Assembly (NCBI GenBank): GCA_024689485.1
Contig: JAILDK010000056.1
Coordinates: 1-40,292, forward strand
Source: Fibrobacter sp.
Lineage (GTDB): Bacteria > Fibrobacterota > Fibrobacteria > Fibrobacterales > Fibrobacteraceae
Reading direction: 5' to 3'
DNA length: 40,292 bases
Part shown: piece after piece, positions 1-40,292 of the stretch
Layout: each line of letters opens with the position of its first letter
How positions within the stretch are numbered: position 1 is the stretch's first letter
Made by a program: the position numbers and the translations under genes
The notes under the pieces: generated by a model
What the model was told of the DNA's origin: nothing
The model's database searches: none
The model's input: the letters and a program-made list of their open reading frames with translations, nothing else

Positions 1-318
1 ACAGACGGTTCTTTGCGCTCCCTTTTCTTGGACTTGGGCGCGGATCAAGGAATTCAATTTTCGGGAGAGTCCTACCTTGCGCATCACCGCATATTGGTCA
101 TGGATTCTACAGGAAATTTAATCCAATCGATTCCTTCTCCAGAAGGATATTCCTTTGATCATCCAGAATGGATTTACGGCTCCGACCGTTACATTTCTTT
201 TACATTGACATCGGATTATCATGAAAAAATCGCCGTTTTGGACATTCAGGATTCTTCCGTTCATGTTTTGGTTTCTGGGAACGAAATTTGGCACCCCGAT
301 TTGTGGATAAACGAATAA
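1..318 (+). CDS. C-terminal end of a TIGR02171-type paralog (5' truncated by window edge)
   Basis: The frame is open from base 1 to the TAA at 316-318. The 105 residues match, almost position for position, the propeller part of the two complete paralogs that follow: FLDLGAD (their FLDFGSS/FLDFGGS), a TGNL strand, YSFDHPEWI (their YTFDHTEW) and GNEIWHPDLW (their GNELWHPNLW). The protein stops directly after this WHP-x-LW motif, whereas both downstream paralogs continue for about 300 residues into an SGNH-like domain. This copy is therefore either a naturally shorter family member or one that lost its last domain. Its start lies outside the window. Only 16 bases separate it from the next gene, so co-transcription is likely. 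Function unknown. Confidence 0.8.
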   Translation, partial: TDGSLRSLFLDLGADQGIQFSGESYLAHHRILVMDSTGNLIQSIPSPEGYSFDHPEWIYGSDRYISFTLTSDYHEKIAVLDIQDSSVHVLVSGNEIWHPDLWINE

Positions 319-334
319 AATAAGTTTTTTTAAC

Positions 335-3049
335 ATGGCAAAGGCACCTGCAAATTCTAATTTGTATGGGATGATTTTGCGCCTTGTTTTAATTCTCGCC
401 GTATGTCTTGCGGGCATGATTTCTTGTACAGATGAAGCTTCGACAGCGGACTCTTTGACAGCGTCTTATGACGACATGCAGCGCATTGTTTCGCAGGGGG
501 ATTCGGTTCAAATTCCTGCGGTGAATATCATATCCCGTTTTTCGTACAACTTTTATATCGACGTGCATGAAGTCACGGTGGGTGAATATGCGAAAATTCT
601 GAACGCATCTTTTGATTCTGACGAAAAAGATTATCCGGTTACCGACGTCTCTTTTTACGACGCAGTCTTCTTTGCAAACGAAAAGTCCAAGGCGATGGAA
701 CTCGATACCGTTTACAGCTATGAAGGACTTTCCCGATCCTCAGACGGGCACATCATTTACCTCGAAAATTTCACCACCAACTTCCAATCGAACGGCTACC
801 GCTTACCGACAGAAGCCGAATGGATTTACGCCGCTCAAAAAGGTTGGAATCCTTCGAAAAACGCTTGGACTTCTGAAAATTCCGATTTTGAAAAGCACAA
901 GGTTTGTGAACTTTCCAAAGACAAGAACGATCTCTGCGACATGGCCGGCAACGTTCTCGAATGGACTAACGACTGGCTCTCGAACACTCAGAACGCAACG
1001 GTCGAAAATTTCGCCGGAGCATCTGCTCCCAATTCTTTGAGCGAAGTGGTGGTCAAAGGCGGAAGTTACCGAAATGCGGCCAAAAACATCAACTTAAAGA
1101 ATCGTGGAGACGTTTACACGGTTTCCCCTCCGATGCACGCTGCTTATGTCGGATTCCGTTTAGTCCGTGGCGTTGTGGATTTTGTTCAGCAACTGGAAGA
1201 AGAGAACAGAGCTTCTCAGGCATGGAACATTCAAGCTTTGACTTCTGCAACGGAACTGAAGAATAAGTTGGGAGTCTTGAATTCCGTTTTGGCTTTCCGC
1301 GATGATGAAACGGGAAACCTTGGATATATCCGTTTTGCATCTTCCAATCCGACTGTTGTCGAAATCGTGGATACATTGGATGTTTACCATCCGACGATTT
1401 CTCCGGACGGCTCTAAAATTGCCTTCTGCACCAAGCCAGAAGGGATTTCGGGAAATTCCAGCTTGTACGTGCGCGACTTGAACGAAACAGGCTCGAATTT
1501 GGTGAGGCTCGATGTGGAAAGCGCGGCAATTCCGCGTTGGCGTGTACTCGGCGCGGATACACAGATTGTTTATGTGACAAGCGCCGCGAATAATTCGAAT
1601 GAAGCGGAATGGAAACTTGCTTCGACATGGAGCGTCCCTTTTGCGAACGGAACTTTTGGAACGCCGACAAAAATTTTGGACGGTTCTTACAACGGCGGTG
1701 TTTTGAACGACGGAACCTTGGCGGTCAGCGGAGCGAGACTGCTCCGTGCCAAGGTGAATGACCGTGAAGAAGTTTGGTTAAATGGGGAACAGGCTTGCAA
1801 CGCCTCTCTTTCCGAAATTTCGCATCAGGTTTTGTTCCTCGATTTTGGAAGTTCTACCGGGGAAAATTTTTCGGGAGAATCTTATTCGCCGCATAAGCAG
1901 CTCCTGGTAGCAGACACGAGTGGAAATTTGACCGCGATGATTCCTGCTCCGGAACATTACACGTTTGATCATACGGAATGGGTGGAAAACAGTCCGAATT
2001 ATGCCGTGGCAACACTCACCGATGACGACGGAGCGCATTCGAAAATCGTTTTGATTCACACAGCGGATTCTTCTGTCACGGAGATCGCTTCTGGCAATGA
2101 ACTGTGGCATCCGAATTTGTGGACAGACGCTTTGGAAGCCAATCAGCAGATGGATATCGACTTGGACAGTGCTGGGGTCTATGTCTTTAGGGGAGATGAA
2201 TTTGTCTATCAATTCTTGCGAGTCAAGATGGAACTTTTTTGGAACCGAGCGGATTCTTTAGAAGTGGTCTGCTTGGGAAGTTCACGTGTGGAAGATGGAA
2301 TTATCGCTCAAAAATTAGACTCGTCCTATGCTACAGTGAATTTGGGACATCCCGACAATACGCTTTCCTTTACTTTATTCATTGCGGAAAATTACGTCTT
2401 GAATCATGCCCACAAGTTGAAAGCGATTGTCATCGCATTGGATATCGATATTTGGCAGGCTTATGAAAACGTCCATCTCGATCAATTCCAAAAATACCCA
2501 GGCACGGTCTATGATCGAAACCATTACTATTGGAAAAATGGAACTCCGTCCTATTTCCCACAAATGGTTCAATCCTCCTACGCAGAACCCAATATTCGAA
2601 ATACCTATCTAAGCACATTAGGTTATAGCGCTTTGGAACCTCAAGGTTGGGGTGAAGTCGCCGAAGTCAATGTGGATTCTATGTGGGCTTCTATCCATCC
2701 GGAAATTATCGACGCGCAATGGTTGCTGTTGGAAAATTTCTTGTCTCTTACAAAAAACCAGGGAATTCCTGTCGTCGGCATCATTTTCCCGCAGTCTCCA
2801 TTGTACAAAGAAACGGGTTCTTTTGGCCGTTACGGTCCACAGCGTTCGGTGGCCGCTTCCATCATCGAGCGCTTAAATGCACTGCAAAAAAACTATCCGA
2901 ATTTCGTTCTGATGGACGAAAACAAAATGGGCAATCATGATTATTCCGATGCCATGGCGTATGGTCTTGATCACTTGGCGACTCCTGGTGCAGAGCAATT
3001 GACGGACCGTTTGGATTCTGTTTTGAGAACTTTGGAGACTTTCCAGTGA
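335..3049 (+). CDS. TIGR02171-type lipoprotein: FGE-like fold, TolB-like propeller, SGNH-like domain
   Basis: 904 aa. A hydrophobic segment (residues 14-30) followed by Cys31 suggests a lipoprotein, although the lipobox (MIS before Cys) is imperfect. An in-frame ATG at 371 gives a more compact signal peptide; neither start has a good ribosome-binding site. Residues about 70-280 have the formylglycine-enzyme/sulfatase-modifying fold (RLPTEAEW, CDMAGNVLEW, VVKGGSYR, GFRLVRG), but the catalytic cysteines expected after GGS are absent, so oxidase activity is unlikely. Residues about 340-590 contain PD40/TolB-like strands (HPTISPDGSKIAF). Residues about 610-904 look SGNH-like: LGSSRVEDG near 647 as block I and DHLATPGA near 878 as a putative Asp/His block. 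The architecture and length fit the Fibrobacter paralogous family TIGR02171, function unknown. The next gene overlaps by 4 bp. Confidence 0.85.
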   Translation: MAKAPANSNLYGMILRLVLILAVCLAGMISCTDEASTADSLTASYDDMQRIVSQGDSVQIPAVNIISRFSYNFYIDVHEVTVGEYAKILNASFDSDEKDYPVTDVSFYDAVFFANEKSKAMELDTVYSYEGLSRSSDGHIIYLENFTTNFQSNGYRLPTEAEWIYAAQKGWNPSKNAWTSENSDFEKHKVCELSKDKNDLCDMAGNVLEWTNDWLSNTQNATVENFAGASAPNSLSEVVVKGGSYRNAAKNINLKNRGDVYTVSPPMHAAYVGFRLVRGVVDFVQQLEEENRASQAWNIQALTSATELKNKLGVLNSVLAFRDDETGNLGYIRFASSNPTVVEIVDTLDVYHPTISPDGSKIAFCTKPEGISGNSSLYVRDLNETGSNLVRLDVESAAIPRWRVLGADTQIVYVTSAANNSNEAEWKLASTWSVPFANGTFGTPTKILDGSYNGGVLNDGTLAVSGARLLRAKVNDREEVWLNGEQACNASLSEISHQVLFLDFGSSTGENFSGESYSPHKQLLVADTSGNLTAMIPAPEHYTFDHTEWVENSPNYAVATLTDDDGAHSKIVLIHTADSSVTEIASGNELWHPNLWTDALEANQQMDIDLDSAGVYVFRGDEFVYQFLRVKMELFWNRADSLEVVCLGSSRVEDGIIAQKLDSSYATVNLGHPDNTLSFTLFIAENYVLNHAHKLKAIVIALDIDIWQAYENVHLDQFQKYPGTVYDRNHYYWKNGTPSYFPQMVQSSYAEPNIRNTYLSTLGYSALEPQGWGEVAEVNVDSMWASIHPEIIDAQWLLLENFLSLTKNQGIPVVGIIFPQSPLYKETGSFGRYGPQRSVAASIIERLNALQKNYPNFVLMDENKMGNHDYSDAMAYGLDHLATPGAEQLTDRLDSVLRTLETFQ

Positions 3050-5817
3050 GAATTTGGAACGCTATCTTCTTCGCTTTCTTTAGCCTCTTTTTAGCAGGCT
3101 GTTTGGAATCGTCTCCCAACACATCCAGTGAAAATAAAAGCGACGAAGAACCGACTTATTCGAACAATACCGACCCGACTCTTGACGGAATGATGTTTGT
3201 GTTTGCGGAAAATTCCCAGGCGATCCTCGGTACAAAAGATTCATCAGCCCGCGCCAATGAACGCCCGCAGATGACCGTGGATTTTGATTACAGCTTTTCC
3301 ATCGGCAAGCATGAAGTCACTTGCGAAGAATTCAATGCATACAGCAAAATGCAAATGGAATGTGCGGGAGATTCGCTACCGGTTACCAACGTCAACTATT
3401 ATGACGCAATCCTTTTTGCAAACGAAAGAAGTAAGGCAGAAGGCTTCGATACCGCATACGTTTACAGCTCCGCATTATTTGACGCAGATCATCGCTGTCT
3501 TTCGCTTGGAAATTTGAGCTTTCGCGCAGATGTCGAAGCTTATCGTCTTCCCACCGAAGCGGAATGGGTCCTTGTCGCTTCTCAAAATTGGAATCCTTCC
3601 CTAGGTTGGAATTCCGATAATTCCAAGTACAAAATTCACAAGGTTTGTACCGCTGACACGAGCGCTTCCGTCTGCGATATGGCAGGAAACGTCAGCGAAT
3701 GGGTGAACGATTGGCTGGGAAAATTCAAGGACACGACCTTGAGCAATTTTGCAGGTGCGCCGGATGGCGGAAACCTGGGCGAACGCATCATTAAAGGCGG
3801 CAGCTACCGCGACGCTCCAAGCTCTATGACCCTTTACAGCCGCGGGGATGTTTATACGGTTACCTCTTCGACGGCTGCAGAATACGTCGGCTTCCGTTTG
3901 GCAATCGGAAAAATTTCTAGTCCGACGTGGATGAGTTCTACGGGAAACGTTTCTTCTTCTGTCATCACTTCGCTTGCGAGTGCTGGGGAAATTCGCTCCT
4001 ATACAGGCTCTTACCAGAGTAAGCTTGCTTTTCGAAACGGGGAAACAGGAAATCTGGTTTACATCGATTATTCCAACGCGATTATTTCTGCAGTCGAAAT
4101 CGCAGATACGATAGACAGCTACCATCCGGATATTTCTCCCGACGGAAACCGTGTTGCATTCTGCACCAAGCCTGAAGGCATTTCGGGGACGTCAGAACTT
4201 TACGTGCGCAATCTGGATGAAACCGGTTCTAGTTTAGTGAAGCTGGATGTGGAAAGCGCAGCGATTCCGCGTTGGGCTGTTCTTGCCTCGGGTGATACCG
4301 TCATCCGCTACGTGGACGATGCGGGCAACAATACCGATGACGCCACCTTCCAATCGCATGCGCTGTGGCAAGTTCCCTTTAGCAATGGAAAATTTGGAAC
4401 GCCCGAAAAGCTTCTCGCCGGAAATTACCATGACGGCTATGACGCAGGTTCGGAATTTGCCGTTTCCGGTTCACGCCTTCTCCGCGCTTATCGAAATGGA
4501 AAAGACACCGTCTGGTATGGTGGGGAACAGGCTTGCAACGCTTCGCTTGCAAACGACGGATCCAAGCGAACGCTCTTCCTCGATTTCGGAGGCTCGATTG
4601 GCCAAAGCTTTGCAGAAACCTCTTACAACGCGCACAAAGCCCTTTTGATCGCCGACAGTACCGGAAACTTGACACAGGTAATTTCAGCTCCAGACGGCTA
4701 TACTTTTGACCACACCGAATGGATTTCTGGTTCTACGTCAAACGTCGCCATCGCTTCGCTCACCAATGATGCGGGCGCCCATCAAAAGATTGCCGTCGTC
4801 GGTTTAAGCCGCGCTAAAGTTTTTGAAATCGTCGAAGGAGAAGATCTGTGGCATCCCTGCCTGTGGGCAAAAAAGACCGAAAAAATTTCGGAATCCTTAA
4901 ACAGCGACAGCGCAGGCGTTTACTTTACTTCTGCAGGCGGAGAAGTGGATGTCATTCTGCGTTACAAGATGGAATTGCTTTGGGAATATCGCAATACTGC
5001 GAACGTATTGATTCTCGGATCATCCCGTTCCAACGCAGGCATTGCACCCAAAGAATTGGACTCCGCCTATTTTGCCATCAACGCGTCAAACGTTCCCAAT
5101 TCTCTGTATGAAACCCGTTATCTGTTCGAAAATTACGCATTGAATCACATGCCCAATCTCAAGTATTTGGTCGTCTCTTTAGACATCGACATGTGGTGGA
5201 AAAAGAAGACCGATGAAATCGAAAATTATTTCTATAAAACCTACAAGAAATCTCCCGGATTTGTCTACGATGAAAATCATGAATTTTGGAAATCCGGATA
5301 TCCGGCAGGTCTTGCAGAACGCACTGAAAATTCACCGGGTAATTCTATCTACCGCGAATGGTTGATTCCGACCCGTGGCTACAAGAACGAAGAATGCCAC
5401 GGTTGGGAAGAAGAACCTTCTATCGACAGAAGCGTAACCTGGTACGAAGAAAATCCGGCGCTTTTCCAGGCAAATGTGGACGAACTCAAGGAAATTCTCA
5501 CTCTTGCTTCCGAAAAGAGCATTACCGTTATCGGCGTGATTTTCCCGATGAGCCCAGGCTTTGCCCAAACGGAATCCTTTGGCCGTTATGGACTCAGCCG
5601 TTCCAAAGCTCCGGAACTCATCGATAGCCTTCAGAGCCTTTCGAAAACCTATACGAATTTTGTGCTGATGGATGAAAATAAAATGGGGAATCACGACTAC
5701 ACCGATGCTGCGGCCCAAAACCGCGACCATCTCTGTACCGTCGGAGCTATTCAAATGACAGGACGCTTAAATAGCCTGCTCGACTCTTTGGAACAAATCG
5801 GCGCGTCCACTCTTTAG
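3046..5817 (+). CDS. TIGR02171-type lipoprotein, second complete paralog
   Basis: 923 aa, starting at a GTG that overlaps the previous stop (GTGA), which suggests translational coupling. The signal peptide ends in a textbook lipobox (LFLAGC, Cys19). Domain order is the same as in the upstream paralog: FGE-like fold with RLPTEAEW, CDMAGNVSEW and IIKGGSYRDA (again without cysteines after GGS), TolB-like propeller (HPDISPDGNRVAF), then an SGNH-like domain with ILGSSRSNAG near residue 657 and DHLCTVGA near 894. The KPEGISG and LDVESAAIPRW blocks are nearly identical between the two copies, pointing to recent duplication or gene conversion. Likely outer-membrane anchored. An esterase or acyltransferase-like role for the last domain is only an inference from fold-level motifs. 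Confidence 0.85.
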   Translation: MRIWNAIFFAFFSLFLAGCLESSPNTSSENKSDEEPTYSNNTDPTLDGMMFVFAENSQAILGTKDSSARANERPQMTVDFDYSFSIGKHEVTCEEFNAYSKMQMECAGDSLPVTNVNYYDAILFANERSKAEGFDTAYVYSSALFDADHRCLSLGNLSFRADVEAYRLPTEAEWVLVASQNWNPSLGWNSDNSKYKIHKVCTADTSASVCDMAGNVSEWVNDWLGKFKDTTLSNFAGAPDGGNLGERIIKGGSYRDAPSSMTLYSRGDVYTVTSSTAAEYVGFRLAIGKISSPTWMSSTGNVSSSVITSLASAGEIRSYTGSYQSKLAFRNGETGNLVYIDYSNAIISAVEIADTIDSYHPDISPDGNRVAFCTKPEGISGTSELYVRNLDETGSSLVKLDVESAAIPRWAVLASGDTVIRYVDDAGNNTDDATFQSHALWQVPFSNGKFGTPEKLLAGNYHDGYDAGSEFAVSGSRLLRAYRNGKDTVWYGGEQACNASLANDGSKRTLFLDFGGSIGQSFAETSYNAHKALLIADSTGNLTQVISAPDGYTFDHTEWISGSTSNVAIASLTNDAGAHQKIAVVGLSRAKVFEIVEGEDLWHPCLWAKKTEKISESLNSDSAGVYFTSAGGEVDVILRYKMELLWEYRNTANVLILGSSRSNAGIAPKELDSAYFAINASNVPNSLYETRYLFENYALNHMPNLKYLVVSLDIDMWWKKKTDEIENYFYKTYKKSPGFVYDENHEFWKSGYPAGLAERTENSPGNSIYREWLIPTRGYKNEECHGWEEEPSIDRSVTWYEENPALFQANVDELKEILTLASEKSITVIGVIFPMSPGFAQTESFGRYGLSRSKAPELIDSLQSLSKTYTNFVLMDENKMGNHDYTDAAAQNRDHLCTVGAIQMTGRLNSLLDSLEQIGASTL

Positions 5818-5860
5818 TATTTTATATTCCATATTCGAAATGGATTTGAGGAATTCTAAA

Positions 5861-6898
5861 ATGAAACTTTTGAAACTCGCAGCAGCAACGCTTGCCCTTT
5901 CTACATTCGCCTTTGCAGACGAAGCTCCGACAGGCGCTCCGGTCGCCCCAACTTCCGAAGAACAGGCCGCGTTGAATGCAGTCAAGGGAAAACTCAACGG
6001 TAAAATCGTCTGGTCCACCTCCCGCGCCCATTCGACGCACGACCTTTGGATCATGAACGCAGACGGAAGTGACCCCAAGGCTCTCACCAATTCCTCTACC
6101 GTGGACTGGTTCCCGCGCTTCTCCCCGGACGGTCAAAAGATTATCTTCACCCGTTCCAAAGGTGGCTGGACCCCGGAAAACGATGCGAACTATCCGGAAA
6201 AATGGGACCTCTGGATGATCGACGTAAACGGTGAAAACGAAAAGAAAGTCGCCGACAACGCCACCTGGGGCACCTTCCGCCCAGACGGTAAAAACATCGT
6301 CTTCTCCCGCGGTGCAAAGGTTTTCCAGAAGAACCTCGAATCGGGTGAAGAAAAACTTCTTTTGGACGGCGAAAAAGCCTTTGACGAAAAAGGCGTCATT
6401 CTGCAGGAACCGAACCTTTCCCCGGACGGCAAGTACATCGCCATCACCCTTCGCGGCTCTATGCGCGAAACGGGCATCTGGGACATTGCAAATAAAAAGT
6501 GGAACAAGTCCGGCGACGGTTGCCAAATCGACTTCTTTGCCGATGGCAGCAAGGTTTACCGTGTGAATCCGACGGGCAACGGCGGCACCGCCGCTCCGAG
6601 CGAAATTCTTTGGTTCAACGTCAAGAACGGTGAACAGCAAGAAAAGGTCGGCTTCTTCGGCGTTCCGAAAGCGGCCAAGCTCATGGACCTTCCGGGCCGT
6701 CGCTCGCATGAATACTTCCCGCGCGTTTCCGCAAACGGCAAATGGCTCGTCTGGGGCGCAACGGCAAAGGGTCACGACCACGACATTTACGACTACGAAC
6801 TTTACCTGTGGGAAATCGGCAAGGATCCGAAGACCGCAGCTCGTATCACGTATCACTCCGGCAACGACCGCTGGCCGGACATCTGGCTTGCGAAGTAA
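5861..6898 (+). CDS. Secreted TolB-like beta-propeller protein
   Basis: 345 aa from the ATG at 5861, which has a GAGG ribosome-binding site and opens directly into a signal peptide (MKLLKLAAATLALSTFAFA, cleavage before DEAPT). An in-frame ATG at 5840 would put seven extra residues before it and is less likely. The mature protein has several PD40/TolB-type blades: DLWIMNADGSDPKALT, FPRFSPDGQKIIF, DLWMIDVNGENEKKVA, NLSPDGKYIAI and DRWPDIWLAK at the end. TolB-like propellers usually act in protein-protein interactions in the periplasm; no catalytic residues are recognisable. It lies 43 bp after the TIGR02171-type genes, whose middle domain is also a propeller. Its stop overlaps the start of the glutaminyl cyclase gene by one base. 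Confidence 0.8.
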   Translation: MKLLKLAAATLALSTFAFADEAPTGAPVAPTSEEQAALNAVKGKLNGKIVWSTSRAHSTHDLWIMNADGSDPKALTNSSTVDWFPRFSPDGQKIIFTRSKGGWTPENDANYPEKWDLWMIDVNGENEKKVADNATWGTFRPDGKNIVFSRGAKVFQKNLESGEEKLLLDGEKAFDEKGVILQEPNLSPDGKYIAITLRGSMRETGIWDIANKKWNKSGDGCQIDFFADGSKVYRVNPTGNGGTAAPSEILWFNVKNGEQQEKVGFFGVPKAAKLMDLPGRRSHEYFPRVSANGKWLVWGATAKGHDHDIYDYELYLWEIGKDPKTAARITYHSGNDRWPDIWLAK

Positions 6899-7611
6899 TG
6901 CTTCCTGAACTCCTCTGTGCCGCAGCGCTCGGCTCGTTTACCGTTTTGGATTCCGCAGAACATTCTGTGGACCATTACACGCAGGGCCTGTTTTTTGACG
7001 GGGGAGTCCTTTACGAAACTACAGGCCATTACGGCGAATCTCGCCTGTTCCGTTACCCGGCTCCGGGCAAAGCGCCGACGGATTCCGTTTCTTTGGAATC
7101 GCGCTTCTTTGGCGAAGGCTCCATTAAACTGGGGAACGATATCTTTTGGCTCACCTGGCGCGAGGGAACCGCTTTCGTTTACGACTCTCAAACGTTCGCC
7201 CGTAAAAGCGCCTTTCCGATTCCGACAGAAGGCTGGGGGCTCGCTTTTTATAAAGGCTCCCTGTTGATGTCCGACGGCAGTAACCGCCTGTACTTTCTTT
7301 CTCCTGGAGAAAAGAACGTTTTCCAGAGCGTTTCCGTCACGGACGATTCGAAGCCTGTCCGCAACTTGAACGAACTGGAAGTGGTAGGGGACGTCGTGTA
7401 CGCCAACGTTTGGCAGTCCGACTCCATCGCCGCGATCGATCCGAAATCGGGCAAGGTTCTCAAGTGGTATGATTTTTCAAAGATCGCCCGTGAGATCCGC
7501 AAAAAGATTCCCGGAGCCGAAGTCTTGAACGGCATCGCCTTTGACGGAAAAGCTTTTTGGATCACCGGCAAGAACTGGCCCGTGATGTACAAGGTTCAAA
7601 TCAAACCTTAG
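6898..7611 (+). CDS. Glutaminyl-peptide cyclotransferase (plant/bacterial five-bladed type)
   Basis: 237 aa. The ATG at 6898 overlaps the upstream stop (TAATG), so translation is probably coupled. The family converts N-terminal Gln of proteins to pyroglutamate. The motif series of the plant-type (Glu_cyclase_2) propeller enzymes is present in order: HYTQGLFFDGGVLYETTGHYG, RFFGEGS, FWLTWREG, EGWGLAF, LLMSDGS, NLNELE, YANVWQSD, VLNGIAFDG and FWITGKNWPVMYKV. The N-terminus (MLPELLCAAALGSF) could be a short signal peptide but is weak, so location is uncertain. The reading frame continues upstream to 6742, but that part only shadows the propeller gene. It converges with the barrel gene, overlapping it by 4 bp. 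Confidence in the family is high. Confidence 0.88.
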   Translation: MLPELLCAAALGSFTVLDSAEHSVDHYTQGLFFDGGVLYETTGHYGESRLFRYPAPGKAPTDSVSLESRFFGEGSIKLGNDIFWLTWREGTAFVYDSQTFARKSAFPIPTEGWGLAFYKGSLLMSDGSNRLYFLSPGEKNVFQSVSVTDDSKPVRNLNELEVVGDVVYANVWQSDSIAAIDPKSGKVLKWYDFSKIAREIRKKIPGAEVLNGIAFDGKAFWITGKNWPVMYKVQIKP

Positions 7612-9524
7612 TTGTCAAAGCTCCATGTAATTCCGTAGAGGAATCGCACGCCTTCGGGGCGGTAACCTGCAGCCGGTTCATAAAGGCTGTGATTCAAGTT
7701 GTCAATGCGCGTGTACAGCGAGAACGAAAGAATTCGCATACGCGCTTCAAAGTTCAAAGCAAGATAATGCTTGAGCTCGACGACTTCCAGCACTTCTTCT
7801 TCCGTTTCCTCGTCTTCAGTCACTTGTAGATCGTAACGGTTGCCGAACCAGGTGAAATTGAACGCTACGCTCACACCTAAGCGGTTCTTCACAAATTTAT
7901 CCGACCAGCGGATGTAGCCTTTGTAATAAAGGTCCGTGACATCAATCGGACGGTTCTGCTTTGCCAAGGACTGCTCACGTTCCAAATAGAGCTGCCAATT
8001 TCCAATCGAAAATCCGGCCGCCACATACCAGTCAAGTGCTTCCGCATAATCCAAATTGACCCACTGCGAAGCCGTTTCAATGGACTCCAAGCCTTCTCCC
8101 GTCACCCAGCGCTGCTTGATCGGATTGTCTACGTATTCGTAGCGCAAGCCGACACCGTAAAAGATTCCGCCCGGATTCCATTCCAAATCTCCGGTCATGC
8201 GCACGCGTTCTTCTTCCTTCAAATCTTGATTCGGATAAGCATAACGGGCGCGGTTGTAAACCTTAAGCTCATCCACATCGGGGAAGCGCACATCGTTTCT
8301 AAAAGATCCCTTGAGGTCCACGTGGTACGGCAAGTGCAACGTCGCATAGGCAGAAGTCATCTTCGCCACTTCGACGGAATCAAAGATGTTCGAATTGCGC
8401 AGCGCGCCCGCTTGGACTCTAAAGTCGAGGAACGCGAGTTCATCTTTCAATTCCAAATAGTAAAGTTCTCGGTCCTGCTTGTAACGGGAATTGAGTTCGG
8501 TAAATTCGTACTGCATGCGAAGCGCTGGATTCAGCGGAAGCTTTAACGCAATTCCACCTTCGCCATTGACCGTCTCATATTTCAAGGCATTGGTCACGCC
8601 ATACCAGGTTGTATCCTGAATCGTTTCGCCGTCTTCATCCAGAGTATCCTGAACGCTCTTCACCAAATCCGGTAGACTGTCGTAATTGATCTCATGTTCG
8701 CCGCTGTAAATGCTCGCGTAAATTTCTAAAGGCTTGATCGGGTACAGCGATCCGCGAATGCCATACGTAAACGAACGCAGCTCCGTGTTCAACGGATCTT
8801 TCAAATAGGTTACGCTACTGTAATCAGTCGTATCCTGTGTGTACGCATACGGCGGTACGTCGTCGTTTTCCACCACGAGATAGCTCATGCTCGCTACAAC
8901 CGTCCCCTTAGGAAGGTACCAGGCAATCGCAGGCTTAAAGTGCGTCGTATTCATTTGTACGTTGCGCCCGGTAAACGGAATCTGCGAAGAGTCTCGACCC
9001 AAAGCAAAGAACGGCTGATGGGTTACGTCCTGATAGCGAAAGACCTTTGAACTGTCGTTTGAATAGCTCGCCCAACCGATGTCCAATTCAATGCTGTCGA
9101 GAAGGAGACGTCTAAAGTCCAAACCGAACGCGTTTCCGTTAAACGAATAACGTTCCCAAAGGATATGCGTTTCAGGCGTGTCCACTGGAATTCCGCGGGC
9201 AAAATTTTCTTTCATCACGCCATTTTCGCCGTACATCGAAAGCTGAGTTTCATCGTATTCGAGCGGGAACGTAAAAATGCCAGCAATCTTAGAGGGGAGT
9301 CTGCGCGTAGGGCTACCGATTCCTGCAGAACGGAAATCCAAATCCGGATTACCGAGGATCGAGGTTCCCAAAATCCATTCCGCCTTCTGACCTTCCAAGT
9401 CGTAGGTGCGTTCTGCAATCTCCGGAGTTTCCGCTCCCTTCCGCGCCGTGCTCAATTCATCGACAGCAGCGAGTGCTGGCGAAAGGAACAGGCAAAGCGT
9501 GATGAGAATCGCAAAAAAAGGCAT
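7608..9524 (-). CDS. Outer-membrane beta-barrel protein, TonB-receptor-like without an evident plug
   Basis: 638 aa with a signal peptide (ALITLC-type hydrophobic core, ending PALA before AVDEL). The rest is a long run of alternating amphipathic strands rich in Tyr, Trp and Phe, with charged loops such as YTQDTTDYSSVTY and EDEETEEEVLEV. The last blocks (FSLYTRIDNLNHSLYEPAAG, then GVRFLYGITWSF) resemble the closing strands of TonB-dependent receptors, where the IDNL motif is common. No TonB box or plug domain is obvious and the protein starts its strands early. It is therefore either a plug-less relative or a porin-like protein; substrate unknown. The start is supported by a weak GAGAG upstream. 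It is divergent from the thioredoxin gene across 60 bp. Confidence 0.7.
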   Translation of the reverse strand: MPFFAILITLCLFLSPALAAVDELSTARKGAETPEIAERTYDLEGQKAEWILGTSILGNPDLDFRSAGIGSPTRRLPSKIAGIFTFPLEYDETQLSMYGENGVMKENFARGIPVDTPETHILWERYSFNGNAFGLDFRRLLLDSIELDIGWASYSNDSSKVFRYQDVTHQPFFALGRDSSQIPFTGRNVQMNTTHFKPAIAWYLPKGTVVASMSYLVVENDDVPPYAYTQDTTDYSSVTYLKDPLNTELRSFTYGIRGSLYPIKPLEIYASIYSGEHEINYDSLPDLVKSVQDTLDEDGETIQDTTWYGVTNALKYETVNGEGGIALKLPLNPALRMQYEFTELNSRYKQDRELYYLELKDELAFLDFRVQAGALRNSNIFDSVEVAKMTSAYATLHLPYHVDLKGSFRNDVRFPDVDELKVYNRARYAYPNQDLKEEERVRMTGDLEWNPGGIFYGVGLRYEYVDNPIKQRWVTGEGLESIETASQWVNLDYAEALDWYVAAGFSIGNWQLYLEREQSLAKQNRPIDVTDLYYKGYIRWSDKFVKNRLGVSVAFNFTWFGNRYDLQVTEDEETEEEVLEVVELKHYLALNFEARMRILSFSLYTRIDNLNHSLYEPAAGYRPEGVRFLYGITWSFDN

Positions 9525-9584
9525 ATCTATACTCTCGGGGTAGAAAAATAGCTATTTTATAGCAAAAATTTAGAGAGGTGAAGC

Positions 9585-9902
9585 ATGTCCGTTCTCAATG
9601 TGACAGAAAAAGATTTTGACCAGGTGATTAATTCTGGTAAACTCGTCTTGGTGGACTTCTGGGCCGTATGGTGCAGACCGTGCCAGATGATGGGTCCTGT
9701 GATGGAAGAACTCGCTCAAGAATTCGACGAAAAGATTGTCGTTGCCAAGGTGGACGTGGATTCAAACGAAGCTCTTTGCACCCGTTTCGGCATCACGAAC
9801 ATCCCGAACATGAAGCTTTTTAAGAATGGTTTGGAAGTCGCAAACATCGTGGGTGCAGTTCCCAAGAATACGCTTGTCGCCGCCATCACCAAGAACCTCT
9901 AA
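9585..9902 (+). CDS. trxA: Thioredoxin
   Basis: 105 aa, the usual thioredoxin length. The fold markers are all present: VLVDFWAVWC, the active-site CxxC at Cys30-Cys33, KVDVDSNEALCTRFGI, and the cis-proline block NIPNMKLFKNG. The active site is WCRPC rather than the common WCGPC, placing an arginine between the cysteines next to the proline; this would be expected to change redox potential or partner choice. A third cysteine (Cys65) is present. A GAGAGGTG ribosome-binding site precedes the ATG. The gene stands alone between the divergent barrel gene and a strong terminator, so it is probably monocistronic. The symbol is given on family grounds; paralogs elsewhere cannot be excluded. Confidence 0.92.
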   Translation: MSVLNVTEKDFDQVINSGKLVLVDFWAVWCRPCQMMGPVMEELAQEFDEKIVVAKVDVDSNEALCTRFGITNIPNMKLFKNGLEVANIVGAVPKNTLVAAITKNL

Positions 9903-9923
9903 TTTTTATCTCGTTTAAACAGG

Positions 9924-9958
9924 GAACCCATTCCAACTTGGAATGGGTTCGTTTTTTT
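9924..9958 (+). terminator. Rho-independent terminator of the thioredoxin gene
   Basis: A perfect 11-bp stem (GAACCCATTCC, 9924-9934, with its complement at 9940-9950), a five-base loop and a run of seven T at 9952-9958. It starts 22 bases after the stop codon. Confidence 0.93.
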
Positions 9959-10009
9959 GTGTGGGAAACGTCACAATTCCGGAAAGAATAGGGGACTTGT
10001 AGCGTATTC

Positions 10010-10028
10010 GTTGCAAAATTTTTGCAAC
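10010..10028. promoter_or_regulatory. Inverted repeat overlapping a -35 element (putative operator)
   Basis: Perfect 8-bp arms (GTTGCAAA and TTTGCAAC) around a 3-bp centre. The right arm contains the -35 hexamer of the promoter at 10022-10050, a position typical of a repressor site. No regulator can be named. Confidence 0.5.
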
Positions 10029-10050
10029 AATTTCTCGTTTCTTATATAAT
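10022..10050 (+). promoter_or_regulatory. Sigma-70-type promoter of the InlB-repeat gene
   Basis: TTGCAA at 10022-10027, a 17-base spacer and a perfect TATAAT at 10045-10050. The predicted transcript start near 10057 leaves a leader of about 28 bases, with a GGGAGG ribosome-binding site at 10073-10078 and the ATG at 10085. Confidence 0.75.
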
Positions 10051-10084
10051 TTTTAAGTAAAGGAATGTTTACGGGAGGCGTTTT

Positions 10085-12457
10085 ATGAACTTTTCGCAAA
10101 AATTGGGAAAGATTCTCGTTGGATCTTGCCTGGCTTTGATGGGTCAGGCTTTTGCTATGGATGCCTGGGTCGATGCGGCGAGCAGCAAAGCTCCGGCAGA
10201 TACCACCATCGAAAAAAAGACTTACTATAAAATCGGTACAGCTGCAGAACTCGCTTGGTTCATGAAGCAAACGGACTTGGACAACCAAGATACAACCGTT
10301 TCAATCAATGCCATTCTCACGGCCGACATCGATTTGGGCGGAAAGCTCTGGACTCCGATTGCTCCGGGTACAGGATTGACCATATATAGCGGAACATTCG
10401 ATGGAAACGGACATTCCATCAGCAATCTGTACATCAAGGGATCGGAACTCTCCGCACTCTATGAAGCCAAAGGCTATGAAAATTACAAGACCTATCTTCA
10501 AAATTTAGGTCTTTTTGGAACCATCAACGCCACCGTAAAAAATCTAGCCTTGTTGGATGTGAGTATCGAAACCTCTCAGGACCAAGGAATTATCGCGGGT
10601 GATAGATATCAGATTTCTACAGGAGCTCTTGTCGCCTATAGCATTTCTGGAACGTTGGACCATATCTATACAACAGGAACTATTACCGTCAGCGGTTATG
10701 GACAGGGTGTCGGCGGCATTGTGGGAACTGCCAAAAGCGTGAAACTCACCAATAGCTTGAGTCGTGTCCAATTGATTGCGAGCGGCAATAAATCGTATCT
10801 CGGCGGTCTTATTGGCGTTACTGAATCGTATTCCACTATTCAATTCTGCGTTTACGATGGACCTGCCATTGTGAATACGGGAGACAGCTGCATTTCTGCA
10901 GCTCTGATCGGCTATTACAAATCGGGCTCTGCAAACGTTACATCCGCTTTCTATGACGAAGATATTTTAACAGACAGCTTGGGAATTGCGGTTTCCGAAT
11001 TGAATACGAGTGAAGTCGTTTGTCAGTTGAACGGCGGAACTTGGGAAAATGAAGTCTGCTCCAACGAAACTTCCAATGTTTGGTCCGAAGGCTTTTCTCA
11101 GGTTTCCTTGTTCGGTGCAGATGGTTACTGGGTAACCTTTGATGCGAATGGGGGAGCTTTCTCGGAATTCGCAAAGACAAGCAAGACCGTCGTCGCGAAT
11201 GCTGCGATTACCGCCGATGAAATCGAAACCCCAACTCGTGACGACTACTTCTTTGTGGGCTGGGCTTTGAACGCAGAGGCTACCGAAGCCGAAGATTTAG
11301 GAATGGCAACCGCCAAAACGACCGTCTATGCGGTTTGGGACGCAGGTTACACCGTCGCCTTCAATTCCACTTCCGGAATGTTCTCTGACAGTGATGACGT
11401 CAAGACCGTGAAAGTTGCGACCGACGGAGCCATTTCCGTGGACGGTTTCGATCCTTTGACAGCCTATGAAGACGCAGAAAGTGTCAAGCATTACTTCACC
11501 GGTTGGGCTTATACGGAAAACGCCACCGTGGATGATACTTTGAATTTGGCAAGCATCGCTTTGAACGAATCGAATACGGCGATTGATGCCAATACCAAAA
11601 CGCTCAATCTGTATGCGGTCTGGACTTCGGAACCGACTTACACGGTGACGTTCAACGCAAACGGTCATGCGACGCCGAACGTTCAGTCTGTGGTAGTGAC
11701 ATCGAGCAAGGAAATCGTTGCTCCGACCGTAACCGTCGCAAACGGCTATGAACTTGTCGGCTGGTACACCGATGCGGATTGCTCCGAAGGAAAAGAATAC
11801 ACCTTTGGCGCTACCACTGAAGAAAATATTACGTTGTACGCCAAGTGGAAAGCTACAAGCTACAGCATCACGTATAACTTGAACGGCGGCACAAACGGCA
11901 ATAATCCGGCCTCCTACACCGTGGAAAGCTTTACGATTACCCTCAAGAACGCCAAGCGTGACGGTTACACCTTCGTTGGCTGGTTCTACGACAAGGATCT
12001 GACGAATGCCGCATCGCAGATTACGGCGGGCAGCACCGGGGACGTCACGCTCTACGCAAAGTGGAAAGCTCTGACTTACTCGATCTACTACCTCGCCGGT
12101 AAGGATGCCTATGGAACCGTTGCCGCCGACACCAAGGCTTATGGGGAATCCATCAAGCTCAAGGATTCGACGGGAGCCTTTGTCCGTGAAGGATACCTGC
12201 TCGCAGGCTGGGCAACATCGGATGGTGGCGAAAAGGTTTATGACTTTGGCGCGACCTACGACAAGAATGCGAACCTGATCCTTTACGCCGTCTGGGTGGA
12301 TGATCCGAACAGCATTCCTGTGCTGAAGTCGCAGAAGGTGAACCTGCGCCGTAGCCAGTCGAATGTTTGGTATGATCTGCGCGGTCGAAAGCTCGGTCAA
12401 AAGCCGACCGTCCAGGGCACTTACTTCTACAACGGCAAACGCATTGTTGTGAAGTAA
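10085..12457 (+). CDS. Surface protein with GLUG-like and InlB/Listeria-Bacteroides repeats
   Basis: 790 aa with signal peptide (LGKILVGSCLALMGQAFA before MDAW) and a strong ribosome-binding site. Residues about 40-300 are right-handed-helix-like with GLUG-type motifs (FDGNGHSISNLYI, LGLFGTINATVKNLALLD, GVGGIVGTAKSVKLTNS, LGGLIGVTESYSTI). Residues about 350-745 hold five copies of the InlB B / Listeria-Bacteroides repeat, each starting with a YxVTFxANGG-like strand and ending in TLYAKW or TVYAVW, with a central GWxxxA or GWYxD turn. The last 40 residues (WYDLRGRKLGQKP, then GTYFYNGKRIVVK) look like a C-terminal surface-sorting tail of the kind used by type IX secretion. Such repeats are common in adhesins. 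Role here unknown; probably cell-surface. Confidence 0.8.
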   Translation: MNFSQKLGKILVGSCLALMGQAFAMDAWVDAASSKAPADTTIEKKTYYKIGTAAELAWFMKQTDLDNQDTTVSINAILTADIDLGGKLWTPIAPGTGLTIYSGTFDGNGHSISNLYIKGSELSALYEAKGYENYKTYLQNLGLFGTINATVKNLALLDVSIETSQDQGIIAGDRYQISTGALVAYSISGTLDHIYTTGTITVSGYGQGVGGIVGTAKSVKLTNSLSRVQLIASGNKSYLGGLIGVTESYSTIQFCVYDGPAIVNTGDSCISAALIGYYKSGSANVTSAFYDEDILTDSLGIAVSELNTSEVVCQLNGGTWENEVCSNETSNVWSEGFSQVSLFGADGYWVTFDANGGAFSEFAKTSKTVVANAAITADEIETPTRDDYFFVGWALNAEATEAEDLGMATAKTTVYAVWDAGYTVAFNSTSGMFSDSDDVKTVKVATDGAISVDGFDPLTAYEDAESVKHYFTGWAYTENATVDDTLNLASIALNESNTAIDANTKTLNLYAVWTSEPTYTVTFNANGHATPNVQSVVVTSSKEIVAPTVTVANGYELVGWYTDADCSEGKEYTFGATTEENITLYAKWKATSYSITYNLNGGTNGNNPASYTVESFTITLKNAKRDGYTFVGWFYDKDLTNAASQITAGSTGDVTLYAKWKALTYSIYYLAGKDAYGTVAADTKAYGESIKLKDSTGAFVREGYLLAGWATSDGGEKVYDFGATYDKNANLILYAVWVDDPNSIPVLKSQKVNLRRSQSNVWYDLRGRKLGQKPTVQGTYFYNGKRIVVK

Positions 12458-12478
12458 AAATTCCAAGAATGACACCAA

Positions 12479-12506
12479 AAAAGACCCGCAGTAATGCGGG
12501 TCTTTT
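12479..12506. terminator. Bidirectional terminator between the InlB-repeat gene and the trp operon
   Basis: A 12-bp perfect stem (AAAAGACCCGCA and its complement) with a four-base GTAA loop. Read on the minus strand it is followed by six T, so it ends the trp transcript well; on the plus strand TTTTCATTTT follows, so it can also serve the repeat-protein gene. Confidence 0.9.
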
Positions 12507-12527
12507 CATTTTCCAAAGTGGGGAAGT

Positions 12528-14126
12528 TTAGAACTGCTGAGTGGCGTACTTCACTTCTTCGATCTTCTTCAGAACGGAGCCGTCTTCCATCGCCTTCATT
12601 GCCATGTCGTAGCCTTCCTTCACCGTCTTCGCCTTGTTGCTAATATAAAGGGCTGCACCCGCATTCAAAGCGCAGGCATACTTGATGCCCGGGCGACCCT
12701 TGCCATTCAACAGATCCATGGCGAGCGCAAAGTTGTCTGCGCCTGTACCCCCGGCGAGATCTTCCGGGTCCACAGACGGAACGCCGAATTCCTTCGGATC
12801 CAAGCGGTATTCGCGGTAAACGCCATCTTCAAGAATTTCTGCAATCGTCGACGGAACGCACGGAGAAATTTCGTCATAGCCGTCATCGCTGATGGCGACC
12901 ATCACACGCTTTGCACCGAGAGCCTTCGCCGCCTTGGTAAACGGTTCAAGCACCGATTTGCTGTAAACACCGAGCATCAAGTACTTCGCTTCAGCCGGGT
13001 TCGTGAGAGGTCCAAGCAGGTTCATAATGGTCTTCACGCCCAGGGCTGCACGCACCGGCGCCGCAAAGCGCATGGCACTGTGGTAAACCGGAGCCATGAG
13101 GAACACAAAGTTCGTCTTGTCGATGACCGTTGCAGCCTGTGCCGGCGTCATATCAAGCTTAAAGCCAGCCGCTGTATAGAAGTCCGCAGCACCCGACTTA
13201 CTCGAAACAGCGCGGTTACCATGCTTTGCCACCTTTGCACCGCAAGTTGCGGCGATCAGGCCCGAAAGGGAACTCACGTTAAAGCTTCCCTTTCCGTCGC
13301 CACCCGTACCCACGATATCCGTGAGTTCGGCCCCGCTGTACGGGAAACGGCGCTTCTTCTTGTTCAGCACGTAAGCGCAGCCGGCGATTTCGTCTGCCAC
13401 AGGGCCCTTGGCAAAGAGAGCGGTCAAGATGCCCGCCATCTGACGTTCATCCATAATGCCGTCTGTCAGATCTTCCATAAAGAGTTCTGCCGTTTTACGG
13501 GTCAGATCCTTACCGTCCATGAGCGTATTCAAAATACCACGCACATCGAGCGGTTCGCGACGGTAGTTGAGGAAAGCCTTGAAGAATTCATCAGCACGGC
13601 CGCTTGCAATGGATTCCGGATGGAACTGCACGCCTTCAATCGGCATCGTCTTGTGGCGAATGCCCATAATGTCGCCGTCCGTCGCACGTGCGGTGATTTC
13701 AAAATCCGAAGGAAGCGTCGATTCATCAATCACAAGACTGTGGTAACGCGTAAAGATGTTCTTCTTGCCGATGGTGCGGAAAAGGCCCTTGCCGTCCAAG
13801 TCAATTTCTTCTGCAATGCCATGCTTAATGAACTTCGCCTGCACAATCTTTGCGCCAAAGGCGTAGCCGATTGCCTGGTGACCGAGGCACACGCCGAGAA
13901 TCGGAAGCTTTCCTGCAAAGTGCTTGATCGCTTCCACGGAAATGCCTGCATCTTCCGGACGACCCGGACCCGGGCTCACGATCAAACGGCTCGGATTCAA
14001 TGCTTCAATTTCCTGGACGGTGCATTCACGGCTGCGGAGCACGCGAATTTCTTCCGGGGTGATTTTTGCCAGCGCCTGATAGACGTTGTAAGTAAAGGAA
14101 TCGTAGTTGTCGATAATGACGATCAT
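12528..14126 (-). CDS. trpGD: Anthranilate synthase glutaminase / anthranilate phosphoribosyltransferase fusion (TrpGD)
   Basis: 532 aa from the ATG at 14126, preceded by AGGAG (minus strand, 14136-14140) lying inside the end of trpE. Residues 1-190 are the TrpG amidotransferase: IIDNYDSFTYN, SPGPGRPEDAG, nucleophile Cys80 in LGVCLGHQAIG, and the His169/Glu171 pair in GVQFHPES. Residues about 196-532 are TrpD, which attaches phosphoribosyl pyrophosphate to anthranilate: GTGGDGKGSFNVSS (273 onward), KHGNRAVSSKSGAADF, FLMAPVYHSAM and NLLGPLTNPA. The same fusion is known from Escherichia coli. It catalyses part of the first step and all of the second step of tryptophan synthesis. No trpC, trpF, trpB or trpA follows; a terminator does, so those genes are elsewhere. 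One base separates it from trpE. Confidence 0.95.
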   Translation of the reverse strand: MIVIIDNYDSFTYNVYQALAKITPEEIRVLRSRECTVQEIEALNPSRLIVSPGPGRPEDAGISVEAIKHFAGKLPILGVCLGHQAIGYAFGAKIVQAKFIKHGIAEEIDLDGKGLFRTIGKKNIFTRYHSLVIDESTLPSDFEITARATDGDIMGIRHKTMPIEGVQFHPESIASGRADEFFKAFLNYRREPLDVRGILNTLMDGKDLTRKTAELFMEDLTDGIMDERQMAGILTALFAKGPVADEIAGCAYVLNKKKRRFPYSGAELTDIVGTGGDGKGSFNVSSLSGLIAATCGAKVAKHGNRAVSSKSGAADFYTAAGFKLDMTPAQAATVIDKTNFVFLMAPVYHSAMRFAAPVRAALGVKTIMNLLGPLTNPAEAKYLMLGVYSKSVLEPFTKAAKALGAKRVMVAISDDGYDEISPCVPSTIAEILEDGVYREYRLDPKEFGVPSVDPEDLAGGTGADNFALAMDLLNGKGRPGIKYACALNAGAALYISNKAKTVKEGYDMAMKAMEDGSVLKKIEEVKYATQQF

Positions 14127-14127
14127 T

Positions 14128-15537
14128 TTAATTTTCTCCTTCCAGCACGGCGCGGATGGCACCCAATTTCTCGTTCGTTTCTTCGAATTCACGTTCGGCG
14201 TTAGAAGCTGCGACAATGCCGCCGCCAGCCTGCAAGCTGATCGTCTTGCCCTGCTTCAAGCAGCAACGAATAGCAATGCAAAAGTCCAAATCGCCGTCGG
14301 ATTCCATGTAGCCCACAGCACCCGCGTAGAAGCGACGCTTGACTTTTTCAAGGCCAGAAAGAATTTCGATAGCGCTGATTTTCGGAGCGCCGCTCACCGT
14401 TCCCGCCGGGAAGCTCGAACGCAAGACTTCAATCGCCTTCTTGCCCTTCGAAACCTTACCCTGCACATCGGAAACAAGGTGAATCACATGGCTGAACTTT
14501 TCGCAATCCATGTACTTGGTCGTTTCCACGGTACCCGCTTCGCAAACGCGGCCGAGATCGTTGCGGGCAAGATCCACGAGCATCAAATGTTCTGCGCGTT
14601 CCTTCGGATCGCCCTTCAAATTCTTGATGAGTGCTTCATCTTCCGCTTCATCCTTACCGCGGCGACGTGTACCGGCAATCGGGTGAATCGTAGCAACGCC
14701 TTCGCGCACACGCACAAGGCTTTCCGGCGAAGCACCGATAAACTGATGCGTACCATAGTCGAGGTAGAACATGTACGGCGACGGGTTCACCGTGCGGAGT
14801 CGGCGGTAAACGTCCAACGCTTCGATGTCGCTTGCAAACTGGACGCGACGAGAAGGAACCGCCTGCACAATGTCGCCTGCGATAATGTGCTTCTGCAATT
14901 CCGCAACCTTTGCCACGTATTCCTTGCGAGACTTTTCGATGTCCGTCATCGTGATGCCCTTGCTGTATTTGGCTTCCGGGGCGAGATAGCTGAAGTCCAG
15001 ATCCGCGAGGCGCTTCTTGATGTTTTCAATCGCAGACGGCAAATCGATCTGGTGTTCTTCGTAGTTCAAAGCGAACAGGTGAAGCTTTTCGGTAAAGTGG
15101 TCAAAGACAATGTAAATGTGACCGATCAAGAATTCCGCTTCCGGAATGTTCAATTCGTCGACCTGCGGGGCAAGGCGAATCGTATCGCAGCGGGCGCAGA
15201 ATTCATAACCGAGGTATCCCACGCCCGAAGAGGGAATTGGGATCTGGTTAGGCGGAACCGTATTTTCCGCAGAAATCTTCAGGAGGGCGTCGAGAATGTC
15301 GCCTTCGCCTTCCTTCAAAAAGACGCTTTCCTTGCCGTCTACGACAATGCTCACATCCTTTTCATTCTGACGCAAGCGGAAGCCTTCGTCCACCATCAAA
15401 GTGGAATAACGGCTGCGTCCATGCGCAAAGCTCGCCGATTCAAAGATTGCCTTAGCGCCGAGCTTCTTCGCCAGGGAGAATGGGGTGTAACGTTCACCGG
15501 GGAGCGCTACATAGATGCTGTCTGTTCTTTCGGTCAT
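14128..15537 (-). CDS. trpE: Anthranilate synthase component I (TrpE)
   Basis: 469 aa from the ATG at 15537, chosen for its AAGGAAG ribosome-binding site (15543-15549); an in-frame ATG at 15570 lies at the foot of the attenuator and has none. It makes anthranilate from chorismate with ammonia supplied by TrpG. Chorismate-binding core: FIGASPES, IAGTRRRGKDEAED, LARNDLGRV, SFPAGTVSGAPK, YAGAVGYM, CIAIRC and QAGGGIVAASNAEREFEET. Near the N-terminus, IFESASF (Glu33, Ser34) matches the LLES-type element involved in feedback inhibition by tryptophan, so allosteric control is likely retained. First structural gene of the operon, controlled by the leader upstream. Confidence 0.95.
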   Translation of the reverse strand: MTERTDSIYVALPGERYTPFSLAKKLGAKAIFESASFAHGRSRYSTLMVDEGFRLRQNEKDVSIVVDGKESVFLKEGEGDILDALLKISAENTVPPNQIPIPSSGVGYLGYEFCARCDTIRLAPQVDELNIPEAEFLIGHIYIVFDHFTEKLHLFALNYEEHQIDLPSAIENIKKRLADLDFSYLAPEAKYSKGITMTDIEKSRKEYVAKVAELQKHIIAGDIVQAVPSRRVQFASDIEALDVYRRLRTVNPSPYMFYLDYGTHQFIGASPESLVRVREGVATIHPIAGTRRRGKDEAEDEALIKNLKGDPKERAEHLMLVDLARNDLGRVCEAGTVETTKYMDCEKFSHVIHLVSDVQGKVSKGKKAIEVLRSSFPAGTVSGAPKISAIEILSGLEKVKRRFYAGAVGYMESDGDLDFCIAIRCCLKQGKTISLQAGGGIVAASNAEREFEETNEKLGAIRAVLEGEN

Positions 15538-15570
15538 GATTTCTTCCTTGTTGAAAATTCCTTGTGGCAT

Positions 15571-15600
15571 AAAAAAAGGCCCCGATTTAATATCGGAGCC
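15571..15600 (-). terminator. trp attenuator (Rho-independent terminator in the trpE leader)
   Basis: On the minus strand a 9-bp stem (GGCTCCGAT with ATCGGGGCC, one G-U pair) and a five-base loop are followed by seven T, directly before trpE. The left arm (CTCCGAT, 15592-15598) is also complementary to ATCGGAG at 15648-15654 inside the leader peptide gene. That gives a mutually exclusive antiterminator. Confidence 0.88.
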
Positions 15601-15623
15601 GCATCTGCCTTCTTTTATGATTT

Positions 15624-15639
15624 TTGATCAAATGATCAA
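15624..15639 (-). promoter_or_regulatory. Small palindrome at the end of the trp leader peptide
   Basis: 7-bp arms (TTGATCA and TGATCAA) with a two-base centre, overlapping the leader stop codon (15636-15638). It lies between the two antiterminator segments and could stack them together or act as a pause hairpin. Role inferred only. Confidence 0.4.
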
Positions 15640-15710
15640 CACGCGTACTCCGATTTCGAAGTGCGCCACCACCAGTTGTTGCCGTTGAGTGTGATGATCG
15701 TATTATTCAT
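15636..15710 (-). CDS. trpL: trp operon leader peptide (24 aa, three consecutive Trp)
   Basis: Short frame from the ATG at 15710 to the TGA at 15636-15638, encoding MNNTIITLNGNNWWWRTSKS followed by EYAC. Three tandem TGG codons (13-15) in 24 residues are very unlikely by chance. The peptide sits immediately before a terminator that precedes trpE, which is the hallmark of ribosome-mediated attenuation. A ribosome stalled on the Trp codons would leave ATCGGAG (codons 19-21) free to pair with the terminator's left arm; a ribosome that reaches the stop codon would cover it. No strong ribosome-binding site is visible. Confidence 0.85.
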   Translation of the reverse strand: MNNTIITLNGNNWWWRTSKSEYAC

Positions 15711-15711
15711 A

Positions 15712-15747
15712 CGCAAAGAAAATAAAAAAGCTTTTTCGCTATGGCAA
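15712..15747 (-). promoter_or_regulatory. Candidate trp operon promoter (weak)
   Basis: On the minus strand TTGCCA, a 17-base spacer and TATTTT lie just before the leader peptide ATG. The implied transcript start is only a few bases before that ATG, giving an almost leaderless message, so the true promoter may be slightly further upstream. Confidence 0.3.
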
Positions 15748-15846
15748 TGGGAAAGTTTAAAATTTTCTCAGGAAATATACGAATTCCGTACAAATTTGAA
15801 ATTTAGAATGATATATTATCAAAGAAATTCAATTCCAGGATATGCT

Positions 15847-16866
15847 ATGATACAAGAACTTCCGCAAATTGCCCCCAAGATTCTCCGTTCCCTTGAAAGC
15901 AAAGGCTTTACCGCCTCCGCCGACTGGAGCCTCGCCGGTTCCGCAGGCTCGGGCCGCAAATATTACCGCGTCACCGAAGGCGAAAAAACTGCGATTCTGC
16001 AAACGAACGCTTCTGCGAACGAAGACTTTGAACACTTTGTCTCTTACGGAAAATCCTTCAACGACTTCGATTTGCCGACTCCCGAAATCTGGGCTGTCGA
16101 CGAATCTGCCGCACAGATTTTGATGCAGGACATGGGCGAACATACGCTCCTTTCTGTTGTCGTCAAAGACGGTCAGACCCTCGCGGGCAGCGCGCGTGTC
16201 CTTTACCCGGCTGTGATCGACGCTTTGATCCGCTGGCAGGAATCCAGTCCCAAGTTCTTCCTTTCCCGTGCAGACATCGCCGCTCGCCGTTTTGACTACA
16301 GCGCTCTCAAGTGGGAAACCGATTATTTCCGTACAAATTATCTGCAAAAGAAAAAGGGAATCTCTGAAATTCCGCAGGCGGTCGAAAACTTCTTCTCGAC
16401 CCTCGCTTGCATGGTCGATACGCATCCAAAGGTTTTGATGCATCGCGATTTCCAGTCCCAGAACGTCATGGTCCGCAACGATTCCGAAGTCGGTTTTGTG
16501 GACTTCCAAGGCGCTCGCCGCGGCACGATGTTCTATGACATCGCTTCGCTTCTCTGGGATCCGTACGTTTCGCTCCCGGAAGAAATGGTGAAGGACTTCT
16601 TTGAAGATTGGTACAGCGGTTATACGCTTTGCCACGAATCGTTCGACAAGGAAGAAGCCTGGACGCTCTTCTTACAAGCAAGCCTGCAACGTTTGATGCA
16701 GGCGATGGGAGCGTTCTGTTTCTTATCGATGGAAAAGAAGATTGAAAGCTTTGAGCAGTATATCGAACCGGGCAAAAAGCGATTGCTCCGCGTGCTCGAA
16801 CTTTACGAGCCGCTGAGCCCTTCTCGCCACGAAGCGATTACTTTCCTCAAGAATTCGCTATCGTAG
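15847..16866 (+). CDS. Aminoglycoside phosphotransferase-fold sugar kinase, AmgK-like
   Basis: 339 aa from the ATG at 15847, which has AGGA seven bases upstream; the frame extends further upstream but without a start signal. It has the APH fold: a small-molecule kinase with Asp201 in MHRDFQSQN (catalytic loop) and Asp219 in VDFQGARRG (metal binding), followed by YDIASLLWDPYV. This motif set and length fit the COG3178/AmgK group, whose studied members phosphorylate the anomeric carbon of N-acetylmuramate or N-acetylglucosamine in cell-wall recycling. The usual partner nucleotidyltransferase (MurU) is not next to it, so the substrate is uncertain. The end overlaps the convergent epimerase gene by 20 bp. 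Confidence 0.78.
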   Translation: MIQELPQIAPKILRSLESKGFTASADWSLAGSAGSGRKYYRVTEGEKTAILQTNASANEDFEHFVSYGKSFNDFDLPTPEIWAVDESAAQILMQDMGEHTLLSVVVKDGQTLAGSARVLYPAVIDALIRWQESSPKFFLSRADIAARRFDYSALKWETDYFRTNYLQKKKGISEIPQAVENFFSTLACMVDTHPKVLMHRDFQSQNVMVRNDSEVGFVDFQGARRGTMFYDIASLLWDPYVSLPEEMVKDFFEDWYSGYTLCHESFDKEEAWTLFLQASLQRLMQAMGAFCFLSMEKKIESFEQYIEPGKKRLLRVLELYEPLSPSRHEAITFLKNSLS

Positions 16867-17773
16867 ATTTCAGCTGCCATTCGATATGCTTGTCCATTTC
16901 GGCGCCGGCGTCAAAGCTTAAGCCGAAAGTGGCAGCGATCTTTTCCACAGAAAAGAGCATCGGATGGTCAGACCAGCCCAAATCTTGCTCCACGATTTTC
17001 GCGGAGCTTTTTTTGTGGGTCAATTTTTCGTAGAGTTCGAGCATGCGATCGGCAATGTCATGCCAGGAAATCCAGTTGCGGCTAAGTCCCAAGTAAATTT
17101 CTTCATTGCAATCGCTGTCAAGTACGCGGTGGAAAAGCTTTGCCTGGTCTGCGGCAGAAATGAACTGCGTGCCGTCATTCTTGATCAGGTGAATGTCGCC
17201 GCCGTTCACCACGGCCTGCGCCATCAAAGCAAAACGTCTATCCGGCTGAGTCACACCGTCCTCGCCAAAAGCGGGGTTTCCAAAGGTATAGCCCGGACGG
17301 ATGATGTTGCGCTTCATCGAAGTTCCGCGGAAGCCGAGCACATAAGCTTCGCCCGCCGCCTTCGTCGCACCGTAAAGGTCCACCGGAAGATTGATGACGT
17401 TTTCATTCATCACCGAGCGGAATTTACCCATCGCCGCGGTACTCGAGGTATAAATAAACTTCTTGCAGCCAGCCTTGCTTGCGGCTTGCAAAATCAGCAC
17501 CGTGGCGCGCGTATCATTTTCAAGCATCGAAAGGGGAGTTTCGCCCCAGCCGAGCGCAATATGAATGCACGCGTCGCAGCCGACAAGACCCTTGGAAATG
17601 GTTGCAGCGTCGTAAATCGTGCCCACAAGGATCGTCACCTTGGGATGGTTTGCTAATGTGGGGATCTTATCCGGGTGTCTTGTCAAAATGACAACTTCAT
17701 GGCCGCATTCCAAAAGTTCGCGAGCCACATAATGACCGATAAAGCCGGTACCACCAGTAATAAAAATACGCAT
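16847..17773 (-). CDS. NAD(P)-dependent epimerase/dehydratase-like SDR
   Basis: 308 aa from the ATG at 17773, preceded by GAGG; a longer frame to 17809 has no start signal. Extended short-chain dehydrogenase: dinucleotide motif TGGTGFIG (Gly7, Gly10, Gly13), D-x-x-I-H-I-A strand (CDACIHIAL), Ser/Thr cluster YTSSTAAMG and the catalytic YGATK pair (Tyr134, Lys138), then RPGYTFGNPAFGEDG. Members include nucleotide-sugar epimerases, dihydroflavonol reductases and related enzymes; substrate cannot be read from the sequence. It lies near a kinase, a membrane protein of the flippase-like type and a glycosyltransferase, so a sugar substrate is plausible but unproven. Confidence 0.82.
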   Translation of the reverse strand: MRIFITGGTGFIGHYVARELLECGHEVVILTRHPDKIPTLANHPKVTILVGTIYDAATISKGLVGCDACIHIALGWGETPLSMLENDTRATVLILQAASKAGCKKFIYTSSTAAMGKFRSVMNENVINLPVDLYGATKAAGEAYVLGFRGTSMKRNIIRPGYTFGNPAFGEDGVTQPDRRFALMAQAVVNGGDIHLIKNDGTQFISAADQAKLFHRVLDSDCNEEIYLGLSRNWISWHDIADRMLELYEKLTHKKSSAKIVEQDLGWSDHPMLFSVEKIAATFGLSFDAGAEMDKHIEWQLKSTIANS

Positions 17774-17881
17774 AGCAAAATCCTCTTTTTGCTGACAGAC
17801 ATTTACCAAACTAGCATTCTTTAGGGAAATGGAGATGTAAATTTTCGTTCTTAATTGGCGAAAAAGTGTAGTAAAGAGGGT

Positions 17882-18811
17882 TTATACCGCTTTGGACTGC
17901 CTTTTCTGAATGGCAAAGACCACGGCACCCTGACACACTTGAAACAAGAGAAGGATATAACCCAAAAGTCCCGCCGAAAGAACAATGTCCGCCGGAATTC
18001 CGAGGAGACCCGTATACAGGCTCACCTGAACGCCTTCTCGAATTCCGATGCCGTTAATCGAAATCGGAATCATCGAAACGATAATGATGATCCCCGAAAA
18101 AACGGTGACCGCCGCCCAGGAAACCGGATGCCCAATCGCCATAAAGTACAGGCAGTTCGTCGCAATCGTAATCAGCTGCAACCAAATGGAATCCGTCACC
18201 GCAAAAAAGAGAACGCCTTTATGCTTGCGGTAAATGGCAAGGCTGTTCTGCAACTTCGCCACGAACGGCACACGCTTTGAAATAAAGTCCAAATGGAACT
18301 TGTCCGAAAAAAGGCATAACACGGTTGCCGCAACACAAAGCCCGCACACGACGATCATCGTCACATGGTAAACCGCAGGAACTTCTTTTTGAAGGCTCAA
18401 AAACGGGAGCGCACAAAAGAAGCACACAAATAAAGCGAGCAAGCCTAGAATACGTGAAATAAAGATCGACGCCACCGACTGCGAAGTTTGGCCGTAGCGC
18501 TTTCCAAAAGCGACAGACTTCACGACGTCTCCGCCAAAGCCTCCCGGCAAAAGGTTGTTAAAGAAATAACCGAGAGCGATATAGGCGTAATAACTGCGGT
18601 AGGGGATTTCCGGGCCTTCGATGGACATTTTCTTCCAACGGTTCGCCTGAATCAACATTCCCAGTTCCGTGAGCACAAGCATCGGAATCAGCCAGGGGAT
18701 GACGGATAAGTTCCAGTTCTTGGAAATTTCAGCAAAAGGCACACGCGAAAAGACAAAGATCAAGCCGCCGACGCTGACCAGCAATTTGAGAATTGTCTTT
18801 AACTTTTGCAT
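17882..18811 (-). CDS. YbhN/AglD-type integral membrane protein (LPG synthase TM-like)
   Basis: 309 aa from the ATG at 18811 (MQKLKTILKLLVSVGGLIF), typical of how this family begins; an alternative ATG at 18838 adds nine residues and would overlap the divergent gene. About eight hydrophobic segments are visible. Family markers: FFNNLLPGGFGGDVVKS, a SQSVASIFISRILGL block, and PISINGIGIREGVQ near the C-terminus. The family (UPF0104, TIGR00374, lysylphosphatidylglycerol synthase membrane domain) includes proteins implicated in lipid or glycan transfer across the membrane; no catalytic C-terminal domain is present here. It is divergent from a glycosyltransferase gene with almost no gap, suggesting a shared envelope role. 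Confidence 0.82.
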   Translation of the reverse strand: MQKLKTILKLLVSVGGLIFVFSRVPFAEISKNWNLSVIPWLIPMLVLTELGMLIQANRWKKMSIEGPEIPYRSYYAYIALGYFFNNLLPGGFGGDVVKSVAFGKRYGQTSQSVASIFISRILGLLALFVCFFCALPFLSLQKEVPAVYHVTMIVVCGLCVAATVLCLFSDKFHLDFISKRVPFVAKLQNSLAIYRKHKGVLFFAVTDSIWLQLITIATNCLYFMAIGHPVSWAAVTVFSGIIIIVSMIPISINGIGIREGVQVSLYTGLLGIPADIVLSAGLLGYILLLFQVCQGAVVFAIQKRQSKAV

Positions 18812-18836
18812 AGCCGAAAAATAGTATTTTTTAACC

Positions 18837-19817
18837 ATGAACCAAATGGAAGTCGGAATCATCAATTACAACGGCGGCGAAGAACTCGTCCGCTGCGTCA
18901 AAAGTTTGACTGCGCAATCGGTCCCGGTCCGCGTTCTCGTTTACGACAACGCTTCCGCCGACCATTCCCTGGAACTGTTGGAACAGTCCGGAGAGCCTTG
19001 CGAAATCATCCGTTCCACAAAGAACCGCGGTTACGCAGGGGCTTGCAACGGGCTCCGTGAGCACATGACCTCCGACATTCAGGTTCTTTGCAACATGGAC
19101 TTGGATTTTGACAAGGATTGGGCAAAGAACCTTCTTGCCTGCTTTGAAGCGCATCCCGAAGCCGCATCCGTAGCAAGCCTTGTCATGGAACGTTCCGGCT
19201 TTGTCAACGCGATCGGCGTCCTTTTTGGAGAAGATCTTTTTGCCGAAAACGAAGGCTCCGGCAAAGACGCCAAAGATACGGACATCCGCGAAAAAGAAGT
19301 TTTTGGCTGCTACGGCGCCGTGATGGCGTTCCGCAAGGAATGTGCAGACAAAGTCGGCGAACTCGACGAGTCCTTCTTCCTCTTCTTTGAAGAATCCGAA
19401 TGGTACTTCCGTTTTAATCTCTGCGGCTTCAAAACGTTCTTCTGCCCAAGCGCCAAGGTTTTCCACGAACGTTCCCTCACCACGGTCCGCTATTCGCCCC
19501 GAAAGCTCTATTATTCGGAACGAAACCGTTTGCGTTCCGCGGTCCGCTTGCTGCCCGTTTCAAGCCTTGTCCGCTTACCGGTCGTCGCTTTCAAACGTTA
19601 CCTTCGCATGGCCAAAGGCGGCGTTCCCAAGCAGTCGAGCGACGGCAAAAAGCTTTCCAAGGTTTCGATTTGCAACGCGCTTCTCAAAGCCTGGATCGAA
19701 GCGATCTTCGCCATTCCGCGGGAAATCGGAAAGCGGATCTCTTATGAAAAGCGCTACGGCAATGTGCCAAACAAGATGCGCGAAATCTTAAAGCGCTATC
19801 CGTTGCAAATAAACTAA
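18837..19817 (+). CDS. Family 2 glycosyltransferase (rhamnosyltransferase-like)
   Basis: 326 aa. GT-A fold: VGIINYNGGEELVRCVKSL at the N-terminus, VLVYDNASADHSLELL, STKNRGYAGACNGL, and the metal-binding DxD as NMDLDFD. The second half has GCYGAVMAFRKEC, then FFLFFEESEWYFRFNLCGFK (the ED-like acceptor region) and VFHERSLTT, the pattern of dTDP-rhamnose-type GT2 enzymes. It would add a sugar to a lipid-linked or surface glycan at the cytoplasmic face. An ATG at 18846 is an alternative start; neither has a clear ribosome-binding site. The C-terminal 60 residues are basic. A strong terminator follows directly. Confidence 0.85.
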   Translation: MNQMEVGIINYNGGEELVRCVKSLTAQSVPVRVLVYDNASADHSLELLEQSGEPCEIIRSTKNRGYAGACNGLREHMTSDIQVLCNMDLDFDKDWAKNLLACFEAHPEAASVASLVMERSGFVNAIGVLFGEDLFAENEGSGKDAKDTDIREKEVFGCYGAVMAFRKECADKVGELDESFFLFFEESEWYFRFNLCGFKTFFCPSAKVFHERSLTTVRYSPRKLYYSERNRLRSAVRLLPVSSLVRLPVVAFKRYLRMAKGGVPKQSSDGKKLSKVSICNALLKAWIEAIFAIPREIGKRISYEKRYGNVPNKMREILKRYPLQIN

Positions 19818-19818
19818 A

Positions 19819-19852
19819 AAAAAGAGGTGTTCCAATCGGAACACCTCTTTTT
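19819..19852. terminator. Terminator after the glycosyltransferase gene
   Basis: A 15-bp perfect stem (AAAAAGAGGTGTTCC and complement), loop AATC. The T-rich arm serves the plus strand; its symmetry means it could also stop minus-strand readthrough. Confidence 0.9.
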
Positions 19853-19866
19853 CAATTTGTCTTTGC

Positions 19867-19945
19867 GATTGCCACGTCATTTCATTCCTCGCAACGACAG
19901 TTCTCTTCAAGTGTCATTGCGAGCTACGCGGTAGCGAAGCAATCT
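19867..19945. repeat. REP-like palindromic element
   Basis: The right half (about 19914-19945) starts GTCATTGCGAG and ends GCGAAGCAATCT; the left half (about 19867-19898) is its imperfect reverse complement, starting GATTGCCACGTCA and ending CTCGCAACGAC. The inner 11 bases pair with one mismatch and the outer 6 pair perfectly. The GTCATTGCGAG...GAAGCAATC sequence is familiar from dispersed intergenic repeats in many unrelated bacteria. It touches the valS stop codon. Confidence 0.7.
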
Positions 19946-22706
19946 ATTTCAGCTCTTCGAGAGCCTTTTCACTCTTCGCAATAATGTCCATCTGCGTTGC
20001 GAGCTTGGTACGTTCCGCGTTCACAACCGCTTCCGGTGCGCCGTTCACAAACTTTTCGTTCGAAAGCTTGCGTTCGATGCTTGCGGCAAAGCTCTTCGCC
20101 TTCTCGATTTCCTTTTCGAGGCGTTCGATTTCTGCCTTCGGATCCAGAATGCCTTCGAGCGGAATGTAAAGTTCGCCACCCGGAACCACAGCGCTTGCGC
20201 TGAACTTCGGCTTGGCAGCCTTCACGCCCACGGTAAAGGATTCGAGACCGCCGAGTTCGGTGATGATCGCTTCGCAATCCTTCACAGACTTTTCGGTAGC
20301 GGCATCGTCCACAGAAACGACCGCGTTGAGCTTCTTCGACGGAGCGACCTTGTAACGACCGCGCACGCCACGCACGCTTTCGACCACGGCGAACGCCTGC
20401 ACAAATGCCTTTTCAATATCGGCATTGATGAGCGATTCGTCTGCCTTCGGCCACGGACTGTTGATCACGCGTTCGGAACCCGGGAAGAGCGTTGCGTTCA
20501 ATTCTTCCGTAATGAACGGCATCACCGGGTGCAGCAAGTCGATCACGCCGCGGAGCACATGAGAAAGAATCGCCATGGCGTTCTTCTTTTCGGCATCGAG
20601 CGTTTCACGGTTGATGACAGCCTTCTTGATTTCCAAGTACTGGCTGCAGACATCGTCCCAAACGAAGCGGTACAGGAAGCCGGCGAGTTCTGCGAAGTGA
20701 TATTCTTCGAGCATGCGGGTTGCATCCTGGATCGTCGTCTGCAAGCGGGAAAGAATCCAGCGGTCTTCGAGAGTGAAGAGGCTCGAATCCATCGGGAGCA
20801 GATCCTTCGAAAGGGCGCCGGCCTGTTCCAAGTGCGGATACAGGAAGCGGCAAGCGTTCCAAATCTTGTTCGAGAAGTTACGGCCGATTTCAAACTTTTC
20901 AGAAGTATTGATTTCGCGACCGTCCGGCTGCTTTTCCTTTTTCACCGGCAGGCGCACGTCCTGGTTATCGGTGCAAAGGCTTGCCATCACGTAACGGAGA
21001 GCATCGGTGCCGTACTTTTCTTCAATGTCCATCGGGTCCACGCCGTTACCCTTGGACTTGCTCATGGTCATGCCATTGCCGTCGAGGATCTTCGGGTGAA
21101 TGTACACCGTGTGGAACGGAACTGTGCCCATGTTTTCTTGGCTAAAGAGCACCATACGGGCAACCCAGAGCGTGATGATATCGCGGCTCGTCACGAGCAC
21201 AGAAGTGGGGTAGTACTTCTTCAGCGTATCGGTCTGTTCCGGCCAGCCCATCGTGGAATGCGGCCAAAGACCACTAGAGAACCACGTGTCGAGCACGTCT
21301 TCTTCCTGAACGATCTTGTGACCCGCAACCGCATCTTCCTTCAGGTTTTCTTCTTCGGAGCAGATGAGCCAGATGCCGTTCTGAGCCTTGTAGTAGTAAA
21401 TATCTTCACGGCCTTCGAAAGCCTTCTTCAGGTCTTCTTCAGTCGTCGTTTCGTCGGCGTGCCAAATAGGAATGCGGTGACCCCACCACAGCTGACGGCT
21501 AATGCACCAGTCGCGCTTTTCCTTGAGCCAGTCGAGATACTTGTTTGCGTAACGTTCCGGGATGATCTTGATTTCACCGCTCGTGACTGCGTTCATCGCA
21601 TTTTCGGCGAGCACGTCCATCTTCACGAACCACTGGTCGCTCAAGTACGGTTCAATCACCGTCTTGGAACGGTCGGAATGTCCCACGTCCATTTCGTGAT
21701 CTTCGACCTTGATCAGAAGACCCTGGTCTTCGAGACCTTTGACCACAGCATCACGTGCGGCCTGACCCTTCATGCCCTGGAACGGACCGGCGTTTTCATT
21801 CAACGTACCGTCGTCATTCAAGATGTTGATCATCGGGAGCTTGTGGCGAAGGCCCGTCGCATAGTCGTTCGGGTCATGCGCCGGAGTCACCTTCACGGAA
21901 CCCGTACCGAATTCCATGTCGACGAGGATCGCGTCTGCGATCACCGGAATTTCACGGTTCACAAACGGAACCTTGAGCATCTTGCCGATGAACTGCTTGT
22001 AACGTTCGTCGTTCGGGTGCACAGCAAGAGCCGTATCGCCCATGATCGTTTCCGGACGGGTCGTGGAAACGGGAATAAAGCCCGAACCGTCGGCGAGCGG
22101 ATACTTGAAGGTCCAGAAGTGACCCTTCACATGTTCGTAATAGATTTCGTCATCGGCGACTGCGGTCTGGAGCTTCGTGTCCCAGTTCACAAGACGCTTG
22201 CCGCGATAGATGAGGCCCTTCTTGAAAAGGTTGAAGAAGGCGTGGCGAACAGCCTTCGCGCAGACCGGGTCGAGCGTAAAGCGCTGACGGCTCCAGTCAC
22301 AGCTCACGCCGAGGCTCTTGAGCTGCTTCGTAATGCGGGCTTCGTATTCATCTTTCCACTTCCAAATGCGTTCCACCAAAGCTTCACGACCGATGTCATG
22401 ACGCGTCTTGTGTTCGTCCTGGAAGAGTCTCTTTTCGACAACTGCCTGCGTCGCAATGCCCGCATGGTCCGTACCCGGAATCCAAAGGGTGTCGCGGCCC
22501 GTCTTACGGCGGTAACGTACCAAAATATCCTGGAGCGTATCGTTCAAAGCGTGACCCAAGTGGAGCGCGCCGGTAACGTTCGGAGGAGGAATCACGACGG
22601 AGAAGGGTTCACCCTTTCCGCTCGGAGAAAAATCATTGTTTTTATTCCATTGGTCGTGCCAACGGGCTTCAATCGCTTTCGAATTATAACGTGTTTCCAT
22701 TTCCAT
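19944..22706 (-). CDS. valS: Valine--tRNA ligase
   Basis: 920 aa, full length for a bacterial ValRS. It charges tRNA-Val and edits mischarged threonine. Class I signatures: PPPNVTGALHLGHALN (HIGH-type motif at 49-52), WIPGTDHAGIATQ, the editing domain with STTRPETIMGDTA and HPNDERY, GSVKVTPAHDPNDY, the zinc-less core with WCISRQLWWGHRIPIW, DVLDTWFSSGLWPHS, and the KMSKS-type motif as TMSKS (Met548 onward, GMTMSKSKGNGVDP). The C-terminal about 65 residues are a Lys/Glu-rich coiled coil (AEIERLEKEIEKAKSF), the usual tRNA-binding arm. Start could also be two codons later (METRYNSK); no strong ribosome-binding site is visible. Confidence 0.97.
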   Translation of the reverse strand: MEMETRYNSKAIEARWHDQWNKNNDFSPSGKGEPFSVVIPPPNVTGALHLGHALNDTLQDILVRYRRKTGRDTLWIPGTDHAGIATQAVVEKRLFQDEHKTRHDIGREALVERIWKWKDEYEARITKQLKSLGVSCDWSRQRFTLDPVCAKAVRHAFFNLFKKGLIYRGKRLVNWDTKLQTAVADDEIYYEHVKGHFWTFKYPLADGSGFIPVSTTRPETIMGDTALAVHPNDERYKQFIGKMLKVPFVNREIPVIADAILVDMEFGTGSVKVTPAHDPNDYATGLRHKLPMINILNDDGTLNENAGPFQGMKGQAARDAVVKGLEDQGLLIKVEDHEMDVGHSDRSKTVIEPYLSDQWFVKMDVLAENAMNAVTSGEIKIIPERYANKYLDWLKEKRDWCISRQLWWGHRIPIWHADETTTEEDLKKAFEGREDIYYYKAQNGIWLICSEEENLKEDAVAGHKIVQEEDVLDTWFSSGLWPHSTMGWPEQTDTLKKYYPTSVLVTSRDIITLWVARMVLFSQENMGTVPFHTVYIHPKILDGNGMTMSKSKGNGVDPMDIEEKYGTDALRYVMASLCTDNQDVRLPVKKEKQPDGREINTSEKFEIGRNFSNKIWNACRFLYPHLEQAGALSKDLLPMDSSLFTLEDRWILSRLQTTIQDATRMLEEYHFAELAGFLYRFVWDDVCSQYLEIKKAVINRETLDAEKKNAMAILSHVLRGVIDLLHPVMPFITEELNATLFPGSERVINSPWPKADESLINADIEKAFVQAFAVVESVRGVRGRYKVAPSKKLNAVVSVDDAATEKSVKDCEAIITELGGLESFTVGVKAAKPKFSASAVVPGGELYIPLEGILDPKAEIERLEKEIEKAKSFAASIERKLSNEKFVNGAPEAVVNAERTKLATQMDIIAKSEKALEELK

Positions 22707-22729
22707 AATGCCGCAAATTTAGCAAACAA

Positions 22730-22756
22730 AAAAGCTCCCGAAGAAGGGGAGCTTTT
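22730..22756 (-). terminator. Terminator after the small lipoprotein gene
   Basis: 10-bp stem (AAAAGCTCCC and complement) with a seven-base loop. On the minus strand it is followed by a T-rich run, 24 bases after the lipoprotein stop and before valS. Confidence 0.85.
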
Positions 22757-22779
22757 GATTTTACGATTTTATCGCAGAC

Positions 22780-23319
22780 TTATCTTTCGACGCCCGTGAA
22801 AATTTCGTACAGGGCGTAGCCCGCAATCGGAGCATCTTTGTAAAGATAAGAGCCGCCGAGGTTCAAAGCGGTAGAGCCGTTGATGTCGACGATCGACGGA
22901 GTCGAAGTGAAGCTGTAGCCGACAGAACCGAGCATGCAGCCCATGGTGAAGTTCATCGTCAGCTGGCCGCCAGAAACAGACCAGGTACCCGCTTCTTCTT
23001 CTCCCAAGCAAGTGCCTTCACTGTTCAAATAAAGGGACTTCGAATTGATCAAGGTAAAAGAGCCGTCTTCTTCAAAAGTCAAGGTCGACGGGGAAGCGAC
23101 ACCGCCCGACTTCAAATCCTGAACGGAAACGTAGCTGCCATCTTCAGAAAGCGTGTAGAAGGCGTTCATCGACCAGGTAGCGCCTTCGAGGCAGCTTTCA
23201 GAAACGCCCTTTTCGCACTTTTCTGCCAAAGACTTGGAACCACTGTTGCTGTCCGAAGAGCACGCGCCCAAGAACATGGCGAGAGACATCATCCCAGCAA
23301 GAACAAAAGATTTTTTCAT
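22780..23319 (-). CDS. Small lipoprotein with a lipocalin-like domain
   Basis: 179 aa from the ATG at 23319, which has GAGGAAT as ribosome-binding site; the frame extends upstream to 23424 but without a start signal. Signal peptide with clear lipobox (AMFLGAC), then a Ser/Gly linker SSDSNSGSKS. The mature part has the look of a small lipocalin-like barrel: GATWSMNAFYTL, STLTFEEDGSFTLI, EEAGTWSVSGGQLTMNF and STALNLGGSYLYK. Four cysteines in the mature domain could form two disulfides. Ligand and role unknown. It lies between valS and the giant repeat gene with its own terminators on both sides, so it is probably transcribed alone. Confidence 0.75.
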   Translation of the reverse strand: MKKSFVLAGMMSLAMFLGACSSDSNSGSKSLAEKCEKGVSESCLEGATWSMNAFYTLSEDGSYVSVQDLKSGGVASPSTLTFEEDGSFTLINSKSLYLNSEGTCLGEEEAGTWSVSGGQLTMNFTMGCMLGSVGYSFTSTPSIVDINGSTALNLGGSYLYKDAPIAGYALYEIFTGVER

Positions 23320-23391
23320 AGAGAATTCCTCACATTTTTGGGAAGAAATATAAATAAAAAAGCATTCCCGCGTTAGAAAAGCTTTGAATAC

Positions 23392-23421
23392 AAAAAACCT
23401 CCCCAGTAGGGGAGGCTTTTT
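23392..23421 (-). terminator. Terminator of the giant repeat-protein gene
   Basis: 7-bp GC-rich stem (CCTCCCC with GGGGAGG), four-base loop, flanked by A/T runs. Read on the minus strand six T follow. It lies about 20 bases after the stop codon. Confidence 0.88.
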
Positions 23422-23440
23422 CAAAGGTTTTCAAGACCGA

Positions 23441-26400
23441 TTAACGGCGACGCTTGTTGCCCTTCTTCGCATCCGAAGAAGAAGAAGACTTCGGCGTTTC
23501 GTTACCGGAATTGCGGATGTCCTTCATCTTGAAGTTCACGTTGATTTCAGCGGTTTCCACCTTGGAGGAAGCGCCTTCCTTATCCGTGAGCTTGAAGCCG
23601 AATTCGTCGAGGCCGTAGAAGCCCTTATTCGGCTTGTACACGAAGGAACCATCCTTTTCATTGATTTCGACCTTACCGTTCTGCGGGCGACGAACGAGCG
23701 AGACGCGAGCGTCCAGCTTGCCATCCGGGTCGAAAGCACCTTCGAGGAGGCCTTCCTTCGCATTCACGTTCAGCGTTTCGCCTTCCTTCGTCTGGTAAGA
23801 CTTGGACATAGCGACCGGAGGATCGTTCACCGGAATAACGGTAAACTTCGCAGAGGTCTTGGCGGAAGCGCCTTCCGGGTCCGTCACCGTGAAGGTGATC
23901 GTTTCCGGAGCACCATTCCAGTGTTCATACGGCTGCTTGATCGTCACAATGTTACGAGCCTTGTCGTGATCGACAACGAGCTTCTTGTTGCCCGTAATCG
24001 TCCACTTGAGTTCGTTAAAGCTGTTGTCGCGGTCACGCACGTACTGGTCGAGCTTGAGCGTTGCGAGAACGCCCTTGTTCGCATCTTCGCGCATCGTCAC
24101 GTCGTGGATCGGACGGATTTCCGGAACCGCATTCACATGCTTCACTTCGAAATTCACCGGAACCTTTGCCACTGCACCAGCCGGATCCTTCACGATGAAC
24201 GTGATGGTTTCCTTGCCGAACCAGTCTGCACGGCTCGGGCGAACGATCGCTTCGCGACCGCCGTTGATCATCACTTCGAGGTGACGGTTGCCAGAGATAG
24301 ACCAGCGAAGTTCATTCGGCTTGTGGTCCGGATCCTTCACATACTTGTCGAGCTTGATCGGAGCAAACTTCTTGCCTTCATTCGTCACCATGTCCGGAAT
24401 CTTGGAGAGTACCGGAGGATCGTTCACCGGAATCACCACGAACTGGATGTCGAGAGAAGCCTTTTCGCCAGACGGATCATAAGCGTTGACCTTCACCTGG
24501 TCCTTACCGTTCCAATACTTATTCGGGATCGTCACGGTCAAGACACCAGCGTCAGAGATATCGTAAGAGAGCGGATGCTTCACGGTCGGGCGCTTTGCCT
24601 TACCCATGCGGCCACGCTTATCCTTCTTAGCCGGTTCACCGTCATCGATAGACCAGCTGAGGTCGGAAGCGTCATTATCCGGATCCACAACGAGCTTCGA
24701 GAGATCGATCGGGGAGAACTGATTCTTTTCCTTGATCTGCTGAACCGGGAGCTTGTTGAAGTGCGGCGGGTCGTTCACCGGGGTCACCTTGAACGTGCTC
24801 TTCACACTTGCACCAGCACCAGCCGGATCCTTCGCCGTGAAGACGACAGTTTCCGTACCGTTCCAGTATTCATCCGGAGTCGTGATGTTCACACGAGAAC
24901 CGCGGATATCGAACTTGAGAGCCTTGTTACCAGAAACAACCCAAGTGATTTCATTCGGACGGTTATCCGGGTCGCTCACATACTTCGAAAGATCGATCGG
25001 AGCGAAGCGTTCCTTTTCCTTAATGGTCTGGCCCGGGATAGCCTTGAGCACCGGAGCATCATTCACCGGAGTCACGGTGAAGACGAGCTGCTGAACATCA
25101 CGGCCACCTTCCGGATCGCGGACGGTCACATTGATCTTTTCAGAACCGTTCCAGTACTTGTCCGGAGTCGTCACAACGAGCTGGTTCTTCTTATTGATAG
25201 AAGCCTTGAGGCCGCGCGGCTGAGAGACTTCGAAGGTCAGAGCGGACTTCGAATGATCCGGATCCTTCACGTAGTCGAGGAGGTTGATCGGAGCGAAGTG
25301 TTCCTTTTCCTTGATCGTCTGGTTCGGAATCTTGTCGAATGTCGGAGGATCGTTCACCGAGAGGACTTCGAGATTGATCGTCTTGGAATCCTTCGCGCCT
25401 TCCGGGTCAGCCACGGTGAAGGTCACCGAGCGCTTGCCGTTCCAGTACTTGTTCGGGACAGCGATGTGAGCGACATGCTTGTCGTCAATCGTCACGGTCA
25501 AATCGTCAGCCTTCTTTTCTTCAGCCTTCGGTTCTTCCTTCGCCTTCTTGCCCTTCTTCGCCTTCTTCTTCGGAGCCGGAGCAGGAGCGTCAGCGTTCTT
25601 CACAACTGCAGTCCAGGTCAGCTGACTGTTACGATGGTCAGCATCATGCACAAAGTTGTCGAGCGGAATATCCTTGAACTGAGCCTTTTCCTTGATGGTC
25701 TGGCTCGGAATGTCCTTCAGAACCGGAGCGTCGTTCACCGAGGTGATTTCGAAGGTCACCATCGTCGAAGCAGAAGCACCCTTCGGATCCGAGACCGTGA
25801 GAGTCAAGGTTTCCGGCTTGCACCAGAAGTACTTGTTCGGAGCAGAGACAACGAGCTTTCTTGCAGAAGTGATTTCTGCCTTCAAGTTCTTGTTGCCAGA
25901 GACATTCCACTTCATTTCGGACGGCTTGTTGTCCGGATCCTTCACGAATTCATCGAGAGCGACCGGCTTGAAGGTTTCCTTTTCCTTGATCTTCTGGCTC
26001 GGAATCTTGGAGAGCACAGGAGGATCGTTCACTTCCGTCACGACGAAGTCCATCTTATGAGATGCCTTGCCGCCTTCCGGATCGGTTACCGTGAAGGTAA
26101 TCGTTTCCTTACCGTGCCACTGAGCATCCGGGACCTTCACCTGAACAGTGTTGTCCTTGTTCAAAGTCACCTTGAGCTGACGATTGCCCTGGAAGCTCCA
26201 CTTGAGCTGCTTTGCAGAGTGGTCTGCATCCGTAGCGAGAGTAGAGAGGTCGATCGTCTTGAACGTGCCGCCTTCGCGGATCGTTTCGCCCTTCGGAGCG
26301 TTAGCCGAAATCACCGGAATATCGTTAATGGACTTCACCGTGAAGGTAGCAGAAGAGCTAGCCTTTGCACCTTCCGGGTCCGTTGCCGTGAAGGTAATCT

Positions 26401-29400
26401 TCGCAGCACCGTTCCAGTACTTGTTCGGAATCACGATCTTGGCAACGTGATTATTATCGATATTCACCGTCAGGCCATCTGCAGAAGAGGATTCTTCTTC
26501 ATCAGCAGCCTTCTTACCCTTCTTACCCTTCTTCGGAGCCGGGTTTGCATTCACCTTAGAGACCTTGTAGGTCCACTGGATCGCGTTCAGCTTGTGGTCC
26601 GGATCCTTGATCATATCGTCAAGCTTGATCGGAGCAAACTGCTTCTTTTCATCGATCGTCTGATCCTTGAGTTCGCGCACAAAGACCGGCGGATCGTTCA
26701 CAGAGATCACTTCGAAGGTTACCGTGCGGGAATCCTTCGCGCCTTCCGGATCCATCACCGTGAAGGTCACGGTTTCCTTACCGTACCAGTACTTGTTCGG
26801 AGTCTTGATCGAAACCTTGTGGCTCGGGGTCATGGCAAACTTGAGAACCTTGTTACCCTGAATATCCCACTTGAGCTTGTTCTTCGGATGGTCGAGATCG
26901 GAAACGTAATCATCCAATTCGATATCCTTGAATTCCTGCTTTTCCTTGATGGTCTGGCCCGGAATATCCTTCATCACCGGAGGATCGTTCACAGACTTTG
27001 CCGTGAGCTGAACCGTCTGGCGAGACGATGCGCCGGCCGGGTCGGTCACCATGAAGGTCACCTTTTCAGAGCCGTTCCAGAGCTTATTCGGGGTCTTGAT
27101 CGAAGCCACGCCATCCTTCGAGATGGAGATCTTCAAATCCTTATTGCCGGTAATCGTCCACTTGAGAGACTTGAACGAATCATCCGGATCCTTCACAAGT
27201 TCTGCAAGGTTGATGTCCTTGAATTCTTCCTTTTCGACAATGATCTGGTCATTGATCTTTGCAAGAACCGGAGCATCGTTGATGGACTTCACCGTGAAGG
27301 TAGCCGTCTGGGAAGCCTTGCCGCCTTCCGGATCCGTCACGACGAATTCGATTTCATTCGAACCATTCCAATACTTATCCGGAGCGACAACCGTAGCGAC
27401 GAGAGTCTTCGGATCGACCTTCACCGTCAAACCGTTCTTTGCACCCTTGACATTGAATGCCCAGGTGAGGTCCTGAATCTTGTGATCCGGATCCTTCACG
27501 ATTTCAGCGAGCTTGATCGGAGCGAACTGCTTCTTTTCATCGATCGTCTGGTCGTTGATCTTCTTCACGAATTCCGGAGCGTCGTTCACCGATTCCACGG
27601 TGAAGGTCACCTTGCGAGAATCCTTTGCACCTTCCGGGTCCACGACTTCGAAGACGAAGGTTTCAGAACCGTGCCAGTACTTGTCCGGGATAATCACAGA
27701 GAATTCATGCTGCGGATCAATCTTGAACTTGAGATCCTTATTGCCCGTGATATTCCACTTGAGCTTGCTATTCGGATGGTCGAGATCCTTGACGTAGTCG
27801 TCCAACTTGATCGCCTTGAACTGACCCTTTTCCTTGATCGTCTGAGACGGGATGTCCTTCATGACCGGAGCGTCGTTGATGGACTTCACCGTAAAGACAG
27901 CGGTCTGCTTTGCGGAAGCACCTTCCGGGTCCGTCACCGTGAAGGTGATCTTTTCAGAACCGTTCCAGAGCTGATTCGGAATCACGATGGTTGCCGTACC
28001 GGCCTTGTCGATATTGACCTTGAGATCCTTGTTGCCAGAGATCGTCCACTTGAGCTGATCGAAGGAGTGGTCTGCATCGGAAACGAGTTCGGCGAGGTTG
28101 ATCGGGGCGAACTGAGCCTTTTCATCAATCGTCTGAGACTTGATTTCCTTGAGTTCCGGAGCGTCATTCACCGACTGCACCGTGAAGGTTGCCGATTCAG
28201 AGGTCTTAGCACCTTCCGGGTCCGTCACCGTAAAGGTCACGACGTTTGCACCGTTCCAGAACTTGTTCGGAATTGCAATCGTTGCCACGAGCTTTGCATC
28301 GAGATTCACCTGGAGATCGCCCTGGGTGTTCTTCACGCCCGGAGCCGGCTTCACATCGACAGCAACAGTGAGGTCAGAAAGCTTGTGGTCCGCATCCTTG
28401 ACCATTTCACCCAAGTTGATAGTCTTGAACTGAGACTTTTCCTTGATTGTCTGATCCTGAATCTTCTTGACAAATTCCGGAGCGTCGTTCACCGATTCCA
28501 CGGTGAAGTTAACGGTACGTTCGTCAGAAGCGCCTTCCGGGTCCGTGACCTTGAAGGTAATCGCTTCAGAACCGTGCCAGTACTTGCTCGGGAGCTTGAA
28601 GGAAGCCTTGCGGTTTGCATCGAGGGAAACCTTGATGTCCTTGTTGCCCGTGATCGTCCACTTCAGCTGATTTGCGGCGTGGTCGAGATCGCTCACGAAC
28701 TTATCGAGTTCAACCGGCTTGAATTCTTCCTTTTCCTTGATCGTCTGAGACGGGATGTCCTTCATGACCGGAGCGTCGTTGATGGACTTCACCGTGAACT
28801 TGACCGTTGCAGAAGCCTTGCCGTTATCCGGGTCGGTAGCGGTGAAGGTCACCGTTTCGGAACCGTTCCAGTTGATGTCCGGAGTCTGGATGGAGACCAT
28901 GCGGTTGTTGTCCACATTGACCTTCAATTCCTTGTTGCCAGAAACGGAAATCTTCAACTGAGAAAGATCGTGGTCTGCATCAGAGAGATAATCGTCGAGA
29001 GCAAAGCCATCGAACATCGCCTTTTCTTCAATCGTCTGATCCGGAATCTTCTTGAAGACCGGGAGATCGTTGATCGAGCGGACGGTGAGCTTCACTTCCT
29101 GCTTGGCTTCAGCGCCTTCCGGGTCAATCACCTTGAACGTTGCGACAGCGGCGCCGTTCCAATAGGTGTCCGGAATTTCAACCTTAGCGACATGCTTTTC
29201 GTCGATGTTCACAAAGAGCGGGCCAGTCGGATGTTCCTTGCCAACGCTCTTCACTTCGACTTCCCAAGAAAGTTCTTCCTTCTTGTGGTCGTCATCCTTC
29301 ACAAATTCATCGAGGTTAATTTGTGCGAACTGCTTCTTTTCATCAATCGTCTGAGCCGGGATCTGCTTCACGAACTGCGGAACGTCGTTCACAGATTCGA

Positions 29401-30682
29401 CAGTGAAGTTTGCCTGAGCCTCAGCACTTGCACCTTCCGGATCCGTGACCTTGAAGTTGATCGTTTCGGAGCCATTCCAAAGAGCGTTCGGAATCAAAAT
29501 CTTTGCCGTCTTACCCGCAAGCTGGACCTTGAGATCCTTGTTGCCAGAGAATTCCCACTTCAGTTGTTCGAACTTGTGGTCAATATCCTTGACATACTTG
29601 CTGAGATCGATCGGCTGGAACTGCTGCTTTTCCTGGATTGTCTGATCCGGAATCATTTCAACAAATTCCGGAGCGTCGTTCACAGACTTCACCGTGAAAG
29701 AAGTCTTGAAGCTTGCAGAAGCGCCCTTCGGATCGGTTGCCTTGAATTCAAACGTTTCGGTCGGGCCATTCCAGTTTTCGTTCGGAATGACGACTTCGGC
29801 AACGCCGTACTTGTCGATCTTGACCTTCAGGTCCTTTCCGCCAGAAACAGACCACTTGATCTTCGAAACGTCATCATCGACGTCGCTGACGAGGTCAGAA
29901 AGGTTGATCGGTTCAAACTGTTCCTTTTCATTGATCGTCTGATCCGGAGCCTTCTGAACGATCGGAGCGTCATTGATCGGATTGACCGTGAAGTTTGCAT
30001 CGGTCTTAGCGGAAGCGTATTCGCCATCCGTCGCAATGAACGTAATCTTATATGCGCCGTACCAGTTCGTATCCGGAACGACGACGTTAGCGATGCGGTC
30101 CTTCGAAATTTCGACGGAGAGTTCGCCTTCTGCCTGATCCTTTGCAATCGGGGTCAGTTCATATTCCCAAGCGATCTGATCCTTCGGATGATCGACGTCT
30201 TCAACATAGTTGTCGAGCTTAATCGGGGCAAACTTCTTGCCTTCATCGATCGTCTGGTCAGGGATCTTCGAAACGACCGGCGGGTTGTTCACCGATTCGA
30301 CTGTGAAATTCACGGTTTCAGAGCTCGAAGCACCCTTTGTATCTGTAACAGTAAACGTGATGTCTTCAGAACCGTTCCAATATTGGTTCGGGGCCTGAAT
30401 GGTCACCACGTGTTTGTCTTCTTTCACTACCAGATTCTTATTACCGGTAATCTTCCACTTAAGAGCTTCAGGAGCATCTTCAGGATCACTGACAAATTCA
30501 TCCAATTTAATGGGGGCGAATTTACCACCTTCTTGAATCGATTCTCCCGGAATGCCATTCAGGGATGGGGGATTATTTTCAGAAGCCGGCTGAGCTTCCT
30601 GCGGGGCATCTTGTGCAAATGCACCACTAGCAAGCACTGCCGCTGTTAAAAACAATGCAGATACTGATTTCTTTTGACTCAT
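23441..30682 (-). CDS. Giant secreted protein of about 23 cadherin/Ig-like tandem domains
   Basis: 2413 aa. The ATG has GGAG eight bases upstream. The signal peptide ends SGAFA, giving a mature N-terminus QDAPQEAQ. From about residue 42 the protein is almost only tandem domains of 95-105 residues (longer where loops are inserted): each opens with QTIxEKxxFxPI, has DxDH, LKWTITGNKDLKV, a PNKYWNGSE strand, FTVTDPEGA, and closes with FTVKSVNDAP. The NDAP and DxDH elements resemble cadherin calcium-binding sites. Domains 2, 5, 8, 11, 14, 17 and 20 are long forms, so the true unit is three domains. Domain 23 is divergent (YKPNKGFYGLDEFGF), the common tandem-95/Big_9 type. The tail is Ser-rich, then basic (KKGNKRRR). 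No sorting domain or catalytic motif is seen. Likely a long surface or matrix adhesin; role unproven. Confidence 0.88.
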   Translation of the reverse strand: MSQKKSVSALFLTAAVLASGAFAQDAPQEAQPASENNPPSLNGIPGESIQEGGKFAPIKLDEFVSDPEDAPEALKWKITGNKNLVVKEDKHVVTIQAPNQYWNGSEDITFTVTDTKGASSSETVNFTVESVNNPPVVSKIPDQTIDEGKKFAPIKLDNYVEDVDHPKDQIAWEYELTPIAKDQAEGELSVEISKDRIANVVVPDTNWYGAYKITFIATDGEYASAKTDANFTVNPINDAPIVQKAPDQTINEKEQFEPINLSDLVSDVDDDVSKIKWSVSGGKDLKVKIDKYGVAEVVIPNENWNGPTETFEFKATDPKGASASFKTSFTVKSVNDAPEFVEMIPDQTIQEKQQFQPIDLSKYVKDIDHKFEQLKWEFSGNKDLKVQLAGKTAKILIPNALWNGSETINFKVTDPEGASAEAQANFTVESVNDVPQFVKQIPAQTIDEKKQFAQINLDEFVKDDDHKKEELSWEVEVKSVGKEHPTGPLFVNIDEKHVAKVEIPDTYWNGAAVATFKVIDPEGAEAKQEVKLTVRSINDLPVFKKIPDQTIEEKAMFDGFALDDYLSDADHDLSQLKISVSGNKELKVNVDNNRMVSIQTPDINWNGSETVTFTATDPDNGKASATVKFTVKSINDAPVMKDIPSQTIKEKEEFKPVELDKFVSDLDHAANQLKWTITGNKDIKVSLDANRKASFKLPSKYWHGSEAITFKVTDPEGASDERTVNFTVESVNDAPEFVKKIQDQTIKEKSQFKTINLGEMVKDADHKLSDLTVAVDVKPAPGVKNTQGDLQVNLDAKLVATIAIPNKFWNGANVVTFTVTDPEGAKTSESATFTVQSVNDAPELKEIKSQTIDEKAQFAPINLAELVSDADHSFDQLKWTISGNKDLKVNIDKAGTATIVIPNQLWNGSEKITFTVTDPEGASAKQTAVFTVKSINDAPVMKDIPSQTIKEKGQFKAIKLDDYVKDLDHPNSKLKWNITGNKDLKFKIDPQHEFSVIIPDKYWHGSETFVFEVVDPEGAKDSRKVTFTVESVNDAPEFVKKINDQTIDEKKQFAPIKLAEIVKDPDHKIQDLTWAFNVKGAKNGLTVKVDPKTLVATVVAPDKYWNGSNEIEFVVTDPEGGKASQTATFTVKSINDAPVLAKINDQIIVEKEEFKDINLAELVKDPDDSFKSLKWTITGNKDLKISISKDGVASIKTPNKLWNGSEKVTFMVTDPAGASSRQTVQLTAKSVNDPPVMKDIPGQTIKEKQEFKDIELDDYVSDLDHPKNKLKWDIQGNKVLKFAMTPSHKVSIKTPNKYWYGKETVTFTVMDPEGAKDSRTVTFEVISVNDPPVFVRELKDQTIDEKKQFAPIKLDDMIKDPDHKLNAIQWTYKVSKVNANPAPKKGKKGKKAADEEESSSADGLTVNIDNNHVAKIVIPNKYWNGAAKITFTATDPEGAKASSSATFTVKSINDIPVISANAPKGETIREGGTFKTIDLSTLATDADHSAKQLKWSFQGNRQLKVTLNKDNTVQVKVPDAQWHGKETITFTVTDPEGGKASHKMDFVVTEVNDPPVLSKIPSQKIKEKETFKPVALDEFVKDPDNKPSEMKWNVSGNKNLKAEITSARKLVVSAPNKYFWCKPETLTLTVSDPKGASASTMVTFEITSVNDAPVLKDIPSQTIKEKAQFKDIPLDNFVHDADHRNSQLTWTAVVKNADAPAPAPKKKAKKGKKAKEEPKAEEKKADDLTVTIDDKHVAHIAVPNKYWNGKRSVTFTVADPEGAKDSKTINLEVLSVNDPPTFDKIPNQTIKEKEHFAPINLLDYVKDPDHSKSALTFEVSQPRGLKASINKKNQLVVTTPDKYWNGSEKINVTVRDPEGGRDVQQLVFTVTPVNDAPVLKAIPGQTIKEKERFAPIDLSKYVSDPDNRPNEITWVVSGNKALKFDIRGSRVNITTPDEYWNGTETVVFTAKDPAGAGASVKSTFKVTPVNDPPHFNKLPVQQIKEKNQFSPIDLSKLVVDPDNDASDLSWSIDDGEPAKKDKRGRMGKAKRPTVKHPLSYDISDAGVLTVTIPNKYWNGKDQVKVNAYDPSGEKASLDIQFVVIPVNDPPVLSKIPDMVTNEGKKFAPIKLDKYVKDPDHKPNELRWSISGNRHLEVMINGGREAIVRPSRADWFGKETITFIVKDPAGAVAKVPVNFEVKHVNAVPEIRPIHDVTMREDANKGVLATLKLDQYVRDRDNSFNELKWTITGNKKLVVDHDKARNIVTIKQPYEHWNGAPETITFTVTDPEGASAKTSAKFTVIPVNDPPVAMSKSYQTKEGETLNVNAKEGLLEGAFDPDGKLDARVSLVRRPQNGKVEINEKDGSFVYKPNKGFYGLDEFGFKLTDKEGASSKVETAEINVNFKMKDIRNSGNETPKSSSSSDAKKGNKRRR
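24117..30560 (-). repeat. Seven copies of a three-domain (about 301-codon) higher-order repeat
   Basis: Coding repeats inside the giant gene. Near-identical DNA segments recur exactly 903 bp apart: GATGTCCTTCATGACCGGAG at 27851 and 28754, and ATTCCGGAGCGTCGTTCACC at 27571 and 28474. 903 bp equals 301 codons, or three domains. Each triplet is short domain, long domain, short domain. The copies in the middle are most alike; end copies have diverged. Confidence 0.82.
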
Positions 30683-30894
30683 TTACGATCTCCAATAAGA
30701 TCAATCCATGACGAAATCCAACCACAGGGTGAGGTCCGACCCGTCATAACCACTACACATCCGATTCACCACTTTTAGACCCCAAAAGCCAAAGGTGATG
30801 GACGTCACCAAATATAAAGTTTTTATTACGAAACATGGACCGTTTTCTTTGAAGAAAATCCACAATTTCTAGACAAAAATATGACACAAAAACG

Positions 30895-30915
30895 GCGAAA
30901 TTTTAAAAATTTCGC
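30895..30915. promoter_or_regulatory. Perfect AT-rich palindrome upstream of the giant gene
   Basis: GCGAAATTTT and AAAATTTCGC, 10-bp arms around one central base, 213 bp upstream of the giant gene start. With no room for a loop, it reads more like a dimeric protein-binding site than an RNA hairpin. No regulator identified. Confidence 0.4.
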
Positions 30916-31028
30916 ACATTTTAGAAGATAAGTCCTTGACTCGCAACAAGTTACGAAAGGGGAGTCGCACTGCTGAATTTCTTTTCAGCAAAAAAGCGGA
31001 TTATTCAAAAACCGGTGAATATTGTCCC

Positions 31029-31061
31029 AAAATCGCTTTTCAATGACAAAAAAGCGATTTT
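31029..31061. promoter_or_regulatory. 12-bp inverted repeat enclosing a -35 element
   Basis: AAAATCGCTTTT and AAAAGCGATTTT, perfect 12-bp arms with a nine-base centre (CAATGACAA). The centre contains most of the -35 hexamer of the promoter at 31043-31071. It could be an operator or, less likely, a terminator for antisense transcription. Confidence 0.45.
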
Positions 31062-31071
31062 TAACTATTTT
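31043..31071 (+). promoter_or_regulatory. Candidate promoter for the hypothetical protein / M23 genes
   Basis: ATGACA, 17-base spacer, TATTTT. The predicted start near 31078 leaves about 25 bases before the ATG at 31103. Confidence 0.45.
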
Positions 31072-31102
31072 AAGCTAAAATTTGTTCAACAACGGGACTT
31101 CT

Positions 31103-31537
31103 ATGAAATTTGTTTTCCTTTGCGACGACATTTACCTCAAGGGTGATTATGCCGCTTTCGTCAATAACTTTCCCACAAATCACGAACTGGTGACCATGTC
31201 TGGTGAAGCTTTCCTGCAAGCAAAGGGCTTCCCGGAGAACACCTTCGGTCTTCTCGTTGAACGCTTCACCTGGCAGAAGAACTTCAGCTTGTTCCGTTAT
31301 TTCGGACTGATCCCGGTTCTCGAAACCGTTCCGCTCGCCGTCGTGAGCCGTGCTCGTCGTTTTGAACCGCTTAAGGGTCGCAGCGCTCTCCGCGGTCAGG
31401 AAATGATCGTGACGCCGAACGCTTCCTCTGAAGAACTCTACACGATGATCGACAAGTTCGTCGCTGCTCCTCCTCAGATGCACAGCTATCCGCGCTGCGC
31501 CTGCAAGGTTCCGGCTAAGAAAACGGCTGCTATCTAA
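31103..31537 (+). CDS. Hypothetical protein, 144 aa
   Basis: Starts MKFVFLCDDIYLKGDY at 31103; an in-frame TTG at 31082 is possible but unlikely. No signal peptide or membrane segment, so probably cytoplasmic. The pattern is mixed alpha/beta: an N-terminal strand FVFLCDD, LVERFTWQKNFSLFRYFGL, then VLETVPLAVVSRARRFEPLK and MIVTPNASSEELYTMIDKFV. A cysteine pair (PRCACK) lies near the C-terminus. I do not recognise the family. The M23 peptidase gene follows after 12 bases in the same direction, so the two are probably co-transcribed and may be functionally linked. Confidence 0.7.
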   Translation: MKFVFLCDDIYLKGDYAAFVNNFPTNHELVTMSGEAFLQAKGFPENTFGLLVERFTWQKNFSLFRYFGLIPVLETVPLAVVSRARRFEPLKGRSALRGQEMIVTPNASSEELYTMIDKFVAAPPQMHSYPRCACKVPAKKTAAI

Positions 31538-31549
31538 TTTTTCGGGTAC

Positions 31550-32929
31550 ATGCAACGCAAGGTTCTCGATTCGCTGATCGCCCGAGGTTCTTTTGTCGGA
31601 ATCATCGCGTCGAAGTCTTGCAACGCCCAAAAATCATTAGAAGAATTTGCGCATTCCCTGTGCGGGGATGCGCCTTTTCTTTTTGTCGAATATTCTTCGA
31701 TTGAAGGCCCGGCTCGGGATTTTCTGCTCAAGCTTCGAGAAAAGCAGGCCGCTGGCGTTAAAACGATTTTCGTCCTCTTCAAAAAAGGCCTCGATGAAGA
31801 AGCGGGGAAGCTTCTTTGCTCCATGCGCATGGCGATTCTTTTATCTGCAAACGGGGAAAAACTCGATTCCGATCTCCTTGCGGACTTGGATGCGCTCGGA
31901 CCTTTCGACCCGAACTTTTTCTGGTGGGTCGCGCCCAAGCCTCCACAGAAGAATTTCCGCCACTTGAAGGATCACATTTCGAAATCCATCTTCAAGCCTT
32001 TCCTTACGGCAGAAGATGTGGAAGCAAGTCCGGAAGCGGCGGCTTCGACTTTCCGAGCTCTTTTAGAGATTCGCATTTTGCGCGAAAACAAGCTTGTCGG
32101 ATTCCCGAAATATTTTCGCAAATTCTTCATTCCTTTGTGCGTCATCGCAGCGATCATTCCATTTGTGATTCCGTCCAAGCTGGTTTCGCCTCCGTCGATG
32201 ATGCGCAATATGAAGTCTGAAATGGCGATGTATTCGGACGCGCCTTATTTCGATTACACCTTCAACGGCGCGGAATCCTTTGAACGCATCGCCCGTTATG
32301 CCGTGGGCCGTTTTACCGCCGTCGTTACAAACGAATCCGTCTTAAGCTCTTACGTAACCGAGACTTTGGACAAGAACGGATTTTCCAAGGATTCCTGGAA
32401 AAAAGATCGTTTGCATATTCCTCCGCAGGGAACTTCGATCCGTTTTTCCATTCCTGACAACATCACGAATCCGTCTTACGATTCCATCGCTCCGGCGTGG
32501 AAATATTTTACCCGAATTATCGCCGACTCGATCGCTTACGTGACGGAACTTTACCACCCGAAAGCGGCACCGGGCGTGCGTCTGCATCCGGCGTGGGACG
32601 TCGCAAGCCGTTCGGGCGCACGTATTCTCGCTCCTTTCAGCGGAAAAGCGTGGACCTTCCAAGATGAACGCGGTGGTATCGTCATCGGCATCGCCGACAA
32701 GAAGCACGTGGTGCTCTTTATGCACTGCGACCAGCTCTTATACTTGGACGGACAAAATGTGATGCAAGGGGATCCTGTGGCAACAGTCGGCACAACAGGA
32801 CATACGACAGGACCGCACGTTCACCTTGTTACAGGCCTTGTCGACAAGAATGGCAAGAAGCGTTTAGGAAACATTCGATATACAGTTGTGAACCCTGTCA
32901 CTTGGTACTTCTCCATTCAAAAGGAGTAA
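31550..32929 (+). CDS. Membrane-anchored M23 (LytM-type) metallopeptidase with a novel N-terminal domain
   Basis: 459 aa. Residues 1-185 are soluble and cytoplasmic by position; residues about 191-208 (FFIPLCVIAAIIPFVI) form the single transmembrane segment. The periplasmic part ends in an M23 domain: His346 and Asp350 in RLHPAWD, SGARILAPFSGKAW, and His423/His425 in TTGPHVHLVTG, the complete zinc-ligand set (His, Asp, HxH). Active LytM enzymes cut peptidoglycan cross-links, while degenerate ones activate amidases; ligands here look intact. Between membrane and peptidase domain (about 225-330) a region with ESFERIARYAVG and FSIPDNITNPSYD may be a regulatory or LysM-like module, unclear. The N-terminal part faintly resembles a degenerate secretion ATPase. 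Confidence 0.82.
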   Translation: MQRKVLDSLIARGSFVGIIASKSCNAQKSLEEFAHSLCGDAPFLFVEYSSIEGPARDFLLKLREKQAAGVKTIFVLFKKGLDEEAGKLLCSMRMAILLSANGEKLDSDLLADLDALGPFDPNFFWWVAPKPPQKNFRHLKDHISKSIFKPFLTAEDVEASPEAAASTFRALLEIRILRENKLVGFPKYFRKFFIPLCVIAAIIPFVIPSKLVSPPSMMRNMKSEMAMYSDAPYFDYTFNGAESFERIARYAVGRFTAVVTNESVLSSYVTETLDKNGFSKDSWKKDRLHIPPQGTSIRFSIPDNITNPSYDSIAPAWKYFTRIIADSIAYVTELYHPKAAPGVRLHPAWDVASRSGARILAPFSGKAWTFQDERGGIVIGIADKKHVVLFMHCDQLLYLDGQNVMQGDPVATVGTTGHTTGPHVHLVTGLVDKNGKKRLGNIRYTVVNPVTWYFSIQKE

Positions 32930-33016
32930 GTGAAATATTACAAATTTACCCTTACTTTCTGCGGTGAATTTGGTAACTTTACACTCGGCTGGGTTAGGAT
33001 TACAAGAGGAGTATTC

Positions 33017-33463
33017 ATGACAATTCGTTCGCTCGCTATTGCAGGTTTGGCAATCTTCGCAGCTGCCTGCTCGTCTACCCGTGTTCCTACTGCAGAAGTG
33101 GCAACACACAACGACACTAGCCGGAACATCCCAAAAATTGACAACATGATCGTGGACCTGAAGAAGTCCTACATCTCCCAGTGCTACGAACCGATCCTCG
33201 AAAAGAATCCTCCAGAAAATCAGTGCCAAACGGAATTGTTCCAGATGCTCGAACGCCGTTACCACTTGAACTACAATCAGCAGAATATCGACCAGGCTTC
33301 GAACGACCTTTTCTTCCGCGACGTGGATTCCCGTCTTCGCAAGATGGTCCGCACCGATCCTGAAGTGCGCAGCGCCGTTCGCAGTGGAGCTTTCCGCAAT
33401 GCAGACGAAATGCTCAGCTATTACAAGGAAAAGTACGCTTTCGACACCCGTTCGCAGAACTAA
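33017..33463 (+). CDS. Small lipoprotein, 148 aa
   Basis: Start at 33017 is fixed by AGAGGAG a few bases upstream; the frame extends to 32930 without a start signal. Signal peptide with lipobox IFAAAC, then SSTRVPTAE. The mature part is mostly helical and charged: NMIVDLKKSYISQCYEPILE, QCQTELFQMLERRYH, then DVDSRLRKMVRTDPEVRSAV and ADEMLSYYKEKYAF. Two cysteines (in SQCYEP and NQCQTE) could pair. I do not recognise a family. It follows the M23 gene by 87 bp and is closed by a strong terminator; it may be a partner lipoprotein of the peptidase, but only the neighbourhood suggests this. Confidence 0.75.
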   Translation: MTIRSLAIAGLAIFAAACSSTRVPTAEVATHNDTSRNIPKIDNMIVDLKKSYISQCYEPILEKNPPENQCQTELFQMLERRYHLNYNQQNIDQASNDLFFRDVDSRLRKMVRTDPEVRSAVRSGAFRNADEMLSYYKEKYAFDTRSQN

Positions 33464-33486
33464 GCGAATCCGAGGCTAAGTTTTAC

Positions 33487-33527
33487 ACAAAAGGCAAGGT
33501 GATTTTACCTTGCCTTTTGTTTATTTT
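33487..33527 (+). terminator. Strong terminator after the small lipoprotein gene
   Basis: 14-bp perfect stem (ACAAAAGGCAAGGT and complement), six-base loop, followed by TTATTTT. Confidence 0.92.
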
Positions 33528-33568
33528 CTTATTTTGAAAGAGAAATCATTTCTTTTTGAAGGTTACCA

Positions 33569-35182
33569 ATGGAACAGGTCAGCAATTCGAAACCGGGATT
33601 TTTTGTTCAAGGACGTTTTCTTTATACGAAGGATAATGAAAAGGTTATTCTGCGCGGCATCAACCACATGTTTATTTGGACGGACCGCGAAGGGAAATCC
33701 ATTCCTGAAATCGCAAAGACAGGTGCGAACTGCGTCCGTATCGTTTGGAACATGCACGGCCGTATCGCGGATCTTTACCGCTTGGTCGATGAAAGCATCA
33801 CCAACGGCATGATTCCGATTGTTGAACTTCACGATGCCACGGGCCACTGGAACCGCTTGCCGGAACTTGTCAATTACTGGACCCGCGAAGAATCCCTGCA
33901 GCTGATCCACGACCATCAGGAATACCTCTTGGTGAATATCGGCAACGAAGTCGGTGGCGAAATCGAAAGCGGTGAAGAATTCTTCGAAGCCTATTCCTCG
34001 GCCATTACCCGTATGCGCGCCGCAGGCATTCGCGTTCCGCTGATCATCGACGCCGATGATTGGGGAAAGAATCCGAACAACATTTTGGGCCAAGGCGAAA
34101 AGCTCCTTTCCATTGACCCGGAACACAATTTGATTTTTGACCTCCACATGTGGTGGCCCTCTGAACTGCACGATCCAAAGGCGACGGGATACGAAACCGT
34201 CCAGGACCGCGTCAAAGGCGTTCTCGAAGAATCCGTCGAGAAGAACATTCCGCTGATCATCGGCGAATTTGCACCGGTCGCTGTCAACGGCGCTCGCGAA
34301 ATTCCGTACAAATTCATTATGGCGGAAGCGGAACGTTTGGACATCGGCTGGCTCGCTTGGAGCTGGGGACCGGGTAACTTCGACAGTCCGGAAATGGACA
34401 TGACGACCCACAGTTCCTACAACACTCTCGTCAGCTGGGGCAAGGAAGTTTGCATTGACAGTCCGCTCGGCATTCAAAATACGAGCGTGATTCCGAACTT
34501 TATCCAGAACGAAGATTTCAGCACGGGCATTTTGGACCGCGGTCGCAATCTCGTTACCAACAGCGACTTCTCGGATGGCCTTGAAAACTGGACCGCAGAC
34601 TTCTGGGGCGGAAAAGCAAAGACCGACATCAAGGACGGTATGCTGCATTTCTCGATTCAGGAAGCCGGCAAGGAAACCTGGAATTTGCAGTTCAAGCAGT
34701 CTTTGCCGCTGCGCAACGGCATCACCTATGTGTTCAGCATGCGCGCCAAGGCAGACAAGCCGCGTACTTTGAACGTGGACATCAAGCGTGCGACTTCGGA
34801 ATATGTGCCGTACGCAAATGGACGTTTCCTCGACCTTTCTACAAGCTGGCAGGACTTTAGCTGGAAATTCACCATGAAGGAACCGACGGATGAAAATGCG
34901 GTCCTGATTTTCGACATGGGTGGAAGCCCGGTCGGCTGGACTCTTTCGGATGTTTCCCTGGTGCAGGCGCGCAGTGTGACCGACCGTCTCAACTGTAGCT
35001 TCCAGCGTAACGTGCAGAAGAACTCCGGTTACTTCAACGCTCCGGCTGGTCCGTGGGAACTCCATCTTTACTCTTCGTCAGGTGAACTTTTGGAAATTCT
35101 CGACAAGGGTAAGGGAGGCGAAGGCATGCAGCCGTTCCCGAAGATCGAACGCAGCGGCATCATGGTCATTAAAGACCTTTAG
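33569..35182 (+). CDS. Glycoside hydrolase family 5 enzyme with C-terminal CBM and tail
   Basis: 537 aa; the ATG has GAAGG upstream. Residues about 10-315 are a GH5 barrel: VILRGINHMFIW, IAKTGANCVRIVW, the acid/base Glu127 in VNIGNEVGG, DLHMWW, the nucleophile Glu233 in PLIIGEFAP, and WLAWSWGPGN. Sequence style recalls endo-mannanases or endoglucanases; substrate is not decided. Residues about 327-462 resemble a CBM4/9-type module (NLVTNSDFSDGLENWTADFW to LSDVSLVQA). The last 60 residues (WELHLYSSSGELLEI, RSGIMVIKDL) look like a C-terminal sorting tail. Yet the N-terminus MEQVSNSKPGFFVQGRF has no signal peptide, and a terminator only 48 bases upstream leaves no room for one. The enzyme is either cytoplasmic or exported unconventionally. 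Confidence 0.87.
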   Translation: MEQVSNSKPGFFVQGRFLYTKDNEKVILRGINHMFIWTDREGKSIPEIAKTGANCVRIVWNMHGRIADLYRLVDESITNGMIPIVELHDATGHWNRLPELVNYWTREESLQLIHDHQEYLLVNIGNEVGGEIESGEEFFEAYSSAITRMRAAGIRVPLIIDADDWGKNPNNILGQGEKLLSIDPEHNLIFDLHMWWPSELHDPKATGYETVQDRVKGVLEESVEKNIPLIIGEFAPVAVNGAREIPYKFIMAEAERLDIGWLAWSWGPGNFDSPEMDMTTHSSYNTLVSWGKEVCIDSPLGIQNTSVIPNFIQNEDFSTGILDRGRNLVTNSDFSDGLENWTADFWGGKAKTDIKDGMLHFSIQEAGKETWNLQFKQSLPLRNGITYVFSMRAKADKPRTLNVDIKRATSEYVPYANGRFLDLSTSWQDFSWKFTMKEPTDENAVLIFDMGGSPVGWTLSDVSLVQARSVTDRLNCSFQRNVQKNSGYFNAPAGPWELHLYSSSGELLEILDKGKGGEGMQPFPKIERSGIMVIKDL

Positions 35183-35266
35183 TCCAAAACTTACATATTC
35201 CATATTAGAATAAACTTTTCTGCCTTTTTTGTTCAAATCGGATAAAACAGAATAGATTATTCTTAT

Positions 35267-36352
35267 ATGGAAGAACGGAAGCCTCAAATTCTAGTTATCG
35301 ACGATACGAAGCCAAATATCGAGGTGTTGGAAGGGGCTCTCGCACAGGAAAACTACAGCATCCACGTCGCGCTCAGCGGAAAAAGAGCGTTGGAACTTGT
35401 CAAACGCAGTGTTCCCGATTTGATTTTGCTCGACGTGATGATGCCCGAAATGGACGGTTACGAAACCTTCCGTCGTTTACGGGAAATTCCGAGTTGCAAA
35501 GATGTCCCCGTGATTTTCTTGACCGCCCAAGCCGAAAGCGAAAGCGAAATGAAGGGTCTTTCCCTCGGTGCGGACGATTATATCGCAAAGCCTTTCAATC
35601 AAGGCCTTTTAAAATTGCGCATTCGCAATCAGCTGGAGCGTAAATTTTACCGCGATCATCTTTCGGATCTTGTCGCAGAACGCACAAGTGAACTTTCTCA
35701 AAAGACCAAAGACTTGCAAAAGACATTGCAGGTGATGCTCACTAGTCTGGGAGCCCTTGCAGAATTCCGTGACAATGAAACGGGAACGCATTTGCGCAGA
35801 ACTCAGCTTGTGGTGCGAAAGCTCGCCCAGGCGATGAGTCAAATGGAAGAATTCAAGGCGGAACTTCCGAGCGAAGAAATCGTCGAAGAATATGCGATTG
35901 CAGCTCCGCTGCATGACATCGGCAAGGTCGGCATTACAGATGGCATTCTTCGTAAACCCGGTCCGCTGACCGATGCAGAACGCGAACAAATGAAAAAGCA
36001 TACCATTCTCGGCTATCAGGTGCTGCTTTCTGCAACGCAGGAATTGCACAACAATCCGATGGTCGTGATTGCGGCAAACATTGCGAAGTTCCACCATGAA
36101 AAGTGGGATGGTTCGGGTTACCCGACGGGAATTTCCGGAAAAGAGATTCCTCTGTGCGCTCGCATTATGGCGGTTGCCGATGTTTACGATGCCCTCGTTT
36201 CCCAGCGTGTTTATAAAGATGCGATTCCTCACGAAGAATCCCTGCGTATTATTCACGAAGGAAGCGGAAAACATTTTGATCCCGAAGTCGTCAAAGCCTT
36301 TGACACCTTTGCGGATGAACTGCCAGAAATTTATAAGTCGTTTGGAGAGTGA
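35267..36352 (+). CDS. RpfG-type response regulator: REC + HD-GYP c-di-GMP phosphodiesterase
   Basis: 361 aa. Residues 1-125 are a receiver domain: acidic pocket Asp12/Asp13 (LVIDDTKPN), phosphoacceptor Asp56 (LILLDVMMPEMDGYE), Thr86 (FLTAQ) and Lys108 (IAKPF). A short coiled linker (about 137-158) leads to a complete HD-GYP domain: THLRRTQ (His175), HDIGKVGITDGIL (His216, Asp217), HTILGYQVL, HHEKWDGSGYP (276-286) and MAVADVYDALVSQRVYK. HD-GYP domains hydrolyse c-di-GMP to pGpG or GMP. Phosphorylation of Asp56 should control this. The stop overlaps the start of the hybrid kinase gene (TGATG), implying one operon and a cognate pair, like RpfG with RpfC. Probably lowers c-di-GMP and so affects motility, adhesion or secretion. 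Confidence 0.92.
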   Translation: MEERKPQILVIDDTKPNIEVLEGALAQENYSIHVALSGKRALELVKRSVPDLILLDVMMPEMDGYETFRRLREIPSCKDVPVIFLTAQAESESEMKGLSLGADDYIAKPFNQGLLKLRIRNQLERKFYRDHLSDLVAERTSELSQKTKDLQKTLQVMLTSLGALAEFRDNETGTHLRRTQLVVRKLAQAMSQMEEFKAELPSEEIVEEYAIAAPLHDIGKVGITDGILRKPGPLTDAEREQMKKHTILGYQVLLSATQELHNNPMVVIAANIAKFHHEKWDGSGYPTGISGKEIPLCARIMAVADVYDALVSQRVYKDAIPHEESLRIIHEGSGKHFDPEVVKAFDTFADELPEIYKSFGE

Positions 36353-39300
36353 TGGGTCAAGGAAAGAGAAAGCGGGAGCTCAGTTCTCGCATCATTTGGG
36401 TTTATACACTGCCGACGTTGATAGCGATGATCCTCTGCTTCATCGCTTTTACTTCCTACATGCGGTCTTTTTTATTCGAAACCGCTTACAAGGAATCGAG
36501 CAAAACCCTGCAGCAGATTTCTCAGTCCTTTGAACAAAAGATCAACAATTATACAGCCCCATTCAAAAAATTCCACGGGCGCATTTCTCACCGGCTTCCG
36601 TCCAATTTAAGATCGACACTTCTTGCCGAGCTCAAAAAGCAGAATAACGTTGACATCTATTACGGTGGCGCGGACGGTTCTTTTGTCAGCGCACGCAATC
36701 TAAAGCGCGATCCAAACCATTTTGAATTCCGTACCAAGTCTTGGTACTTGGAACCTAGCCGCAACAAAGGTCTCGCCGTTTCCGGCCCAACGATCAACTA
36801 TGGTGCAGAACGCCGCGTTTTAACGATTTCACTTCCTATATGGAAAAATCGAAACCGCATTCAGGGTGTTATCGCAGAAGATATTGACGTCAACAACTTC
36901 CGTTCGACCCTTTCTCTGCTGTCCAAGGAAAGCGGGGGAATCACGATGCTCGTGAACAGCGAAAGCGATAGCGTCTATACCTATTTCCCATACCAGACGA
37001 GCCTTGGAGAAATTACTCTCGACAGTATCTACACGCTTTTTACGCCGGCAAAAGAGCATTACAACATCGACTCGCTTGCGACTTCCGCGGTTTCCAGTTT
37101 TCAGTTTGAAGATGAACGCGGACGCAAGTACACAGCAATGGTCGCGCCGCTGAATAAACTTCCGCTGCACCTGGTTTACATCATCCCGCAGAGCAAAACC
37201 GAAGCGCTTTTGAGCAAAAAAAGTTGGAACTTCATGGTGTTTGCAGGCGGCTGCATTCTGTTCCTTTTGATCATTACTTCGATCGCAAGTAAAATTCTTT
37301 TCCGTCGAATGATTTCGAAGGATCTTACCGACAGCGTGAATTCGAGTACGCTTTTCGACGCGATTCTCAGCAGTAAATATTTCTCTTTGATTCTCACTGA
37401 TAACCAGTTCCAAGTTCTGCGGGCGAGTTCAAGCATTGCAACGGTAACCGGCGATACGGATTGGCAAAGCCTTCAGGGCAAAAATCTTTGGGACATCATT
37501 CCGAATCCGGAATTCAAAGACTTTGTTTTGAACTCTCAAAAGTCGGCCGCGCCGCAGACAAGTGAAATTGGGCAGACACAGATCGTGGTGCAGCAAAAGG
37601 ACGGTCGCATCGTTTGGCTGAATATTTCGTTTAACCTTTTGATTGAAGACGACGCCTCTGTCCGCTATCTGTTCCTCGTATCCGATGAAACTTCGGCGGT
37701 GCGCAAGGATTCCATTTTGGATTCCATTATGGCGTCGTCGCAGAATACGATCATCATTTTTGACAGCGAACTGAAAATTTCCTATGTGTCCAAGCGGATT
37801 GAAGATGTCTTAGGCGTGAACTCGTCGGAACTGATCGGCAAGCCTTATGATGAGCTGACGAATGTCGGCATTCCGCAGAAAATTTTGGAAATGCCTCTCG
37901 CCGCTCTTGAAAATGGAACAGGTTGGAGTGCGAACTTTGAACTTCCGACGCGCAGTGGGGCGCAGATCTGGTGTCGCGGACAAGGATCCGTTTTGCTTTC
38001 CAAGGATTCGAGCAGCATCGGTTACCTGTTCTTTATCACGGACATCACACCGATTATCAAAGCGGAACAGGAAGCCAAGGATGCGACGAAGGCAAAGAGC
38101 GAATTCCTCGCCAACATGAGTCACGAAATCCGCACACCGATGAATGCGATTATCGGCATGTCGGACCTTGCCCTTTCTACCGATCTTTCTCCGCGGCAGG
38201 AGCATTACCTAGACCGTATTTCTTATGCGGCAAAATCGCTTTTGGGCATTATCAACAACATTCTGGACTATTCGAAGATCGAAGCGAAGAAGCAAGACAT
38301 GGAGCATATTCCGTTTGCCATTCGTGAAACGGTTTCGAACGTGCTCTCGATTGCGGTGGTGCGCATTGCCGGTAAGCCGATTGAGCTTTTAGCCGATATC
38401 GATTCTCGAATTCCAGAACGTATTTTCGGCGACCCGCTGCACCTTTCACAGATTTTGACGAACCTGATCAACAATGCGGAAAAATTCACGGAGAAGGGAC
38501 AGGTCGTGCTGAAGATGGAGCTGAAGAAGCTCGAAAATTCCAAGGTAACGATTTACACCTGCGTCAGCGACTCGGGCATCGGTATGACTCCGGAGCAGTC
38601 TGGAAAGCTTTTCCACATGTTCTCGCAAGCCGATGGTTCCACGACCCGCAAATACGGCGGAACAGGCTTAGGCCTTGCCATTTCCCATTCTCTCGTGGAA
38701 CTGATGGGCGGCGAATTGCAGGTGAAGAGCGAAGCGGGGAAGGGAAGCGACTTCTTCTTTACAGCTACTTTTGATGTGGTGGACCGCCCTGCCTCCAAGG
38801 GAATTTCACCTCTCCAGGATAAGCGCATTTTAATTGCAGAAAGCAATGAAGCCTCTCGTTCGATTCTCGAAAAGATGGCGCAGACGATGCATGTACAAGC
38901 AGACTTCGCAAACTCTGCAGAAAAAGCCTTTGAACTTTTCAAGTCCAGCGCGGAAAAGCCTTATGACGCAATCGTTCTCGCCTGGACGCTGTCCGAAATC
39001 GGTGCCGTTTCCCTGGTGAAGCAGATGCAAAATTCCGGAATGACCGTTCCGCCTCTAATCGCGATTTCCAAACTGAACGACGAAGCGCACTTGAAAGAAG
39101 CGATCGAAACGGGCTTCAAGCGTTACCTGCCAAAGCCTTTCCTCGTCGAAGATCTGCAAAAGACTTTGGAAGAGGCCCTCGGACTCCGCGTTGTCGAAGA
39201 AAGCAAGGTTCACAAGGCAAAGGCTCAAAAGAATTTCCACTTTAAGCCGGCAAAGATTTTGCTCGTCGAAGACAACGCTCTGAACCAAGAACTCGCGATT

Positions 39301-40292
39301 GAACTTTTGAACCGCGTCGGGCTCACAACCGACATCGCTAACAACGGCGAAGAAGGCGTCGCCGCTGTGCAAAAGAACGACTATTCCTTGATTCTGATGG
39401 ACCTGCAAATGCCCGTGATGGACGGTTTTGAAGCCACCAAGCAGATCCGCGCCTTGCAAGACTCTGCAAAGAATTCTCTGCCGATTATCGCCATGAGCGC
39501 ACGCGCTTTACGCGGCGATAAGGAAAAGAGCCTCGCCGCAGGCCTAAACGCCCATGTTACAAAGCCGATTGACCCCGAAGAATTCTACGGGGAACTTTCG
39601 AATTGGCTTGAGCAGGTGAGCGACAAAAACTCCTTGGAAACGTCCAAAGAAGAAGTCAGCATTACCAAAGATCCGTTCCTTGTCGCCTTTGACAAGATTC
39701 CGAATTTTGACGCGGAACTCGGGCTGTACCGCTCCGCAGGCAGTAAGACGATTTATTTGAAAGTGATCCGTCGCTTTGTCGATGACTTTGACGGCTATAT
39801 TTCCAAAATTCAGGAGACCATCCAAGCAGAAGACCTGACTTCCGCAGCCCGCATGGCCCATACCTTAAAAGGCATCGCCGGGACCATTGGCTGTACGCAG
39901 CTGCAGGAACAGTCCGCAAAACTGGAATACAAGATTACCTCGAAAAAAGAGGAGCTTCCGCTTACCCCATGGATGAAGCTCACCGAACTGCTTCAAAAGC
40001 TGATCGAGCGTTTGCGCAAAGCGATTCCGCTCGCCGCCGAAGCCCTAGGCGAACACGAAGAAAAACTGGTGGAAGATCCAGAAGCGATGACGAAGCTTCA
40101 GAAAATGCTCGAAACCATCGAACCGTCGATTCACGACGCCATTCCAGCGGGCTGTCGAGCCGCTTTACAGCTAATTGAGCACATCCGCTATGACGAAGAA
40201 CGGATGAACCTTATTAAACAGCTTAAAACCGCGGTAGAAGACTTTGATTTTGAAACGGCGGAATCTGTTGTCGCCGAACTCAAAAAGCTCTA
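36352..40292 (+). CDS. Hybrid sensor histidine kinase: dCache-like sensor, PAS, HisKA, HATPase, two REC, HPt
   Basis: At least 1313 aa; the window ends two bases into the next codon (TA), which is probably the stop. Start ATG overlaps the previous stop. Transmembrane segments at about 14-35 and 293-312 enclose a periplasmic dCache-like sensor (FRTKSWYLEPSRNKGLAVSG, LTISLPIW, GVIAEDIDV). Two PAS-like domains follow (about 345-570). HisKA has His591 (NMSHEIRTPMNAI); the ATPase has NLINNAEKF, DSGIGM and GGTGLGLAIS. The first REC is degenerate: the phosphoacceptor position is Ala877 (IVLAWTL). The second REC is intact, Asp1017 (LILMDLQMPVMDGFE). HPt has His1170 (MAHTLKGIAGTIG). The BarA/RpfC-type relay presumably ends on the adjacent HD-GYP regulator. 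Confidence 0.9.
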   Translation, partial: MGQGKRKRELSSRIIWVYTLPTLIAMILCFIAFTSYMRSFLFETAYKESSKTLQQISQSFEQKINNYTAPFKKFHGRISHRLPSNLRSTLLAELKKQNNVDIYYGGADGSFVSARNLKRDPNHFEFRTKSWYLEPSRNKGLAVSGPTINYGAERRVLTISLPIWKNRNRIQGVIAEDIDVNNFRSTLSLLSKESGGITMLVNSESDSVYTYFPYQTSLGEITLDSIYTLFTPAKEHYNIDSLATSAVSSFQFEDERGRKYTAMVAPLNKLPLHLVYIIPQSKTEALLSKKSWNFMVFAGGCILFLLIITSIASKILFRRMISKDLTDSVNSSTLFDAILSSKYFSLILTDNQFQVLRASSSIATVTGDTDWQSLQGKNLWDIIPNPEFKDFVLNSQKSAAPQTSEIGQTQIVVQQKDGRIVWLNISFNLLIEDDASVRYLFLVSDETSAVRKDSILDSIMASSQNTIIIFDSELKISYVSKRIEDVLGVNSSELIGKPYDELTNVGIPQKILEMPLAALENGTGWSANFELPTRSGAQIWCRGQGSVLLSKDSSSIGYLFFITDITPIIKAEQEAKDATKAKSEFLANMSHEIRTPMNAIIGMSDLALSTDLSPRQEHYLDRISYAAKSLLGIINNILDYSKIEAKKQDMEHIPFAIRETVSNVLSIAVVRIAGKPIELLADIDSRIPERIFGDPLHLSQILTNLINNAEKFTEKGQVVLKMELKKLENSKVTIYTCVSDSGIGMTPEQSGKLFHMFSQADGSTTRKYGGTGLGLAISHSLVELMGGELQVKSEAGKGSDFFFTATFDVVDRPASKGISPLQDKRILIAESNEASRSILEKMAQTMHVQADFANSAEKAFELFKSSAEKPYDAIVLAWTLSEIGAVSLVKQMQNSGMTVPPLIAISKLNDEAHLKEAIETGFKRYLPKPFLVEDLQKTLEEALGLRVVEESKVHKAKAQKNFHFKPAKILLVEDNALNQELAIELLNRVGLTTDIANNGEEGVAAVQKNDYSLILMDLQMPVMDGFEATKQIRALQDSAKNSLPIIAMSARALRGDKEKSLAAGLNAHVTKPIDPEEFYGELSNWLEQVSDKNSLETSKEEVSITKDPFLVAFDKIPNFDAELGLYRSAGSKTIYLKVIRRFVDDFDGYISKIQETIQAEDLTSAARMAHTLKGIAGTIGCTQLQEQSAKLEYKITSKKEELPLTPWMKLTELLQKLIERLRKAIPLAAEALGEHEEKLVEDPEAMTKLQKMLETIEPSIHDAIPAGCRAALQLIEHIRYDEERMNLIKQLKTAVEDFDFETAESVVAELKKL

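Follow-up and report, generated by a model that had tools for sequence, protein, structure and literature searches.

The trpE-trpGD locus and its leader frame

The window, i.e., the whole stretch of 40,292 nucleotides that was analysed, comes from a rumen-type bacterium of the Fibrobacter family and carries a two-gene trp unit on its minus strand, and a short Trp-rich frame with several RNA elements lies ahead of it. In the direction of transcription, the following features were assigned:

15719-15747, minus strand: predicted sigma-70-type promoter with -35 TTGCCA (15747-15742), a 17-nt spacer and -10 TATTTT (15724-15719)
15636-15710, minus strand: leader peptide frame MNNTIITLNGNNWWWRTSKSEYAC of 24 codons, from ATG at 15710 to the stop TGA at 15638-15636; kept in relatives
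15666-15674, minus strand: control codons, three consecutive Trp codons; WW or WWW in the leader of every relative
15657-15666, minus strand: segment 1 (GCG.ACTTCG), 5' arm of the 1:2 hairpin (-11.6 kcal/mol)
15641-15654, minus strand: segment 2 (AUCGGAGU-A-CGCGU), partner of segment 1 or segment 3
15592-15604, minus strand: segment 3 (AUGCG-GCUCCGAU), antiterminator arm on the 3' side; the final 9 nt double as the left arm of the terminator
15571-15600, minus strand: 3:4 Rho-independent terminator with a 9-bp stem (15600-15578), loop ATTAA and T7 (15577-15571), -15.7 kcal/mol
14128-15537, minus strand: trpE, anthranilate synthase component I, with Shine-Dalgarno AAGGAAG and ATG at 15537
12528-14126, minus strand: trpGD, fused anthranilate synthase component II and anthranilate phosphoribosyltransferase (NF011201, 792 bits, over the cut-off)

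The best NCBIfam model for trpE was TIGR00564 (trpE_most) with 480.9 bits, which is under the model cut-off of 517.7. The gene is the sole Chorismate_bind match in the genome, and no separate pabB was seen in this search. The naive longest open reading frame would place the trpE start at 15570; this start was rejected in favour of 15537 with its AAGGAAG Shine-Dalgarno sequence.

The leader ahead of trpE reads ATGAATAATACGATCATCACACTCAACGGCAACAACTGGTGGTGGCGCACTTCGAAATCGGAGTACGCGTGTTGA on the minus strand and encodes MNNTIITLNGNNWWWRTSKSEYAC. The original prediction had described a 24-codon frame with three consecutive Trp codons at this place, and all of its coordinates check on the minus strand. 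The distance between leader and terminator also agreed, as 35 bases separate the stop codon from the stem. The antiterminator segment had been placed about four codons beyond the Trp run and begins 11 nt after it, just under four codons. Consecutive Trp codons in a short frame that could be translated stand ahead of a trp gene. When the 313-nt upstream region was subjected to dinucleotide shuffling, an ATG frame of up to 45 aa with WWW occurred in none of 20,000 shuffles, and one with WW in 0.3%. The WWW frame ahead of trpE is thus not a product of chance.

Mutually exclusive structures and their conservation

The leader strand folds with -50.4 kcal/mol compared to -34.0 ± 3.7 kcal/mol for its shuffles (z = -4.5), and none of the 200 shuffles was as stable. 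Between leader and trpE lies the terminator, GGCTCCGAT-ATTAA-ATCGGGGCC-T7. The complementarity of ATCGGAG (15654-15648) to CTCCGAT (15598-15592), from which an antiterminator had been proposed, was confirmed. The claim of a complete attenuator held for leader, antiterminator and terminator, but the antiterminator is longer than claimed and a further hairpin had been overlooked. In the 2:3 antiterminator, AUCGGAGU-A-CGCGU pairs with AUGCG-GCUCCGAU over 8 + 5 pairs (-19.6 kcal/mol), while in the overlooked 1:2 hairpin 15666-15657 pairs with 15652-15643 and sequesters segment 2 when free. This hairpin completes the classical attenuator layout.

Antiterminator and terminator are mutually exclusive, and according to the computed folds a ribosome on the Trp codons would free the antiterminator. 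As long as segment 4 was absent, a ribosome at the first, second or third Trp codon gave the antiterminator as the minimum-energy fold, in line with the original prediction. A ribosome placed at the stop codon left no helix other than the terminator. As soon as segment 4 was present and no constraint was set, the fold favoured the terminator, so control would hinge on which event comes first, just as the classical model has it.

The nearest relatives that bear a name are Fibrobacter MAGs, which agrees with the phylum. One condition that would have refuted the original prediction did not arise, as relatives keep a Trp-rich frame ahead of trpE across the Fibrobacteraceae and in a sister family (f2): of the 72 genomes with window-type TrpE, 70 have a leader frame with WW or WWW before the gene. 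The Fibrobacterota genomes compared are related, so leader counts do not equal independent events. In the two exceptions (G103 and G123), trpE lies behind trpB-trpA, and a WWW leader of its own heads that operon before trpB. The leader was also found before quite different TrpE in two Fibrobacteraceae (G044, MNNANLTFRRWWWPL; G146, MQVQYIVNGFWWWSLS) and before trpE of another family (G166, MKTSNNKVLMWWWQGNITSLERAFIAN); in a further family (G167), trpE is probably preceded by a GTG-started leader. No such leader was seen before the different trpE of genus g4 of the Fibrobacteraceae and of most other Fibrobacterota families. Likewise, no such frame was found upstream of approximately 40 Treponema trpE loci, whose TrpE is 60-66% identical, and these loci constitute a natural negative control. 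Weak WW frames before distant trpE genes of other families (e.g., L100 of G039) were discarded; the promoter and terminator layout is absent there.

A terminator is present in 80 of 82 leaders; in the remaining two, both from f2, a stem is there but its T tract is interrupted. Paired covariation, proposed as a check in relatives, was found as well: segments 2 and 3 remain complementary while their sequence varies. For 24 representative leaders, the pairing of each segment 2 with its own segment 3 reached a mean of -18.5 kcal/mol, as opposed to -14.1 kcal/mol for swapped partners (permutation p < 5e-5, 20,000 permutations). Examples of segment 2/segment 3 pairs are:

Window: ATCGGAG/CTCCGAT
Horse Fibrobacter type: GAGTCTGG/CCAGACTC
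G146: GGATCC/GGATCC
G166: GGAGCGGG/CCCGCTTC

In most trpE leaders of Fibrobacter (g6), the 2:3 helix contains one C.A mismatch, and the antiterminator is therefore weaker.

Proposed control of trpE-trpGD and alternative readings

We assign a probability of about 93% to the reading of this locus as a ribosome-mediated transcription attenuator of trpE-trpGD. Its parts, their order and geometry, the exclusivity of the folds, conservation and compensating change are computed results; for the transcription start site, leaderless translation, stalling and the response to tryptophan, we infer the following course. RNA polymerase would begin at the leader ATG or immediately beside it, and the 24-codon leader, leaderless or nearly so, would be translated by a ribosome during its synthesis. 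A shortage of charged tRNA-Trp would make this ribosome stall on the UGG triplet and cover segment 1; segment 2 would then pair with segment 3 ahead of the synthesis of segment 4, no terminator would form, and trpE-trpGD would be transcribed. With tryptophan in good supply, the ribosome would move on to the stop codon and mask segment 2, whereupon segments 3 and 4 would form the terminator and transcription would end at the T tract near 15571.

The start of the leader transcript was placed from the promoter consensus. The -10 hexamer of the window ends 8 nt before the leader ATG. Each of the 73 ATG-started leaders has a best -35/-10 pair whose end lies 6-9 nt upstream of an in-frame ATG, with a consensus of mostly TTGMCR, a spacer of 17 nt (18 in two) and TANNNT. 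Transcription usually starts approximately 7 nt after the -10 hexamer, so that the leader mRNA should begin no more than about 3 nt from its start codon and is predicted to be leaderless or nearly so. Such a start, as predicted, would fix how the first ribosome is positioned with respect to the polymerase. Alternatively, transcription could begin farther upstream and the leader could be translated conventionally from a longer 5' UTR, with attenuation otherwise proceeding as described. We consider this variant unlikely, given the uniform promoter spacing in the 73 leaders and the distribution of Shine-Dalgarno-like 4-mers, which precede none of the 73 leader ATGs, unlike the trpE starts, where they were found in 63 of 73 cases.

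Two other readings dispense with starvation-dependent stalling on the Trp codons. The terminator, which is indeed present, could be an ordinary one between units or a constitutive brake on trpE, with the Trp-rich frame left untranslated. However, the neighbouring gene upstream is transcribed divergently, and this strand thus holds no preceding gene that would need a terminator. Frame, promoter and terminator recur together before trpE, trpB, trpB2 and trpCF, but not before Treponema trpE, and the pairing of segments 2 and 3 is retained despite sequence change; we regard this reading as very improbable. Slightly less credit still is given to a TnaC-like arrest peptide, in which tryptophan or release instead of codon starvation would hold the ribosome. 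The recurrence of WWR and WWWQ motifs near the C-terminus in several lineages would suit such a peptide. TnaC-type control switches on a degradation operon at high Trp, whereas the target here is biosynthesis. Moreover, the leader peptides differ widely outside the Trp run, their stop codons lie 6-42 nt past it, and the geometry of the segments suits stalling at UGG codons.

A possible dispersed trp regulon, a probable exchange of trpE-trpGD and known systems

For further leaders, 168 Fibrobacterota genomes were searched with a pattern consisting of promoter, gap, ATG and TGGTGG, and the reversed pattern served as the control. The pattern matched in 94 of the 168 genomes, nearly all of them Fibrobacteraceae, while the reversed control gave almost no matches. 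Another control pattern, with a larger gap between -10 and ATG, mostly returned the same leaders via internal ATGs and otherwise scattered matches. In the genome of the window, the search returned the trpE leader and one other:

L252 2410-2630 (G000:C45), directly before trpB-trpA: second WW attenuator of the genome, with leader MKNVKNNNRWWRRA and terminator ACCTTCCGGACAATTCCGGAAGGT-T6

A trpB-trpA leader was found in all six genomes of the window's genus. In Fibrobacter (g6), leaders stand before trpB-trpA (..NSAIRFNRWWWGS..) and trpB2 (MKFVASINFWWWQAQ), and two Fibrobacter genomes have one before trpCF (MQIKMASAAKKNFANRWWWGS..); in some relatives, up to four separate gene groups carry a leader. 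A single leader heads the complete trp operon of G146, and in G057, G145 and G147, where trpE and trpB lie a few kb apart on the same strand, no second leader was seen before trpB; the number of leaders thus seems to follow the number of operons. In G145, a TPP riboswitch (RF00059, 57.1 bits; L065 120-218, minus strand) was observed within approximately 1.1 kb upstream of trpE. The genome of the window showed no Trp leader before trpCF and no His leader before hisG, and no Phe leader was found before pheA. Before trpB2, no leader was found in five genomes of the window's genus; in the window's own genome, the contig begins approximately 44 bases before this gene. Neither TrpR (PF01371) nor a T-box (RF00230) was detected in the 31 genomes searched.

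The window TrpE is 93-94% and TrpGD 89% identical to the Fibrobacter proteins, and both are only 63-66% identical to those of G140 and G141 from the same genus. TrpB and TrpA, by comparison, follow the genus: TrpB reaches 83-89% within it versus 80-81% to Fibrobacter, and TrpA 83-86% (partial matches) versus 60-61%. On the DNA level, the similarity to Fibrobacter sets in at trpE codon 5 and lasts through the end of trpGD (12528-15525 of the window), and the window leader is of the genus type (WWWRTSxSEYAC or near) that is common to G140 and G141. In the simplest reading of these sequence comparisons, horizontal transfer, the direction of which is not proven, replaced trpE-trpGD from a break shortly after the trpE start (around codon 5) and left the native attenuator in place. 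If the leader stayed while the genes behind it were exchanged, regulator and enzyme genes would seem to evolve as modules that can be separated. On a wider scale, TrpE has probably moved between gut phyla, namely between Fibrobacteraceae and Treponema. In the comparison for L146-L191, TrpE of most Fibrobacteraceae was 60-66% identical to Treponema TrpE, compared to 36-39% to TrpE of other Fibrobacteraceae such as G044 and G146.

Altogether, we lean towards a dispersed trp regulon in the Fibrobacteraceae that would operate without TrpR or T-box through separate attenuators with leaderless leaders (on trpE-GD and trpB-A, in Fibrobacter also on trpB2 and in two genomes on trpCF). The leader would be a module that multiplied as the operon split and stayed in place while trpE-trpGD was exchanged horizontally.

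With regards to known systems, no Rfam family, T-box included, matched in the window at its gathering threshold. The top match was Trp_leader (RF00513) with 25.2 bits (E 0.0046), where the gathering score of 41 was not reached. The window leader would work like RF00513 and is not a member by that model. It shares with the enterobacterial trp leader (trpL) the Trp-codon leader, segments 1 to 4 and the terminator ahead of trpE, and TGGTGGCGCAC(C/T)TC, which surrounds the Trp codons, is similar to the RF00513 consensus. At the Trp codons, the window stretch 15674-15657, TGGTGGCGCACTTC (peptide WWRTS), closely matches that consensus, either through convergence or through an old relationship. In contrast to enterobacterial trpL, the window leader is predicted to be leaderless, its stop codon lies past segment 2 in the window's genus, TrpR was not found in the 31 genomes searched, further trp operons carry leaders, and the window trpE is of a non-proteobacterial type.

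In Sinorhizobium meliloti, the 5' end of trpL (rnTrpL) lies at the trpL ATG, i.e., the leader is leaderless, and trpE(G) is attenuated without transcriptional repression; one of three trp operons is attenuated, and trans roles for RNA and peptide were reported (PMC7298713). The window resembles this case in the probable attenuation of its trpE and in its leader, which is predicted to be leaderless, but differs in that only one trp operon is attenuated in S. meliloti. Streptomyces lividans trpL1 is likewise a leaderless leader (MFAHSTRNWWWTAHPAAH) with a terminator ahead of trpE (PMC8079986). Unlike the window, this system is actinobacterial, and its other Trp attenuator acts on trpS instead of a trp biosynthetic operon. 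For Corynebacterium diphtheriae, an attenuator was predicted at each of two separate trp operons (PMC1262725), whereas Fibrobacter reaches three kinds of units, plus trpCF in two genomes, with the same spacing from promoter to ATG. Attenuation of trp genes, leaderless leaders and multiple trp attenuators are all precedented elsewhere, and for leaderless leaders the S. meliloti and S. lividans cases are experimental. For the phylum Fibrobacterota, no report was found; the search for Fibrobacter and trp attenuation covered the open-access literature, with subscription papers outside its scope. Our analysis places classical trp attenuation in the Fibrobacterota, which are important gut fibre degraders, and provides a family-wide data set (>70 genomes with several parallel leaders each) on the co-evolution of attenuator segments.

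Apart from the trp locus, the window encodes a 2413-aa protein (23441-30682, minus strand) with many similar repeats (..TIxEKxxFxPIxLxxxVxDxDH...WNGSExITFTVTDPEGA...SVNDAP) and a Ser-rich basic C-terminus. On the plus strand, 335-5817 encodes two paralogues in tandem (904 and 923 aa), each of which by eye seemingly combines a sulfatase-modifying-factor-like N-terminal part with a TolB-like middle part.
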